Positions 1 through 64,000 of a stretch of 64,000 nucleotides of DNA are shown piece by piece. How positions within the stretch are numbered: position 1 is the stretch's first letter; each line of letters starts with the position of its first letter. The notes under the pieces were generated by a model. The model was given only the letters and a program-made list of their open reading frames with translations, was not told the origin of the DNA and did no database searches. Location: contig NZ_PKDG01000009.1 in the NCBI RefSeq assembly GCF_002863005.1, forward strand, positions 124,001-188,000, given 5' to 3'. Source of the stretch: Pseudoxanthomonas sp. GTDB taxonomy: Bacteria > Pseudomonadota > Gammaproteobacteria > Xanthomonadales > Xanthomonadaceae. The position numbers and the translations under genes were made by a program.

Positions 1-292
1 CGGTGAGCAGGCCGTTGCCTTGCAGCAGCACTCCGATCCCCTTGCGCATCTCCAGCAGCGCGCGGCTGCGGTGCGGCACGGGCTGGCCGAACACCTCGAC
101 CGTACCGGCGGCAGGCGGGAGCTCGCCGGTCAGCGCCGCAAGCATGGTCGACTTGCCGCTGCCCGACGGGCCGAGCACCGCGGCGATGCTGCCCCGGGGC
201 ACGGTCAGGTCGATGTCGCGCAGGATGGTGCGGCCGCCGCGATCGAGGCGGAGGCCGGACAGGTGCACGGCAGGGGCGTCGGCAGGCGTCAT
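1..292 (-). CDS. ABC transporter ATP-binding protein, partial (Mla-type)
   Basis: N-terminal 97 codons of an ABC ATPase; the gene runs off the left edge. The start ATG at 292 begins MTPADAPAVHLSGLRL. The Walker A motif GPSGSGKST is at residues 41-49, followed by a Q-loop region reading VLLQGNGLLT. That Q-loop wording resembles MlaF-family ATPases of the phospholipid (Mla) transport system, which energise lipid movement between the membranes. The family call is from memory of MlaF and is tentative because the signature motif and Walker B lie outside the window. It is divergent from recC with about 200 bases between them. Confidence 0.75.
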   Translation of the reverse strand, partial: MTPADAPAVHLSGLRLDRGGRTILRDIDLTVPRGSIAAVLGPSGSGKSTMLAALTGELPPAAGTVEVFGQPVPHRSRALLEMRKGIGVLLQGNGLLT

Positions 293-494
293 GGGCGTCG
301 TCGGCGGACCACAGGCGGGTTAACGGAAAAACAACGGCGTAGCTTCGCGGCCAGCGGCTGAACATAAACCGTACCGCGCAGTTTGATTATTGTGGCACCC
401 GAGCATCGCCTGCGCGCACGGTCGTGCGGGATGCTGTGGCCCAAACCGCGGTGTCTCCGGCGCGATGCCGGCATCCGGCACAATGGCGAAGACG

Positions 495-3400
495 ATGACG
501 ACCGACGCCACGCCCGACTTCCGCCTCTACCACTCCAATGCGCTGGAGGTGTTGGCGGGGCTGCTGGCGCGGGAATTGAGCACACCTGCGCCCGGTGTGC
601 CGCTGCTGGCGCCGGAGACCGTGCTGATTCCCCAGGTCGCGATGCGGCGTTGGCTGCAAGCCACGCTGGCCACCGCGCATGGCATCGCCGCGAACCTGGA
701 ATTCCTCACCCCTGGCGAGTTCGTCGCACGTGCGCTGGACGCCAATGTGCCGGGCGAGGGCGAGGATCTCGATGCCGCGACGCTGCACTGGCGGTTGTAC
801 GCCGCGCTGACCGACCCCGTGCTGCTCGCGCGCCCGGCCATGGCGCAGATCGCCGCCTACCTGGCGGATACCGCGTCGCGCCGGCCCGATCCACTCAAGC
901 CGTGGGCGCTGGCGGGGGAACTGGCCGAGGTGTTCGAGAAGTACCAAGCCTGGCGTCGCGACTGGTTGCTGCGCTGGGAAAGTGGTGCCGATCCCGACGA
1001 CCCGCAGGCGATCCTGTGGCGCCACGTCGCCGGAGGCCATGACTACCGCGCGCGGCGCATCCAGCGCTATCTCGACCGCTTCGAGGGCGCAGGCCAGCCG
1101 TTGCCGCAGGGACTGCCGCCACGCGTATTCGCGTTCGCCACGCTCAATGTCTCCCCCGATGTGCTGCGCGTGCTGGCCACGCAGGCGCGTGTAGGCACGC
1201 TGCACTTCTATGTCCCGTCGCCGGTGAAGGACTACTGGGGCGACCTGCAACGCCTGCGCGCGGGCGCCGAGGACGACACGACCGCCGACGCCCGTCTGCT
1301 GCAGGCGTGGGGGGCGGCGGGGCGCGATTTCATGGCCGTGATCGGCAGCTACGAACTGGTGCACCCCACCCTCGACGTGCGGGGCCATGCCGATCCCGGT
1401 GCAGGGGGCGGCAAGTTCCACGGCAGCCTGCTGCGGCGCCTGCAGTCGGACCTGTTCCATCGCCGCGCGCAGCCGCCCGACCTGCTGCCGGCCCTGCGCA
1501 CCGACGATCCCAGCCTGCAGGTACACGCCTGCCACACGCGCCTGCGTGAACTGCAGGTGCTGCACGACCAGCTGCGTGCGTTGCTGGAGGACGACCGCTT
1601 CGACCCGCCGCTGCAGCCGCGCGAGATCGCGGTTCTGGCGCCGGACATCGATCCGTACGTGCCCTATCTGGAAGCCGTGTTCGGCGCGCCGGGCGATGGC
1701 GACCGGTTGCCGTACGCGCTGGCCGACACCAGTCCGCTGGCCGGCGAGCCATTGGCCGACGTGTTCGTGCGCCTGCTCGGCCTGCCGGTTTCGCGCTTCG
1801 GTACCCACGAGATCCTCGATCTGCTCGCCAGTGCGCCCATCGCGGACGCGGCCGGTCTCGATGCCCCCGCCCTCGAACGCCTGCACGCGTGGCTGCAGGC
1901 CGCGGGCGCGCGCTGGGGACTGGACGCGAAGCACCGTGCCGCGCACGGCGCACCCGCCGACGATGCCTACACCTGGCAGTTCGCACTCGACCGCCTGCTG
2001 CTGGGCCACGCCAGCGGCGCGCAGGACGACATCGCCGGCGTCGCGCCCTGGCCCGAACTGGAAGGCAGCGCGCTCGACGCGCTCGACATCCTGGTCCGCC
2101 TGCTGCGCGTGCTGGCCCGCCACCAGAAATCGCTGGGCGAGGCGATCACGCCTGCGCAATGGCGCGAACGGCTGCTTGGACTGCTCGCCGCACTGCTGCC
2201 GCGCGAACCTGCCCTGCCTGCCCGCCAGCGCGCACTAGACCGCCTGCGCATGCTCATCGACGACTTCGCCGTGCAGGCGGAGAAAGCGGGCTATGCCGAC
2301 ACCGTGCCCGCCGACGTGGTGCGCGCGCACTTCGCTACCACGCTTGCCGAAGCCGATACGCGCGCGCCCCTGTTGACCGGCGGCATCAGTTTCGGCCGCA
2401 TGGTGCCGATGCGGCTGCTGCCGTTCCGCGTGATCTGCGTGCTCGGCATGAACGACGGCGACTATCCACGCCGCGATCCCGCCGCCGGCCTGAGCAAGCT
2501 CACGGCCGAACTCGGCACCGACAAGCGCCGGCATGGCGACCGCTCGCTGCGCGAAGACGACCGCTTCCTGTTCCTGCAGCTGTTCGCCGCCGCGCAGGAT
2601 GTGTTCCTTCTCAGCTATCTCGGGGCCGATCCTCGCGACGGCGGCGCGCGCGAACCGTCGGTGCTGGTCAGTGAGCTCATCGACGCCGCCGCGCGGCAGC
2701 ATGCCGATCCGGCGTCCGTCGCCAGGGCGATGGTGGTGCACCATCCGCTGCAGCCGTTTTCGCCCGTCGCGTTTGGTGGCGACGACGATCCACGCCGCTT
2801 CAGCTATCGCCGGCAGTGGCATCCCGCCGCCGGCCGGCTGGCGGGGCGACGCTCGCTCCTGCCGCGCTGGTTTCCGGGCGACGCGATGCCACCACCTGCC
2901 GACGCCGGCTCCGGGCTGTCGCTCGACCAGCTGCGCCGCTTCCTGACCGCGCCGGCCGAGCAGTTCCTCCACCAGCGGCTGGGCCTGCGGCTGGAGGGGA
3001 TCGATGAAGCGGGCGATGACGTCGAGCCGTTGCTGCTGCCGGGCCGCGGCCTGGCGCGCAGCGACGTGCAGGCAGCCGTGTTCGCCGGGGTGCTGCAGGG
3101 CGACGATGACGCCACGCTGCATGCCGCCTTGCGCGCCCGCGCCCTGCTGCCTTCGGGTCCGCTGGGGCGGCGCACGCTGTCCACGCTGCGCAGCGAGGTC
3201 ACGCCGTACGCACGCGCCTTCGCCGACTGGACCGGCGGCGAGTTGCCGGCGACGCAGCGCATCGAGGTGGACATCGACGGCGTCGCACTGCACGGCACGC
3301 TGGCGGGCATGTATCCGCATGGACTCGCGCGTATTCGCATCGGTGCACCGGGCGGAAGCGCGGCGATCCGCGACGGCCTGGACTGGCTGCTCGCCAGTGC

Positions 3401-3869
3401 GGCCGGCCTCGCGCTGCCGTTGGTTCAATTCCACGAGGGCGGCACGAAGCCGGCATCCGGCCATCCGTTCGGTCCCCATGTGCGTCCGCCGCTCGATCCT
3501 GGCCAGGCACGCACGGTGCTCCGGCACCTGCTCTGGCTGCGCGAACAGGGCCTGCGCGAACCGCTGCCGTTCGCGCCTTACAGCGGCTGGGAATTCTTCG
3601 CCGCCGCGCCCGACATGGAAGCAGGCCTGAAGGAAGCGGCGAAGAAATGGTACGGAAGCGAGCGCAGCTGGAGCGAAGGCAACGGCGATGCGCTGCGGCT
3701 CGCGCTGCGCGGCTGCGATCCTTTCACCGATGACGCAGCGCGGCTGCGGTTCGCGGATCTTTCGATGTCGATCTATCTCGCGGTCACGCAGGGCGAGGTC
3801 TACGCTGGCACCGATCCGGATGCGTTGCGCGCACTGGCCCCCGTCTTCGACGCGGAGGACGCCGGATGA
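495..3869 (+). CDS. recC: RecBCD exonuclease V subunit gamma (RecC)
   Basis: 1124-residue RecC, the Chi-recognition and scaffold subunit of the RecBCD helicase-nuclease that processes double-strand ends for recombination. The N-terminus (FRLYHSNALEVLAGLLAREL) is the usual RecC opening, and further motifs include VLAPDIDPYVPYLEAVFG and LGMNDGDYPRRDP, both typical of the inactivated helicase-like domains of RecC. The frame is open back to 390. ATG 495 was preferred because the family N-terminus follows directly; ATG 483 in the same frame is an alternative. The stop overlaps the recB start (ATGA), so recC, recB and recD form one translationally coupled operon. Length is close to E. coli RecC (1122). 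Confidence 0.95.
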   Translation: MTTDATPDFRLYHSNALEVLAGLLARELSTPAPGVPLLAPETVLIPQVAMRRWLQATLATAHGIAANLEFLTPGEFVARALDANVPGEGEDLDAATLHWRLYAALTDPVLLARPAMAQIAAYLADTASRRPDPLKPWALAGELAEVFEKYQAWRRDWLLRWESGADPDDPQAILWRHVAGGHDYRARRIQRYLDRFEGAGQPLPQGLPPRVFAFATLNVSPDVLRVLATQARVGTLHFYVPSPVKDYWGDLQRLRAGAEDDTTADARLLQAWGAAGRDFMAVIGSYELVHPTLDVRGHADPGAGGGKFHGSLLRRLQSDLFHRRAQPPDLLPALRTDDPSLQVHACHTRLRELQVLHDQLRALLEDDRFDPPLQPREIAVLAPDIDPYVPYLEAVFGAPGDGDRLPYALADTSPLAGEPLADVFVRLLGLPVSRFGTHEILDLLASAPIADAAGLDAPALERLHAWLQAAGARWGLDAKHRAAHGAPADDAYTWQFALDRLLLGHASGAQDDIAGVAPWPELEGSALDALDILVRLLRVLARHQKSLGEAITPAQWRERLLGLLAALLPREPALPARQRALDRLRMLIDDFAVQAEKAGYADTVPADVVRAHFATTLAEADTRAPLLTGGISFGRMVPMRLLPFRVICVLGMNDGDYPRRDPAAGLSKLTAELGTDKRRHGDRSLREDDRFLFLQLFAAAQDVFLLSYLGADPRDGGAREPSVLVSELIDAAARQHADPASVARAMVVHHPLQPFSPVAFGGDDDPRRFSYRRQWHPAAGRLAGRRSLLPRWFPGDAMPPPADAGSGLSLDQLRRFLTAPAEQFLHQRLGLRLEGIDEAGDDVEPLLLPGRGLARSDVQAAVFAGVLQGDDDATLHAALRARALLPSGPLGRRTLSTLRSEVTPYARAFADWTGGELPATQRIEVDIDGVALHGTLAGMYPHGLARIRIGAPGGSAAIRDGLDWLLASAAGLALPLVQFHEGGTKPASGHPFGPHVRPPLDPGQARTVLRHLLWLREQGLREPLPFAPYSGWEFFAAAPDMEAGLKEAAKKWYGSERSWSEGNGDALRLALRGCDPFTDDAARLRFADLSMSIYLAVTQGEVYAGTDPDALRALAPVFDAEDAG

Positions 3870-6800
3870 CCGTCGCGCACGATCCCTACCTCGCGCTGCC
3901 GCTCGATGGCGTGCAGTCCATCGAGGCGTCCGCCGGTACCGGCAAGACCTTCACCCTGGCCACGCTGGTCGTACGGCTGGTGGTCGAAGGCGGCTTGCGC
4001 ATCGGCGAAGTCCTGGCCGTCACCTTCACCGAGGCCGCCACCCAGGAGCTGCGCGCGCGCATCCGTGCCCGCCTGCTGCTGGCAGCATCGCTGCCCGCCG
4101 TCGCCGCCGCCGATGAAGCGCCGGAGGCGGCATTGACGCGTGCGCTCCTCGATGCGCATCTCGCGCGGAGTGGTGAACCTCCCGCCGCACTGCATCGGCG
4201 TCTGCGCGAAGCCGCCGACGGCATGGACCTGGCGGCGGTGTTCACCATCCACGGCTTCTGTGCACGGGTGTTGCGCGAACACGCCCTGGAAAGCGGGCAC
4301 GGTTTCGATGCGCCGCCGTTGCTCGCCAACGACGCAGCGCTGCGGCAGGAAATCGCCGCGGACCTGTGGCGCGCGCATGGCGCGGACGATGACGGTGCGG
4401 ATGATCTGCTTGCGCTGTGGAAGGGCGGCCCCGACGCCTTGGCGGCCGACCTGCCCGCGTTGCTGCGCGAACAGCGGTTGCAGCCGTACCCCGTCGATCC
4501 GCTGCCTGCCGACCCTGCAACGGCCTTGCGGGCGGCCGGCGAAGCGCTCATGGCCGCGTATCGCGCGCACGGGAGCGCGTTTCGTGACGCCCTGGTCGCC
4601 GCAGTGGAGGGAAAGGTGCTGCACGGCGGCAGCTACAGGGTCGAGTGGATCATCGGGCTGTTCGACGCGCTGGAGGCATGGGCGGCCGCGGACGATGCCG
4701 GCATGCCGTTCGCGCACGACAGGCTGCCGCAGTTGCGCCGTGAGGCGCTGCTGCTGAAAACCAGCAAGGCCGGCGCGGGCCGCACCCCGGAATCGCCGCT
4801 GACGCATGCCATCGATGCCTACCTGCAGGCGCAGGACCGCGTCGACGCCTATCGCGAAGCGCGCCGCGTCGCCCTGCTGCATCGCCTGCGCGACGATGCC
4901 CGGGCACGGCTGATGCTGCGCAAACAGCAGCTGCGTGTTCAGACCTACGACGACCTGATCGACGGCGTCGCGGATGCGCTCGAAACGCCACATGCGGACG
5001 CCCTCGTGCAGCGCCTGCGCGCCCAGTATCGCGTCGCGCTGGTCGATGAGTTCCAGGACACCGATCCACGCCAGTGGCGCATCTTCGACCACGTGTTCGG
5101 CAGCAGGAGTCCGAAGCCGGCGCTGTTCGTCATCGGCGATCCCAAGCAGGCGATCTACGGCTTCCGTGGCGGCGATGTGGAAACCTATCTCGCCGCTCAG
5201 GCCGATGCCGTCGCCGCACCACCGCTGTCGCACAACTTCCGCTCGCGGCCGTCGGTACTGCGTGCCATCGAAGCGTTGTACGCACAGGCCGGTGACGCCG
5301 CATTCGTCGATCCACGCATCCATTTCCATCCGGTCGCGCCCGGTGGCACACGTCACGATGACGACTTCCAGCGTCATGGCGCGGCCGCGCCCGCGCTGAC
5401 CGTATGGCGAGCGCCATCGCCGGCGCCCGGACCGGACGGCAAGGTCAAGCCCTGGGACGCAGGCACCTCGCGTGAACTGGCCATCGCTGCCTGCGTGGCT
5501 GCCATCCACCGCGTACTGACGGATGCGCGCGCCGGCAACGCGACGATAGGAGGCAAACCCGTTCAGCCCGGCGATATCGCCGTGCTGGTCCGCACGCACC
5601 GGGATGCCACCCGCATCCGTGCCGCGCTGGCCGAGGTCGGCATTCCCGCTGTTGCCGCCGGCAAGCTCAGCCTGTTCGCCGCGCCGGAAGCGCGCGAACT
5701 GCACGCGCTGCTGCGCACGTTGATGCACGGCGCGGACGACGGCCATCTGCGCGCCGCGCTGTCCACCGTCCTGCTGGGCGTGGATGCCGCGGGCATCGCC
5801 GCGCTCGAAACCGACGGCGATGCGATGCGCGGCTGGCAACAGCGCGCGCAGGACTGGCGCGAACGCCTGCATCGCGGTGGCCCGCTGGCGCTGGTCAACG
5901 ACCTGTGCGCCGAGCACGCCCCGCGCCTGCTCGGCCTGCTCGACGGCGAGCGCAGGCTCACCAACTACCTGCAGACGGCCGAGATGCTGCAGGAAGCCGA
6001 CGCGCGTACGCTCGGCCTGCCCGGCCTCGTCGACTGGCTGGCCGCTGCCATCGCCGATGCCGGCACCGCTGCCGATGACGACGCACAGCTGCTGCGGCTG
6101 GAATCCGATGCGCACCGCGTGCAGGTGGTGACGCTGCACAAGAGCAAGGGCCTGGAGTACCCGCTGGTGTTCCTGCCGTATGCGGGCATCGGCGGAAGGG
6201 CGCCCGATCCCGGCCAGCGCGTCGTCGTCACCGACGCGGACGGCCGCGTGCTGCACTGGAAGTTGCAGGAGGAGGTCTCCGGGTGGGGCGCGGCCAGAGC
6301 GCAATGGAGCGAGGCGCAGCGCGCCGAAGACGCGCGCCTGCTGTACGTCGGCCTGACCCGCGCCAGCCACGCGCTGTGGCTGGCGACGGGCGCCTTCTAC
6401 CAGCACGCGCAGTCGCCGCTATGGGCGATGGTGCGCGATGCCGACGCCCTGCTGGCGCAGGACCCGGGCATCCGCATCGATCCCGCCGCACCGCCCGCCG
6501 AACTGCCGTGGTTGCCGCACGTGGCGGAGGGCGCGGTGCCGCCCGCCCGCGTCGCCCGGCGTTCCATCGCGCCCGACTGGTGGGTCTACAGCTTCACCCA
6601 GCTTGCGCATGCCGATGCGGGCCACGCCGTCGACGCTGCCTCCACCGAGGCCGACGGCGCGGCCGCGGACGAACCGGTGCAGGCGCCCGATGACGCAGAC
6701 GCGTCCCCCGACATCACCGCAGACGCGTACGACCCGCGCTTCAGTGGCAGCCGTTTCGGCAACGTGCTGCATGCGGCGCTCGAAGACACCCGCTTCGGCG

Positions 6801-7483
6801 CATGGGCGCAGTGGCAGGCGGGGGATGCGGCGCCGGAAGGCGAACATGCCGCCCTGCTCGCCGCGCTGTGCAGGGAAGGCTACGCGCAGGACGACCTGGC
6901 CGATGGCGTCGCCCTGCTCACCTCGTTGGTCGGACGCACGCTGACCGTCGCGCTGCCCGAGGGTGGCGCATTGCATGCGCTGGGCGACGACGAGCGGCGT
7001 GCCGAAATCGAATTCCATTTCGCCCTTGCACCCACTGCCGTGCCGGCGTTGCTGGCGCTGCTGCACGAGCATGGCGTGGCGCGCGCGCGCCACGGGTTCG
7101 GCCTGCGCTCGCGGCTGGAAGGGTTGATGACCGGCAAGATCGACCTGACCTACGTGCGCGACGGGCGCTGGTACGTGCTCGACTACAAGTCCAACCGGCT
7201 GCCGCGCTACGACGCGCCCGCGCTGGCGACTGCGATGGCGCACAGCGAGTACGACCTGCAGGCCCTGGTCTACACCGTCGCGCTGCATCGCTGGCTGCGG
7301 TTCCGCCTGGGCGGCGGCTACGACTACGCGCGCGATTTCGGCGGCATCCGCTACGTGTTCTGCCGCGGACTCGATCCCGCGCGCGATGCGTCGCTCGGCG
7401 TGCATGCGCAGCGCTTCGCGCCGGAACTTGTGCACGCACTCGACGCCTTGTTCGCGGGCCACGGGCAGGAGGCGGCCGCATGA
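3866..7483 (+). CDS. recB: RecBCD exonuclease V subunit beta (RecB)
   Basis: 1205-residue RecB, the 3'-5' helicase and nuclease subunit. Superfamily 1 motifs are visible: Walker A EASAGTGKT at residues 20-28, DEFQDTDPRQW near 394, and the later helicase region VVTLHKSKGLEYPLVFLPY. The C-terminal RecB-family nuclease carries the D-Y-K catalytic signature in VLDYKSNRLP near residue 1105. It overlaps recC by 4 bases and recD by 4 bases. The length matches typical RecB (about 1180). A very long open frame exists on the opposite strand here but is a high-GC shadow. Confidence 0.97.
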   Translation: MTVAHDPYLALPLDGVQSIEASAGTGKTFTLATLVVRLVVEGGLRIGEVLAVTFTEAATQELRARIRARLLLAASLPAVAAADEAPEAALTRALLDAHLARSGEPPAALHRRLREAADGMDLAAVFTIHGFCARVLREHALESGHGFDAPPLLANDAALRQEIAADLWRAHGADDDGADDLLALWKGGPDALAADLPALLREQRLQPYPVDPLPADPATALRAAGEALMAAYRAHGSAFRDALVAAVEGKVLHGGSYRVEWIIGLFDALEAWAAADDAGMPFAHDRLPQLRREALLLKTSKAGAGRTPESPLTHAIDAYLQAQDRVDAYREARRVALLHRLRDDARARLMLRKQQLRVQTYDDLIDGVADALETPHADALVQRLRAQYRVALVDEFQDTDPRQWRIFDHVFGSRSPKPALFVIGDPKQAIYGFRGGDVETYLAAQADAVAAPPLSHNFRSRPSVLRAIEALYAQAGDAAFVDPRIHFHPVAPGGTRHDDDFQRHGAAAPALTVWRAPSPAPGPDGKVKPWDAGTSRELAIAACVAAIHRVLTDARAGNATIGGKPVQPGDIAVLVRTHRDATRIRAALAEVGIPAVAAGKLSLFAAPEARELHALLRTLMHGADDGHLRAALSTVLLGVDAAGIAALETDGDAMRGWQQRAQDWRERLHRGGPLALVNDLCAEHAPRLLGLLDGERRLTNYLQTAEMLQEADARTLGLPGLVDWLAAAIADAGTAADDDAQLLRLESDAHRVQVVTLHKSKGLEYPLVFLPYAGIGGRAPDPGQRVVVTDADGRVLHWKLQEEVSGWGAARAQWSEAQRAEDARLLYVGLTRASHALWLATGAFYQHAQSPLWAMVRDADALLAQDPGIRIDPAAPPAELPWLPHVAEGAVPPARVARRSIAPDWWVYSFTQLAHADAGHAVDAASTEADGAAADEPVQAPDDADASPDITADAYDPRFSGSRFGNVLHAALEDTRFGAWAQWQAGDAAPEGEHAALLAALCREGYAQDDLADGVALLTSLVGRTLTVALPEGGALHALGDDERRAEIEFHFALAPTAVPALLALLHEHGVARARHGFGLRSRLEGLMTGKIDLTYVRDGRWYVLDYKSNRLPRYDAPALATAMAHSEYDLQALVYTVALHRWLRFRLGGGYDYARDFGGIRYVFCRGLDPARDASLGVHAQRFAPELVHALDALFAGHGQEAAA

Positions 7484-9357
7484 GCCTGCTCGATACCCTG
7501 TTCCGCAACGGCCACCTGCGTACCCTGGACCACGCCCTCGCCCAGAGCCTGCGCCGGCTGGATGCGGCCACGCCCGACGACGTGCTCGCCGCCACCGCGC
7601 TGGCGTCGCTCGCCGTCGCCAAGGGCCATGCGGGTCTCTCGCTGCGCGAGCCGCAGGCACTGCTCGACGCCGATACCCCCATCGACTGGCCATCCGTCGA
7701 CGCGTGGCGTGCATGTCTCGCCGCGTCGCGCTGGGTGGCCACGCCGGACGATGCCGATGCGGTCGCCGACCCGCACGCGCCGCTGGTGCTGGAACACGAC
7801 CTCCTCTACCTGCGCCGTTATCGCGAGTACGAACGGGCACTCGCGGCCGGCCTGCAACGCCTCGCCACGCAACCGGTGCCGGCAACCGGCGTCGATGCGC
7901 TCGCGCCTTTGTTCGCGCAGCTCTTTCCGCCGGCCGCGCACGATGTCCACCAGGCGCGTGCCGCCGCGCTCGCACTGCGCCATGCCCTGCTGCTGGTCAC
8001 CGGTGGTCCCGGGACCGGCAAGACCACCACCACCGCGCGCCTGCTGGTGCTGCTGGCCGCACAGGCACGGTGCGCAGGCCGCGCCGCGCCACGCATCGCC
8101 CTGGCCGCGCCTACAGGTCGCGCCGCCGAGCGCATGGCCGAAAGCGTCCGCCATGCGGTGCAAGCCTTGGCGGCGCAGGGCGTGGACGCCGATCTGCTCG
8201 CGACGCTGCCCACCACGGGCACCACCCTGCACCGCTTGCTCGGCACGATTCCGGATTCGCCCCGCTTCCGCCATCACGCCGACAACCCGCTGCCGTTCGA
8301 CGTGGTGGTCGTCGACGAAGCCTCGATGATCGACCTGCCGCTGATGGCCAAGCTGGTGGACGCCGTCGCCGATGGCACGCGCCTGGTGCTGCTGGGCGAT
8401 CCGGACCAGTTGCCGTCGGTGGAAGCAGGCGATGTGCTCGCTGCCATCCTGAGCGCGGCAGGGGATGGCAACGACTTGGGCATGCAGGACGCCGGGGCGC
8501 TCCGCCCGCTGCTCGGCGATGTTCCGCCCGCTGATCACAAGGCAAGCGAGGATCATCTACAGGGCCGCTTCGCCGGCATCCGCGTGCACCTGCAGCGCGG
8601 CTGGCGCCAGAGCGAAGCCCTGCAGCTCGCGCCGCTGGCCGCCGCCGTGCGCGAAGGCGATGCCTCCACGACGCTCTCGCTTCTGCGCAGCGAAACGCTG
8701 GCCGGCGTGCAGTTCCACGAAGACCTGGCCGATCCGCTCGACATGCAGCGCGAACGCCTGCTGTCGCACTGGCGCGCGCTGGGCGAAGCCGCCACGCCCG
8801 CCGACGCGCTGGCGCTGTCCGCGCGCCTGCGCATCCTCACCGCCGTGCGTGAAGGCCCGCAGGGCGCGCGCACGTTGAACGCCCGCATCGAGCGCCTGCT
8901 GGTGGAAGGCGGCAGCGGCCTGCAGCGTGCCGGGCAGGGCCACTTTCATGGCCAGCTGGTCATCGTCACAGAGAACAGCTATCGCCACCGTCTGTTCAAC
9001 GGCGACATCGGGCTGTGTTTCCGCGATGCGCAAGGCGTATTGCTGGCCTGGTTCCCGGGCGACACACCCACGCAGCCGCGCGCGTTCCATCCCGCATCGC
9101 TGCCCGCGCACGAGTCCGCATTCGCCATGACCGTGCACAAGGCGCAGGGCAGCGAATTCGATGCGGTCTGGCTGCTGCTGCCCGCACGCGGCAACCGCGT
9201 GCTGTCGCGTGAACTCCTCTACACCGGCATCACCCGCGCCAGGCGTGAGCTGCACGTCGCCGGCAGCGAAGCGGTGATCCGCGACGCACTGTCGCGGCAT
9301 GCGAGCCGGTGGTCGGGGCTGGGGTGGCGGTTGGCGCTCCCACGCATCGCGTCGTAA
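7480..9357 (+). CDS. recD: RecBCD exonuclease V subunit alpha (RecD)
   Basis: 625-residue RecD, the 5'-3' helicase of RecBCD. The start ATG overlaps the recB stop (ATGA); the frame is open further upstream but only the part after 7480 looks like RecD (MSLLDTLFRNGHLRTLD). Walker A GGPGTGKTTTT lies near residue 172 and the DEAS-type Walker B (VVVDEASMIDLPLM) near 277, both as in RecD/TraA helicases. The C-terminal motif FAMTVHKAQGSEFDAVWL is the conserved helicase motif V/VI region. A stretch around residues 325-360 (from GDGNDLGMQDAGALRPL) is a family-variable insertion before the VHLQRGWRQS motif. Confidence 0.95.
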   Translation: MSLLDTLFRNGHLRTLDHALAQSLRRLDAATPDDVLAATALASLAVAKGHAGLSLREPQALLDADTPIDWPSVDAWRACLAASRWVATPDDADAVADPHAPLVLEHDLLYLRRYREYERALAAGLQRLATQPVPATGVDALAPLFAQLFPPAAHDVHQARAAALALRHALLLVTGGPGTGKTTTTARLLVLLAAQARCAGRAAPRIALAAPTGRAAERMAESVRHAVQALAAQGVDADLLATLPTTGTTLHRLLGTIPDSPRFRHHADNPLPFDVVVVDEASMIDLPLMAKLVDAVADGTRLVLLGDPDQLPSVEAGDVLAAILSAAGDGNDLGMQDAGALRPLLGDVPPADHKASEDHLQGRFAGIRVHLQRGWRQSEALQLAPLAAAVREGDASTTLSLLRSETLAGVQFHEDLADPLDMQRERLLSHWRALGEAATPADALALSARLRILTAVREGPQGARTLNARIERLLVEGGSGLQRAGQGHFHGQLVIVTENSYRHRLFNGDIGLCFRDAQGVLLAWFPGDTPTQPRAFHPASLPAHESAFAMTVHKAQGSEFDAVWLLLPARGNRVLSRELLYTGITRARRELHVAGSEAVIRDALSRHASRWSGLGWRLALPRIAS

Positions 9358-9543
9358 CGCCGCAGCGCCGTGCAGCCGCATCGCACGTGCGTCGCAAACC
9401 ATGAACACGGGTTTGCGGTCACGCCCCCAAGGGCGTATACCTGTCATGGCTGACGGGCAGTCTCCTCCGCCGCCTCCCGCGGGCCGATTTCTCTCCCTCT
9501 CGGCTTCATCCACGCGACGCCCTGTCGCGCCGAGGAGAGATGC
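9358..9543. other. Intergenic region recD to small gene pair
   Basis: 186 bases with no convincing gene. Two weak dyads are visible: CAAACC/GGTTTG near 9395-9416 and CGCCC/GGGCG near 9422-9436. A frame from ATG 9402 is open but rich in Pro, Ser and Arg, has no ribosome-binding site and overlaps the next gene, so it is not called. Confidence 0.4.
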
Positions 9544-9816
9544 GTGTCCAGGCAGCACGTCCAGGTGTTCATTCTTCATCTTGGATCGCAGCAATCCATC
9601 GGTCCGGGCGACCTGCGGGTGATGTGGGCCACGGCCTGCGAGTCGCCGGACATCGCGGTGTCCCGCCGGCCGACGACCCACGGTCACGCCACGGCACGGC
9701 CCTGCTTCGAGTTGTGGGCGGGCCGCCAGTTCCACCGCGCACCGGCAGAACGGCGCATGCGCGCGTTGCTGGAGTCGCGCGGCTTTCTTTTCACGTTGAC
9801 GCATACCGCCCTGTAG
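9544..9816 (+). CDS. hypothetical protein, 90 aa, first of a pair
   Basis: I do not recognise this protein. It starts with GTG 9544, placed 4 bases after a strong Shine-Dalgarno (GAGGAGAGA, 9531-9539). The predicted product begins MSRQHVQVFILHLGSQQ, has a basic middle (RRPTTHGHATARPCF) and no signal peptide or membrane segment. An ATG at 9540 opens a different frame that runs to 10169, but that frame is Arg/Pro-rich before 9825 and looks like a shadow. The stop is 8 bases before the next gene, which has its own GGAGG, so the two are probably co-transcribed. Function unknown. Confidence 0.5.
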   Translation: MSRQHVQVFILHLGSQQSIGPGDLRVMWATACESPDIAVSRRPTTHGHATARPCFELWAGRQFHRAPAERRMRALLESRGFLFTLTHTAL

Positions 9817-9824
9817 GAGGGTGC

Positions 9825-10169
9825 ATGACTTTTGATGTCGGGATCGGCAAGTGCCGGTCGGTGCAATCGGATTCGGTGGACGTATGGGTGGACGGTTCCA
9901 TCGTCCGCCGGCTGGTGCCGGAAACCAAATGGCAGCGGGACGGAATAAGCGTGCTGCAGGTGCCGGTGAAGCTGTGCAGTGCGCGCCACCGGTTGGCGGC
10001 GGGCGAGGAGGTGTTCCTCGACACGGCGCTCATCACTGCGAACAGTGCGGGCAAGCTGGACGTCGACGGCAGCGGCGACTATGCCAAGGCACGCCTGTCG
10101 CTGCTGGTTCCCAGTATCGACGCCACGCCCACGCCCCCGCCGCCCTCGCGCAAGGCGAGTTGGCGCTGA
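9825..10169 (+). CDS. hypothetical protein, 114 aa, second of a pair
   Basis: Unrecognised soluble protein. ATG 9825 follows a good Shine-Dalgarno (AGGAGG, 9815-9820). The sequence alternates polar and hydrophobic residues (SVDVWVDGSIVRRLV, ISVLQVPVKLC), suggesting a mainly beta-strand fold of roughly 95 residues, then ends in a proline-rich tail (TPTPPPPSRKASWR). Two cysteines are present. It lies 8 bases after the 9544 gene and upstream of clsA, which seems to have its own promoter. No function is proposed. Confidence 0.55.
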   Translation: MTFDVGIGKCRSVQSDSVDVWVDGSIVRRLVPETKWQRDGISVLQVPVKLCSARHRLAAGEEVFLDTALITANSAGKLDVDGSGDYAKARLSLLVPSIDATPTPPPPSRKASWR

Positions 10170-10265
10170 CACGCCGGCCCTGCAGGCTGGCGCGCACGCG
10201 GCGTTCGCCGTGGCGGCGGGCCCTGGAAGGAAAAGACGCTGCCTGCAACGCCGACGCATCGCACG

Positions 10266-10294
10266 GAGGTCATGCCGACCTCTAGAATCGCGGC
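10266..10294 (+). promoter_or_regulatory. clsA promoter with adjacent palindrome, probable leaderless start
   Basis: A -10 hexamer TAGAAT lies at 10283-10288, exactly 6 bases before the clsA ATG at 10295, so transcription would begin at or next to the start codon. Immediately upstream is a perfect inverted repeat GAGGTC-N5-GACCTC (10266-10271 and 10277-10282), placed where a regulator would block or contact polymerase. No convincing -35 is seen. The hexamer and dyad are seen directly; leaderless initiation and regulation are inferred. Confidence 0.5.
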
Positions 10295-11749
10295 ATGCCC
10301 GACGTCCTCCACGCCATCCGAGATGCCGCGTCCACCCTGCCCCACCTCGCCGGGTGGATCACGCTGGCCTGGCTGCTTTACCTGGTGCCGCTGTGTACCT
10401 GGATCATCCTGCAGAAACGCGAACCGGTGGCCACACTCAGTTGGCTGCTTTCCCTTGCGCTGCTGCCGTACGTGGGGTACTTGGTCTACTTCCTGTTGGG
10501 GCCGCAGCGCATCAAGCGGCATCAACTCCGGCGGACGCGCGCGCGCGAAGGCGTGGAGAGCTACGAGGTCTTCGCACCGGCTGACGGCAACAGCGCGGAA
10601 CTGCCCATGCTGGCCCAGAAGACGACGGGACTGCCGCCTTCCACGGCCACCTCGGTGCAGCAGCTCGTGGATGGGTGCGCCACGTACAAGGCGATCCTGG
10701 ATGCGATCGCCGCCGCGGAGAACCACATCCACCTGGAGTACTACATCTTCAACGGCGACCGTACCGGCCAGCGCATCCTCGAGGCGCTCGCGGTGAAGGC
10801 GCGCGAAGGCGTCAAGGTGCGCCTGCTGCTGGACGCCGTGGGCTCGAACCGACTCAAGACCCGGGCCTTGCGCGCGTTGATCGATGCCGGCGGCGAGCAC
10901 GCCTGGTTCCACCCTACCCGCTTCCGTCCCTTCACCCGTCCGTGGCTGAACCTGCGCACGCACCGCAAGATCGTGGTGGTCGACGGACGCATCGCGTTCA
11001 CGGGCGGCATCAACGTCACCGACGATGAGGACGAGTCCCTCTGCGACGATGCATTCCGCGACCTGCACCTGCGCCTCGAGGGCGAGATCGTGCGCAGCAT
11101 CCAGCAGGTGTTCGTCGAGGATTGGGTATATGCCACCGGCCAGCAGCGCAAGGACTTCCAGGGCACGCGGCTGTGGAGCGCCAGCGATGCCAACGTGCGG
11201 GGCGGGATTGCTGTACAGGCACTGGTGTCGGGGCCGGATTCCGCATGGGAGCCCATCCACCGCACCAAGGTCGCGGCGATCCATGAAGCGAGACAGCGCG
11301 TCTGGCTGGTCACGCCGTATTTCGTTCCCGGCGAAGCCGCGCGCATGGCGCTGACGTCCGCCGCGCTGGGCGGTCTGGACGTCCGCCTGGTGGTGCCCAA
11401 GACCAGCGATTCCCGGCTGGCGACGCTGGCCGCGCGGTCGTATTTCGACGAACTGCTCGCCGCCGGCGTGAAGGTCTACGAATACGGCCCACGCATGATG
11501 CACAGCAAGGCGCTTCTCTGCGACGACACGCTGGCCATCATCGGCAGCGCCAATTTCGACCACCGCAGCTTCCGGCTGAATTTCGAGATTTCCATGATGT
11601 TCCGCGACCGCGGCGTCGCCGGCACGCTGGGACAGTGGATGGAAGGCGAGATCGCCGCCAGTGAACCGGTACGCCTGCAGCGCGACCGCGCGCTCTGGCG
11701 CCATCGACTGCCCGAAGCACTGGCACGGCTGATGTCGCCCTTGCTGTGA
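10295..11749 (+). CDS. cls: cardiolipin synthase (phospholipase D superfamily)
   Basis: 484-residue cardiolipin synthase A-type enzyme, which condenses two phosphatidylglycerols to cardiolipin and glycerol at the inner membrane. Two N-terminal membrane segments (residues about 20-40 and 45-68) are followed by two HKD catalytic motifs: H-R-K in LRTHRKIVVVDGRIAFTGG near residue 223 and H-S-K in MMHSKALLCDDTLAIIGS near 403. The ASN-F-D-H-R-S signature follows the second motif. Length and double membrane anchor fit ClsA rather than the soluble ClsB. The ATG 10295 start fits both the family N-terminus and the upstream -10 element. Confidence 0.95.
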   Translation: MPDVLHAIRDAASTLPHLAGWITLAWLLYLVPLCTWIILQKREPVATLSWLLSLALLPYVGYLVYFLLGPQRIKRHQLRRTRAREGVESYEVFAPADGNSAELPMLAQKTTGLPPSTATSVQQLVDGCATYKAILDAIAAAENHIHLEYYIFNGDRTGQRILEALAVKAREGVKVRLLLDAVGSNRLKTRALRALIDAGGEHAWFHPTRFRPFTRPWLNLRTHRKIVVVDGRIAFTGGINVTDDEDESLCDDAFRDLHLRLEGEIVRSIQQVFVEDWVYATGQQRKDFQGTRLWSASDANVRGGIAVQALVSGPDSAWEPIHRTKVAAIHEARQRVWLVTPYFVPGEAARMALTSAALGGLDVRLVVPKTSDSRLATLAARSYFDELLAAGVKVYEYGPRMMHSKALLCDDTLAIIGSANFDHRSFRLNFEISMMFRDRGVAGTLGQWMEGEIAASEPVRLQRDRALWRHRLPEALARLMSPLL

Positions 11750-11815
11750 AGCCGGTCGATGCCTGCCGCGCAACGGACGCGGTAATATTCCGCCACCAAG
11801 CCCCGGGGGTGGACG

Positions 11816-12073
11816 ATGCACTGGCTCTTCCTGTTGATGGCGATCGGCTGCCTGTTCATGGCCGTGCGCACCACGTCGATGCCCTTGATGGTCGTCCTGA
11901 TGCTGGTGTCGCTTTGCCTCTTCGTGGTCTGGATCATCGGGCGGCATGCGCGCAGGCTGGGTGAAACGCGCCGCGACGAATCGCTGATGATCGATCCGGC
12001 CGAGCTGCGCCGACTTCGCGAGATCGCGGAGGCGCGGCGCAATGCACCGCCGTCCGAACCGCCCGCACCGTGA
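11816..12073 (+). CDS. small inner-membrane protein, 85 aa
   Basis: Short protein with two closely spaced hydrophobic segments (residues about 2-16 and 22-42) and a charged C-terminal helix (RRLRE, EARR) ending in [11 protein letters not shown] 11816 follows GGGGGTGG. Its TGA overlaps the GTG start of pdxJ (GTGA), so the two are translationally coupled, though no link to vitamin B6 synthesis is evident. A TAATAT -10-like element lies about 30 bases upstream. Function unknown. Confidence 0.7.
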
Positions 12074-12840
12074 CCCTGCTCAGCGTCAACGTCAACAAGA
12101 TCGCCGTCCTGAGGAATTCCCGCGGCGGCGATGAACCCGATGTGGTGCGCGCGGCGCAGGCTTGCCTGGCAGCCGGCGCACATGGCATCACCGTGCATCC
12201 CCGGCCCGACCAGCGGCACATCCGTCCTGGCGATGTCGACGCGCTGGCGCGGCTGACGCGCGGGCACGGCGTCGAACTGAATCTGGAAGGCAATCCTTTC
12301 GCTCCGCCCCGCGACGGTTATCCCGGCTTCCTCGCGTTGTGCGACGCGGCCCGTCCTGCGCAGGCCACGCTGGTGCCGGACGGCGACGGCCAGATCACGT
12401 CGGACCATGGCTTCGATTTCGAACAGGATTCGGAACGCCTGCGCCCGCTGATCGCGGCACTCAAGGCGATGGGATGCCGGGTCAGCCTGTTCGTGGATGC
12501 GGGCTGCGCCGGACTCGAGAATGCGGCGCACATCGGCGCGGACCGCATCGAGATCTATACCGGCCCATTTGCCGAGGCGGCTTCGCGTGGCGACGCCGGC
12601 GATGCGCTCGAGCACTGCAGGCGCACGGCCGAGCAGGCTCACGCGCTGGGCCTGGGTGTCAACGCCGGGCACGACCTCAGCCAGGACAATCTCGGCGGAT
12701 TCCTTGCATCGGTGCCCGGGGTACTCGAAGTCTCGATCGGCCATGCGCTGATCGGCGAAGCACTGTACGCCGGCCTGGACGCGACCGTGCGCCGCTACCT
12801 CGCGATCCTGAGCCAGGCCGAGGGCGTCGGGCGGGACTGA
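12070..12840 (+). CDS. pdxJ: pyridoxine 5'-phosphate synthase
   Basis: 256-residue PdxJ, which condenses 1-deoxy-xylulose 5-phosphate with 3-amino-2-oxopropyl phosphate in the last ring-closing step of pyridoxal phosphate synthesis. The TIM-barrel signature elements are present: N-terminal [17 protein letters not shown], the catalytic-region [39 protein letters not shown] and the C-terminal [11 protein letters not shown] plus VSIGHALI. The start is GTG, overlapping the preceding stop. It converges on the exbD genes, an arrangement I recall from Xanthomonas campestris. Confidence 0.97.
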
Positions 12841-12872
12841 GCGGTATCGATCCCGTCGACGCGCGCCAGGCG

Positions 12873-13268
12873 TCAGTTCCTCATCACGATGTTGCGCATG
12901 CCGCTGGCTTCGGCCTGCGACAGCGCGCTGACCAGTTGCTGGTAATCGGCGCTTTCCGCCGCCTCCACCTGCAGCACGGTGCGGGGGTCGGCCGTGAGCG
13001 CATCTTCCAGCCGCGCACGGAGATCGCCCAGCGCAATCGGACGGTCGTCCAGGGTGTAGTGGCCGCCGACGCCCACCTTGAGCACCAGGTCGTTGGGCGG
13101 CTCGGCGTGCGTACCGGGAACCGGTTGCGGCAGGAGCGTCTCGATGGGGCGTGACAGCATCGGCGCCGTCACCATGAAGATCACCAGCAGCACCAGCATC
13201 ACGTCCACCAGTGGCGTGATGTTGATGTCGGCCAGTTCGGAACGGCTTGCAGGAGCGGAGAACGCCAT
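12873..13268 (-). CDS. ExbD/TolR family protein (third copy)
   Basis: 131-residue ExbD-like subunit of a TonB energising motor. One N-terminal membrane helix contains the essential Asp (D22 in [11 protein letters not shown]), followed by a periplasmic domain. The start ATG 13268 has a near-perfect Shine-Dalgarno (AGGAGGTGTGCC); an in-frame extension upstream is ignored. It is third in a row after exbD1 and exbD2 but separated from exbD2 by 145 bases with a strong hairpin, and its periplasmic domain is diverged from both (VETPHAEPPNDLV-type linker rather than proline-rich). It may be a specialised or differently expressed ExbD. Confidence 0.93.
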   Translation of the reverse strand: MAFSAPASRSELADINITPLVDVMLVLLVIFMVTAPMLSRPIETLLPQPVPGTHAEPPNDLVLKVGVGGHYTLDDRPIALGDLRARLEDALTADPRTVLQVEAAESADYQQLVSALSQAEASGMRNIVMRN

Positions 13269-13360
13269 GGCACACCTCCTTCTGTCGGGGACCGTGCCCC
13301 TGACGCTACGCCCGCGCTTCCAGGGACGCAAGAGGGCCCCTGTTCGCCCTCCGGAACGAA

Positions 13361-13386
13361 GAACGCCGCCCCGGAGGGCGGCGTTC
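13361..13386 (-). terminator. Hairpin between exbD2 and the third exbD
   Basis: Perfect 11-bp stem GAACGCCGCCC/GGGCGGCGTTC (13361-13371 and 13376-13386) with a four-base loop, followed on the minus strand by TTCGTTCC. The weak T tract suggests partial termination, so expression of the third exbD may be lower than that of exbD1 and exbD2. Confidence 0.65.
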
Positions 13387-13413
13387 GAGAGCCTACTGCT
13401 GCTCGTTTCGCGA

Positions 13414-13824
13414 TTACTGCACGAAACCGATCTTCATCATCTGCGCATTCTTCGCAGCGGCCAACACCTTGGCCATCACTTCGTAATGCGCGTCCGACTT
13501 GGCTTCGATGCGCAGCTCCGGCTGGTTGGTCGGATCGCGCTGGACTTCGTCTTCCATCTTGCGCTGGAGGTCGGCCACGTTGGTCGGGCTGTTGTTCCAG
13601 TACACCGTGTTGTCCGACTCGATGCGCAGGTCGATCGGCGGCGGCGGCTCGCGTACCTGCGGCGGCGGGTTGATCACACGCTGCGGCAGGGCCACCTCGA
13701 TCGGGTACGTCATGATCGGTGCGGTCACGATGAAGATGATCAGGAGCACCAGCATCACGTCCACGAGGGGCGTGACGTTGATGTCGGCCATGGGGCCCTT
13801 GCTACCACCACTGCTGAATGCCAT
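13414..13824 (-). CDS. exbD2: ExbD2 biopolymer transport protein
   Basis: 136-residue ExbD/TolR protein. Residues 13-40 ([24 protein letters not shown]) contain the single membrane helix and the conserved proton-pathway Asp (D23). A proline-rich linker ([12 protein letters not shown]) leads to the periplasmic domain. It starts only 3 bases after exbD1 stops, so it is co-translated. In X. campestris a second exbD at this position is required for some TonB-linked plant-interaction traits (known from the family, not shown here). Confidence 0.95.
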
Positions 13825-13827
13825 GGC

Positions 13828-14256
13828 TTACTGCCCCTTCTCTTTCGTGGCCACGTAGCCGATATCGAGCATGCCCTGGCCTTGCGCGATCTTGGTGACT
13901 TCCGCGATGGTGCCCATCTTGGTCGTCTTGTCGCCACGCAGGTTGAGCTTCGGCTGCGGCTGCAACTGGGCCACGCTCGACAGGCGCGATTCCAGGATTT
14001 CCTTGCTGACCGGCTCATCGCCCCAGAACAGGTCGCCATTGTCCTTGACGGAAATGGTGATCGGCGGGGTCTTGGGGGCGGTCTTTTCGTCCGGATTCTG
14101 GACGAGGTTCGCTTCGGGCAGCTCGATCTTCACCTTGTGCGACATCAACGGCGCCGTGATGATGAAGATGATCAGCAGCACCAACATCACGTCCACGAGG
14201 GGCGTGACGTTGATCTCGGCCATCGGGCCACCGCTATTACCACTACTGAAAGCCAT
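13828..14256 (-). CDS. exbD: ExbD1 biopolymer transport protein
   Basis: 142-residue ExbD with N-terminal MAFSSGNSGGPMAEINVTP, one membrane helix carrying D23, and a periplasmic domain. With ExbB it forms the proton-driven motor that energises TonB for outer-membrane siderophore and nutrient uptake. It lies 46 bases after exbB in the same operon. The start shares the MAFSS N-terminus with ExbD2, indicating tandem duplication. Confidence 0.96.
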   Translation of the reverse strand: MAFSSGNSGGPMAEINVTPLVDVMLVLLIIFIITAPLMSHKVKIELPEANLVQNPDEKTAPKTPPITISVKDNGDLFWGDEPVSKEILESRLSSVAQLQPQPKLNLRGDKTTKMGTIAEVTKIAQGQGMLDIGYVATKEKGQ

Positions 14257-14302
14257 GACGGGCTCCGTCTAGAACGTTGCGTTGACTGCTTGTACCGCCG
14301 GC

Positions 14303-15052
14303 TCAGCGAACGCGCGAGCCGGTGGCGAAGAAGTCGTGCAGGTCGTGCGCGAACGTATCGAACTTGGCGATGACGGCCGCGTTCGTCTTGCTGAAGAAGT
14401 TGTAGGCGAACACGGCCGGGATGGCGACGAACAGACCGATGGCGGTCATGATCAGCGCTTCACCCACCGGGCCGGCAACGGCGTCGATCGAGGCCTGGCC
14501 GGTCGCACCGATGCGGATCAGGGCGCCGTAGATGCCCCACACCGTACCCAGCAGACCCACGAACGGCGCGGTCGCACCGACGGTGGCGAGCAGCGTCATG
14601 CCGCCCTGCAGGTTGGTGCTCTCGCGGGTCACGGCCTGGCGCAGGGCGCGGTCCACGAACTCCGAGCGGCTCAGGGTCTCGCCCGAACCTTCCGAACGCT
14701 GGTGGTGCGCAGCGGCCTGGGCGGCGTCGAGGGCGATCTTGGAGAACGGCTCGTTCTTCGGCTGCTCTTCCATCAGGCGGATGGCGTCCTGCGCATTCGG
14801 GGTTTCCCAGAAGGCGCTGGTCACGCGGTCAGCCTGGCCCTTCAGGCGGGTGCTGCGGAGCACGTTGATGACCGTCCAGTACCAGGACATGGCCGACATG
14901 ATCACCAGGGTGAGCAGCACGACCCAGGAGACGATGAACTCGCCGGGCTTGCTGACCATCTCGCTGATCATGTGCTCGAAGCCCATCTGCGACAGGGCAT
15001 TCGCGGCGTTGTTGCCCCCGGCGGCGGCGGCGAAAAGGGTTTCCTGCAGCAT
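14303..15052 (-). CDS. exbB: ExbB/TolQ proton channel protein
   Basis: 249-residue MotA/TolQ/ExbB family protein. A periplasmic N-terminus (MLQETLFAAAAGGNN) is followed by a membrane segment near residues 37-57 and two more in the C-terminal half (TLLATVGATAPFVGLLGTVWGIYGAL and GEALIMTAIGLFVAIPAVFAYNFF), the hallmark of the family. It partners the ExbD proteins encoded directly downstream and TonB upstream. The ATG follows a GGTAAGC stretch; an AT-rich leader (15053-15075) separates it from tonB. Confidence 0.96.
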   Translation of the reverse strand: MLQETLFAAAAGGNNAANALSQMGFEHMISEMVSKPGEFIVSWVVLLTLVIMSAMSWYWTVINVLRSTRLKGQADRVTSAFWETPNAQDAIRLMEEQPKNEPFSKIALDAAQAAAHHQRSEGSGETLSRSEFVDRALRQAVTRESTNLQGGMTLLATVGATAPFVGLLGTVWGIYGALIRIGATGQASIDAVAGPVGEALIMTAIGLFVAIPAVFAYNFFSKTNAAVIAKFDTFAHDLHDFFATGSRVR

Positions 15053-15129
15053 GACGCTTACCTTTATTTAAGTGTTGATTGAGGGTGGTGCGGGTTTCTT
15101 GCGTTGGAATCTGTCGATGCCTGGCGGCA

Positions 15130-15804
15130 TCAGCCGCCCATGTTGAAGTCCACGGGCACGCGGACGCGGCCTGCGGCCTTCTGGCCATTGACGACGGACG
15201 CGTTGAAGCGCCATTTGCGTGCGGCTTCCATGGCAGCACGATCGAGATCGCGGTTGCGGCTGGACTTTTCCACCGACACATTGGTGACGTTGCCGTTCGC
15301 GTCCACGTCGATGATCAGGATGACCGTGCCTTCGATACCCGAGCGCGCGGCGGCCGGCGGGTAGCGGGGCGGATTCATGTTCTTGGACGAGATGTCGACG
15401 CTGGCGCCGATGTCCGGCGTCGGCGACGGCGGTGCGGGCGGCGACGGCGGGCTGACGATGTCGGTCGGACGCGGTTCGGCGATGTCCACGGGCGGTGCTT
15501 CCGGCGGCGGAGGCAGCGGCGTGGTCTTGGGCGGCGCGAGGTTCTTGACCGGCGGCGGCGGCGTGTCCTGCTTCGGCGGCGGCGGCGGCGGCGGGGGCGG
15601 GGGAGGCGGGGCGTCGACGATCACCACCGAGGTGCGACGTTCCTGCTCCTTCTCCGCCGGCGGGGCGACGGCCGGGATCAGCAAGGCCAGCAGCGCGGCT
15701 GCGTGCAATGCGATCACAAAGGCAATACCGATGATACGCGGCCAGTTGAGGCTGTTGTCCTCTTCCTGTTCCCGGTACCTGTTGATGACCAGTTGTTCAG
15801 CCAT
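15130..15804 (-). CDS. tonB: TonB energy transducer
   Basis: 224-residue TonB. The N-terminal signal anchor is at residues about 23-46 and contains the His (IALHAAALLALL) that couples to ExbBD. A very proline-rich periplasmic linker follows, with a run of 12 prolines near residues 66-77, and the C-terminal TonB fold includes ARSGIEGTVILIIDVDANGNV and ARKWRFNASVVNG. It heads the tonB-exbB-exbD1-exbD2 block and supplies energy to outer-membrane receptors. The poly-proline tract is encoded by a GGC/GGG triplet run that could change length by slippage without a frameshift. Confidence 0.96.
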   Translation of the reverse strand: MAEQLVINRYREQEEDNSLNWPRIIGIAFVIALHAAALLALLIPAVAPPAEKEQERRTSVVIVDAPPPPPPPPPPPPKQDTPPPPVKNLAPPKTTPLPPPPEAPPVDIAEPRPTDIVSPPSPPAPPSPTPDIGASVDISSKNMNPPRYPPAAARSGIEGTVILIIDVDANGNVTNVSVEKSSRNRDLDRAAMEAARKWRFNASVVNGQKAAGRVRVPVDFNMGG

Positions 15805-15855
15805 GCGCCAATTAACTCAAGGTTGATACGGGCACCGGGGCGCCTCGTTGATTCT

Positions 15856-15888
15856 GGATTCCGCCGGCCGTTTTGCGCGGCGGAATCC
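15856..15888 (-). terminator. Hairpin between the TPR gene and tonB
   Basis: Perfect 11-bp stem GGATTCCGCCG/CGGCGGAATCC (15856-15866 and 15878-15888) with an 11-base loop. No T tract follows on the minus strand, so it may be a weak terminator, a processing site or a leader structure for tonB. Confidence 0.45.
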
Positions 15889-15922
15889 CCAGCTTATACC
15901 AATCCGACGCCCGGTTGCCATT

Positions 15923-15934
15923 ATCCGTACGGAT
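15923..15934. promoter_or_regulatory. 12-bp palindrome upstream of tonB
   Basis: ATCCGTACGGAT is a perfect 12-bp palindrome in the spacer between the TPR stop (15963) and tonB (start 15804). It is a candidate operator; a TATAAG -10-like element lies downstream on the minus strand. It does not read as a standard Fur box. Confidence 0.3.
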
Positions 15935-15962
15935 TTTTGGCCTACGGTGTCACTGGATCACG

Positions 15963-17153
15963 TCACTTAAGCGCGAGGATCTTCTTCGCGTCTTCCGGCT
16001 TCTTCAGTCCCTTGTTCAAGGCCGCCTGCGCAGCGGTCTTGGCTTCGGGGATGCGGCCTTCCTGCCAGAGCACGCGGGCGAGGTTGAGGTAGGTCTCGCC
16101 ATCCTTCGCAAGCGGGGCGGCCTTCTGCCACGCCTCGATGGCCTGGGGGACCTGTTCGGAGTAGTAGTACGCCTGTGCCAACGCAAGATACGTCTGGTAA
16201 TCCTGCTTCAACAGACCCTTCTGCAGGCCCTCGTTGACGACGGAGATCACGTCCTTCTCCTTGCCGTCCATGTTGGCGTAGGTGATGTACAGCTGGCGGT
16301 ATTCCTTCTCGTCCGTCAGCTGGCCGGCTGCGCGCAGCTTTTCCAGGATCGCGGCGGCCTTGTCGAACTGGTCGGCCTGCTGGTACGTCGCGACCAGGTT
16401 CATCTGCGACTTCTTGTCGGTCGGGTTCTTGGCTGCCTGCTGCTCGGCCAGCTTGACGGCTTTCTCCGGCTGGCCCGCTTCGTTGTACGACGCCAACAGC
16501 AGGCTGTACCAGCTGTCCTTCGGCTCCGGAGTGGCGGCAATGGCCTTTTCCAGCACCGGAATGGCTTCGGCGAACTTTTCCGTCTGGTAGAGCGCCTGGC
16601 CCTTCATGATGAGGTCTTCCGGACGCGACGACTTCGTCTCGGTCAGGTAGCGATCGAGGTTGGCCATGCCCGGCTCGAACTCGTCATCCTGCAACTGCAG
16701 CTGGGCCAGCATCATCATGGACTGGTAATGACCGTTGTTGTCCAGTGCGTTGAGATCGACGGCCTGCCGCAGCAACTGCTTCGCGGTCGCCATGTCGTCG
16801 AGGTTGTAGGCAGCCTGCGCGCCAAGCTGCGCGGCCATCGCTTTGTCGTAGTCGTTGGCATTGGGCTCGGCCAGCAGATCCTTCGCGAGGGTCAGCGTCT
16901 CGGTGTCGTTGTCTTCCTTTTCATAGGCCTTGAACAGCTTGCTGAGCTTGCCCTGGGCCTTGCTCGAACCCTTGGCCTTGGGCTCCTCGCGGGTCGCGTC
17001 CGGATAACGCACTTCCGGCTTGGCGCTGTTCTTGCGTCCACCGCGTTCTGCGGAGCGGGCGTCATACGCCACGGCGTCGGCAACGACGGCGCCGCCAAAG
17101 GCGGCCAGCAACATCAGGCTGAGGACAGTCTTCTGGGGCATGCGGTGTTTCAT
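15963..17153 (-). CDS. exported tetratricopeptide-repeat protein
   Basis: 396-residue protein starting MKHRMPQKTVLSLMLLAAFGGAVVADAVA, a Sec signal peptide likely cleaved after the alanine-rich end. The rest is helical TPR repeats (for example EDLIMKGQALYQTEKFAEAIPVLEKAI, TYLALAQAYYYSEQVPQAIEAWQKA, TYLNLARVLWQEGRIPEAKTAAQAAL). It lies directly upstream of tonB on the same strand with 158 bases between, so it may be a periplasmic scaffold linked to TonB-dependent uptake. ATG 17153 is preceded by GAGG; an in-frame start at 17174 would only add seven residues before the signal peptide. Confidence 0.88.
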   Translation of the reverse strand: MKHRMPQKTVLSLMLLAAFGGAVVADAVAYDARSAERGGRKNSAKPEVRYPDATREEPKAKGSSKAQGKLSKLFKAYEKEDNDTETLTLAKDLLAEPNANDYDKAMAAQLGAQAAYNLDDMATAKQLLRQAVDLNALDNNGHYQSMMMLAQLQLQDDEFEPGMANLDRYLTETKSSRPEDLIMKGQALYQTEKFAEAIPVLEKAIAATPEPKDSWYSLLLASYNEAGQPEKAVKLAEQQAAKNPTDKKSQMNLVATYQQADQFDKAAAILEKLRAAGQLTDEKEYRQLYITYANMDGKEKDVISVVNEGLQKGLLKQDYQTYLALAQAYYYSEQVPQAIEAWQKAAPLAKDGETYLNLARVLWQEGRIPEAKTAAQAALNKGLKKPEDAKKILALK

Positions 17154-17287
17154 GTCTAAACCTCGTGGGGACAAGCAGAAGGCGGTTCACCCGTCCCCTC
17201 TGCGTGCGGGGCCGGCAAAACTAACAGAAACCAAGGGAAGGCGGATACCGTTTCACGTGCTGCTGCGCAGCAATACCGGCGCGTGTG

Positions 17288-18094
17288 TCAGCCGCATTTC
17301 GGCGCGTTTCCGGCCTTCCTGGCCGCCTCGTACGTGGGTACGAGGGAAGGGGCATCGCGCTCGAGCTCGCGGATGCGGTTGGCGGGGTCGGGGTGGGTCG
17401 ACAGCCATTGCGGCGAGCGTCCTCCGCTGGCGGCCATCATGTTCTGCCACAGGCCTACCGCTTGGCGCGGATCGAAGCCGGCCTGCGCCATCAGACGCTG
17501 GCCGACGACGTCGGCCTCGCTTTCCTGTGTTCGGGAACCGGGCAGCAGGAACGCTGCCTGCGCGGTCATGCCGCCGAGCTGGTTCACAGTACTGGCGGCA
17601 CCCTCACCGTAGCGAGCGCCGGCCAGCGCGCCGAGCACACCCAGACCCGCCTGCGCACCCATCTGCCGCGTGATGCGTTCTTCATGGTGTCGTGCGATCA
17701 CATGGCCGATTTCATGTCCCAGCACGGCAGCAAGCTGGTCCTGGTTCTTGGCGACGGTGAAGATCCCGGTATTCACGCCGACCTTTCCGCCCGGCAGGGC
17801 GAACGCATTCGGCTCGCTGTCGGTGAAGACCGCAGTCTCCCACGCAACGCCGCGCTGCTCCGGTGGCAGCTGGCGGACGAGGGCGTTCACCACGCAAGTG
17901 ACGTAGGCGTTCTGGCGTGCATCACGGTTGAGGGTCTCCTTCGCCTTGGTCTCGGCGAAGGCCTGTGCGCCCAGCTGGTCCAATTGGGCCTGGGAAACAC
18001 CGCCGACCATCTGGGTGCGTCCCGTCGGCGACGTCGTGGTAGCGCAGGCGGCAAGGCCCAGCACCATGGCGGTTCCGAGAATCTGGCATTTCAT
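17288..18094 (-). CDS. M48-family metallopeptidase lipoprotein
   Basis: 268-residue outer-membrane or periplasmic lipoprotein protease. The lipobox is LAAC with lipidated Cys17. The zinc site HEIGH is at residues 127-131 with the third ligand expected in the downstream ESEADVVG motif. This is the LoiP/YcaL/BepA-like M48 group, which degrades misfolded envelope proteins. ATG 18094 follows GGGGGG. It lies 70 bases downstream of the CPBP protease and gyrB on the same strand. A longer in-frame start at 18163 would bury the signal peptide and is rejected. Confidence 0.93.
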   Translation of the reverse strand: MKCQILGTAMVLGLAACATTTSPTGRTQMVGGVSQAQLDQLGAQAFAETKAKETLNRDARQNAYVTCVVNALVRQLPPEQRGVAWETAVFTDSEPNAFALPGGKVGVNTGIFTVAKNQDQLAAVLGHEIGHVIARHHEERITRQMGAQAGLGVLGALAGARYGEGAASTVNQLGGMTAQAAFLLPGSRTQESEADVVGQRLMAQAGFDPRQAVGLWQNMMAASGGRSPQWLSTHPDPANRIRELERDAPSLVPTYEAARKAGNAPKCG

Positions 18095-18164
18095 GCTCGC
18101 CCCCCTGCGATATTGCGTGCGACCAGAGTCTGGGCAAGCCCGTCTTAAACTTTTGTCAATCACA

Positions 18165-19001
18165 TTAGACGGATGCGTCGCCGTACACCTGCAAGACAGC
18201 CAGCGCTATCGCATTGTTCAGGATGTGGGCAGCGATGGGCGCCCATAGCGTCCCCGTGCGGCGATACACCCAAGCGAAGATGCCGCCCATGCCGGCGTAC
18301 ACCGCGATCAGGAACAGCGTGCTGCCCGCCGGCTTGCCGTTGAGGCCGGGCAATTCGTGGACCAGGGCAAACACCAGGCTGCTGAGCACCAGACCCAGCA
18401 TAGGCCATCCAGCCTGCCACAGCCGTGCGAACAGCACGCGCCGGAACAGCAGTTCTTCGTAGAGCGGTGCCAGGACGACTGCGAACAACGCAAGGAACAG
18501 CGGATAGCGCGCGAAGCCGTCCTTGATCAGGTCCAGGTTGCTCGGTTCGAGGTCCAGACCCAGCCACAGGCGGCCTGCCGCACTCATCAGCGTACTGAAG
18601 AGGAATGTGGCCACGCCGGCGACAAGCGCCCAGATCCACGTGCGGGCGTTACGCAGGCGGTCCAACGACGCGCGCCGTTCGGCCCGCGTGGCCCGGCGTC
18701 GCCACAGGTAGAGCACCAGGGCCGTTCCACCGGTGCTGACGAGCGTCATGACGATCAGGAACAGGACCGGAGGCGTACCGAGTTGCGCCTGCAGTGCCTG
18801 TGCATCGGGCGTGCCCCCGGCTCGCTGCGCGAGCTGGATGCCTCGCCATGCCGCCCAGCCGAACAGGCCCAGCATCAGCGTCGAGAACGACAGCGCGATG
18901 GCGAGCGCCACATCGATGGCGAACGCGGGCAGCACGCTGCGCAGCGGCAGTGTGGACCGCGTCGCATCCAGCGCGCCGGACGGGGAGGGCACGTCGCTCA
19001 T
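18165..19001 (-). CDS. CPBP-family intramembrane metalloprotease
   Basis: 278-residue membrane protein with about six to eight hydrophobic segments. The CPBP (CAAX protease/bacteriocin-processing, Abi) motifs are present: EELLFRR with E182, E183 and R187, FALVHE with H215, and HILNN with H259 and N263. Family members are glutamic intramembrane proteases used in prenyl-protein maturation or bacteriocin self-immunity. It starts 10 bases after gyrB and is probably read through from it. No substrate is evident nearby. Confidence 0.9.
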   Translation of the reverse strand: MSDVPSPSGALDATRSTLPLRSVLPAFAIDVALAIALSFSTLMLGLFGWAAWRGIQLAQRAGGTPDAQALQAQLGTPPVLFLIVMTLVSTGGTALVLYLWRRRATRAERRASLDRLRNARTWIWALVAGVATFLFSTLMSAAGRLWLGLDLEPSNLDLIKDGFARYPLFLALFAVVLAPLYEELLFRRVLFARLWQAGWPMLGLVLSSLVFALVHELPGLNGKPAGSTLFLIAVYAGMGGIFAWVYRRTGTLWAPIAAHILNNAIALAVLQVYGDASV

Positions 19002-19011
19002 CCGTGCAGCG

Positions 19012-21563
<2,552 letters not shown>

Positions 21564-21588
21564 GCACTGGTGCGTACTTAGACCCGGC

Positions 21589-22695
21589 TCAAGGGGTGAT
21601 GAGGCGCTCCACGCCCCCTTGTTCCACGTGGAACAGAGCAGGTGCCACGTCGCTTTCCACCAACCCGACCGGCGGTTCGGTACCGGTAATGAAGATCTGG
21701 GCACCGCTGGCGAGCAGACGCGCCAGAATTCGACGCTGGTGGTGCCGGTCCAGTTCGGACGCAAGATCGTCCAGCGCGATGACGGGCCACTCACCGCGTC
21801 GACGGGCGAAATCCTGTGCCTGTGCCAGCAGGCAGGACAGGGCGGTCAACTTGGCCTGGCCCCGGGACAGCGTCTCGCGCTGGGGCAGCGCGCTGTAGTC
21901 GATCCGCCAGTCCGCACGGTGCGGACCCACGGTCGTATAGCCGGCCGCACGATCCCGCTCCCGGGCGAGCAGCAGTGCGTCCGCCAGAGACAGCTCATGC
22001 CGGCGCCATCCGGGCAGGAAGTGCAGCGACGCGTTTCCCAGTGACGGCGCCAGTTCGCCCACGACGGACGACAGATCATCCTGGAGCGCATCCAGATATC
22101 CCTGACGGTGTCGGGTCAGGGGCTCGCCCGCCTCGGCCAGCTCGTGGTCCCACGCGTCGAGCTGTCCACCGCCGCTTCCCGCCTTGAGCAGGCTGTTCCG
22201 TTGTTTCAGGGCACGTGCATAGCGCCGCCAGAGGGGAAGAAAGCCCCCCTCGCGCCCCTGTTCCACGTGGAACAGCCCCCAATCCATGAAGCGGCGCCTG
22301 GGCTCCCCGCCCCCTGTGACGAGGGCATGGCTTCCCGGCTCAAAACTCACGACCGCCAAGGCCGCACAGAGATCACCCAACTGGGTAACGGTCTCTCCGT
22401 CCAACCGGCCCATCCATGTCTGCCCGCTATGGCGCAGGCCCGCTCGGCGTTGGCGCCCTTGGCTGGCTTCCCGCCACTCTACGAAGACCTCGACCGCATC
22501 GGATCCAGTACGGACCAGACCGTCCCGGACACGCCCCCTGAAGCTGCGTCCGTATGCCATCAGATGCAGCGCTTCCAGCAAACTGGTCTTGCCGGCACCG
22601 TTGTCGCCCGTGATGAGGTTGATGCCAGCCTCGGGGGCCAACGAGACCCGCTGGAACCGCCGCAGGCCACTGGCCTCCAGTCGCGTTACCTGCAC
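21589..22695 (-). CDS. recF: DNA replication/repair protein RecF
   Basis: 368-residue RecF, which loads RecA at gaps together with RecO and RecR. Walker A GDNGAGKTS is at residues 30-38, followed by the conserved LEALHLMAYGRSFRGRVRDGLVR; Walker B (ALDDLASELD) lies near residue 300. The start GTG 22695 gives MQVTRLEASGLRRF, the expected N-terminus; GTG 22737 would add 14 unlikely residues. The coding sequence contains two parS sites, each read as LFHVEQG, one at the extreme C-terminus (LFHVEQGGVERLITP) and one near residue 142. Confidence 0.96.
   Translation of the reverse strand: MQVTRLEASGLRRFQRVSLAPEAGINLITGDNGAGKTSLLEALHLMAYGRSFRGRVRDGLVRTGSDAVEVFVEWREASQGRQRRAGLRHSGQTWMGRLDGETVTQLGDLCAALAVVSFEPGSHALVTGGGEPRRRFMDWGLFHVEQGREGGFLPLWRRYARALKQRNSLLKAGSGGGQLDAWDHELAEAGEPLTRHRQGYLDALQDDLSSVVGELAPSLGNASLHFLPGWRRHELSLADALLLARERDRAAGYTTVGPHRADWRIDYSALPQRETLSRGQAKLTALSCLLAQAQDFARRRGEWPVIALDDLASELDRHHQRRILARLLASGAQIFITGTEPPVGLVESDVAPALFHVEQGGVERLITP
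21620..21635. promoter_or_regulatory. parS site 1 (ParB binding), inside recF
   Basis: TGTTCCACGTGGAACA, a perfect 16-bp palindrome identical to the parS consensus known from Pseudomonas. It lies in the 3' end of recF and encodes part of its last residues (LFHVEQ). ParB spreads from such sites to segregate the origin. Confidence 0.93.
22259..22274. promoter_or_regulatory. parS site 2 (ParB binding), inside recF
   Basis: A second perfect TGTTCCACGTGGAACA palindrome, 639 bp from site 1, in the middle of recF. It is again read in the same frame as LFHVEQG. Confidence 0.93.
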
Positions 22696-22844
22696 GACGG
22701 GTCCGCACGCGCAGTGGATGCCTCGGAGTGCTCGCACGAATCTGACAACGACGAGGGCGGGGAGAGGCTAGGGGGCATGCCGAATTGTAGCCCGCGAACC
22801 CGCCGCGGCTGGCGACAGGCATCGGCCGACGGACTCCTGAAACG

Positions 22845-22873
22845 AGATCGCCCGACACGGGGTCGGGCGATCT
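22845..22873 (-). terminator. Hairpin terminator downstream of dnaN
   Basis: Perfect 12-bp stem AGATCGCCCGAC/GTCGGGCGATCT (22845-22856 and 22862-22873) with a 5-base loop, followed on the minus strand by CGTTTC. It separates dnaN from recF, although the T tract is short. Confidence 0.65.
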
Positions 22874-22875
22874 GA

Positions 22876-22891
22876 TGTTCCACGTGAAACA
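22876..22891. promoter_or_regulatory. parS site 3 (ParB binding), dnaN-recF spacer
   Basis: TGTTCCACGTGAAACA, identical to the Bacillus subtilis parS core and one base from the perfect palindrome of the other two sites. It is intergenic, between the dnaN stop (22898) and the terminator hairpin. Confidence 0.92.
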
Positions 22892-22897
22892 AGAGTG

Positions 22898-23998
22898 TCA
22901 GAGACGCAGAGGCATGACCACGTGGCGGGACTTTTCACTGCTCGCCTCGCGTACGAGGGCAGAAGAGTTGGCGTCCCGAAGCTGCAGGACCACATGCTCA
23001 TCGCGCAATGCCGACAACGCGTCCAGCAGGTAATTCACATTGAAGCCGATAGCCAGGCCGTCGACCTTGGTATCCGCCTCGATTTCTTCCTGGGCTTCTT
23101 CCTGTTCGGGATTGTGCGCGCTGATCTTCAGCTGACCGGGCGATACCTCGACCCGCACACCGCGGTACTTCTCGTTGGACAGGATCGCGGCGCGCTGCAG
23201 GGCGGCCCGCAGCACTTCGCGGTCAAGCAGCACTTCGCGGTCCGCGCCGATCGGAATCACCGCCGCATAGTCGGGGAAGCGGCCGTCGATCAGCTTCGAG
23301 GTGAAGGTGACATCGTCGCGCTTCACGCGGATATGACTGCGTCCGACCTCGAGCTCCAGCGCGCGGTCACCGCCTTCCAGAAGCCGCTGCAGCTCGGTCA
23401 CGCCCTTGCGCGGCACGATGATCTGGCGCTTGCCGACCGGCGCTCCGTCCAGCTGCGACTCGCACATCGCCAGGCGGTGACCATCGGTGGCGACGCAACG
23501 CAGCGTGCGCTCGCTGAGGTCGAACAGCAGGCCATTGAGGTAATAGCGGACGTCCTGTTGGGCCATCGCGAACGATGTGCGTTCGATGAGCTCCTTCAGT
23601 GTCGCTTCCGGCACTTCGATACGTTCGGTCGCTTCGACCTCATCAACGGACGGGAAATCGTTGGCCGGCAACGTCGCCAGGGTGAACCGGCTGCGGCCTG
23701 CCTGAACGGTGACCTTGTCGCCACTCTGGCTCACGGTCACCTTGCTGCCGTCAGGCAGTGCGCGAACGATGTCGAACAGCTTGCGGGCGGGGATCGTCGT
23801 CTCACCGTCCTGCGCGTCATCGACCGCACTGCGGGAAATCATCTCGACCTCAAGGTCGGTACCCGTCAACGAGAGCTGCCCGTTCTGTACCTGCACCAGG
23901 AAATTTGCCAGGACCGGCAACGTCTGCCGGCGTTCGACCACATTGACCACCTGGGCCAACGGCTTGAGGAAAGCTTCGCGCTGCAGACTGAAACGCAT
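22898..23998 (-). CDS. dnaN: DNA polymerase III subunit beta (sliding clamp)
   Basis: 366-residue beta clamp, which tethers DNA polymerase III and other enzymes to DNA. It begins MRFSLQREAFLKPLAQVVNVVERRQTLPVLANF and ends with the conserved SSEKSRHVVMPLRL. Other hallmarks are FDIVRALPDGSKV, LYYLNG-type FAMAQQDVRYYLNGLLF and RVEVSPGQLKISAHNPEQEEA. ATG 23998 follows GAAGGGG; a longer frame open to 24229 crosses the origin and is ignored. Length equals E. coli DnaN. Confidence 0.99.
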   Translation of the reverse strand: MRFSLQREAFLKPLAQVVNVVERRQTLPVLANFLVQVQNGQLSLTGTDLEVEMISRSAVDDAQDGETTIPARKLFDIVRALPDGSKVTVSQSGDKVTVQAGRSRFTLATLPANDFPSVDEVEATERIEVPEATLKELIERTSFAMAQQDVRYYLNGLLFDLSERTLRCVATDGHRLAMCESQLDGAPVGKRQIIVPRKGVTELQRLLEGGDRALELEVGRSHIRVKRDDVTFTSKLIDGRFPDYAAVIPIGADREVLLDREVLRAALQRAAILSNEKYRGVRVEVSPGQLKISAHNPEQEEAQEEIEADTKVDGLAIGFNVNYLLDALSALRDEHVVLQLRDANSSALVREASSEKSRHVVMPLRL

Positions 23999-24429
23999 GA
24001 GTGTGGGAGCCCCTTCGCTTTGGATTTTCAAGACTAAAAGCTTAAAAGCTGGTGGTGGTGGTAGGGCCCGAAACCCGGGAAAACCTACGTAACCCCATGA
24101 ATCTATTGTTTTTTTATCACCTGCAACCCAGTGGACAGGCGCACTGCAGGCGATGGTGAAACCTGTGGACAACTTTACGCCCGGAAACCACGCACATCTT
24201 ATCCACAGAAGGTGAGCGTACTTGCGCACGATGTTATGCGTTGCTCGTCCCTATCGCCTTGCCTACAGTGACCGCAACGGCGAGGAAGACGACGTGCGGC
24301 ACCATGGGAGCCGGCACGTCGGATACACCCCCGCCTGTCCTGCCTGCCTACGAAGAGCGGAACCGGCTCGTCGCGGTCATATCCTCCTGCCGATATCTCC
24401 ACACGTTGCAACGACGAGGGCTGGTCCGC
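23999..24429. other. oriC region (dnaA-dnaN intergenic)
   Basis: 431 bases without a gene, between dnaA and dnaN. It holds a perfect DnaA box TTATCCACA at 24199-24207 (+), a near box TTGTCCACA on the minus strand at 24164-24172, and two AT-rich patches: AAAAGCTTAAAAGCT at 24036-24050 and a seven-T run near 24109-24117. These are the ingredients of a bacterial origin. The dnaN promoter must also be here. The rest (24222-24429) shows no recognisable element. Confidence 0.8.
24199..24207 (+). promoter_or_regulatory. DnaA box, perfect consensus
   Basis: TTATCCACA, the exact high-affinity DnaA box, in the dnaA-dnaN spacer. A second, weaker box (TTGTCCACA, minus strand) lies 27 bp away at 24164-24172 in the opposite orientation. 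Confidence 0.85.
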
Positions 24430-25755
24430 CTACTCGCTGAGCTTGCGGATCAGCTTGTCCCAGTCCTCCCGCAACTTGCCATCCGTTTCCATGAGGGTGC
24501 GGATCTGGCGGCAGGCGTGCAGCACGGTCGTATGGTCACGGCCGGCGAACGCATCGCCGATTTCAGGCAGGCTGTGTTCGGTCAATTCCTTCGCCAAGGC
24601 CATCGCCACCTGTCGTGGACGCGCGAGTGAACGCGTGCGCCGCTTGGACAGCAGGTCCTTGATTTGCAGACCGTAGTAGTCTGCCACGGTCTTCTGGATA
24701 TTGGGGATGCTGATCGCCTGCTGCTGCGCGCGCAGCAGGTCGCGCAGCGTTTCCTGGGCGAACTCGGTAGTGATCGCGCGGCCGGTGAAGTTGGCACGGG
24801 CGGCCAGCGTGTTGAGGGCGCCTTCCAGGTCGCGCACGTTGCTGCGCATCTTCTTGGCCAGCAGGAACGCGACGTCGTCCGGGATCTGCGCACCGCGCTC
24901 GTGCGCCTTGGCCAGCACGATGGCCGCACGCGTCTCGAAGTCCGGCGGGTCGATCGCCACGCTCAGCCCCCACGCCAGACGCGATTTCAGCCGCGGTTCC
25001 AGGCCTTCCACCTCGCGCGGGTAGCGGTCGCAGGTCAGGATGATCTGCTGGCGGCCGTCGAACAGCGCGTTGAAGGTGTGGAAGAACTCTTCCTGCGTGC
25101 GGTCCTTGCCGGCGAAGAACTGGATGTCGTCGATCAGCAGTGCGTCGACCTGCTGGAAGCGACGCTTGAACTGGTCCATCGACTTTTCGATCAGCGCCTT
25201 GGTCATGGCGCTGAAGAATTGTTCGCTGCGCAGGTAAAGCACGCGCGCATTCGGATTCTGCCGGCGCATCTCGTTGCCGGCAGCGAACATCAGGTGGGTC
25301 TTGCCCAGGCCGGTGCCGCCATACAGCAGCAGCGGGTTGTGGGCGCGGTCGCCCGGCTTCTGCGCGGCCTGCCACGCGGCGGCGCGGCCCAGCTGGTTGC
25401 TGCGGCCCTCGACGAAGTTGTCGAAGGTGTAATGCATGTCCATGTTGCCGGCGAACGGTTCGGCCGGTGCGGCCGTGCTCGCGGCGCCTGCCGTCGGCGC
25501 GCTGGCCGTCTCCGGCGCCTTGCTGCGCGAGCCGATTTCCAGCGAGACGTCGTCGTGGCCGGCGAAATAGTCCAGCAGCTCGCGGATGCGACCCAGGTAG
25601 CGTTCGCGGACCTGTTCGACGATGAACGCATTCGGCGCGTACAGCACCATCGCGTTGCTGCGCTGCTCGGCCTGCAGGGGCTTCAGCCAGGTGTGTACAT
25701 CCTCGGCCGGCAATTCGGCTTCCAGGCGTTCGAGGCAACGGGGCCAGGCATCCAT
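24430..25755 (-). CDS. dnaA: chromosomal replication initiator protein DnaA
   Basis: 441-residue DnaA. Domain I begins [30 protein letters not shown], a low-complexity linker ([18 protein letters not shown]) forms domain II, and the AAA+ domain has Walker [12 protein letters not shown] near residue 146 and Walker [10 protein letters not shown] near 207. Domain IV carries the DNA-binding signature [14 protein letters not shown] near 407. ATG 25755 gives the Xanthomonadaceae N-terminus; an in-frame extension to 25800 is probably untranslated leader. DnaA boxes lie just upstream of its predicted promoter, suggesting autoregulation. Confidence 0.99.
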
Positions 25756-25839
25756 CAGGTGGAACAACTCGCGAGTGGGGGCGAACACGCCATCCCGCAT
25801 TGCCAGAGGCAGCGCGGGACGGAATCCATGGGGTCGGCC

Positions 25840-25868
25840 AGACTACCACCCCCGTCGGAACCCGCCAA
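25840..25868 (-). promoter_or_regulatory. Predicted dnaA promoter
   Basis: On the minus strand, -35 TTGGCG (25868-25863) and -10 TAGTCT (25845-25840) are separated by 17 bases, with TGG before the -10. The expected start is about 75-80 bases upstream of the dnaA ATG. Confidence 0.5.
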
Positions 25869-25874
25869 CGATCC

Positions 25875-25894
25875 TGTGTATAAGATGTGGATGA
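25875..25894 (-). promoter_or_regulatory. Two DnaA boxes upstream of the dnaA promoter
   Basis: On the minus strand TTATACACA (25875-25883) matches the TTWTNCACA consensus, and TCATCCACA (25886-25894) differs by one base. They sit in tandem 7 bases upstream of the predicted dnaA -35, a position suited to autoregulation or to a second origin subregion. Confidence 0.65.
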
Positions 25895-25957
25895 ACGCGG
25901 GGAACCGCCTGCGGCGACGGTCCGCGCAGGACGCACGCATCGAAAGCACACGGGGAG

Positions 25958-25987
25958 TTGACCGTAACCCGGCGGTTCCTATAGAAT
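25958..25987 (+). promoter_or_regulatory. rpmH promoter
   Basis: -35 TTGACC at 25958-25963 and -10 TAGAAT at 25982-25987 (spacer 18; the overlapping TATAGA gives 16), about 38 bases upstream of the rpmH ATG. This is a strong sigma-70 promoter for rpmH-rnpA. Confidence 0.8.
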
Positions 25988-26024
25988 TTCCGGTTCTTTC
26001 CACCCGAACACGCACGAGGGCCCC

Positions 26025-26165
26025 ATGGCCACCAAGCGCACTTACCAACCCAGCAACCTCAAGCGCAAGCGCGACCATGGTTTCCGTGCCCGTATGGCCA
26101 CGGCCGATGGCCGCAAGATCCTGGCCCGTCGCCGTGCCAAGGGCCGCAAGCGCCTGACCGCCTGA
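26025..26165 (+). CDS. rpmH: 50S ribosomal protein L34
   Basis: 46-residue L34 reading [20 protein letters not shown] at the N-terminus and ending KGRKRLTA. It is the small, highly basic protein of the large ribosomal subunit and is almost identical to its homologues. GAGGG precedes the ATG. It begins the rightward rpmH-rnpA-yidC-mnmE block next to the origin. Confidence 0.99.
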
Positions 26166-26170
26166 TGGCT

Positions 26171-26242
26171 TGGCCGTCGAACGACGGCCAGCATCCATGC
26201 GTTCCCTGTATCGAAAGGAGCCCGCCCGTCCACGAGCGGGCT
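26171..26242 (+). terminator. Two tandem hairpins between rpmH and rnpA
   Basis: The first is TGGCCGTC-GAAC-GACGGCCA (26171-26190), 5 bases after the rpmH stop. The second is AGCCCGC/GCGGGCT (26219-26225 and 26236-26242), followed by TCTTGCT. They are likely to attenuate or process the transcript so that far more L34 than RNase P protein is made. The rnpA start lies 11 bases after the second hairpin. Confidence 0.6.
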
Positions 26243-26252
26243 TCTTGCTGAG

Positions 26253-26693
26253 ATGAGCACGGCTTTTCCGCGCAGCGCACGGGTACGCGCAAGCGCCGAC
26301 TATGCGCGCGTGTTCGACCAGGCCCGCCGCACGTCCGATCCGCTGATGAGCCTGCACTGGCTGCCGGGCGACGTGCCCGCGCGTCTGGGCCTGGCGGTAT
26401 CCCGCAAGGTCGATACCCGTGCCGTCGGCCGCAACCGCATCAAGCGCCAGCTGCGCGAACACTTCCGTCGCCTGCGCGCCTCGCTGCCGGATGGCGACTA
26501 CGTCGTGGTCGCCCGTCCGCCCGCGGCGAAAGCCGATTCCTCGCTGCTGCGCGCGACCTTCGAGCGCGTGCTGGCGCGCGCCGGCGCATTGCCGGCACCG
26601 GCACCGGGCGGCACAATGCCGCCGGGCTTGAATTCGCCTGCGCCGCCTCCCACTCCTTCTTCTCCGACCAAACCGGTTTCCGACGCCGGTTGA
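26253..26693 (+). CDS. rnpA: ribonuclease P protein component
   Basis: 146-residue RnpA, the protein cofactor of RNase P that matures tRNA 5' ends. The RNR signature [16 protein letters not shown] is intact, preceded by [15 protein letters not shown]. The C-terminus has an unusual proline-rich tail of about 35 residues ([19 protein letters not shown]) beyond the core. The usual Shine-Dalgarno is weak and the start sits just after a hairpin. The gene ends only 13 bases before yidC, leaving no room for yidD. Confidence 0.96.
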
Positions 26694-26706
26694 GACTGCC
26701 TGCCTG

Positions 26707-28407
26707 ATGAACCAGACCCGTGTATTCCTGATCTTCGCCTGGCTGATGGTGGCGACCCTGTTGTGGCTGGAATGGAACAAGGCAGCGCCCGCGACCCCGA
26801 CGGTCGCCACGCAGGCCACCGCGCCGGCGGGCAGTACCGTCCCCGCGCCGGTAGCGGCGAGCGCGCCGGCGTCGGGCAGCGTCCCCAGTGCGCCCGCCGC
26901 GGCGCCTGCGCCAACGGGCGCTCCGAAAGGAGCGGCGGGACCGCGCGTCACCGTCAGGACCGACGTACTGAGCCTGGTGCTGGACGGCGGCAGCGTGCTG
27001 CAGGCCGACCTGCTGCACTACCCGCAGAGCAAGACGCCGGGCAGTGGCCCGGTGCGTCTCTTCAGCGAAGACCCGCAGCATTTCTACGCGGCGGAAAGCG
27101 GCTGGGTCAGCAGCGGCTCCAAGGCGCCTGACCACCACGCGTTCGTCCCCGAACAGGGCGCGCGCGACGTGGCGCTGGCGCAGGGCGCGGACAGTGTCAG
27201 CGTGCCCTTCATCTGGCAGGGATCGGACGGCGTGACCATCCGCCGTACCTACACCTTCAAGCGCGCCAGCTACGAGATCGAAGTCCGCGATCAGGTAGTC
27301 AATGCCGGCACCGGTACATGGCAGGGCATGGTCTATCGGCAGCTGCTGCGCACGCCGCCGCAGGTCAAGAGCGGCATGACCAATCCCGAGTCCTTCAGCT
27401 TCAACGGCGCCACGTGGTGGGACGGCAGCTACCAGCGCCGCAAGTTCAACGAGGACTACCTGGAAGACGGCCGCGTCAATGCGCAGGTGAAGGGTGGGTG
27501 GATCGCCATTCCTCAACACCACTTCTTCAGTGCGTGGATTCCGCAGGCCGACGACACCACCACCATCTCGCTCGACAACCCAGACAACGGCACGCGCGCG
27601 CTGATCCGCGAGATGGGTCCGGGCGTCAACGTCGGTCCCGGCCAGCAGGCCACCACCACCGCACGCCTCTGGGTGGGTCCGAAGCTGGTCGACAAGATCC
27701 ATGCGATCAACGCGCCCGGCATCGACCGGGTGGTGGACTACAGCCAGTTCGCGATCCTGGCGATGCTGGGGCAGGGCCTGTTCTGGGTGCTGAACTTCCT
27801 CCACGGCTTCATCGGCAACTGGGGCTGGTCGATCATCGGCCTGGTGATCCTGGTGAAGCTGGCGCTGTATCCGCTGTCCGCTGCGCAGTACAAGAGCTTC
27901 GCCAAGATGCGCAAGTTCCAGCCGCGCATCCAGCAGCTGAAGGAGCGCTACGGCGACGACAAGCAGAAGTTCCAGGTCGCCATGATGGAGCTGTACAAGA
28001 AGGAGAAGATCAACCCGATGGGCGGCTGCCTGCCGATCCTCGTGCAGATGCCGGTGTTCCTGGCGCTGTACTGGGTGCTGGTGGAAACCGTCGAACTGCG
28101 CCAGGCGCCGTGGTTCGCGTGGATCCAGGACCTCACCGCGCGCGACCCGTACTTCATCCTGCCGGTACTCAACATGCTGGTGATGTGGTTGACGCAGAAG
28201 CTGACGCCGGCGCCGGGCATGGATCCGATGCAGCAGAAGATGATGCAGTTCATGCCGCTGGTGTTCGGCGTGATGATGGCGTTCTTCCCGTCGGGCCTGG
28301 TGCTGTACTGGGTGACCAACGGCGCGCTGGGCCTGCTGCAGCAGTGGTGGATGACAAAGCGCCATGGCGAATCGGCGACGCCGCCGAAGGCCGCGACCGC
28401 GAAGTAA
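26707..28407 (+). CDS. yidC: membrane protein insertase YidC
   Basis: 566-residue YidC, which inserts and folds inner-membrane proteins with or without SecYEG. An N-terminal signal anchor ([18 protein letters not shown]) is followed by an Ala/Pro-rich linker, the large periplasmic beta-sandwich domain, and five C-terminal membrane segments beginning near residue 350. The conserved cytoplasmic stretch [19 protein letters not shown] and the [20 protein letters not shown] region identify the family. A strong terminator follows. Confidence 0.98.
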
Positions 28408-28426
28408 GCCGCACCGCTCGCCGTGC

Positions 28427-28460
28427 CACGAAGCCCGCCCTCCGGCGGGCTTCGTGTTTC
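28427..28460 (+). terminator. Rho-independent terminator after yidC
   Basis: Perfect 13-bp stem CACGAAGCCCGCC/GGCGGGCTTCGTG (28427-28439 and 28444-28456) with loop CTCC, followed by TTTC. It separates yidC from mnmE, which therefore needs its own promoter. Confidence 0.85.
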
Positions 28461-28494
28461 CGCTACCCTTGAAGCGCTTCCACGAACCCGCACC

Positions 28495-29835
28495 ATGACG
28501 CCAGCGCAGGACACCATCGTCGCGATCGCCACGCCGCCGGGAGCGGGCGGCGTCGGCATCGTCCGGCTGTCGGGGCCGGCGGCGCAGGCGATCGCGGCGA
28601 CGATCTGCGCACGCGCGCTGTCGCCGCGCCGCGCCTGCCACGTCCACTTCCGTGATGCCGATGGCGGCACGCTGGACGACGGCATCGCGCTGTCATTCCC
28701 CGGTCCGGCGAGCTTCACCGGCGAGGATGTCGTGGAACTGCAGGCGCACGGCAGCCCGGTCGTACTGCAGCAGCTCGTTGCCCGGGCCTGCACGCTCGGC
28801 GCGCGGCCGGCGCGGCCCGGCGAGTTTTCCGAACGCGCGTTCCTCAACCACAAGTTCGACCTCGCCCAGGCGGAAGCGATCGCCGACCTCATCGCCGCCG
28901 CCGACGCGCGCGCGGCCCGCGCCGCCCGGCGCTCGCTTGACGGCGTGTTCTCCGAACGCGTGGGTGACATCGGCCAGTCGCTGCTGGCGCTGCGCGTGCA
29001 TGTCGAAGCGGCGATCGACTTCGCCGACGAATCCATCGAGACGCTGGGCGGCGAGCAGGTACGCGAGCGCCTGCTGGATGCGCGACGGCGGCTGGAGGCC
29101 TTGCTCGTCGACGCCGAACGCGGGCGCAAGCTGCGCGATGGCGTGCATGCGGTGATCGTCGGTCCACCGAACGCGGGCAAGAGTTCGCTCTTGAATGCGC
29201 TGGCCGGCAGCGACCGCGCCATCGTCACCGATGTTGCCGGCACCACCCGCGATACCCTGCGCGAAACCGTCCGCCTGGATGGGCTGGAACTGCACCTGGT
29301 GGACACCGCCGGCCTGCGCGAGGGTGGCGATGCGATCGAGCGCGAAGGCATGCGCCGGGCTCGGCTGGAACTCGGCCGCGCCGACGTGGCGCTGGCGGTT
29401 GTCGATGCGCGCGATCCCGACGCCGGTCGGGCGGCGATCGCCGACAGCCTCCAGGACGTGGGCACGGTGCTGTGGATCCACAATAAGGCCGACCTGCTCG
29501 CCGACGTGCCCGCGGAAGACGGCGATCATGTGTACGTGTCCGCCGCGCGGGGCACGAATCTCGACCGTCTGCACGACCGCCTCCGCGCGCTTGCCGCCGG
29601 GCCGGCCAGCGAGGGGGGCGACGGCGAATTTTCCGCGCGCGCTCGCCACGTCGATGCCCTGCGGCGCGCCGCGGCCCACGCGGCGCTGGCGGCGGAGCAT
29701 CTGGCACACGAGCACCTTGAACTGGCCGCCGAGGAACTGCGACTGGCCCACGATGCGCTGGGCGAGATCACCGGTCGCCTCAGCGCGGATGACATGCTGG
29801 GCCATGTCTTCTCGACGTTCTGCATCGGGAAATGA
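28495..29835 (+). CDS. mnmE: tRNA modification GTPase MnmE
   Basis: 446-residue MnmE (TrmE). With MnmG it makes the 5-carboxymethylaminomethyl modification on wobble uridine of certain tRNAs. The N-terminal formyl-THF-binding domain starts [26 protein letters not shown]; the inserted G domain has GPPNAGKSS near residue 222, the DVAGTTRDT switch and DTAGLRE; the C-terminal CIGK carries the catalytic cysteine. ATG 28495 fits the family; the frame is open upstream through the terminator, which is not plausible coding. Confidence 0.98.
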
Positions 29836-30066
29836 CGCTCAAGCCGCCTAGTCCACCAAAAGTGTGACGAACATCAAGTGTCGTGCCCGAGGTGCCGACG
29901 TACTCTGGCGTCCGGGTAGGGGTACCCGGAAGGCATCGCGCTGTTCCCGGCCGGAAGGTCGGGTGGATGGCGGGCCCGTGCTGATTCGCGACACCCGGTC
30001 CCGCGCCTCCCGAGGGCGCACCGGACGTGCCGACACCATAAGAACGTACTTGGGGGAATTGAAACG

Positions 30067-31062
30067 ATGTCCTTGATCCAGACCACCGGCCGCCTGCGCT
30101 ATGTCGCGCCGCTGATGCTCATTGCCGCCCTGGCGGCGTGTTCCAAGCAGGACGAAGCGGCCAAGCCCGCCGCCACGCCGGGTGCGGCGGCCGTCCCCGC
30201 GACGCCGCCGCCGCCGGCCGTGTCCGCGCAGGTCCAGGCGATGGACGCCGACGCACTGCGCGACGCCGCCACCAAGGCGCTGCGCGAGAACCGCATCTAT
30301 GCGCCCGGCGGCGACAACGCCATGGAGTACTACCTGGCGTTGCGCGACAAGCTGCCGAACGATCCGGGCGTGACGAGTGCGCTGACCGACCTGATGCCGT
30401 ACACGCTGATCGCCGCCGAGCAGAGCATCGCGCGCGAAGAGTTCACCGAGGCCCAGCGCCTGTCGGCGATCATCGAGAAGGCCGACCCGAAGGCGCCGGC
30501 CCTCCCACGCCTGCAGCAGAGCATCGCAGCGGCGCAGCAGGCGGTCGCGCAGCGCGCGGTCACCGATGAAGCCACCAAGACGAAGGCCGACGAGGACGCA
30601 CGCCTGCGCGAGCAGCAGCGGTTGGCGCAGCAGGCCGAACAGCAGCGTGCCAGCGAAGCCGCCGCCGCCCAGCAGCTGGCCCAGCAGCAGGAAGCAGCGC
30701 GGGCCGAAGCCGCACGGCAGGAAACCGAACGCCAGGCCGCCGCGCAGCGTGAAGCCGCCGAACGCCAGGCCGCCGCCACGCGTGCGGCCGTACCCGCCGC
30801 CGCTCCGGCGCAGACCCTCCGTGCGGTCAGCACGCCGGCGCCGCGCTATCCGCCGGAAGCGCTGCGGTCGGGCACGCAGGGCGAGGTGCTGGTCGAGATC
30901 ACCGTCGGCGTGGACGGATCGGTCACCAATGCCCGCGTCGTGCGCGCCACGCCGGCACGCGTGTTCGACCGCGAAGCGCTGAATGCCGTGCGCCGCTGGC
31001 GCTTCGAGCCGCTCGATGCCCCGGTCACCACGCGTCGCACGATCGGCTTCAGCCCGGGTTGA
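30067..31062 (+). CDS. TonB C-terminal domain lipoprotein
   Basis: 331-residue lipoprotein: signal peptide with lipobox LAAC (Cys near residue 25), Ala/Pro-rich linker, a helical region of about residues 55-165, a long Gln/Ala/Arg-rich coiled coil (about 170-250) and a C-terminal TonB-like fold (APRYPPEALRSGTQGEVLVEITVG, VRRWRFEPL). An energy-transducer label is usual, but it has no ExbB/ExbD-contacting membrane helix, so it may be a structural or TolA-like protein instead. GGGGGA precedes ATG 30067. A terminator follows. Confidence 0.85.
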   Translation: MSLIQTTGRLRYVAPLMLIAALAACSKQDEAAKPAATPGAAAVPATPPPPAVSAQVQAMDADALRDAATKALRENRIYAPGGDNAMEYYLALRDKLPNDPGVTSALTDLMPYTLIAAEQSIAREEFTEAQRLSAIIEKADPKAPALPRLQQSIAAAQQAVAQRAVTDEATKTKADEDARLREQQRLAQQAEQQRASEAAAAQQLAQQQEAARAEAARQETERQAAAQREAAERQAAATRAAVPAAAPAQTLRAVSTPAPRYPPEALRSGTQGEVLVEITVGVDGSVTNARVVRATPARVFDREALNAVRRWRFEPLDAPVTTRRTIGFSPG

Positions 31063-31085
31063 TCGCACGCCCCAGCCGCATGCGG

Positions 31086-31115
31086 AACGCCGGCCTCGTG
31101 CCGGCGTTTTCGTTT
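31086..31115 (+). terminator. Terminator after the TonB-like lipoprotein gene
   Basis: 9-bp stem AACGCCGGC/GCCGGCGTT (31086-31094 and 31100-31108) with a 5-base loop, followed by TTCGTTT. Confidence 0.85.
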
Positions 31116-31228
31116 GCGCCGCACATCGACTAACACAAGACCTGCGGCACTGGACGCCAACACGGACGACGATTACTGTGCCGCCGCCCGCGTGACGGGC
31201 GAACATCACAACAACACGGAAGGACTCC

Positions 31229-31780
31229 ATGAAGCGATTCACTGTTGCCGGCGCGGTTGCGCTGGCGTGCCTGACCCTCTCCACCACCGCCGCCGCCACA
31301 CAGGCAGGCCAGTGGTACGGCCGTGCCGAGATCGGCCACAGCGACCTGGAGATCGAGGTCGACGGCCTGACGGCCGACGATACCGACACCGCCTACAGCC
31401 TGCGCATAGGCCATTACGTCACCCCGCACTTCGCCGTCGAAGGGTTCTATTCGATCCTCGGCGACCGTTCCATCCAGGGTATTTCCTACGACATGGATGC
31501 GGTCGGCCTGGGCGTGGTGGGCAAGAAGGCGTTCGGTGCCGACAACACCGGCTTCTTCATCGCCGGGCGTGCGGGCGCGCAGAGCGTCAATTCGAAGCTG
31601 AGCGCCGATGGCGTGTCGTTGCGCGAACGCTCCACCAAGCCGTACGTGGGCGTGGGCGTGGGTTACGACTTCGACCACAACAACGGCCTCAGCCTGAACT
31701 ACGACTACAACAAGGGCGACCTGTTCAACGCCGACGTCACCGCCCAGACGCTGACGCTGGGCTACGAATACCGGTTCTGA
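31229..31780 (+). CDS. small outer-membrane beta-barrel protein
   Basis: 183-residue protein with a signal peptide (MKRFTVAGAVALACLTLSTTAAA) and alternating strands typical of an 8-stranded barrel of the OmpA/OmpW/Ail type (YSLRIGHYVTPHFAVEGFY, PYVGVGVGYDFDHNNGLSLNYDY). It ends with the outer-membrane signature YEYRF, a terminal aromatic recognised by the BAM complex. GGAAGGA precedes the ATG. It has its own transcription unit, with terminators on both sides. Confidence 0.88.
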   Translation: MKRFTVAGAVALACLTLSTTAAATQAGQWYGRAEIGHSDLEIEVDGLTADDTDTAYSLRIGHYVTPHFAVEGFYSILGDRSIQGISYDMDAVGLGVVGKKAFGADNTGFFIAGRAGAQSVNSKLSADGVSLRERSTKPYVGVGVGYDFDHNNGLSLNYDYNKGDLFNADVTAQTLTLGYEYRF

Positions 31781-31783
31781 GTC

Positions 31784-31817
31784 AAAAAAAACGGCCACCG
31801 CACGGTGGCCGTTTTCT
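31784..31817. terminator. Bidirectional terminator
   Basis: Stem AAAACGGCCACCG/CGGTGGCCGTTTT (31788-31800 and 31803-31815) with A and T runs on both sides. It ends the barrel gene on the plus strand and the ABC permease gene on the minus strand. Confidence 0.92.
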
Positions 31818-31839
31818 TATCCGGCAGGGAGCGCCGCCT

Positions 31840-33017
31840 TTATCCCGCGACGGCGAGCTTCTCCTGGTGGTAACGGCGCACCGCCGCGTACCACAGCAGC
31901 GCGGCCACGCCGAACGCCGCCGCCACATAGACCAGCCAGGTCTGCGCACTGATGTATTCGTTGCGGATGACCTTCAGCAGCAGCTGGTTCTGCGCCAGGA
32001 ACGGCACGGCGAACTGCCACAGCTGGCTCTTCAGCGGGTTCGCCATCAGCGCGAACGTCGGGATCATCGGCAGCAGCATCAACCACGTCATGTGGCTCTG
32101 GGCTTCCTTCATGCTCTTGGCCGACGCGGCCAGGTACGTGAGCAGCGACGTGCCGATGAAGAGCATGGGCAACAGGATCAGCAGCATCTTGCCCATCGAC
32201 AGGAACGACACGTTCAACTGCCGGCCCAGCGTGCCCGCGAACTGCGCACTGAACTTGAACGCCAACAGCGTCAGCAGCAGGGTGGTCAGGCCGATCACGC
32301 ACGCGGCGGCGATCTTGCCGCTGACGACCGCGCTGCGCGGCGCGGGTGTCGCCAGCAGGGGTTCCAGCGATTGCCGTTCGCGCTCGCCGGCCGTCGCGTC
32401 CAGGATCAGGTACGCGCCACCGATGAACGAGGTGAGGATCAGCAGGTAGGGCAGCAGCACCGATAACAGCATGCCTTGCTTGGCTTCGGGCGTCGCCAGG
32501 TCCTGCATGCCGATGTTGACGGGTCGCGCCACCGACGCATCGACGCCGCGTGCCAGCAGGCGCAGCGCGCCGACCTGTTGCGCGTAAGCCGACAGGGCGG
32601 CGTTGACGCGCTGCGTCGGGATATCGGCGTCGCGTCGCGTGCTGTCGCGGATGATCTCCACCAGCGCCGGACGCCCGTTCCGCCAGTCCTCCGCGTAAGC
32701 GGGACTGATCCGCAGCGCGACGTCGATCTCCTGCGACCGGATCGCGGCATCCAGGTTGTCCGGCGCCTTGGCGGGGGTGATGCCGTTGGTGGCGAGGAAC
32801 TTCACCAGGTTCGGCGCATGCTCGGCGCCGACCATCGGAATCTCCAGCGTCTTGTCGACCTGCGTGCGGATGCGGTTCTCGGTCAGGTAGCCCATGCCGA
32901 GCATCAGCGCCGGATAGAGCAATGGACCCAGGAACAACGCCAGCGCCAGCGTCCGACGGTCGCGCGACAGATCGCGCAACTCCTTGCGCATCACGGTGAA
33001 AACAGTGCGGAACATGT

Positions 33018-33021
<4 letters not shown>
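31840..33021 (-). CDS. ABC-2 type transporter permease (NatB-like)
   Basis: 393-residue membrane subunit of an ABC exporter. One N-terminal membrane helix (LALALFLGPLLYPALMLGMG) is followed by a large soluble loop and about five C-terminal helices (LLSVLLPYLLILTSFIGGAYL, MLLILLPMLFIGTSLLTYLA, MLLPMIPTFALMAN). The GERERQSLEPLLATPAPR motif is characteristic of NatB/CcmB-like ABC-2 permeases that export Na+ or antibiotics. It overlaps the ATPase gene by 4 bases. The substrate is not predictable. Confidence 0.92.
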
Positions 33022-33764
<743 letters not shown>

Positions 33765-33807
33765 TCGGTCATGTCCATTGAAATGAAGTGGCGCGCGGTG
33801 GCGCGGC

Positions 33808-35316
33808 TCACGGTTCCCAGCCATTGAAGCTGGTGAAGGGCGGTACGTAATCGAGGCTGTCCAGGCACGTCGCGTCCAGGCCCTTGGCATCGGCGGTCTC
33901 CAGGAAGCGGCCCAGCAACTTCGGCATGCAGCCGACCGCGAACGTACCGTGGCCCTGGCCCTTCAGCACCAGGTGGCGGCCGTTCGACAGCGTGCGCAGC
34001 ACCTGCTCGCCGTAGCGCGGCGGGGTGACCGGATCCAGCTCGCCCGACGCGATGAGCGTGGGGATGTCCGAGTTCCAGGCGGTGTGGAAGTCCGCCGGCC
34101 GCTTGCCCGTGGGCCACGCCGTGCACTGCGTCTTCAGGGTGTCGCCGAGCAGGCTGCCGAGGACCGTGTCCGCATCCGCCGGATCGGACTTCAGCAGGTC
34201 CGCGTCTTCGGCGCAGATCACCGACAGCTGCATGCCGTGCATGAACTGGTCGCCCACCTGGGTCTCCAGCAGCTTCGACAGCGACATCAGCGAGCCGTAG
34301 CGGCCCTGCTGCGCCTCGTTCAACACCAGCGGCAGCAGGGCAGCGCCCTGCGGGTAGTACGAGTACATGCGGGTGATGCCGGCGACGGCGCCCGCGGTGA
34401 CCTCACCGGTGACGAGCTCGCCGGTGGACGGGTCGCGGTACTCGGTGCTCACCGGCGCGGCGGCCAGGCGCGTCATGAGTGCGCGCAGCTGCCCGCGCAG
34501 GTCGTCGCCGAAGCGCTCCTTGCAGGTCGGCGTCGCCTGGCATCGCCGGAACTGCACCGCCAGCGCCGCGTCCAGGTTGCGGGCGTGCTCGCTGCCCAGC
34601 ACCAGTTCGTTCGGTACCACGCCGTCGATCACCACGCTGCGCGTGCTGTCGGGGTGACGCATGGCGTACTGCTGCGCCACGCGCGTACCGTACGAACCGC
34701 CGACCAGGTTGATCTTCGTGGCACCCAGCGCCTTGCGTACGCTGTCCAGGTCGCGCACCGCATCCGTGGTGGTGTAGAAGCGCGGGTCGGCCTTCAGCGA
34801 CGCCGCACAGGCACGGGCGAACGCGGCCGCCGATGCCTCGCTCATGTCCTCCGGATCGCCGTAGGCGTTGCGGCCTTCGTCATCCTTGCAGGACAGCGGA
34901 TTCGACTTGCCGGTACCGCGCTGGTCGACCAGCACGATGTGGCGCGACTTGCGCACCTCGCGGAAAGCCGCGTCGATCGCCGGCCAGACCTGCACGGCCG
35001 ACTGCCCCGGACCACCGGCGAGGAAGAACACCGGGTCTTCGGTCGCCGCGCCCTCGTTGGTGGCCGGCAGCCACGCGATGTTCAACGCGACCTTGCGGCC
35101 CTCTGGCCTGGCCGGATCCTCGGCCACCTCGTACGTCGTGCATTGCGCTTCCACCGTCGTGGTGAGGTAGGGCGCGGTGAGCGTGCAGGGCGTGAAGGCC
35201 AGCGCGCCGTAGTGGCGGACGGCCTGCTGGTCGGGGCCCGGGGCCGCGCCGTTGCAGCCGGCGAGTATCAGGGCGCCCAGGGCTGGCGCGAGTGTTCGAC
35301 GAAACTGGAATTCCAT
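33808..35316 (-). CDS. alpha/beta hydrolase, S33/TAP-like lipoprotein
   Basis: 502-residue exported hydrolase. Lipobox LAGC with Cys21. The oxyanion and nucleophile regions are FFLAGGPGQSAVQVW and LVGGSYGTR with Ser208; the acid is probably the Asp of ASGELDPVTPP and the base the His of LKGQGHGTF. This is the S33 family with a TAP-like C-terminal domain, acting as a proline-iminopeptidase-like peptidase or esterase in the envelope. ATG 35316 was chosen because the signal peptide begins there; the frame is open to 35526 but overlaps the fpr 3' end. Confidence 0.9.
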   Translation of the reverse strand: MEFQFRRTLAPALGALILAGCNGAAPGPDQQAVRHYGALAFTPCTLTAPYLTTTVEAQCTTYEVAEDPARPEGRKVALNIAWLPATNEGAATEDPVFFLAGGPGQSAVQVWPAIDAAFREVRKSRHIVLVDQRGTGKSNPLSCKDDEGRNAYGDPEDMSEASAAAFARACAASLKADPRFYTTTDAVRDLDSVRKALGATKINLVGGSYGTRVAQQYAMRHPDSTRSVVIDGVVPNELVLGSEHARNLDAALAVQFRRCQATPTCKERFGDDLRGQLRALMTRLAAAPVSTEYRDPSTGELVTGEVTAGAVAGITRMYSYYPQGAALLPLVLNEAQQGRYGSLMSLSKLLETQVGDQFMHGMQLSVICAEDADLLKSDPADADTVLGSLLGDTLKTQCTAWPTGKRPADFHTAWNSDIPTLIASGELDPVTPPRYGEQVLRTLSNGRHLVLKGQGHGTFAVGCMPKLLGRFLETADAKGLDATCLDSLDYVPPFTSFNGWEP

Positions 35317-35423
35317 GTATCTGTCCCGTTGTAGGCTGGTTCCAGCATGCCATGACGACGTGGCAGGCCGGATGTGACCAAAGAAACGGGACGGCGTGCC
35401 GGGAAGCCCGGCATCGCGACGGG

Positions 35424-36176
35424 CTACTTGCTGCTGACGTACTTCTCGCGCCGGATCTGGGGACCCGGCAGGCCGTGTTCCTTCAACGCCTCGAAGCTGG
35501 CGTCCACCATGTTGGGGTTGCCGCACAGATAGGCGATATCGCGCGCCGCATCGGGAGCGAACTCGGCCAGGAACTGCTGCACGTAGCCCTGGCGCACATC
35601 GGGATGGGGGTCGTCGGGCAGCTCGCGGGAAAAGCAGGGCACGAAGCGGAAGCCGGGATGCGCATCGGCGAAGGCCCGGAACTCGTCGCCGTACAGCAAC
35701 TCGGCCGGCGTCCGTGCACCCTGCAGCAGCACGACCTCGACGCCGCGCTCGGCCATCAGGGCTTCCAGCTGCGGCAGCATCGAGCGGTAAGGCGTGACGC
35801 CGGTACCCGTGGCGATCAGCAGGTAACGCGCGTTGCGGTCGCCCGGCATCAGGCAGAAGCGGCCGAACGGGCCGCTGGCTTCCACGTGTCCGCCTTCAGG
35901 CAGGCCCTCGAACAAGGCAGTGGCCGCACCGCCCGGCACGTAACTCACTGCGATCTCCACCGCGTCGCCCGGGCCCATCGCATGGTCGTGGATCGTCGCC
36001 AGCGAATAGCTGCGCTTGGTCGCGGTGCCATCGGCATAGGCGAAATGCACCTGGATGAACTGGCCGGGGATGAAATCCAACGGCTGCCCGTCGTCGCGGA
36101 CGAAACTGTAGTGGCCGACGCTGGGCGCCAGCATCCGGCGTCCGACGAGCTTCAAAGGGAAATGCACGATCGCCAA
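35424..36176 (-). CDS. fpr: ferredoxin--NADP reductase
   Basis: 250-residue FAD enzyme that exchanges electrons between NADPH and ferredoxin or flavodoxin, important in oxidative-stress and Fe-S maintenance. The FAD motif KRSYSLAT and the NADP-binding GTGVTPYRSMLPQ are clear, followed by YLCGNPNMVDASFEALKEHG and the C-terminal tail REKYVSSK. The size fits the bacterial FPR class. It is divergent from yadG with 100 bases between. Confidence 0.95.
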   Translation of the reverse strand: MAIVHFPLKLVGRRMLAPSVGHYSFVRDDGQPLDFIPGQFIQVHFAYADGTATKRSYSLATIHDHAMGPGDAVEIAVSYVPGGAATALFEGLPEGGHVEASGPFGRFCLMPGDRNARYLLIATGTGVTPYRSMLPQLEALMAERGVEVVLLQGARTPAELLYGDEFRAFADAHPGFRFVPCFSRELPDDPHPDVRQGYVQQFLAEFAPDAARDIAYLCGNPNMVDASFEALKEHGLPGPQIRREKYVSSK

Positions 36177-36232
36177 GGCGGCTGGAACACTGTGTGGCCC
36201 GGGTCGGCCCCGGCGGGACGCCTATAATAAGC

Positions 36233-36238
36233 GCTCGC
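36233..36238 (+). promoter_or_regulatory. yadG -10 element
   Basis: A perfect TATAAT (36233-36238), 38 bases upstream of the yadG ATG. No clear -35 is visible. Confidence 0.55.
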
Positions 36239-36276
36239 ATCCCCCCGGGCGCCGTCGCGGCGCCACAAGGTATCCC

Positions 36277-37245
36277 ATGGCGTCCACGACAACGGCTCCG
36301 GCGGCGGTTCCCGCGCTGGCCATCACCGACCTGCGCAAGGTCTACGACACCGGCGTGCAGGCCCTCAAGGGCGTCTCGCTGCAGGTCGAACCCGGCGATT
36401 TCTTCGCCCTGCTCGGGCCGAACGGCGCCGGCAAGTCCACCCTGATCGGCATCGTCAGCTCGCTGGTCAACAAGAGCAGCGGCCAGGTCGGCGTGTTCGG
36501 CGTCGACATCGACCGGGACCGCGACGGCGCGATGCGCCTGCTCGGCCTGGTGCCGCAGGAAATCAACTTCAACATGTTCGAGAAGCCGCTCGACATCTGC
36601 GTGAACTACGCCGGGTTCTACGGCATCCCGCGCGCCGAAGCGCTGGTGCGTGCGGAAGAGGAACTCAAGCGGGCGCAGCTCTGGGAGAAGGCCAGCGTGA
36701 TGAGCCGCACGCTGTCCGGCGGCATGAAGCGCCGGCTGATGATCGCGCGCGCCATGATGACCCGGCCGAAGCTCCTCATCCTCGACGAGCCCACCGCCGG
36801 CGTGGACATCGAGATCCGCCGCGGCATGTGGAAGACGCTGAAGGACATCAACGCCGCCGGCACCACCATCATCCTCACCACGCACTACCTGGAAGAAGCC
36901 GAGAGCCTCTGCCGCAACCTGGCCATCATCGACCGCGGCGTGATCGTGGAGCAGGGCCCGATGCGCACGCTGCTCGCCAAGCTGGACGTGGAAGGATTCC
37001 TGTTCGACATCGACGGCGACCTGCCGGCCCAGCTGCCGGTGATCGAGGGCACCACGCTGACGGCCACCGACGGCCACACGCTGGACCTCGACATGCCGCG
37101 TGCGATGGACCTCAACCGCGTGTTCGCCGCGCTCAACGATGCCGGCATCCGCGTGCGCTCGATGCGCACCAAGAGCAACCGCCTCGAGGAGCTGTTCGTG
37201 CGCATGACCGGCAATGGCGATGGCACCAAGGAGAAGGCGGCATGA
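36277..37245 (+). CDS. yadG: ABC transporter ATP-binding protein YadG
   Basis: 322-residue ATPase very close to E. coli YadG: LLGPNGAGKSTLIGIVSSLVNK (Walker A), LSGGMKRRLMIARAMM (signature), LLILDEPTAGVDIEIRRGMW (Walker B) and TTHYLEEAESLCR (H-loop), with a C-terminal domain ending SNRLEELFVRMT. It works with YadH in an ABC-2 type export or lipid-related system of unknown substrate. Its stop overlaps the yadH start. Confidence 0.95.
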   Translation: MASTTTAPAAVPALAITDLRKVYDTGVQALKGVSLQVEPGDFFALLGPNGAGKSTLIGIVSSLVNKSSGQVGVFGVDIDRDRDGAMRLLGLVPQEINFNMFEKPLDICVNYAGFYGIPRAEALVRAEEELKRAQLWEKASVMSRTLSGGMKRRLMIARAMMTRPKLLILDEPTAGVDIEIRRGMWKTLKDINAAGTTIILTTHYLEEAESLCRNLAIIDRGVIVEQGPMRTLLAKLDVEGFLFDIDGDLPAQLPVIEGTTLTATDGHTLDLDMPRAMDLNRVFAALNDAGIRVRSMRTKSNRLEELFVRMTGNGDGTKEKAA

Positions 37246-38012
37246 GTTCCCCGAACATGGTCGCGCTGGGCACCATCGTCCGCCGCGAAGTCGCCCGCAT
37301 CCTGCGCATCTGGGGCCAGACCCTCGTGCCGCCGGCCATCACCATGACGCTGTACTTCCTGATCTTCGGCGGCCTGATCGGCCGCCAGATCGGCGACATG
37401 GGCGGCTACACCTACATGGAGTTCATCGTGCCGGGCCTGGTGATGATGAGCATCATCCAGAACAGCTACGGCAACATCTCCTCCTCGTTCTTCGGCGCCA
37501 AGTTCGGCCGACACGTCGAGGAGCTGCTGGTCAGCCCGATGCCTAACTGGGTGATCCTGCTCGGCTACGTGGCCGGTGCGGTGCTGCGCGGCCTGCTGGT
37601 CGGCGCCATCGTGCTGGTGATCGCGATGTTCTTCACCAAGGTGCGCATCCCGCATCCGCTGGTGACCATCACCACGGTGCTGCTGGGCGCGACGATCTTC
37701 TCGCTGGCCGGTTTCGTCAATGCGGCCTATGCGAAGAAGTTCGACGACATCGCCATCGTGCCGACCTTCATCCTCACCCCGCTGACCTACCTGGGCGGCG
37801 TGTTCTATTCGGTGACGCTGCTGCCGCCGTGGGCGGAAGCGCTGACCCACGCGAACCCGATCTTCTACATGGTCAACGCGTTCCGCTACGGCCTGCTCGG
37901 CACCAGCGACGTGCCGCTGTGGATCGCATACGCGCTGATGCTGGCGTTCGTGGTCGGCCTGGGCGCGCTGGGGCTGTGGCTGCTGAAGAAGGGCGTGGGG
38001 CTGCGCAGCTGA
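37242..38012 (+). CDS. yadH: ABC transporter permease YadH
   Basis: 256-residue ABC-2 permease. The N-terminus RREVARILRIWGQTLVPPAITMTLYFLIFGGLIGRQIGDM and the central SSFFGAKFGRHVEELLVSPMP match YadH. Six membrane helices are evident, and LTYLGGVFYSVTLLPPWAEALTHANPIFYMVNAFRYG is the family signature. It overlaps yadG by 4 bases (ATGA) and panE by 1 base (TGATG), so the set is one operon. Confidence 0.95.
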   Translation: MSSPNMVALGTIVRREVARILRIWGQTLVPPAITMTLYFLIFGGLIGRQIGDMGGYTYMEFIVPGLVMMSIIQNSYGNISSSFFGAKFGRHVEELLVSPMPNWVILLGYVAGAVLRGLLVGAIVLVIAMFFTKVRIPHPLVTITTVLLGATIFSLAGFVNAAYAKKFDDIAIVPTFILTPLTYLGGVFYSVTLLPPWAEALTHANPIFYMVNAFRYGLLGTSDVPLWIAYALMLAFVVGLGALGLWLLKKGVGLRS

Positions 38013-38941
38013 TGCGCCTGCTCGTGCTCGGCGCCGGCGGCACCGGCGGTTATTTCGGCGGCCGGCTGGCGCAGGCCGGCATCGACGTCAGCTTCCTGGT
38101 GCGTCCCGCGCGCGCGGCGCTGATGCGCGAACGCGGCCTGCGCATCCGCAGCCCGCTGGGCGATGCGGATGTTCCCGCCCAGGTCATCACGGCGGACGAA
38201 CTCCGTGATGCCGCGCAGTTCGACCTGATCCTGCTGAGCTGCAAGGCCTACGACCTTGACAGTGCGATGGACGCCGTCGCTCCTGCGGTCGACGCGGGGG
38301 CGCGTGTGGTGCCACTGCTCAACGGGCTGCGCCACTATGAAGCGCTCGACGCGCGCTTCGGCTTCGATAACGTGCTCGGTGGGCTGTGCTTCATCAGCGC
38401 CACGCTGGGCCCCGACGGCGACATCCTGCACCTCGGCAAACCGGCCTCGATGACCTTCGGTGAACGCGACGGGCAGGCATCGGAGGACCGTCTGAAGGCG
38501 CTCGCGGCCGCCTGCGCGCAGGCGGCCATCGATCACCTGTACACGCCGGACATCGCGCAGGCGCAGTGGGTGAAGTACAGCTTCCTGACCGCGCTGGCCG
38601 CCGGCACCTGCCTGATGCGCGCGCCGATCGGCACGATCGTGGCGGGCGAAGGTGGCGTGGACTTCATGACGGCATTGCACGAGGAATGCCTGGCGGTCGC
38701 CGCGGCGTCGGGCCAGCCGGTGCCGCCGTCTGCCCAGGCATCGGCGCGCGAAACGCTGACGGCCCCCGATTCGCCGCTGAAGGCGTCCATGCTGCGCGAC
38801 CTGGAAGCGGGCCAGCGCATCGAGGCTTCTCATATCGTCGGCGACATGGTGCGTCGTGCGCGGTCCGACGGTGTCGACGTGCCGCGACTGCAGACCGCGT
38901 GGGTCGCGCTGCAGGCCTACGAACAGCAACGCCACGCATGA
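38012..38941 (+). CDS. panE: 2-dehydropantoate 2-reductase family protein
   Basis: 309-residue NADPH-dependent reductase of the ketopantoate reductase fold. The Rossmann motif GAGGTGGYFGGRLA lies at residues 7-20, and later motifs include LLSCKAYDLDSAMDAVAP, VPLLNGLRHYE and EASHIVGDMVRRARSDGVDVP. Family members convert ketopantoate to pantoate in coenzyme A synthesis; paralogues act on other 2-keto acids, so the exact substrate is inferred. It is translationally coupled to yadH and to the following epimerase-like gene. Confidence 0.85.
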   Translation: MRLLVLGAGGTGGYFGGRLAQAGIDVSFLVRPARAALMRERGLRIRSPLGDADVPAQVITADELRDAAQFDLILLSCKAYDLDSAMDAVAPAVDAGARVVPLLNGLRHYEALDARFGFDNVLGGLCFISATLGPDGDILHLGKPASMTFGERDGQASEDRLKALAAACAQAAIDHLYTPDIAQAQWVKYSFLTALAAGTCLMRAPIGTIVAGEGGVDFMTALHEECLAVAAASGQPVPPSAQASARETLTAPDSPLKASMLRDLEAGQRIEASHIVGDMVRRARSDGVDVPRLQTAWVALQAYEQQRHA

Positions 38942-39840
38942 GCCCGGACGCGCCGCCGCCCTGGTTGCGGCGGCTGGTCGTGCTCGGCATGGGTTATACG
39001 GGTACGCGTTTCGCGCAGCGCCTGCGGGCGCACGGCGTGCACTGCGTGGGAACGACACGCACGCCCGACCCCGAAGACCCGATGCGCCACCGTTTCGATG
39101 GCCGGCTGCCGGTCGATCCCCGCCTGCTGGATGCGCTGGCGCAGGCCGACGCCATCCTCGGCTCGATGCCGGCCGGTGCGGACGGCGATCCCGCGCTGCC
39201 GTTGCTCGCCGATGCGCTGGCCTCGAACGATCGGCTGCGCTGGTCGGGCTATCTCTCCTCGACCGGCGTGTATGCGGACCGGCAGGGCGGCATCGTCGAC
39301 GCGGCATCCGTCGCCGACGGCACCGATGCCACCGCGCGCATGCGGCTGACAGCGGAACGGCAATGGCGTGAACTCGCGCGGCGGCGCGGCATCCCCTGCG
39401 GCGTGTTCCGGCTCGCGGGCATCTACGGGCCCGGCCGGAACGCGCTGCGCCAACTGGCCGACGGCACGGCACGCCACTGGGTGAAGCCCGGCCTGGTGTT
39501 CAACCGCATCCATGTCGATGACGCCTGCGACGCGATCACCGCTTCGCTATGGCATACGCGCACGCCGGACGCGACCTACCTGATCGCCGACGAGCTACCG
39601 GCACCGCCGCAGGACGTGCTCGCCCATGCCGCCGCGCTCAGCGGCCTGCCGTTGCCGCCGGCCGAACCCTACGACGCCGAACGCGCATCACCAGCACTGC
39701 GTCGCTTCTACGGGGCAAGCAAGCGCATCGACGCGCGGCAGACCCGGGACGCGCTGCACTGGCGGCCGCGCCACGCCGACTACCGGCAGGGACTCGCATC
39801 GCTGTGGGGGGCCGGAGAAGGACGCTCCTGCGCGGGTTGA
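38938..39840 (+). CDS. NAD-dependent epimerase/dehydratase-like protein (YeeZ-like)
   Basis: 300-residue protein of the extended short-chain dehydrogenase fold, starting MSPDAPPPWLRRLVVLGMGYTGTRFAQ. The nucleotide motif is the atypical GMGYTGTRFA, and the central SGYLSSTGVYADRQGG replaces the classic active site, as in YeeZ. Later blocks are GVFRLAGIYGPGRNALRQL and FNRIHVDDACDAITASL. The physiological reaction is unknown. It overlaps panE by 4 bases. Confidence 0.85.
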   Translation: MSPDAPPPWLRRLVVLGMGYTGTRFAQRLRAHGVHCVGTTRTPDPEDPMRHRFDGRLPVDPRLLDALAQADAILGSMPAGADGDPALPLLADALASNDRLRWSGYLSSTGVYADRQGGIVDAASVADGTDATARMRLTAERQWRELARRRGIPCGVFRLAGIYGPGRNALRQLADGTARHWVKPGLVFNRIHVDDACDAITASLWHTRTPDATYLIADELPAPPQDVLAHAAALSGLPLPPAEPYDAERASPALRRFYGASKRIDARQTRDALHWRPRHADYRQGLASLWGAGEGRSCAG

Positions 39841-39933
39841 ACCTGCCACGCGAGGGGAGAGCGTCTGCTCCCGGCTTCACGCCGCCCTGACGCTGTCTGC
39901 CTCCATGCTTCGCCACCGCTCCGGGGCGCCGCC

Positions 39934-40449
39934 ATGAAGCACCTGCACAAGCTGTTCCTCGCCGGCCACCTGGCCATCATCGCCCTGTTCTTCGCCGCCG
40001 CCATCGCGCTCGTCGTCCTGGCCGCGAGCGAGTTGTGGCATGGCGTGGTCATCGCGGGCAACGACGCCGGCCTGCGCGGCCGTTTCGACAACATCCTCGA
40101 GAGCATCGGCATGCTGACCATCGGGCTGGTCGCGCTGGAGCTGGCGCAGACGGTGTTCGAAGAAGAAGTGCAGCGCGACGTGAAAGTCAGTGGTCCCACA
40201 CGCGTGCGGCGTTACCTGTCGCGCTTCCTCGTCGTCATCGTCATCGCACTGTCCATCGAGACGCTGGTCGCCGCGTTCGAACTGATGCACGAAGATCCCC
40301 GGCAGTTGCCTTACGTCTTCGCGATCGGCGGCTCGGCGGCGCTGCTGCTGGTGGCGTGGGGCGTGTTCGTCCGCCTCAACCGCAGTGCCGAAGAGCTCGA
40401 ACCCGAGGCCATGCAGCAGGCCAAGTCTGAGGACACCAAGGTTGGTTGA
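39934..40449 (+). CDS. integral membrane protein, 171 aa
   Basis: Membrane protein with about four helices (residues roughly 7-31, 49-66, 98-115 and 126-146) separated by charged loops such as VFEEEVQRDVKVSGPTRVRRY, and a charged tail (EELEPEAMQQAKSED). It is a conserved hypothetical with no catalytic motif that I can see. The gene converges on tatD with 11 bases between. Confidence 0.75.
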   Translation: MKHLHKLFLAGHLAIIALFFAAAIALVVLAASELWHGVVIAGNDAGLRGRFDNILESIGMLTIGLVALELAQTVFEEEVQRDVKVSGPTRVRRYLSRFLVVIVIALSIETLVAAFELMHEDPRQLPYVFAIGGSAALLLVAWGVFVRLNRSAEELEPEAMQQAKSEDTKVG

Positions 40450-40460
40450 CGCGGTCCTGC

Positions 40461-41258
40461 TCAGGCGCCTTCCGGCAGCCGGAAGAACGCGCGCGCCGTC
40501 GCCGTCGTGGCGGCGGCGGTGACCTCGATGTCCTCGCCGCGGTCGCGCGCCAGCTCGGCCACGATGTGGGCCAGGTACATCGGTTCGTTGCGGCGATGCG
40601 AGGGCTGCGGCTTCACCGTGCGCGGCAGCAGGTAGGGCGCGTCGGTCTCGATCATCAGCCGGTTCGCCGGGATGTTCTTCACCAGCTCGCGCAGGTGCAG
40701 GCCGCGGCGTTCGTCGCACAGCCAACCAGTGATGCCGATGTACCAGTCCTGGTCCAGGCAGTCGAACAGTTCCTTCTTCGTGCCGGTGAAGCAGTGCACG
40801 ACGGCCGGGCCGAGCTGGCCGTCGAAGTTCTTCATCATCGCCACGAAATCGTCGTGCGCGTCGCGCTGGTGCAGGAACAGCGGCTTGCGGGTGTCCACCG
40901 CGATCTGCAGCTGCCGCTCGAACGCCTTGCGTTGCGCCGGCCGCGGCGAGAAATCGCGGAAGTAATCCAGTCCGCATTCGCCCACCGCGACGACCTCGGT
41001 ATGCGCATGCAGCGCGCGCATCTCGGCGTCGCATTCGTCGGTGTACTCGGTGGCGTGGTGCGGGTGCACGCCTGCCGTGGCGAACAGCTCGCCCGGATGC
41101 GCCTGCGCCAGGCGCAGGGCCGTCGGCGAATGCTCGCGGCTGGCGGCGGTGACCACCTGCTGCACCACCCCGGCTTCGCGCGCGCGCTGGAGCACCGCGT
41201 TGCGGTCGTGGTCGAAGCTTTCGTGGGTGAGGTTGGCGCCGATGTCGATGAGATCCAT
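40461..41258 (-). CDS. tatD: TatD family metal-dependent DNase
   Basis: 265-residue TatD, a 3'-5' exonuclease of the metal-dependent hydrolase superfamily. It begins MDLIDIGANLTHESFDHDR, has GVHPHHA, the metal-ligand Glu in GECGLDYFRDFSPR, His residues in FLHQRDAH and VHCFTGT, and the closing IETDAPYLLPRTVKPQPSHRRNEP, all as in E. coli TatD. A -10 hexamer lies 6 bases before the ATG (separate entry). It is divergent from hrpB. Confidence 0.96.
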   Translation of the reverse strand: MDLIDIGANLTHESFDHDRNAVLQRAREAGVVQQVVTAASREHSPTALRLAQAHPGELFATAGVHPHHATEYTDECDAEMRALHAHTEVVAVGECGLDYFRDFSPRPAQRKAFERQLQIAVDTRKPLFLHQRDAHDDFVAMMKNFDGQLGPAVVHCFTGTKKELFDCLDQDWYIGITGWLCDERRGLHLRELVKNIPANRLMIETDAPYLLPRTVKPQPSHRRNEPMYLAHIVAELARDRGEDIEVTAAATTATARAFFRLPEGA

Positions 41259-41264
41259 GGCGGC

Positions 41265-41270
41265 ATTTTA
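41265..41270 (-). promoter_or_regulatory. tatD -10 element, probable leaderless start
   Basis: On the minus strand TAAAAT (41270-41265) is followed by exactly 6 bases and then the tatD ATG (41258). There is no room for a ribosome-binding site, so the transcript probably starts at the ATG. Confidence 0.55.
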
Positions 41271-41301
41271 GCCGGTGTAGGCGCTGGGTTCTGGGATGTG
41301 C

Positions 41302-41372
41302 GATGTGGGAGCGACGTAAGTCGCGATGCGGCTTCCGCGGTGATTCATCGCGACTTACGTCGCTCCCACATC
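41302..41372. repeat. REPIN-like inverted repeat, tatD-hrpB spacer
   Basis: Two perfect 27-base inverted arms (41302-41328 and 41346-41372) around a 17-base spacer. The arm core is GGGAGCGACGTAAGTCGCGA. A related element lies at 63012-63139. The spacing and symmetry are typical of paired REP sequences. Confidence 0.8.
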
Positions 41373-41416
41373 CAGGTGCAAGAGTTCGACCGGGAAAGCC
41401 TTATCCTTCCCACCGC

Positions 41417-43903
41417 ATGCCGTCTCCCGCCTTCCCGATCATCCCGCTGCTGCCGGACATCGTCCGCAGCCTGTCCGACCATCCGCGCCTGGTGCTGGAA
41501 GCCCCGCCCGGTGCGGGCAAGACCACGCAGGTGCCGCTGGCGCTGCTGGACGAGCCGTGGCTGCAGGGCCGCAAGATCGTGATGCTGGAACCCCGCCGCG
41601 TGGCCGCACGCGCGGCGGCCGGGTTCATGGCCAAGCAGCGGGGCGAAGCGGTCGGCGGCACGGTCGGCTACCGCATCCGGTTCGAGAACAAGGTCGGGCC
41701 GGACACGCGGATCGAAGTGGTCACCGAAGGCATCCTGACCCGGATGATCCAGGACGATCCGATGCTGGAGAGCGTCGGTGCGATCCTGTTCGACGAATTC
41801 CACGAACGCCACCTGGCGGGCGACCTCGGCCTGGCGCTCGCGCTGGACGTGCAGGCGCAGCTGCGCGAGGACCTGCGCATCGTCGTGATGTCTGCCACGC
41901 TCGACGGCGAGAAGCTGGCGCGGTTCCTCGAAGCGCCGCGGCTGAGCAGCGAAGGCCGGGGCTTCCCGGTCCAGGTCGCGCACTTCCCCGCACGCCGCGA
42001 CGAGCCCACCGACGTGCAGGCGCGTCGCGCCATCGAACAGGCCGTGCAGGCGCACCCCGGCGACGTACTGGTGTTCCTGCCTGGGCAGCGCGAGATCGCG
42101 CGCGTGGCGACGATGCTGGCGGAGGTCTTGCCGCAGGACATCCTCGTCCTCGCCCTGCATGGCGAATTGCCAGTGGAGAAACAGTCCGAAGCGCTGCAGC
42201 CGGATCCACAGGGCCGACGCCGCGTGGTGCTGGCGACCAACGTGGCCGAATCGTCGGTGACGCTGCCCGGCGTGCGCGTGGTGGTCGACAGCGGACAGGC
42301 ACGCGAGCCTTCGTACGACCCGAACAGCGGGTTCTCGCGGCTGGAAGTGACGACTATCTCGCAGGCCTCCGCCGACCAGCGCGCAGGCCGCGCGGGTCGC
42401 GTGGCCGAAGGGTGGGCGTATCGCCTGTGGCCGCAGTCGCAGCGGCTGGATCCGCAGCGGCGGCCCGAGATCGCGCTGGTCGAACTCGGTGCGCTGGCGT
42501 TGGAGCTGGCCGCATGGGGCAGCGACGACCTGCGCTTCGTCGATGCCCCGCCGCCCGGCGCGATGAACGCCGCGCGCGACCTGTTGCGCCGCCTCGGCGC
42601 ACTGACGCCGACGAACGCCATCACACCGCTGGGCAAGCGCATGCTCGCGCTCGGCACGCATCCGCGACTCGCGGCGATGCTGCTGTCGGCAGGCGAGGGC
42701 GAGGACCGCGCGCTCGCCTGCGACCTCGCCGCGCTGGTCGAAGCGCGCGATCCACTGCGGATGGGCGGCGATGCGCTGGCCGCGCGCTGGCGCGCCCTGG
42801 CGGCGTTCCGCAGCGGCCGCGCGCCGCAGGACGCGAACCGCTCCGGCCTGGCCGCGATCGAAGCCGCCGCGAAGCAGTGGCGCCGCCGCGTGCGTGAGAA
42901 CGCAGCGCCGCCATCCTCCGTTGAAGCGCATCGCCTGGGCGACGTGCTGATGCATGCGTTTCCGGACCGCATCGGTTTCCAGCATCCGCAGGACGCACGT
43001 CGCTACCTGCTGGCGAACGGACGCAGCGCACGGCTGTTCGACGACAGTGCGCTGGTCGGCGAGCCGTGGATCGTGGTCAGCGAGCTTCGCCATGAAGCGC
43101 GCGACGCGCTCGTGCAGCAGGCCGCGCCGCTGGACGAACGGCGGCTGCGACGCGACTTCGCCGATCGCTTCGTCACCGAGGACACCGTGCGCTGGGATGC
43201 GTCGCGTCGCGCGCTGTCTGCGCAACGCGAATCGCGCTTCGACCAGATCGTGTTCGACGCACGGCCTGCCGGCCGCGTGGATCCCGTGCTCGCCGCCGCC
43301 GCGCTGACCGATGCGGTGCGCGACCTCGGTCTGGACGCGTTGCCGTGGCCCGAATCGCTGCAGCAATGGCGCGAACGCGTGCGCTGCCTGCGCGAGTGGA
43401 TGCCCGACCTCGGCCTGCCCGACCTGTCCGACGACGCATTGATGGCGACGCTCGATACCTGGCTGAAGCCCGCCTTCGCCGGCAAGACGCGGCTGGATGC
43501 GCTGGGCGAGGACGATCTGGCGAACGCGCTGAAGTCCGGCCTCGACTGGTCGCTGCGCCAGCGCATCGATGCGCTCGCACCCACGCGGATCACCGTGCCG
43601 TCGGGCATGGAGCGCCGCATCGAGTATGCGCACGGCCAGCCGCCGGTGCTGGCGGTGAAGCTGCAGGAGTTGTTCGGCCTCGCCGACACCCCGCGCGTGG
43701 CGGACGGCCGCGTGCCCGTCCTGCTGCATTTGCTCTCACCGGGCGGCAAACCCCTGCAGGTGACCTCCGACCTGCGCAACTTCTGGAGCTCGACCTACGC
43801 CGAGGTGAAGAAGGAGATGAAGGGGCGGTATCCGAAGCATCCGTGGCCCGACGACCCGTGGAGCGCCCAGGCGACCCATCGGGCGAAGCCGCGCGGTACG
43901 TAG
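41417..43903 (+). CDS. hrpB: ATP-dependent helicase HrpB
   Basis: 828-residue DEAH-type RNA helicase-like protein of the HrpB family. Walker A APPGAGKTT is at residues 29-37, Walker B DEFHERH near 130, and SATLDG, VLATNVAESSVTLPGVRVVVDSG and QASADQRAGRAGR follow. The C-terminal HrpB domain closes with KKEMKGRYPKHPWPDDP. ATG 41417 was chosen; the frame runs back through the inverted repeat but that part is not protein-like. Its last codons are duplicated downstream (43970-44030). The cellular role of HrpB is not well defined. Confidence 0.96.
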   Translation: MPSPAFPIIPLLPDIVRSLSDHPRLVLEAPPGAGKTTQVPLALLDEPWLQGRKIVMLEPRRVAARAAAGFMAKQRGEAVGGTVGYRIRFENKVGPDTRIEVVTEGILTRMIQDDPMLESVGAILFDEFHERHLAGDLGLALALDVQAQLREDLRIVVMSATLDGEKLARFLEAPRLSSEGRGFPVQVAHFPARRDEPTDVQARRAIEQAVQAHPGDVLVFLPGQREIARVATMLAEVLPQDILVLALHGELPVEKQSEALQPDPQGRRRVVLATNVAESSVTLPGVRVVVDSGQAREPSYDPNSGFSRLEVTTISQASADQRAGRAGRVAEGWAYRLWPQSQRLDPQRRPEIALVELGALALELAAWGSDDLRFVDAPPPGAMNAARDLLRRLGALTPTNAITPLGKRMLALGTHPRLAAMLLSAGEGEDRALACDLAALVEARDPLRMGGDALAARWRALAAFRSGRAPQDANRSGLAAIEAAAKQWRRRVRENAAPPSSVEAHRLGDVLMHAFPDRIGFQHPQDARRYLLANGRSARLFDDSALVGEPWIVVSELRHEARDALVQQAAPLDERRLRRDFADRFVTEDTVRWDASRRALSAQRESRFDQIVFDARPAGRVDPVLAAAALTDAVRDLGLDALPWPESLQQWRERVRCLREWMPDLGLPDLSDDALMATLDTWLKPAFAGKTRLDALGEDDLANALKSGLDWSLRQRIDALAPTRITVPSGMERRIEYAHGQPPVLAVKLQELFGLADTPRVADGRVPVLLHLLSPGGKPLQVTSDLRNFWSSTYAEVKKEMKGRYPKHPWPDDPWSAQATHRAKPRGT

Positions 43904-44030
43904 CGCGTCGTTATCGCCTGTCGCGGCGGCGGCGCACCCACTACGTTGGCGGTGGGTTCCACTCGGCGCGGCCCGACGACCCTTGGAGCGCCCAGGCGAC
44001 CCATCGAGCGAAGCCGCGCGGTACGTAGCG
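43845..44030 (+). repeat. 61-bp direct repeat of the hrpB 3' end
   Basis: The segment 43845-43905, which encodes the HrpB tail PDDPWSAQATHRAKPRGT and its stop, recurs at 43970-44030 with two mismatches. The offset is 125 bases, so the copy is out of frame with hrpB but still reads the same tail in another frame. Confidence 0.9.
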
Positions 44031-44214
44031 TGCGCCATGCGCACGACCGCATGAAGCTCGCTTCATCGCACGGCCTCACGCATCCGCCTCTCTATCGCGT
44101 GCTCGACGCGCATCACGTTCAGCCGGCGGCCAGCGCGGGGCAGCGGAACTAACACCACGTAAACATCCAGCGCCGGACACTGGCGTCCTCCCCACCCCTT
44201 TCAGGGAAGACGCC
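43904..44214. other. Intergenic region after hrpB
   Basis: 311 bases without a convincing gene. It contains the second copy of the hrpB tail (43970-44030), a small palindrome TGAAGC-TC-GCTTCA at 44052-44065, and, near its end, the ribosome-binding region of the next gene (AGGGAAGACGCC). The frame carrying the duplicated tail is only an extension of a shadow frame. Confidence 0.6.
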
Positions 44215-44595
44215 ATGAGCAAGCTGACCACCATCACCGATCGCGCACTCGAGCTGGCCAGCCAGGCCGGTACCAGCCTCAAGCATGCGGTTCCCAGCGC
44301 CGACAAGCTGCTGCAGACCGGCGCCGCGCTCGGCGTGGCGAAGACCGGCGGCAGGCTGGCCGTGGGCTTCGTGCGTCGCAATCCTGCCGTCGCCGTGGCC
44401 ACCGGTATCGGCGTCGGGCTGCTGGCCCTGGTCGCTTACCGCAAGCGCAAGCAGGACCAGGCCACGGGTGCGATCGAAGGCAAGTCGCGCCGCGTTGAAG
44501 CGCGCAAGGTCAATGGCACGGCCAAGACCTCCACGGCACGCAAGACCGGAACGCCGCGCAAGCCGCGCAGCACGGCGCGTACCGCCGAGAGCTGA
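44215..44595 (+). CDS. small DUF883-like membrane-anchored protein
   Basis: 126-residue protein with an amphipathic N-terminal half, one membrane segment near residues 62-78 (AVAVATGIGVGLLALVAY, with a glycine-zipper pattern) preceded by RRNP, and a strongly basic Lys/Arg/Thr/Ala tail (TARKTGTPRKPRSTARTA). The RRNP-membrane-segment-RKRK layout recalls the ElaB/YqjD (DUF883) ribosome-associated inner-membrane proteins, but here the basic tail follows the membrane segment. Function is uncertain. AGGGAAG precedes the ATG. Confidence 0.7.
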   Translation: MSKLTTITDRALELASQAGTSLKHAVPSADKLLQTGAALGVAKTGGRLAVGFVRRNPAVAVATGIGVGLLALVAYRKRKQDQATGAIEGKSRRVEARKVNGTAKTSTARKTGTPRKPRSTARTAES

Positions 44596-44618
44596 TGTCT
44601 GATGGCTTGGCGCCCGCG

Positions 44619-45173
44619 TTACAGCGGGCGCCACATGCCCGGCATCAGGTCACCCAATCGGGTATCGCCCATCGAGGCACGCACCAGTCGCAGCGTGGGC
44701 AGGCCGACGGCCGCCGTCATGCGCCGGACCTGGCGGTTGCGACCTTCGGTAATCGTCATCGAAAGCCACGCATCCGGCACCGACTTGCGGAAGCGGACAG
44801 GTGGATCGCGTGGCCACAGGGCCGGTGCGGGATCCAGTCTCTCGACCAGCGCAGGCCGCGTGGGCCCATCGTTCAACACCACGCCGCGCCGCAGCCGGTC
44901 CAGCTGCGCTTCCGTCGGAGCGCCTTCCACCTGCACCCAGTACGTCTTCGGTTGCTTGTGGCGCGGATCGGTCAGCCGGTTCGCCAACGCGCCATCGTCC
45001 GTGAGCAGCAGCAAGCCTTCGCTGTCGTAATCCAGCCGACCCGCCGCATAGACGCGCGGCGGCAGGCCGAATTCCGCCAGTGTCCGCCGCGGCGGATCGC
45101 TGCGGTCGGTGAACTGGCAGAGCACGTTGAAGGGTTTGTTGAATGCGATCAGCACGCGCGGCGGTCCGGCCAT
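44619..45173 (-). CDS. rluE: 23S rRNA pseudouridine synthase, RluE-like
   Basis: 184-residue RsuA/RluB-F family pseudouridine synthase without an S4 domain. The catalytic motif [19 protein letters not shown] contains the active Asp; other blocks are [15 protein letters not shown] at the start, KTYWVQVEG and [25 protein letters not shown]. The short S4-less form and the SEGLLLLT wording match RluE, which modifies U2457 of 23S rRNA in E. coli. It is the last gene of the leftward run after the cytochrome b561 gene. Confidence 0.88.
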
Positions 45174-45220
45174 CGAGCACGATGCGCATTGCCGCGAGGA
45201 TGGAGTGTCGGGTTCATCAC

Positions 45221-45808
45221 TCAGGCGGCTGGTGCCGGGGGCTCGGGCGGCTGGCTATCGGGCGTCGCCGGCCAACGGGGTCTTGCGCGCGCCATGGCCT
45301 CGAAAACGCCATCGCGGCGCACCCACGCATGGTGGAGCGCTGCCGCCGCGTGCAGCAGGATCAGCGCGAACAGCGCATAGCCCAGCACGCCATGCGCCTG
45401 TCGCAGGGCGCTGTACAGGGCGGGATCGTGCGGAAGGATCGGTGGCAGCGAAAAGGTGGCGGTCATGCGGACCGGATAGCCGCCGGCCGACAGCATCGCC
45501 CAACCGAGCAGCGGCATGGCCAGCATGGCCGCATACAGCGCGACGTGCGACCCCTTCGCCGCGAGCGCCTGCGCGCGGGAAAGCGAAGCGGGCAGGGGAG
45601 GCGGCGGGTGGCGCCAGCGGTACAGCAGGCGGACCAACGCCAGCACCAGCACGGCGATGCCCAGCGGGCGATGCAGGTCGACCAGTGCCGGCCGCCAGGC
45701 GAGCGACGCGACCATGCCGACGCCGACGAACAGCATCGTCAGGATCAGGACCGCCATGCCCCAGTGCAGCAGGCGCGCGACCGCATCGAAATGGCCGTGA
45801 CGGTTCAC
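45221..45808 (-). CDS. cytochrome b561-type membrane protein
   Basis: 195-residue di-heme b561 family protein with four membrane helices. Heme-ligand histidines are visible in [23 protein letters not shown] and [27 protein letters not shown]. It transfers electrons across the inner membrane. GTG 45808 overlaps the stop of the catalase-like gene (GTGA), giving coupled translation and suggesting it feeds electrons to, or receives them from, that periplasmic heme protein. A longer frame to 46060 is not cytochrome-like. Confidence 0.88.
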
Positions 45809-46911
45809 CGGCCCACCTCCGCGTCCGATGCGGCCGGCGGCGTCGCGATGTCGCCGCGCGCAGTCTCGCGCTCGCGACGATTGAACGACACGCTGTACGC
45901 AGCGGCGCGTGCAGCGAGGATGGGGTCGCCGGACAGCGCCACGCCGTCCGGCACCACGGTGGGGTCGTAGTTCACGTCGCGGCATGCGCCGGTGGCCTGG
46001 GCCTCGCTGCGGTCCAGCACCAGCGTGCCGACCACCTGCTGCGGCCGCGACGCCGGCCACGGCTGCGACGGGTCATCGACCGGATCGCCGGCCACCGCTT
46101 CCGTGACCACCATGTCCCAGCGCAGCGGGCCCCGGGCGAGCCGTCCCTGCAGTTCGCCTTGCAGGTAATCCGCTTCGGCCTGCCGGCGTGCGGTGTCGGC
46201 CAACGGTTCGAACGCGGCCTGCGGTCGCATCGACCACCGCACGAAGCGTGAGCGGCCTTGTGCATCGATGAATCGGAAGGCATTCACGCCGTTGTAGTCC
46301 GTGTTCGCCCAACTGCTCGACCACGGCGCGGATTTCGCCCAGGCCTGGAAGCGGGCGGCTTCCGGATACTGCGCGAGGAACGCCGCCATCTTCGCCGGGT
46401 CGGGCTTGCCGGTGGCCGGATCGGGGCGCGACGCCAGCATCTGTGCATGGAAACCGGCCGGCGTGGCCACCGCGAAGAACGGGAAGCTGTTCATCGCCAT
46501 CCGCCATTCCTGTCCGTCGTCCGTCCGCAACGACAGCGCCAGGCTGCGCACGCGCGCCTGCGCCTCGGCGCCGAAGGGATCGCCGCCACCGATCGACAGG
46601 CGCCCCTGCACCGGCGTCCTCGACTGGGCGAAGACGCGGGCACGCGACAGCGCAGCGGCCTGCGGCGTCGGGACGAAATGGCCGGACACGCACATGCCCT
46701 TGCTGTGCGCGCGCCGGAAGCCCGGATAGGGCTTGCCGTTCTCGATGTCGTCAACCAGCCGCGGGGCGGTCAGGCGAGTTTCCGGTCCGATCCGGCCCGC
46801 GACCCAGGCGAAGGCCAGCGCCGCCGCCAGGACGATGGCGGCGATCGCCAGCAACGCTCGCCAAGGACGTCGACCCTGGCCCGCGTGCGCATCATCGTGA
46901 GGAACGCTCAT
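45805..46911 (-). CDS. catalase-family heme peroxidase (SrpA-like), membrane-anchored
   Basis: 368-residue catalase-related peroxidase. An N-terminal membrane anchor (LLAIAAIVLAAALAFAWVA) puts the enzyme in the periplasm. The distal heme His is H69 in GFRRAHSKGMC, the asparagine region is MNSFPFFAVATP, and the proximal heme ligand is Tyr339 in RAAAYSVSFNRRE. This minimal catalase group generally has weak catalase but peroxidase activity. It lies 19 bases after the methyltransferase gene and overlaps cytochrome b561. Confidence 0.92.
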   Translation of the reverse strand: MSVPHDDAHAGQGRRPWRALLAIAAIVLAAALAFAWVAGRIGPETRLTAPRLVDDIENGKPYPGFRRAHSKGMCVSGHFVPTPQAAALSRARVFAQSRTPVQGRLSIGGGDPFGAEAQARVRSLALSLRTDDGQEWRMAMNSFPFFAVATPAGFHAQMLASRPDPATGKPDPAKMAAFLAQYPEAARFQAWAKSAPWSSSWANTDYNGVNAFRFIDAQGRSRFVRWSMRPQAAFEPLADTARRQAEADYLQGELQGRLARGPLRWDMVVTEAVAGDPVDDPSQPWPASRPQQVVGTLVLDRSEAQATGACRDVNYDPTVVPDGVALSGDPILAARAAAYSVSFNRRERETARGDIATPPAASDAEVGR

Positions 46912-46930
46912 CGCGACGCCCGCGCCCCTG

Positions 46931-47794
46931 TCAGGGCTTCACGAACCGCAGCGTCATGCGGTCGCTTTCGCCGATGGCCTGGTACTTCGCGCGGTCCGCT
47001 TCCGGGTGGTTGTTGGACGGCGGCAGCGTCCACACGCCGTTCGGGTGGTCCTTGGTGTCCTTCGGATTGGCGTTGATCTCGCTCTTCGCCTGCAGCTGGA
47101 AGCCGGCGGCCTTCGCCAGCGCGATCACCTGCGCCTCGCTGACATAGCCGGTGTCGTCGTCTGCCGCCACGTCCTGGTTCGCGCGGTGCTCCACCACGCC
47201 CAGCACGCCGCCGGGCTTGAGCACGGCGAAGAAGCCCTTGAACATCCCTTCGGCCTGGTTCGCGCTGCGCCAGTTGTGCACGTTTCGGAACGTCAGCACC
47301 ACATCGGCGGAATTGGCCGCGCCGAAGACCGGAGCGGCGGGGTCGTACTTCACCGTCACCGCCTTGTCGAACTGCGCGGGAGCATCGACGAACTTCTTCT
47401 GCAGGCCATCGACGCTGCGCTGGTAGTAGCTGCGGCTCTTCTCGGCCACGGCCGCCGGATCGACGACCGCAGCGACATAACGCCCCTCCGCCTTCAGGTA
47501 CGGCGCCAGCACCTCCGAATACCAGCCGCCGCCGGGGGTGATTTCCACCACGGTCTGCGATGGCTTGACGCCGAAGAACGCAAGGGTTTCCTTCGGATGG
47601 CGATGGACGTCGCGCGCAGTGTTCTTGGCATCGCGCCACTCGCCCTTCAGCACGGCGTCGAGCGCGGCGGCATCGGATGCGGACAGCGTGTGCGCGGCGT
47701 CCGCGGCCTTGGCCGGCGAAGCGGCGAATGCGGGTTGCGATGCGGCCAGTGCGGCCACCAGCGCCAGGGACAGCGGAACCATGCGGATCGTCAT
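46931..47794 (-). CDS. exported class I SAM-dependent methyltransferase-like protein
   Basis: 287-residue protein with a Sec signal peptide (MTIRMVPLSLALVAALAASQPAFA) followed by a methyltransferase fold: TVVEITPGGGWYSEVLAPYL is motif I, DVVLTFRNVHNW motif IV and FAVLKPGGVLGVVEH the post-IV block. This family of predicted methyltransferases with signal peptides is widespread, but S-adenosylmethionine is not expected in the periplasm, so the activity is an open question. It heads a run with the catalase-like and b561 genes. Confidence 0.85.
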   Translation of the reverse strand: MTIRMVPLSLALVAALAASQPAFAASPAKAADAAHTLSASDAAALDAVLKGEWRDAKNTARDVHRHPKETLAFFGVKPSQTVVEITPGGGWYSEVLAPYLKAEGRYVAAVVDPAAVAEKSRSYYQRSVDGLQKKFVDAPAQFDKAVTVKYDPAAPVFGAANSADVVLTFRNVHNWRSANQAEGMFKGFFAVLKPGGVLGVVEHRANQDVAADDDTGYVSEAQVIALAKAAGFQLQAKSEINANPKDTKDHPNGVWTLPPSNNHPEADRAKYQAIGESDRMTLRFVKP

Positions 47795-47938
47795 CGGGAA
47801 GGCCTCCAGAAAGGTGCGCGGAGCCTAGCACGCAGCATGTTCAGCCCGCATGGCGGCCGTCGCGCCGCGGCCACGCTTCATCGCATCCGCACGCGGCCTC
47901 GCTAGACTGCGACGCATCGCACCGCCGGACACGCCGCC

Positions 47939-48967
47939 ATGACCCGCCAGGATCCCACCCGCAACACCCGCATCGTGCTGGCCGCCCGCCCGCAGGGCGA
48001 GCCGACGGCCGACGATTTCCGGATGGAACAGGTGCCGCTGCCTGCTCCCGCCGATGGCCAGGTGTTGCTGCGCAACCGCTACCTGTCGCTGGACCCGTAC
48101 ATGCGCGGACGCATGAATGCCGGGCGCTCGTACGCCAAGCCGGTCGAGATCGACGAGGTCATGGAAGGCGGGACGGTGTCCGAGGTGGTCGCCTCCCGCC
48201 ACCCCGATCTGAAGGTGGGCGATGTCGTGCTTGCGCACGGCGGCTGGCAGACGCATGCGGTGGCCGATGGCAAGGGGTTGAAGCGCACGCTGGACGCACG
48301 CGTGGCGCCTTTGACCACCGCGCTGGGCGTCTATGGCATGCCGGGCTTCACCGCCTATGTCGGCCTGCATGAAATCGGCAAACCGCAGGCCGGCGAAACG
48401 GTCGTGGTGGCCGCCGCCAGCGGACCGGTCGGCGCGACCGTCGGCCAGATCGCGAAACTGCAGGGGGCGCGTACCGTCGGCATCGCCGGTGGCGAGCGCA
48501 AGCGTGCCTACCTGCACGACGAACTCGGCTTCGACGTCGCGCTCGACCATCGCGCCCCGGATTTCGCCGACCAGCTGCGCGCCGCGTGCCCTGACGGCAT
48601 CGACGTCTATTTCGAGAACGTCGGCGGAGCCGTGTTCGATGCCGTGGTGCCGCTGCTCAACGATTTCGCCCGCATCCCGGTCTGCGGGTTGGTGGCGCAC
48701 TACAACGACAAGGCTTTGCCGGCCGGGCCCGACCGCATGCCGTGGCTGATGGGGCAGATCCTTTCCCGGCACCTGACCATGCGCGGCTTCATCCAGTACG
48801 ACTTCATCGCGCTGTATCCGCAGTTCCTGCGCGAGATGGGCTGCTGGCTCGCCGAAGGAAAGATCCGCTACCGCGAGGACATCGTGGAGGGGCTGGAGAA
48901 CGCACCGCGCGCGCTGATCGGCCTGCTGCGCGGGGAGAACTTCGGCAAGGTGGTGGTGAAGCTCTGA
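47939..48967 (+). CDS. NADP-dependent medium-chain oxidoreductase (CurA/YncB-like)
   Basis: 342-residue zinc-independent medium-chain reductase. The N-terminus NTRIVLAARPQGEPTADDFRMEQVPLP, RYLSLDPYMRGRM, the Rossmann motif AASGPVGATVGQIAKLQGARTVGIAGG and GIDVYFENVGGAVFDAV match the CurA (curcumin/alkenal) and leukotriene B4 dehydrogenase-like group. These reduce alpha,beta-unsaturated carbonyls with NADPH. It is divergent from the methyltransferase gene with a TAGACT -10-like element in the 144-base spacer. Confidence 0.92.
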   Translation: MTRQDPTRNTRIVLAARPQGEPTADDFRMEQVPLPAPADGQVLLRNRYLSLDPYMRGRMNAGRSYAKPVEIDEVMEGGTVSEVVASRHPDLKVGDVVLAHGGWQTHAVADGKGLKRTLDARVAPLTTALGVYGMPGFTAYVGLHEIGKPQAGETVVVAAASGPVGATVGQIAKLQGARTVGIAGGERKRAYLHDELGFDVALDHRAPDFADQLRAACPDGIDVYFENVGGAVFDAVVPLLNDFARIPVCGLVAHYNDKALPAGPDRMPWLMGQILSRHLTMRGFIQYDFIALYPQFLREMGCWLAEGKIRYREDIVEGLENAPRALIGLLRGENFGKVVVKL

Positions 48968-48977
48968 GCACGGCGGC

Positions 48978-49883
48978 TCAGCGCTCGATGCCGTGCTCGG
49001 CTTCGTAAGCCTGCATCTTCGCGATGGCGTCCAGCAGATACGCGTACCACGCCTTCTCGATCTCCTCGATCGGTCCGATCAGGCGTTCGAAGTCGGGCGT
49101 GGAGGCGCCCAGGGCGAGCAACTGTTTGTAAGCGCTGGCGTACCTCCCGTCCCGGTGGTGGAACAGGAAGTGCGAGAGACTCCAGTAGTGCAGGTAGTAC
49201 AGATTGACGTGCTGGTCGATGCCCGGGCCGCGGCCTTCCACCAGCTCCCGCAACGGGATGAAACGCAAGGCCGCGACGTCGGCGTCGAGGCTCCCCGTGA
49301 GCTTCATGCGCGACAGCCACCAGGTCGGATAGGTGTCGGGATCGCTGCGACCCGGGGTGAGCACACCGTTCTCTAGCCAGCTCGCGCCGAGATAGCCCGC
49401 GACGCCTTCGTTGGCCCACGCGGGCAACCGCCAGCCGGCGACTTCGGTGTTCAGTTGGTGCACGGCCTCGTGCAGCATCCAATGGTACGGGTTCGCGCTG
49501 CCGCTCCCGTAATACGCATAGCAGGCGGGCCGCAGGTAATAGGCTTCGGCCCATGGCCGGCTGCGGTTGTTGCGCGCGAACTCGTCCGCGTCGCGGTAGA
49601 GCACCAGGATCAGCGGCGTGGTCGACGGCGCCACATGGTCCGCGAACAGCGACAGGTAGGCGGCATGCAGGCTTTCCGCGGCGGCGGCGATCTCCTGGGT
49701 CTGCGCAGGCGTCGCCGTGCTGTGCACGTGGTAGTGCGCGGTCTGCAGGAGGCGTGCGCCGTCCGGGATCGATGCCTTGGGCACGGAAGCACGCTTCGGG
49801 GGTGCGGCCTTCCACACGATGACGCCGGCGACCGAAGTCGCCAGCGCCAGTGACGTCGCGACCAGCACGGTGCGACGCTTCAT
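48978..49883 (-). CDS. putative zinc metallopeptidase (HExxH), exported
   Basis: 301-residue protein with an N-terminal signal or anchor (LVATSLALATSVAGVIVW). It has HEAVH at residues 138-142 and a downstream glutamate in WANEGVAGYLG (E159), the gluzincin arrangement of zinc ligands, as in DUF1570-like proteins. The C-terminal region is TPR-like (YYLHYWSLSHFLFHHRDGRYASAYKQLLA). The start overlaps the stop of the acetyltransferase gene (ATGA). No substrate is known. Confidence 0.8.
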   Translation of the reverse strand: MKRRTVLVATSLALATSVAGVIVWKAAPPKRASVPKASIPDGARLLQTAHYHVHSTATPAQTQEIAAAAESLHAAYLSLFADHVAPSTTPLILVLYRDADEFARNNRSRPWAEAYYLRPACYAYYGSGSANPYHWMLHEAVHQLNTEVAGWRLPAWANEGVAGYLGASWLENGVLTPGRSDPDTYPTWWLSRMKLTGSLDADVAALRFIPLRELVEGRGPGIDQHVNLYYLHYWSLSHFLFHHRDGRYASAYKQLLALGASTPDFERLIGPIEEIEKAWYAYLLDAIAKMQAYEAEHGIER

Positions 49884-52585
49884 GCGGAGGCGGGCACCGG
49901 CAGGCTGACGTTCATCAGCGTGGGGTCGTCCGGGTCCAGCTTCACGGTGAAGCCCAGGCTTTCGCACATCGCGAGCATGGTGCGGTTCTCGCGCAGCACC
50001 TGGCCTTCGATCAGCTTCAGGCCCTGCCATTGCGCGTACTCGATCATGATCTGCATCAGCTTCCAGCCGATGCCGTGGCCCTTGAGGTCCGAGCGAACGA
50101 GGATGCCGTACTCGCCTTTTTCGTAGTTTGCATCCGCATGAAGGCGGACTGCGCCCAGCATCTCGTGGGTGCCCGGATGTACCGCGACCAGCGCGATCGA
50201 GCGCGCATAGTCGAGCTGGGTCAGGCGTGCGATGAACTCGTGGCTGAAATGGCGTACCGACTGGAAGAAGCGCAGGCGCAGGTCCTCGTCGGTGATGCGG
50301 GTGAAGAACTCGCGGAACATCGCGTCGTCTTCCGGCCGCACCGGTCGAACGAGCGCGGGCTGGCCGTCGGCGAGTTCGATGGTCCGCTCCCACTCCGTCG
50401 GATACGGGAAGATCGCGAAGCGCGGATGGCCGCGGCCCTTGTGCAATGCCCGGCCGCGCGCCACGGCGATGCGCGCGTCCACCGCGACCACGCCATCGCG
50501 GTCGGCGAGCAACGGGTTGATGTCGAGTTGCTGGATCTCCGGAATGTCCGCGGCCAGCTGCGCCAGCTTCACCAGTACCAGCGCGACGGCGCGCTCGTCG
50601 GCCGCCGGCACGTCGCGGTACGCCTTCAGCACGCGCGACACACGGGTGCGTGCGATCAGTTCGTGCGCCAGGCGCAGGTCCAGCGGCGGCAGGGCGACGG
50701 CCTGGTCGTTGATGACTTCCACCGCCGTGCCGCCACGGCCGAACGCGATCACCGGGCCGAACACGGGATCGTCGGCGATGCCGGCGATCAGTTCGCGCGC
50801 CTTCGGGCGCAGCACCGTCGGTTGCACCAGCACGCCTTCGATACGTGCCTCGGGCCGGCGTTCGCGCCCGCGCTGCAGGATGCCGGCGGCGGCTTCGCGC
50901 ACCGCGTGTGCGTTCGGCAGGTTGAGGCGCACGCCATCCACGTCCGACTTGTGCGGGATATCGGGCGAGAGGATCTTCACCGCCACCGTCCTGCCCTCGG
51001 CGAGCAGCGGGGCAGCGATGCGCGCGGCATCCTCGGCGTCGGTCGCGCGCCACAGCGGCGCCATCGGAATGCCGTAGGCGGCGAGCAGTTGCGTGGTGGC
51101 CAGCGGATCCAGCCAGGTCTGGCCGGCGTCCAGCGCGCTGTCCACCAGCGCGCGCGCCATCGCCACGTCGGGACTGAAGTCTTCCGGCAGGCTGGGCGGC
51201 GTCTCCATCAACGCGGCCTGCACCTCGCGGTGGCGCACCAGGTGCATGAAGCCGGCGACCGCATCGGACTCGTTCGGATAGCGCGGTATCTGGGCGGCGT
51301 CGAGGACGGCTTCGGCCTGGGGATCGTTACCCAGCCAGACGGTGAACACCGGCTTGCGCAGGCCGTGCGGAGGACGTTGCGACAGCACGCGCGTGACGGC
51401 ATGCGCCGCTTCCGATGACGACGACAGCACGGTCGGCACGTTGACCGCCAACAACGCGTCGTTGTCGGGATCGGCGAGCAGCGCTTCGATGGTCGCGGCA
51501 TAGCGGTCCGCGTCGATGTCGGTCAGCAGGTCGACCGGATTGGTACGCGACCAGCCCACCGGCAAGAGACGGTCCAGTGCATCGCGGGTGGCATCCGACA
51601 GTGTCGCCAGCGTGCCGCCCTGTTCGTACAGGTGGTCCACCGACAGCGCGCCGACCCCGCCGCCGTTGGTCAGGATCGCCAGTCGGCGGCCGTGGAACGG
51701 GCGTACCTGGCCCAGCGTGCGCGCAGCGGCGAACAGTTCGTGCAGCGAGCGCACGCGCAGCAGGCCGGCACGACGGAACGCTGCACCGTACACGGCGTTG
51801 GGACGCGCGAGATTCTGCGAATGCGTGCTGCCGGAAGGCGTCACCTGGGCGCGGCCGCCGTGGCCGGACTTCACCACGACCACGGGCTTGGTGCGCGCGG
51901 CCGCACGCGCGGCGGACATGAACTTGCGCGCGTCGCGGATCGCTTCCACATACAACAGGATCGCGCGCGTGCGGTGGTCGGTGGCGAAGTAGTCCAGCAG
52001 GTCGGCGAAGTCGACATCCAGTGCATCGCCCAGCGACACGACGGCGGAGAAGCCGACCGGTTGGCTCATGCTCCATTCCACCAGGCCGCCGGAAATCGCA
52101 CCGGATTGCGAAATCAGCGCGAGGTCGCCGGCCTTCGGGAAACGACTCGCCAGGCTGGCATTGAGGCGCGCATGCGGCGCGATCACGCCCAGGCAATTCG
52201 GACCCAACACGCGCAGGCCCTTCTCGCGCGTCAGCGCTTCCAGTTGCGCGGCCGGCGAACCGGGGCCGCTGCCCATCGCCGCGGTGAGCACGACCACGGC
52301 AGCCGCGCCTTTCTCCGCGGCTTCGGCGGCCAGCTGCGGCACCGTTGCCGCGGGGGTGGCGATCACGACCAAATCCGGCGTCCACGGCAGGTCGCGCAGG
52401 TGGCGCACCGTCGCGACGCCGTCCATCGGCGACGGATGCTTGTTGACCAGGCCGACGGGACCGGCGAAGCCGGCGTTGAGCAGGTTCTCCACCACCGCGC
52501 GGCCCACCGAGCGCGGACGCGACTGGCTGCCGACCACGGCGACGGCGCGTGGGCGGAAGATCGAGTCGAGGCGGTAGGTACTCAT
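49880..52585 (-). CDS. bifunctional acyl-CoA synthetase-like/GNAT protein (Pat-type acetyltransferase)
   Basis: 901-residue protein with an N-terminal NDP-forming acyl-CoA synthetase-like region: CoA-binding domain (AVAVVGSQSRPRSVGRAV, ISQSGAISGGLVEWS), central ligase domain, ATP-grasp domain (QLLAAYGIPMAPL, VAVKILSPDIPHKSDVDGVRLN), and a C-terminal GNAT domain (about residues 725-880; LVRSDLKGHGIGWKLMQIMIEYA). This is the Pat/YfiQ layout that acetylates lysines of acetyl-CoA synthetase and other proteins. By eye, the position of the phospho-histidine motif SHTG reads THSQ, so synthetase activity is doubtful. Confidence 0.92.
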   Translation of the reverse strand: MSTYRLDSIFRPRAVAVVGSQSRPRSVGRAVVENLLNAGFAGPVGLVNKHPSPMDGVATVRHLRDLPWTPDLVVIATPAATVPQLAAEAAEKGAAAVVVLTAAMGSGPGSPAAQLEALTREKGLRVLGPNCLGVIAPHARLNASLASRFPKAGDLALISQSGAISGGLVEWSMSQPVGFSAVVSLGDALDVDFADLLDYFATDHRTRAILLYVEAIRDARKFMSAARAAARTKPVVVVKSGHGGRAQVTPSGSTHSQNLARPNAVYGAAFRRAGLLRVRSLHELFAAARTLGQVRPFHGRRLAILTNGGGVGALSVDHLYEQGGTLATLSDATRDALDRLLPVGWSRTNPVDLLTDIDADRYAATIEALLADPDNDALLAVNVPTVLSSSSEAAHAVTRVLSQRPPHGLRKPVFTVWLGNDPQAEAVLDAAQIPRYPNESDAVAGFMHLVRHREVQAALMETPPSLPEDFSPDVAMARALVDSALDAGQTWLDPLATTQLLAAYGIPMAPLWRATDAEDAARIAAPLLAEGRTVAVKILSPDIPHKSDVDGVRLNLPNAHAVREAAAGILQRGRERRPEARIEGVLVQPTVLRPKARELIAGIADDPVFGPVIAFGRGGTAVEVINDQAVALPPLDLRLAHELIARTRVSRVLKAYRDVPAADERAVALVLVKLAQLAADIPEIQQLDINPLLADRDGVVAVDARIAVARGRALHKGRGHPRFAIFPYPTEWERTIELADGQPALVRPVRPEDDAMFREFFTRITDEDLRLRFFQSVRHFSHEFIARLTQLDYARSIALVAVHPGTHEMLGAVRLHADANYEKGEYGILVRSDLKGHGIGWKLMQIMIEYAQWQGLKLIEGQVLRENRTMLAMCESLGFTVKLDPDDPTLMNVSLPVPASA

Positions 52586-52652
52586 GGCGGGAAGGCGGTC
52601 TCCACGTGGCGGCTAGGGTAACGCGCCGCCTGTTGCGGGGGCATGCGCGCCG

Positions 52653-54362
52653 TCACGCGAGCTTGAGCGTGTCCGGGTAAGGCGGAGTATCCGGATAGTC
52701 GCCCGCCGCGAGGTGCGACTGAAGGTCGCGCCACCAGTCAGGCTGGAACAGCGCGCCGTGCGCGGCCTTCAGCGCCTTCGCCTGCGGCTCGGGCAGGCCG
52801 AGGAACTGCGGGAACCGCTCCGGGAACACATCACCGGCGTCCACATGGAACCACGGCGCACCGGCCATCTGTTCTTCGTAGCTCTCCGCCTGCGGCCAGT
52901 CGCGGAACCGGCAGTCGGTGACCAGCCGCAGTTCGTCGTAGTCGTAGAAGACCACGCGTCCGTGCCGGGACACGCCGAAGTTCTTCAGCAGCATGTCGCC
53001 GGGGAAGATGTTGTTGCGCGCCATGTCCTTGATGGCCTGCCCGTAGTCGAGCGCGGCGGCGCGCGCGGCCTCGGGCTTCTGCTCGCGCAGGTAGAGGTTC
53101 AACGGCCGCAACCGGCGCTGCACGTAGCACAGCGCGATGACGAGGTCGTCGCGGTCTTCGCTGATGCTCTGTGCGCAACTCTCGCGTAATTCCTGCAGCA
53201 AGGCCGGCGCGAACCGAGCACGCGGAAAGCGCAGGAAGCGGAATGCCTGCGTGTCCAGCAGCCGGCCGACGCGATCCAGGTGGAAGACCAGGTCGTACTT
53301 GTCTTCCACGTCCTGCCGGCTCATCGCCTTCGGATAGGCGAACCGGTCGCGAATCACCTTGAACACCAGCGGGTAGCTGGGCAGGGTGAATACCGCCATC
53401 ACCATGCCGGGCGTGCCTTCGGCATGCACCAGCCGTTCGTCCGGATGCGATGCGAAATGGTGGAAGAACGTGCGGTAGCGTTCGGTCTTGCCCTGCTTGG
53501 CGCGGCCGAGCACGGTGTAGATCTCGTCGATCGGCTTGCCCGGCAACAACGAGCGCAGGAACACCACCGCATCGCCGACCGTTGACAGGTCGGCGTGGAA
53601 ATAACTACGCGAGGTGCCGAACAGATGCGCCACGTCGGCGCGATGGGTCAGCACGGCTTCCGCCCTCAGCTGGCCGCCGTCGTTCACCAGCGCGATCACG
53701 CAGGGCGAGAACCGGTGTTCGCCGAACACCCGGCCGACCAGATAGGCGCGCCGCTCGCGGTAGAACACCGTGTCCAGCAGTTCGATGCCGCGCACCGGCT
53801 GCGCCCCCCAGTGCGCCAGGTCGTCCTGCAGCCGCACCGCGATCGCCGCCGCGCACCGGGTGCGGTGCGCATACGGCACGTCGAAGCCGTAGTCCGCCAG
53901 CACGCGCGCGAAGGTGTCGGTGGGCCGATGCTCGGAGACCGCGTAACTGTGGCGGGCGACGGGGTGGGTGATCGCGTCGGTGGGTTCCACATCGAGCGCG
54001 ACGAACTCCAGCGCCGGGTCCACGCCGCGGATGCGCAGGAAGCGGCGGCTCAGCGTGTTGTAGAAGGTCTTGTAGAGCTCGCGGTCGATCTGCCCGCTGA
54101 CCAACTTCTCGAACGCCGTACGTGCGGCGATCCACAGCGTCCGGTCATGGGCCTGTCCCAGCAGTACCGCCTGCAGCCGCAGTGCGCACTCGGCGATGCA
54201 TTGGTCGTACAGTTCGATGCGTTCGACCGCATCGGCGCGGGCCGCGGTCCAGTCCTGCGTCTCGAACCGGATCTTCGCGCGCCGGGTGATCTCGGCGAAG
54301 CGCGCGTGGTAATCCGCGAAGGCGTCGTGGATCAGGCGGACGATGGCGTCGGCGGGGACCAT
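52653..54362 (-). CDS. aceK: isocitrate dehydrogenase kinase/phosphatase
   Basis: 569-residue AceK. Family blocks include [39 protein letters not shown], the ATP-binding [56 protein letters not shown] and [18 protein letters not shown]. It reversibly phosphorylates isocitrate dehydrogenase to switch carbon into the glyoxylate bypass. ATG 54362 lies 7 bases after a TAACAT -10 element; GTG 54383 in frame is less likely. It follows the LysR gene by 30 bases. The icd gene nearby encodes the monomeric type, not the classical AceK substrate. Confidence 0.94.
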
Positions 54363-54369
54363 GCGCGCG

Positions 54370-54375
54370 ATGTTA
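54370..54375 (-). promoter_or_regulatory. aceK -10 element, probable leaderless start
   Basis: TAACAT on the minus strand (54375-54370) is followed by 7 bases and then the aceK ATG (54362). The same spacing as for tatD, clsA and queF suggests a transcript without a 5' leader. Confidence 0.5.
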
Positions 54376-54392
54376 GCCGGCACGCGCTGGAG

Positions 54393-55271
54393 TCATCGCT
54401 CCACTGCGATGCCGGCCTGCTCCAGCAGCCAGCTGCGCACCTTGCGGAAACCGGGGTGCGCCAGGCTGCGTTCCGGATACACCAAGTAGTGGGCGAAGTC
54501 GGCCTGCAGCCGTTTCTTCGTCAGCGTCACCAGCCGCCCGGCCTTCACCAGCGGCTCGGCCAGCGTCCAGCGCGCCAGTGCCACGCCCACGCCTTGCGCC
54601 GCCGCCTGGTGCAGTGTCTCGGTGTCGTCGAACTGCGCGACATAGCGCGCCGGCGGCTGCCCGCCGAAATGCTCGAACCAGTCTTTCCATCGATTGGCCG
54701 GATCGCCCAGCAACGGCAACTTCGCCATCTGGTCCGGTGCCGGCCGGCCGTGCTGTTTCAGCAAGGCGGGGCTGGCGACCGGGGTGATCCATTCGTGGAA
54801 GAGAAACTCCGCGTGCACGTTCGGCCAGCGTCCACCGCCGAGCCGCAGCGCCAGGTCCACCGGCTCGCGCTCGAAATCCACCACGTGCGTGCTCGATTGC
54901 AGATTGAGGCCGAGCTCCGGATGCTGGGCCAGGAACGCCGGCAGGCGCGGCACCAGCCAGGCCGTGGCCATCGAAGGGATCAGGCTCAGCGTCACCGTGT
55001 GGTCGTTGCGCAACGTGGCGCGCCGCAGCGCATGCTCGATGGTGTCCAGCGGCCCGGAGATGGCATCGAAGAGGCGTTGGCCTTCCGGCGTCATCTCCAC
55101 GCCGCGAGGTCCGCGCGCCAGCAGCTTGTGGCCGAGCCGCTGCTCCAGCAGCCGCATGCGATGGCTCAACGCGCTGACGGTCAGGTGCATGGCCTCGGCG
55201 GCGCGGGTGAGGTTGCGCAGGCGCGCGGCCGTGACGAAGGCGTCCACCTGATCCAGCGGCAGTCGGCTCAT
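54393..55271 (-). CDS. LysR-family transcriptional regulator (GcvA-like)
   Basis: 292-residue LysR regulator. The winged-helix domain begins LPLDQVDAFVTAARLRNLTRAAEAMHLTVSALSHRMRLLEQRLG and is of the GcvA/AmpR subtype (MTPEGQRLFDAI). The C-terminal effector domain includes HAEFLFHEWITPVASPALL and GVGVALARWTLAEPLVKAGRLV. It is divergent from a 74-codon gene; the shared spacer holds two CTTG-N9-CAAG palindromes, one touching its own start codon, suggesting autoregulation. The effector is unknown. Confidence 0.93.
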   Translation of the reverse strand: MSRLPLDQVDAFVTAARLRNLTRAAEAMHLTVSALSHRMRLLEQRLGHKLLARGPRGVEMTPEGQRLFDAISGPLDTIEHALRRATLRNDHTVTLSLIPSMATAWLVPRLPAFLAQHPELGLNLQSSTHVVDFEREPVDLALRLGGGRWPNVHAEFLFHEWITPVASPALLKQHGRPAPDQMAKLPLLGDPANRWKDWFEHFGGQPPARYVAQFDDTETLHQAAAQGVGVALARWTLAEPLVKAGRLVTLTKKRLQADFAHYLVYPERSLAHPGFRKVRSWLLEQAGIAVER

Positions 55272-55352
55272 CTTGAATCCACCTCAAGGCTGGCTTGCGG
55301 AGCTTTCGCTTTTTCGGGGCCGATCATGCGCCTACCTTGGGAGTCCTTCAAG
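55272..55352. promoter_or_regulatory. Two LysR-type CTTG-N9-CAAG boxes
   Basis: CTTG-N9-CAAG occurs at 55272-55288 and again at 55336-55352, 64 bp apart centre to centre, in the 109-base divergent spacer. Each contains the T-N11-A motif of LysR binding sites (T55274/A55286 and T55338/A55350). The spacing is about six helical turns, suiting a regulator tetramer bound across the spacer. Confidence 0.65.
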
Positions 55353-55380
55353 CCGGACACCGGCGCCACGGAGCAGTCCC

Positions 55381-55605
55381 ATGCAAACCGGAATCAGGAA
55401 GCAGTGGTGGCAGCAGCTGGGTGGAATGAGCCAGGGCATGCTGTTCCTGCAGGGTCATGTCGCCCACACCGACAGCCCGCCGCACGAACCCGCCCACCGG
55501 CACCATGTCCACGATGCGCCAGGCCTGGCCCGGCGTCGCGAAGCGGTGCAGCGGCTCGGCGCACGGCGGCTGCGTGCGATGACCTCGTTGTCGCTGTTCC
55601 GCTGA
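55381..55605 (+). CDS. hypothetical small protein, 74 aa, divergent from LysR
   Basis: Short basic protein starting MQTGIRKQWWQQLGGMSQGMLFLQ, followed by a His-rich stretch (HVAHTDSPPHEPAHRHHVHD) and an Arg-rich end (RRREAVQRLGARRLRAM). No membrane segment or known domain is recognised. The upstream in-frame extension to 55273 overlaps the operator region and is not chosen. Its position opposite a LysR gene makes it the likely regulated target. The histidine cluster could bind metal, but that is speculative. Confidence 0.55.
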   Translation: MQTGIRKQWWQQLGGMSQGMLFLQGHVAHTDSPPHEPAHRHHVHDAPGLARRREAVQRLGARRLRAMTSLSLFR

Positions 55606-55689
55606 GCGCCCGCCAGCGTGGGAGCCCTTCACGTAGATCGAAGCTTCGCGCGCGGACAGCTGGCGAGTCTGTGTCCGCATGAAACACAA

Positions 55690-55710
55690 CGCCCGGCACA
55701 GGGCCGGGCG
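55690..55710 (-). terminator. Terminator after icd
   Basis: 8-bp stem CGCCCGGC/GCCGGGCG (55690-55697 and 55703-55710), 29 bases after the icd stop, followed on the minus strand by GTTGTGTTTC. Confidence 0.7.
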
Positions 55711-55738
55711 CTGGATGCGGCGGAGAAAGCGATAGACC

Positions 55739-58006
<2,268 letters not shown>

Positions 58007-58135
58007 TCAGCGCGCCATTGTCGCGTGTCGCCGCACGCAGGGCAAAACGAGGGGGTATGGTAACCTGCCAGTACCACGTCGGGCGTACCAGAAGGCGGAC
58101 TTGGAGCATCAGTGTCCGCGGCATCCGCATAGAAG

Positions 58136-58163
58136 AACAGGCGTGGAGACATCCACGCCTGTT
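58136..58163 (-). terminator. Terminator after the double-glycine peptide gene
   Basis: Perfect 12-bp stem AACAGGCGTGGA/TCCACGCCTGTT (58136-58147 and 58152-58163) with loop GACA, followed on the minus strand by CTTCTATG. It ends the peptide gene, 29 bases after its stop. The core GCGTGGA-N4-TCCACGC is shared with the hairpin at 58447-58470. Confidence 0.8.
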
Positions 58164-58191
58164 CATGCATCGGATGAGGCAGCAGTTCTGC

Positions 58192-58356
58192 TTATTTCAG
58201 ACAGATGCCGGTCGTGATGCAGACCCATACCTTCAGAGCCCCGTTGCTTACGGGACTTACGAGCTCTTCAGTCGAATCTACTGTAGCGGTGACGTCCGAA
58301 AAGTCTGCTGCACCACCGGAAATCAGCGCCAATTCGGATTCATTCAATACTTTCAT
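58192..58356 (-). CDS. bacteriocin-like peptide precursor with double-glycine leader
   Basis: 54-codon gene too short for a standard ORF list. The product starts [15 protein letters not shown], a textbook double-glycine leader (hydrophobic residues at -4, -7 and -12, Glu at -8, GG at -2/-1). The predicted mature part is 39 residues, begins [18 protein letters not shown], and ends [12 protein letters not shown] with two cysteines six apart, suitable for a disulfide or thioether. ATG 58356 has AAAGGA 6 bases upstream. Its base composition is near 50% GC, well below the neighbours. No dedicated C39-peptidase transporter or immunity gene is adjacent, so its role (bacteriocin, signal or orphan) is inferred from the leader only. 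Confidence 0.8.
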
Positions 58357-58446
58357 CGTCATTCCTTTGGTTAAGTCCCTCAGTGGGACGAATCAGCATC
58401 GCTGGCATCATCGCGCTTGGCAACTAACATTAGTGACAAAAAAAAG

Positions 58447-58470
58447 CGGGCGTGGATTCCTCCACGCCCG
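58447..58470 (-). terminator. Strong terminator after the lipoprotein gene
   Basis: 10-bp stem CGGGCGTGGA/TCCACGCCCG (58447-58456 and 58461-58470) with a 4-base loop, then CT8 on the minus strand (T run 58445-58438). It ends the LysM-lipoprotein operon and insulates the peptide gene downstream. Confidence 0.93.
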
Positions 58471-58511
58471 AGCTTGCCCCACACACGTGGGAGAGAGACT
58501 TGCCTTGCGGG

Positions 58512-58991
58512 TTACTTGACTTCGAACTCTGTCACGCCGGCCGACGTACCGTTGAGCGTGGCTTCGAACTTGTACTTGCCAGCCGGCAGTCCATCAGGCT
58601 TGGAGATGCTGAAGGTCGCCACGCCGGGGCCAGTGGTGTTGAGGGTCTTGGTTTCCTCGCTGACCGTCTGGCCATCCTGAAAGGTCCACTTGGACGCCAG
58701 CATCGCGCCATTGGCGGCACCATCGGTCGCCACGGATGCATAGATGGTGTCCTTCGGTGCAAACGTGGTCGCAGCGGTTGTTACTTTCTGTTCGGCGTCG
58801 ACGGCATTACCCAGCGTCACGCCCGTCACCGACACGACCGCAGGCGCCGGCTCCATCGGCGCGGGAGCCGGGGCCGGCTCCACCACGGCAGGAGGCGCGG
58901 CGACTGGCTCTTCCTTCTTTTTGCAGCCCACCAGGGCTACGGTGCCGATCATGGCGGCGGCGAGGGCATAGGCGGTGCGATTCTGCTTCAT
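58512..58991 (-). CDS. proline-rich lipoprotein, 159 aa
   Basis: Signal peptide with lipobox VALVGC (Cys near residue 23), then KKKEEP and an Ala/Pro spacer, then a beta-rich domain of about 105 residues starting VTGVTLGNAVDAEQ and ending FEATLNGTSAGVTEFEVK, which reads like a small Ig-like or stress-type fold. A function is not recognised. It follows the LysM gene by 35 bases on the same strand, suggesting an envelope unit. It is weakly GC-depressed compared with neighbours. Confidence 0.82.
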   Translation of the reverse strand: MKQNRTAYALAAAMIGTVALVGCKKKEEPVAAPPAVVEPAPAPAPMEPAPAVVSVTGVTLGNAVDAEQKVTTAATTFAPKDTIYASVATDGAANGAMLASKWTFQDGQTVSEETKTLNTTGPGVATFSISKPDGLPAGKYKFEATLNGTSAGVTEFEVK

Positions 58992-59026
58992 GGATTCGGT
59001 TCCTTTTGAATGGAGATGTGGAGCGC

Positions 59027-59347
59027 TCAAGCGTCGCTCGGCTTGGGCGGAAGCTTGATGACCTGGCCTGGAAAGATGCGATCGGGATCGTCGATGACGT
59101 CGCGATTGGCTTCGAAGATCTGCTTCCAGGCATTGGCGCTGCCAAGATGTTCCTTCGCAATCTTGGACAGCGTATCGCCCTTCTCCACCGTGTAAGCGAT
59201 CTCGGTGGCAGGCGTCACGTCTTCCACCTGACCAGATGCCGCGAATCCTTCCTTGACGTTTGAAAAGTCAGGCGCCTGCTTCACCTCACCCGAGGTAGCG
59301 AAACCTTCTTTCACGTTGGAGAAGTCGGCTTTCTTCTCTGTGCTCAT
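59027..59347 (-). CDS. LysM domain protein with duplicated N-terminal motif
   Basis: 106-residue protein with a C-terminal LysM domain (YTVEKGDTLSKIAKEHLGSANAWKQIFEANRDVIDDPDRIFPGQVIKLP) that binds peptidoglycan; the layout resembles YgaU-type proteins but has no BON domain. The N-terminal part repeats ADFSNVKEGFATSGEV and PDFSNVKEGFAASGQV. No signal peptide is seen, so it may be cytosolic or exported in an unusual way. ATG 59347 follows AAGGGTGG; the GTG at 59356 is an alternative. The lipoprotein gene follows 35 bases later. Confidence 0.87.
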   Translation of the reverse strand: MSTEKKADFSNVKEGFATSGEVKQAPDFSNVKEGFAASGQVEDVTPATEIAYTVEKGDTLSKIAKEHLGSANAWKQIFEANRDVIDDPDRIFPGQVIKLPPKPSDA

Positions 59348-59455
59348 TGCAACCACCCTTCCTGGCGGGCTGTGGGATGAGCAGAGCGTTGCACGTGCCT
59401 TGTTAAGAATCCATAGCGCGTGCGTGAAATCGCTTCTATTGTTAGCTGAGTGACG

Positions 59456-60274
59456 TTACTGCCGTTGATCGCGCTTCATGAGCGGGACATTCATGTCGGC
59501 CGTGGCGCGCCACGGATTGATGTCCAGGCCGCCGCGCCGGGTATAGCGCGCTTCCACCGACAACGACGTCGGCCGGCAATGGGCCAGCATATCGTGAAAA
59601 ATCCGTTCGACGCACTGCTCATGGAACTCCGCGTGGTCGCGGAAGCTCACCAGGTAGCGCAGCAGTTCGATCCGGTCGATGCGCGGGCCGGCATAGCGGA
59701 TCACGACCGTCGCCCAGTCGGGCTGGCCGGTGACGGGACAATTCGACTTCAGCAGTTCCGACGAAAGGAGTTCCTCGACCTCGGCTTCCGGATCGGCGGC
59801 AAGGAATTCGGCGCGCGGCGGTCCGTAATGGTCGATCTCCACGTCCAGCCCGTCGAGCGATTCGCCCTCGGGCATCTCGGCCATCGGCGGCAGGCCGAAC
59901 ACGACCTGCACGTCCGCGCCCGCGCGTGCAGACAGGTCGGTTGCAATGCGCTCGAGCACCGCAGCATCGCTGTTGAAGCGCGTGCTGTTGAGCGAGTTGA
60001 GATAGAGCTTGAGCGATTTGGATTCGATCAGGCACGGCGACGTGCACGGTACGGTCAGCGTGGCGGTCGCCACGCGCGGTTTGCCCCGGGCATCCAGCCA
60101 GCTCAACTCGTACGCATGCCAGCGATCGTGGCCGACGAACGGCAAGGTATCGGCGGCGATGCCGATCTCGTCGCGCGCGCCCTGGCGCGGGATCGGGAAG
60201 AGGAGGGTAGGGTCGTACTGCGCGGGATACGCGACCTCGCGACCCAGCGAGGAATTCTGGGGGGTGTTGTTCAT
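59456..60274 (-). CDS. queF: NADPH-dependent 7-cyano-7-deazaguanine reductase (QueF)
   Basis: 272-residue two-module QueF, which reduces preQ0 to preQ1 in queuosine biosynthesis. The motifs [13 protein letters not shown] and [16 protein letters not shown] (with the active-site cysteine) and the closing [16 protein letters not shown] are diagnostic. It has a -10 hexamer 7 bases before the ATG (60274). The frame is open upstream but that part is antisense to the chagasin gene. Confidence 0.97.
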
Positions 60275-60281
60275 GCTGGCC

Positions 60282-60287
60282 ATTCTA
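60282..60287 (-). promoter_or_regulatory. queF -10 element, probable leaderless start
   Basis: TAGAAT on the minus strand (60287-60282) is 7 bases upstream of the queF ATG (60274), the same hexamer and spacing style as clsA. Confidence 0.55.
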
Positions 60288-60344
60288 CGGACGGGCCCTA
60301 AAGCCGGGGTGTATAACGGCGGCCTCTCCCCGAGGAAGTTCCCC

Positions 60345-60767
60345 ATGCGATCACTGCTGCTGCCCGGCCTGTGCGTGATGCTTGCCGCCTGCGCCAGCGG
60401 GACTGCCAGCGATGGCGGGCCACGTCCCACCCCGCCTGCGGACGATGGCCTGGTCCGTCCGCAAGGCAAGGACGCCGTCGTGATGCAGGTAGGCCAGGTG
60501 CTGGAGATTGCGCTGATGTCCAACGCGAGCACGGGGTACGCGTGGGAATTCACGTCCGACGGCGCGCCGGTGCTGTCGCGCACCACCGGTCCGGCCACGC
60601 CGCCGCCGATGGACACGCAGCCGCCCATGCCGGGTGCGTCCTCGATCGCGCGCTGGTGGTTCCGTGCGGACAAGGCAGGCGAGACCACGGTGCGGATGGT
60701 GTACCGGCGGTCGTGGGAGACCGTGCCGCCGGTGGAAGTGGTGGAACATCGGGTGATCGTGCGCTGA
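60345..60767 (+). CDS. chagasin-family (I42) protease inhibitor, lipoprotein
   Basis: 140-residue lipoprotein (lipobox LAAC near Cys16). The inhibitor fold is marked by [11 protein letters not shown] (the NxTGY loop that enters cysteine-protease active sites), the middle loop [12 protein letters not shown], and [24 protein letters not shown] at the C-terminus. Chagasin-like proteins inhibit papain-family cysteine proteases and may protect the periplasm. AGGAAG precedes ATG 60345; a TATAAC element lies about 30 bases further upstream. It is divergent from queF. Confidence 0.9.
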
Positions 60768-60870
60768 TTCGTTGCTTCGGTCCTTGGTCTCCGCGCCGGC
60801 CCTGCGCGGCTTGGCTTCGATCTTCCCGCAAGGCAAAGTGACCGCTCCCCCGAAGGCCAGGGAGGCCGTC

Positions 60871-62151
60871 ATGACTTCACCTGCATCCTTTCTCTGGTTG
60901 GCGCTGCTGGCGGCACTGCCGGCAGCAGCGCAGAACGCACCTGCCGCCTCCGCCCCCGGCGTGCCGCCGGTCGCCGTTCCCGTGGTCGACCCGGTCTTCG
61001 CCGCCTGCATGACCACGTTGCGCGGCGTCGCCGAGAAGCAGGGCATCGCGACGGCCACGTTCGACACGTACGCGAAGGATCTGGCCGCCGACATGAGCGT
61101 GCTGGACCTGCTGGATGCACAGCCGGAGTTCACCACGCCACTGTGGGATTACCTGGCGGCGCTGGTCGACGACCAGCGCGTGGCGGACGGGCGGGCAATG
61201 CTGGTGACGCATGCGGACCTGCTGGGTCGTGTCTCGCAGGCGTATGGCGTGGATCCCGCCACCGTGGTCGCGGTATGGGGCGTGGAGAGCGACTATGGGC
61301 GTGTGTTCGGGAAGCGACCGCTGCTGGTGTCGTTGTCCACGCTCTCGTGCTTCGGTCGCAGGCAGGCATTCTTCCGGGGCGAATTCCTGACCACGTTGAA
61401 GCTGCTGCAGTCCGGCGACGTACGGGTGGAAGGATTGACTGGCTCGTGGGCCGGCGCGTTCGGGCACACGCAGTTCATGCCGAGCACTTACGAACGCATC
61501 GCCGTCGATTTCGATAGCGACGGTCGCCGCGACCTGATCGACAGCATTCCCGACGCGCTCGCATCGACCGCGAACTACCTGGTGAAGTCGGGTTGGCGCA
61601 CCGGTGAGTCGTGGGGCCACGAGGTGACGCTGCCTGCCGGCTTCGACCTCGCGCAGGCGGGGCGCACGAACCGGAAGCCCCTGGCCGCGTGGGTCACGCA
61701 AGGCATCTCGCGCGTCGACGGACAGCCGTTGCCCGCGGATGATCGCAACGCGGCCATTCTGGTGCCCACGGGCATCAACGGTCCCGCCTTCGTCGTGTTC
61801 AAGAACTACGACGCCATCTATTCCTACAACGCGGCCGAAAGCTATGCACTGGCCATCGCGCTGCTGGCGGATCGCCTGCGTGGCGGCACGGGGCTGGTGA
61901 CGGCCTGGCCGACGGACGATCCCGGCCTGGGTCGGCCGCAGCGTCGCGAACTGCAGACGCTGCTGCTCGCGCGAGGCCACGCGATCGGCACGGCAGACGG
62001 CATGATCGGCACGCAGACGCGGCGCGCGATCCTCGTCGAACAGCAGCGCCTGGGCCTGCAGCCCGCGGACGGCCGGGCCGGTGCGAAAATACTCGCCGCG
62101 CTGAAGGCGGAAGGGCCGCCCGTCGCGCCACCGGAGCCGCGAAAGCCGTGA
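60871..62151 (+). CDS. lytic murein transglycosylase, MltB family
   Basis: 426-residue exported enzyme. Signal peptide ends near PAAAQ; the SLT-like catalytic domain holds the Glu of VWGVESDYGR (E139) and the conserved GAFGHTQFMPSTYERIAVDFDSDGRRDLIDS; a C-terminal peptidoglycan-binding (PG_binding_1) domain follows (LLLARGHAIGTADGMIGTQTRRAI). It cleaves glycan strands to 1,6-anhydro products during cell-wall remodelling. The start follows GGGAGG; an in-frame extension to 60772 has no ribosome-binding site. It overlaps the mutarotase start. Confidence 0.95.
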   Translation: MTSPASFLWLALLAALPAAAQNAPAASAPGVPPVAVPVVDPVFAACMTTLRGVAEKQGIATATFDTYAKDLAADMSVLDLLDAQPEFTTPLWDYLAALVDDQRVADGRAMLVTHADLLGRVSQAYGVDPATVVAVWGVESDYGRVFGKRPLLVSLSTLSCFGRRQAFFRGEFLTTLKLLQSGDVRVEGLTGSWAGAFGHTQFMPSTYERIAVDFDSDGRRDLIDSIPDALASTANYLVKSGWRTGESWGHEVTLPAGFDLAQAGRTNRKPLAAWVTQGISRVDGQPLPADDRNAAILVPTGINGPAFVVFKNYDAIYSYNAAESYALAIALLADRLRGGTGLVTAWPTDDPGLGRPQRRELQTLLLARGHAIGTADGMIGTQTRRAILVEQQRLGLQPADGRAGAKILAALKAEGPPVAPPEPRKP

Positions 62152-63014
62152 GTGCATTACCCGAAGGCGTGACCCAGGAACGTTGGCAGGACATCGACGT
62201 GCTGCGGGTGGAAACCCCGATGTCCCTTGCTCGCATCAGTCTGCACGGCGGGCAGGTGCTGTCGTTCGCGCCGACGGGATTCGACGACCTGCTCTGGGTG
62301 TCGCCGACCACGGCCATGCCGCCGAAGGCGATCCGCGGCGGCGTGCCGGTGTGCTGGCCCTACTTCGGCCGGCAGGGACAACCCGACGATGCACCCCAGC
62401 ACGGTCATGCACGTGTATCGCGCTGGCCGCTGACGGACGTGCGGCGCGAGGCCGATGGCAGCGTCGTGCTCAAGCTCGCGTTGCCGCTGCGGGATGGCGT
62501 GCCGCTCGAGCTGATCCAGACCGTGCATGTCGGTCGCGACCTCCGGCAGAGCCTGGACACCCTGCATCGCGGTGAGGCGCCGGTCGTGCTGACCCAGGCG
62601 CTCCACACGTATTTCCGTGTGGCCGACGCGGCACAGGTGCGCGTCACGGGCTTCGACGGCCTGCGCTATGCGGACAAGTACGACGGCGCCACGCACGCGC
62701 AAGCCGGCGACTGGACGCTGCACGACCCACGCGACCCGGGCCGCAGCGACCGGATCTATACCGGCACCGGCCATCGATTCGACCTCATCGATCCTGCCGG
62801 CCGCCGCCGCATCCGGCTGGACACCTTCGGCAGTCGTTCGCTGGTGGTCTGGAACCCGGGCGACGCTGGTGCGGCCACCATCGCGGACATGCCCGGCGAC
62901 GGCTGGCGGACCTTCGTCTGTCTGGAAGCCGCGAATGCCGCCGAAGACGCGATCGAACTGGAACCCGGCCAGCGCCATCGGCTGAGCCACGTGATCTCCG
63001 CAGCACCGTTGTAG
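62148..63014 (+). CDS. yeaD: D-hexose-6-phosphate mutarotase (YeaD-like)
   Basis: 288-residue aldose-1-epimerase-type enzyme. The N-terminus has RISLHGGQVLSFAPTGFDDLLWVSP, followed by AIRGGVPVCWPYFGRQGQPDDAPQHGHARVSRW (with the catalytic histidines) and VLTQALHTYFRVAD. YeaD converts alpha- and beta-glucose 6-phosphate. It starts with GTG 62148, which overlaps the transglycosylase stop (GTGA). Confidence 0.93.
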   Translation: MSALPEGVTQERWQDIDVLRVETPMSLARISLHGGQVLSFAPTGFDDLLWVSPTTAMPPKAIRGGVPVCWPYFGRQGQPDDAPQHGHARVSRWPLTDVRREADGSVVLKLALPLRDGVPLELIQTVHVGRDLRQSLDTLHRGEAPVVLTQALHTYFRVADAAQVRVTGFDGLRYADKYDGATHAQAGDWTLHDPRDPGRSDRIYTGTGHRFDLIDPAGRRRIRLDTFGSRSLVVWNPGDAGAATIADMPGDGWRTFVCLEAANAAEDAIELEPGQRHRLSHVISAAPL

Positions 63015-63139
63015 GAGCGACGTCAGTCGCGACCGCACGTCCTACGCCGTCACGTCCTTCTTGGTCAGCGCGGTTTCTCGGACTCGACGGTTTTTTTGCG
63101 ACGTGCGGGCTTTGCCGTCGCGACTGACGTCGCTCCCAC
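63012..63139. repeat. Second REPIN-like inverted repeat, yeaD-MFS spacer
   Basis: Arms at 63012-63034 and 63117-63139 share the GAGCGACGTCAGTCGCGAC core with one mismatch between them. The inner flanks also pair partly (GACCGCACGTC with GACGTGCGGGC). The arm core differs from the 41302 element by one base (GACGTCAGTC against GACGTAAGTC), so they belong to one repeat family. Confidence 0.78.
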
Positions 63140-63198
63140 AGGGGGACCACAAGGCGCGACATGCCCTACACTTGCGCACCTTTTCGCCGGTCCGCTCC

Positions 63199-64000
63199 GT
63201 GAACGCCGAAGCTCCCGCACACGCCGGCCGCCGCGCCGCCCTGATCTTCATCTTCGTCACGGTGCTGATCGACATCCTGTCGTTCGGCGTGATCATCCCG
63301 GTGTTGCCGGATCTGGTGAAGCAGTTCACCGGTGGGGATGCGGCGCGCGCTGCGATCTGGGTGGGTATCTTCGGCACGGTGTTCTATGCCATCCAGTTCA
63401 TCAGCTCGCCGGTGCAGGGCGCGCTGTCCGACCGATTCGGACGCCGGCCGGTGATCCTTCTCTCGTGCCTGGGCCTGGGTGCCGACTTCGTATTGATGGC
63501 GGTCGCCGGCACCCTGCCGCTGCTCCTGCTGGCGCGAGTCTTCTCGGGTGTGTTCTCGGCGAGCTTCACGACGGCGAATGCTTACATCGCCGACGTCACC
63601 CCGCCGGAGCGGCGCGCACAGGCCTTCGGCATGATCGGCGCGGCGTTCGGCGTAGGGTTCGTCATTGGTCCCCTGATCGGTGGTGCGCTGGGGGACATCG
63701 ATCTGCGTCTTCCGTTCTGGTTCTCCGCAGGGTTGGCGATGTTGAACTTCCTCTACGGTTGGTTCGTGCTTCCCGAATCGCTTGCGCCGGAAAAGCGGAC
63801 CAGCCGCATCGATTGGAAGCACGCGAACCCCTTCGGTTCGTTGGTATTGCTCAAGCGCTATCCGCAGGTGCTCGGCCTGGTCGCCGTCGTCTTCATCGCG
63901 AACCTCGCGCACTTCGTCTATCCCAGCGTATTCGTGTTGTTCGCCGGCTACCGCTTCCAATGGGGTCCGAAGGAGGTCGGCTGGGTGTTGGCAGCGGTGG
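63199..64000 (+). CDS. MFS transporter, TetA-like, partial
   Basis: N-terminal 267 codons of a 12-helix major facilitator exporter; the gene runs off the right edge. GTG 63199 begins MNAEAPAHAGRRAALIFIFVTVLIDILSFGVIIPVLPDLV; an ATG at 63162 is followed by a stop in the same frame. Motif A GALSDRFGRRPVILLS is at residues 74-89, and the fourth and fifth helices (RVFSGVFSASFTTANAYIADVTPPERRAQAFGMIGAAFGVGFVIGP) match the TCR/TetA-type proton antiporters. The substrate is not known from sequence alone. Confidence 0.92.
   Translation, partial: MNAEAPAHAGRRAALIFIFVTVLIDILSFGVIIPVLPDLVKQFTGGDAARAAIWVGIFGTVFYAIQFISSPVQGALSDRFGRRPVILLSCLGLGADFVLMAVAGTLPLLLLARVFSGVFSASFTTANAYIADVTPPERRAQAFGMIGAAFGVGFVIGPLIGGALGDIDLRLPFWFSAGLAMLNFLYGWFVLPESLAPEKRTSRIDWKHANPFGSLVLLKRYPQVLGLVAVVFIANLAHFVYPSVFVLFAGYRFQWGPKEVGWVLAAV

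Follow-up and report, generated by a model that had tools for sequence, protein, structure and literature searches.

Several described systems approach the locus analyzed here. Polymorphic toxins of the CDI/Rhs type are large proteins with an adjacent immunity gene, when class II microcins and other bacteriocins with a double-glycine (GG) leader are made as short precursors. For such leaders, the consensus L-12, E-8, L-7, G-2, G-1 is stated for Gram-positive substrates in PMC6959990. Another related case is that of the Naps of Neisseria, which PMC11798529 describes as cationic and as promoting lysis of the producer. Here, we analyzed a GG-leader peptide gene in a 64,000-nt stretch of DNA (the window) from Pseudoxanthomonas sp. 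(GCF_002863005.1, NZ_PKDG01000009.1, positions 124,001–188,000; genome labeled G000).

The peptide gene and its surroundings

The peptide gene sits between a small lipoprotein gene and the gene of monomeric isocitrate dehydrogenase (table 1). A previous sequence-only reading of this DNA had delineated the frame, its leader and its C-terminus, all of which were recovered as described, on the minus strand, and had pointed out a ribosome-binding site, which corresponds to AAAGGA six bases before the start. A second in-frame ATG lies two codons upstream (58362), but the start at MKVL is favored by the spacing of AAAGGA and by homologs beginning with MK or MR. The precursor then reads, in order, as the leader, one alanine, a 13-residue block and a tail. 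Overall, the 54-codon frame is a real gene.

Table 1. Features of the peptide locus, in window positions
Feature	Position	Strand	Basis
GG-leader peptide gene, 54 codons plus stop	58192..58356	−	Homologs, TIGR01847, selection
Double-glycine leader, residues 1–15	58312..58356	−	TIGR01847 above cut-off; consensus positions
Constant block, residues 17–29 (13 residues)	58270..58308	−	(Nearly) invariant in 48 aligned peptides; translation checked
Variable tail, residues 34–54, ending CITTGICLK	58195..58257	−	End of DNA homology with G019, G021 and G010
Ribosome-binding region AAAGGA and upstream in-frame ATG	58357..58368	−	By eye
13-bp hairpin 3′ of the peptide gene, probable terminator with weak U-tract	58135..58164	−	Fold z-score −4.65
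Terminator of the upstream lipoprotein gene	58447..58470	−	Consensus scan
Small lipoprotein gene, no function assigned	58512..58991	−	Neighbor of the peptide gene
LysM protein gene, two N-terminal variant block repeats	59027..59347	−	LysM 46.2 bits; repeats translated
Variant block repeats of the LysM protein	59282..59329 and 59225..59272	−	Translation

The terminator previously attributed to the gene holds in part: the 3′ hairpin is strong, but its U-tract is weak and a consensus terminator scan around the gene lists only the upstream lipoprotein terminator. With this terminator upstream and the hairpin downstream, the gene appears to stand alone, and no sigma-70-like consensus promoter was found for it. 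Likewise, the gene does have the reported GC of about one half (0.50, GC3 0.55) next to 200-base windows at 0.635–0.705 (55000–57999), but the LysM side is also low (0.525–0.60 in windows 58900–59599), so that low GC is not peculiar to the peptide gene. In agreement with the sequence-only reading, family-model searches recognized no exporter, modification enzyme or immunity gene among the listed neighbors. The neighbors considered for immunity were the lipoprotein, the isocitrate dehydrogenase and a 64-aa frame matching no family, in a kind of search that small unfamiliar immunity genes could escape. The 64-aa frame, located after the peptide gene on the minus strand, was rejected as an immunity gene on account of this lack of family match and of its overlap with the hairpin.

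A leader, a constant block and a variable tail

Although an initial search gave only the window's own protein plus one other, close peptides exist within the genus in G010, G021 and, as a tandem pair, G019, along with a weak match in G005 (C2:737822, E 0.29). Among the matches listed from 395 genomes of the bacterial family, peptides with leader and motif are found in at least six genomes and at least seven genes; these six comprise the four genus carriers (G000, G010, G019 and G021) and two from another genus, with peptides that exactly match proteins labeled Stenotrophomonas. The distribution within the genus is patchy, with at least 4 of 38 genomes carrying the peptide among the matches listed. 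On a larger scale, a profile search among some 5.8 billion proteins gave 132 candidates and returned 98 of them; 97 of these (P0001 being the window's own) were sorted together with five genomic peptides, the window's included. The resulting 102 sequences divide into 52 GG peptides (with near-duplicates, and with P0058 and P0071 having the same core), 48 LysM-like proteins and 2 sequences outside both rules (one more LysM protein and P0098). The peptide formerly presented as a possible orphan is instead one of 52 such GG peptides. The papers listed by the literature searches name no such block-bearing family, and its motif strings occur in none of the papers searched.

The architecture common to these peptides consists of a leader, a constant block and a variable tail. 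After the GG, the 48 aligned peptides have in common the block [A]DFSxVTxxV[D/T]ST, with exceptions such as P0088 and P0019. The tails take 45 distinct forms, 32 of which end in R and 22 in FR, and the mean net charge is −2.2 in the block part and +1.2 in the tail. The conserved leader with a variable core that the sequence-only reading had proposed to look for among homologs is therefore present, with the nuance that the mature part is variable in its tail alone, since the core also holds the 13 constant residues.

The nature of the leader itself was borne out. The window peptide scores 17.3 bits against the NCBIfam model TIGR01847 (bacteriocin_sig; cut-off 15.7), and its leader has L-12, E-8, L-7, I-4, G-2 and G-1, that is, the whole consensus given in PMC6959990 for Gram-positive substrates, plus I at −4. 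Positions L-12, E-8, G-2 and G-1 are kept in all seven genomic leaders of the family, position −7 being L or V. With 6 of 48 aligned members matching at E 1 or better, TIGR01847 is not a sensitive test for this peptide family.

Peptidase_C39 has two matches in the window's genome, on contigs C32 and C24. The protein of contig C32 (723 aa) combines C39, ABC-membrane and ABC domains and has a 421-aa HlyD protein nearby; the suggestion of a distant C39 transporter thus finds its counterpart, even if the peptide that it was invoked to serve is not isolated. Two small leader-bearing frames, one ending in GG and one in GA, lie between the exporter and HlyD genes of this contig (L023, frames 10176–10388 and 10475–10633, minus strand, beside the exporter), and one of them weakly matches MccV (E 0.079). 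The C39 protein of contig C24 was discarded as an exporter, its frame having no ABC part. It is a stand-alone C39 peptidase encoded alongside one outer-membrane-like and one glycine-rich repeat protein (L024, G000:C24:36000–48000, 3837–8952, minus strand), in a locus that, by eye, we take to resemble a Fap-type functional amyloid locus. At the scale of the genus, C39 matches above 100 bits, a threshold for exporter-type proteins that was picked after the scores were known, occur in 14 of 38 genomes, one of which (the noncarrier G033) has just a 173-aa frame. They are found in all 4 peptide carriers versus 10 of the 34 other genomes (p 0.014 with this post hoc threshold and with kinship ignored; p 0.018 when one further exporter-like genome is counted). 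We infer that the peptide is exported by a C39 ABC exporter after cleavage at the GG.

The constant part of the peptide is under purifying selection. Over the first 33 codons, the comparison with the closest homolog (G019a) gives a dN of 0.10 for a dS of 1.53, such close pairs being the only informative ones for dN/dS because many dS values are saturated or undefined. Over the same codons in seven genes, differences summed over pairs amount to 185, 166 and 427 at codon positions 1, 2 and 3. An absence of the frame from relatives and a lack of codon bias had been named as what would speak against a peptide gene; homologs do exist, and the excess at third positions is clear.

The boundary between constant and variable parts is also visible in the DNA. 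Between G000 and G019, identity is 82.6% from the end of the lipoprotein gene to codon 33, four residues past the block; the tail is then unalignable, and homology returns at 97.5% before the isocitrate dehydrogenase gene. The break falls at the same place against G019, G021 and G010, at positions 342–343 of the compared stretch (window positions 58258–58259). As for the locus as a whole, each of the 19 LysM loci examined, from the 38 genomes of the genus, has the order QueF, LysM, lipoprotein. In 11 of the 19, isocitrate dehydrogenase comes next in the stretch analyzed; the other 8, which include the carrier G010, lack it there. The gap between the lipoprotein and isocitrate dehydrogenase genes measures 243–298 bases in 8 noncarriers, versus 544 (G000), 585 (G021) and 871 (G019) in carriers, where it houses the peptide genes.

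The LysM and lipoprotein genes of this locus (window positions 58512–59347; L003, L004) were probably exchanged between species as one block, judging from their alleles: LysM and lipoprotein are 94% and 97% identical between G000 and G019, and 57–70% and 48–58% identical between these two and 16 other genomes, when the flanking genes of the pair show no more than the usual identity (QueF 88%, 12 genomes, partial; isocitrate dehydrogenase 94%, 11 genomes, partial). Such an exchange is not a rule, as the carriers G021 and G010 have ordinary alleles.

The block in LysM and phage proteins

Beyond the peptides, the block recurs in the LysM protein encoded two genes away and in phage proteins, which the sequence-only reading had not seen. 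The LysM proteins examined have two N-terminal copies of the motif. Those of G000 and G019 are a divergent variant, when the peptides of the same genomes keep the canonical block; by eye, the window peptide thus does not track its own LysM protein, and the block form of one peptide, P0088, resembles the LysM variant. The LysM repeats also give a weak match to the Pfam tubulin-binding (tau) repeat PF00418 (P0055 residues 4–19 and many LysM matches; 25.8 bits, cut-off 27), probably a spurious cross-match.

In viruses, a DNA pattern for the motif yielded 40 matches in 39 stretches, a count with no chance expectation attached. As we read them, large frames with a common downstream region account for 29, in which the motif is placed toward the N-end; endolysins of about 200 aa have it at the C-end in 3 cases, a single inovirus coat-like frame of 73 aa accounts for 4, and other frames for the last 4. 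We read the large frames as ejection-protein-like; PHROGs searches on three of them gave one family of unknown function, one weak endolysin match and, for the third, no match, querying the phage collection with two phage-type proteins by tblastn gave none either, and similar large frames exist in bacterial genomes G011, G012 and G385. The motif-bearing endolysins match phrog_90 (the second-best family for L115). At L115, near tail genes, both a large protein and an endolysin bear the motif, and the alignments of the 30 listed relatives of this 188-residue endolysin in the phage collection end at residue 161 or 170, so that the motif is an added C-terminal piece. The inovirus coat-like precursor (L095 7105–7323, L097, L104 and L109) has DFTGVTGAVDST behind a signal-like stretch and, as do many peptide tails, terminates in FR, both of which may be fortuitous.

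A second, longer family of GG peptides (P0098–P0100) has the motif at its C-end, and its sole other relative found, P0101 (61% identity over 79%), does not have it. From its presence at the N-end of LysM proteins and at the C-end of endolysins and of P0098–P0100, and from its absence in the sister P0101, the motif appears to be portable. Its range is narrow: the profile matched 4 of 369 genomes in a class-wide sample, all from the same bacterial family (whose share of the sample is not given), which disfavors a chance likeness, and 138 of 395 genomes within that family at E 1e-4, many members of the family thus being without a match as well. In AlphaFold2 models, the LysM domain of a relative is folded, with a mean pLDDT of 45–50 over residues 1–40, which hold the repeats, and the window peptide has a low-confidence helix in its tail (pLDDT 70.9, pTM 0.23). 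No docking is visible in either model, and the low confidence of the repeats makes the block look like a short linear motif.

Possible functions and related systems

On this basis, we propose, with the balance of belief standing about level, that the gene encodes a modular, microcin-like exported peptide made of a leader, a docking motif and a swappable tail, and used in competition between close relatives. The leader would be recognized and cut after the GG, and the C39 ABC exporter of contig C32 would carry the remainder out. The N-terminal part of the mature peptide, the constant acidic block ADFSxVTxxVxST, would dock to a partner present in the bacterial family, a putative partner that phages and the LysM protein may use as well, and the swappable tail, basic on average and most often ending in R, would do the work. 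Microcin-like competition is favored as the likeliest use by the variability of the tails, the patchy distribution of the genes and the apparent exchange of parts between species, and since no immunity gene was recognized, a signal or a self-acting peptide has to be weighed seriously against it.

The first of these, which we deem unlikely, is a strain-type signal, or pheromone, in which leader and block would ensure export and presentation, and a receptor encoded elsewhere would read the tail, whose C-terminal arginine is recurrent. A constant N-part with a variable tail, C-ends that recur to the point that nearly half of the distinct tails end in FR, and the missing immunity gene would all suit such a signal, but no receptor or regulator gene was recognized beside the peptide gene, whether in the window or, on inspection by eye, in the other loci, and a simple pheromone would not be expected to keep a constant acidic block once mature. 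Slightly more doubtful is a self-acting envelope peptide, whose partners or targets would be the producer's own LysM protein and cell wall, for example in lysis. The presence of the block in the LysM protein of the same locus and in phage endolysins points in this direction, as do the apparent exchange of the LysM–lipoprotein block together with the constant part of the peptide (G000 and G019) and the precedent of Nap peptides, which according to PMC11798529 are bacteriocin-like but have no detectable antimicrobial activity. However, in Stenotrophomonas-type genomes (L034 and L035), no LysM gene was detected within the 3 kb that surround the peptide gene, and in the window the LysM repeats are variant when the peptide block is canonical. 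We regard as quite improbable a RiPP modified by enzymes encoded elsewhere: the tail does contain Cys, Ser and Thr, and lantibiotic-type models give scattered weak matches (best E about 0.002), but each concerns 2–3 of 48 members, the tails have no modifiable core in common, and the neighbors of the peptide gene include no recognized modification enzyme, the presence of which in the cluster marks RiPPs. Finally, a chance open frame or decaying gene, for which the absence from most relatives examined and the lack of a consensus promoter could be invoked, is hardly credible given homologs that keep leader and block, the low dN/dS, the third-position excess and the ribosome-binding site.

In this peptide family, the export leader, the constant motif and the replaceable tail form clearly distinct parts. 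A bolder reading, which we hold to be speculative, is that ADFSxVTxxVDST is a Lysobacteraceae-specific docking tag of the host LysM protein, of phage virion-type and lysis proteins and of two unrelated classes of exported GG peptides. If so, the peptides could compete for a shared envelope partner, thereby blocking or mimicking phage entry or lysis, or, alternatively, the tails could be delivered through that partner. The motif is also of interest in itself: it is common to host proteins, phage proteins and exported peptides within a single bacterial family, and its putative shared partner could reveal how the phages and peptides of this family get to, or open, their cells.

With regard to known systems, the window LysM protein is akin to YgaU/Kbp-type proteins, matching NCBIfam PRK11198 over its LysM part (79.6 bits), but it stays under the cut-off of 134 and has two block repeats at its N-end, where the E. 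coli YgaU/Kbp-type protein has a BON domain. The peptide family recalls polymorphic toxins by its constant N-part, replaced C-part and sharp homology break, although the peptide has 54 codons and no adjacent immunity gene was recognized. According to PMC11798529, the Neisseria Naps are likewise bacteriocin-like peptides of a Gram-negative bacterium, but ones described as cationic and as promoting lysis of the producer. Class II microcins and GG-leader bacteriocins (TIGR01847; MccV, PF17508; Bacteriocin_IIc, PF10439) differ from the present case in that the window's exporter is nonadjacent, the adjacent immunity gene of class II microcins was not recognized among the listed neighbors, the tails are very short and the constant block after the GG also occurs in LysM and phage proteins; the Bacteriocin_IIc match of the window peptide is below the cut-off. 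They resemble it in the short precursor with its GG leader, in the C39 exporter and HlyD protein of the window's genome, and in the MccV model, with which 8 of 48 members reach E 0.1 or better (down to 0.00052).
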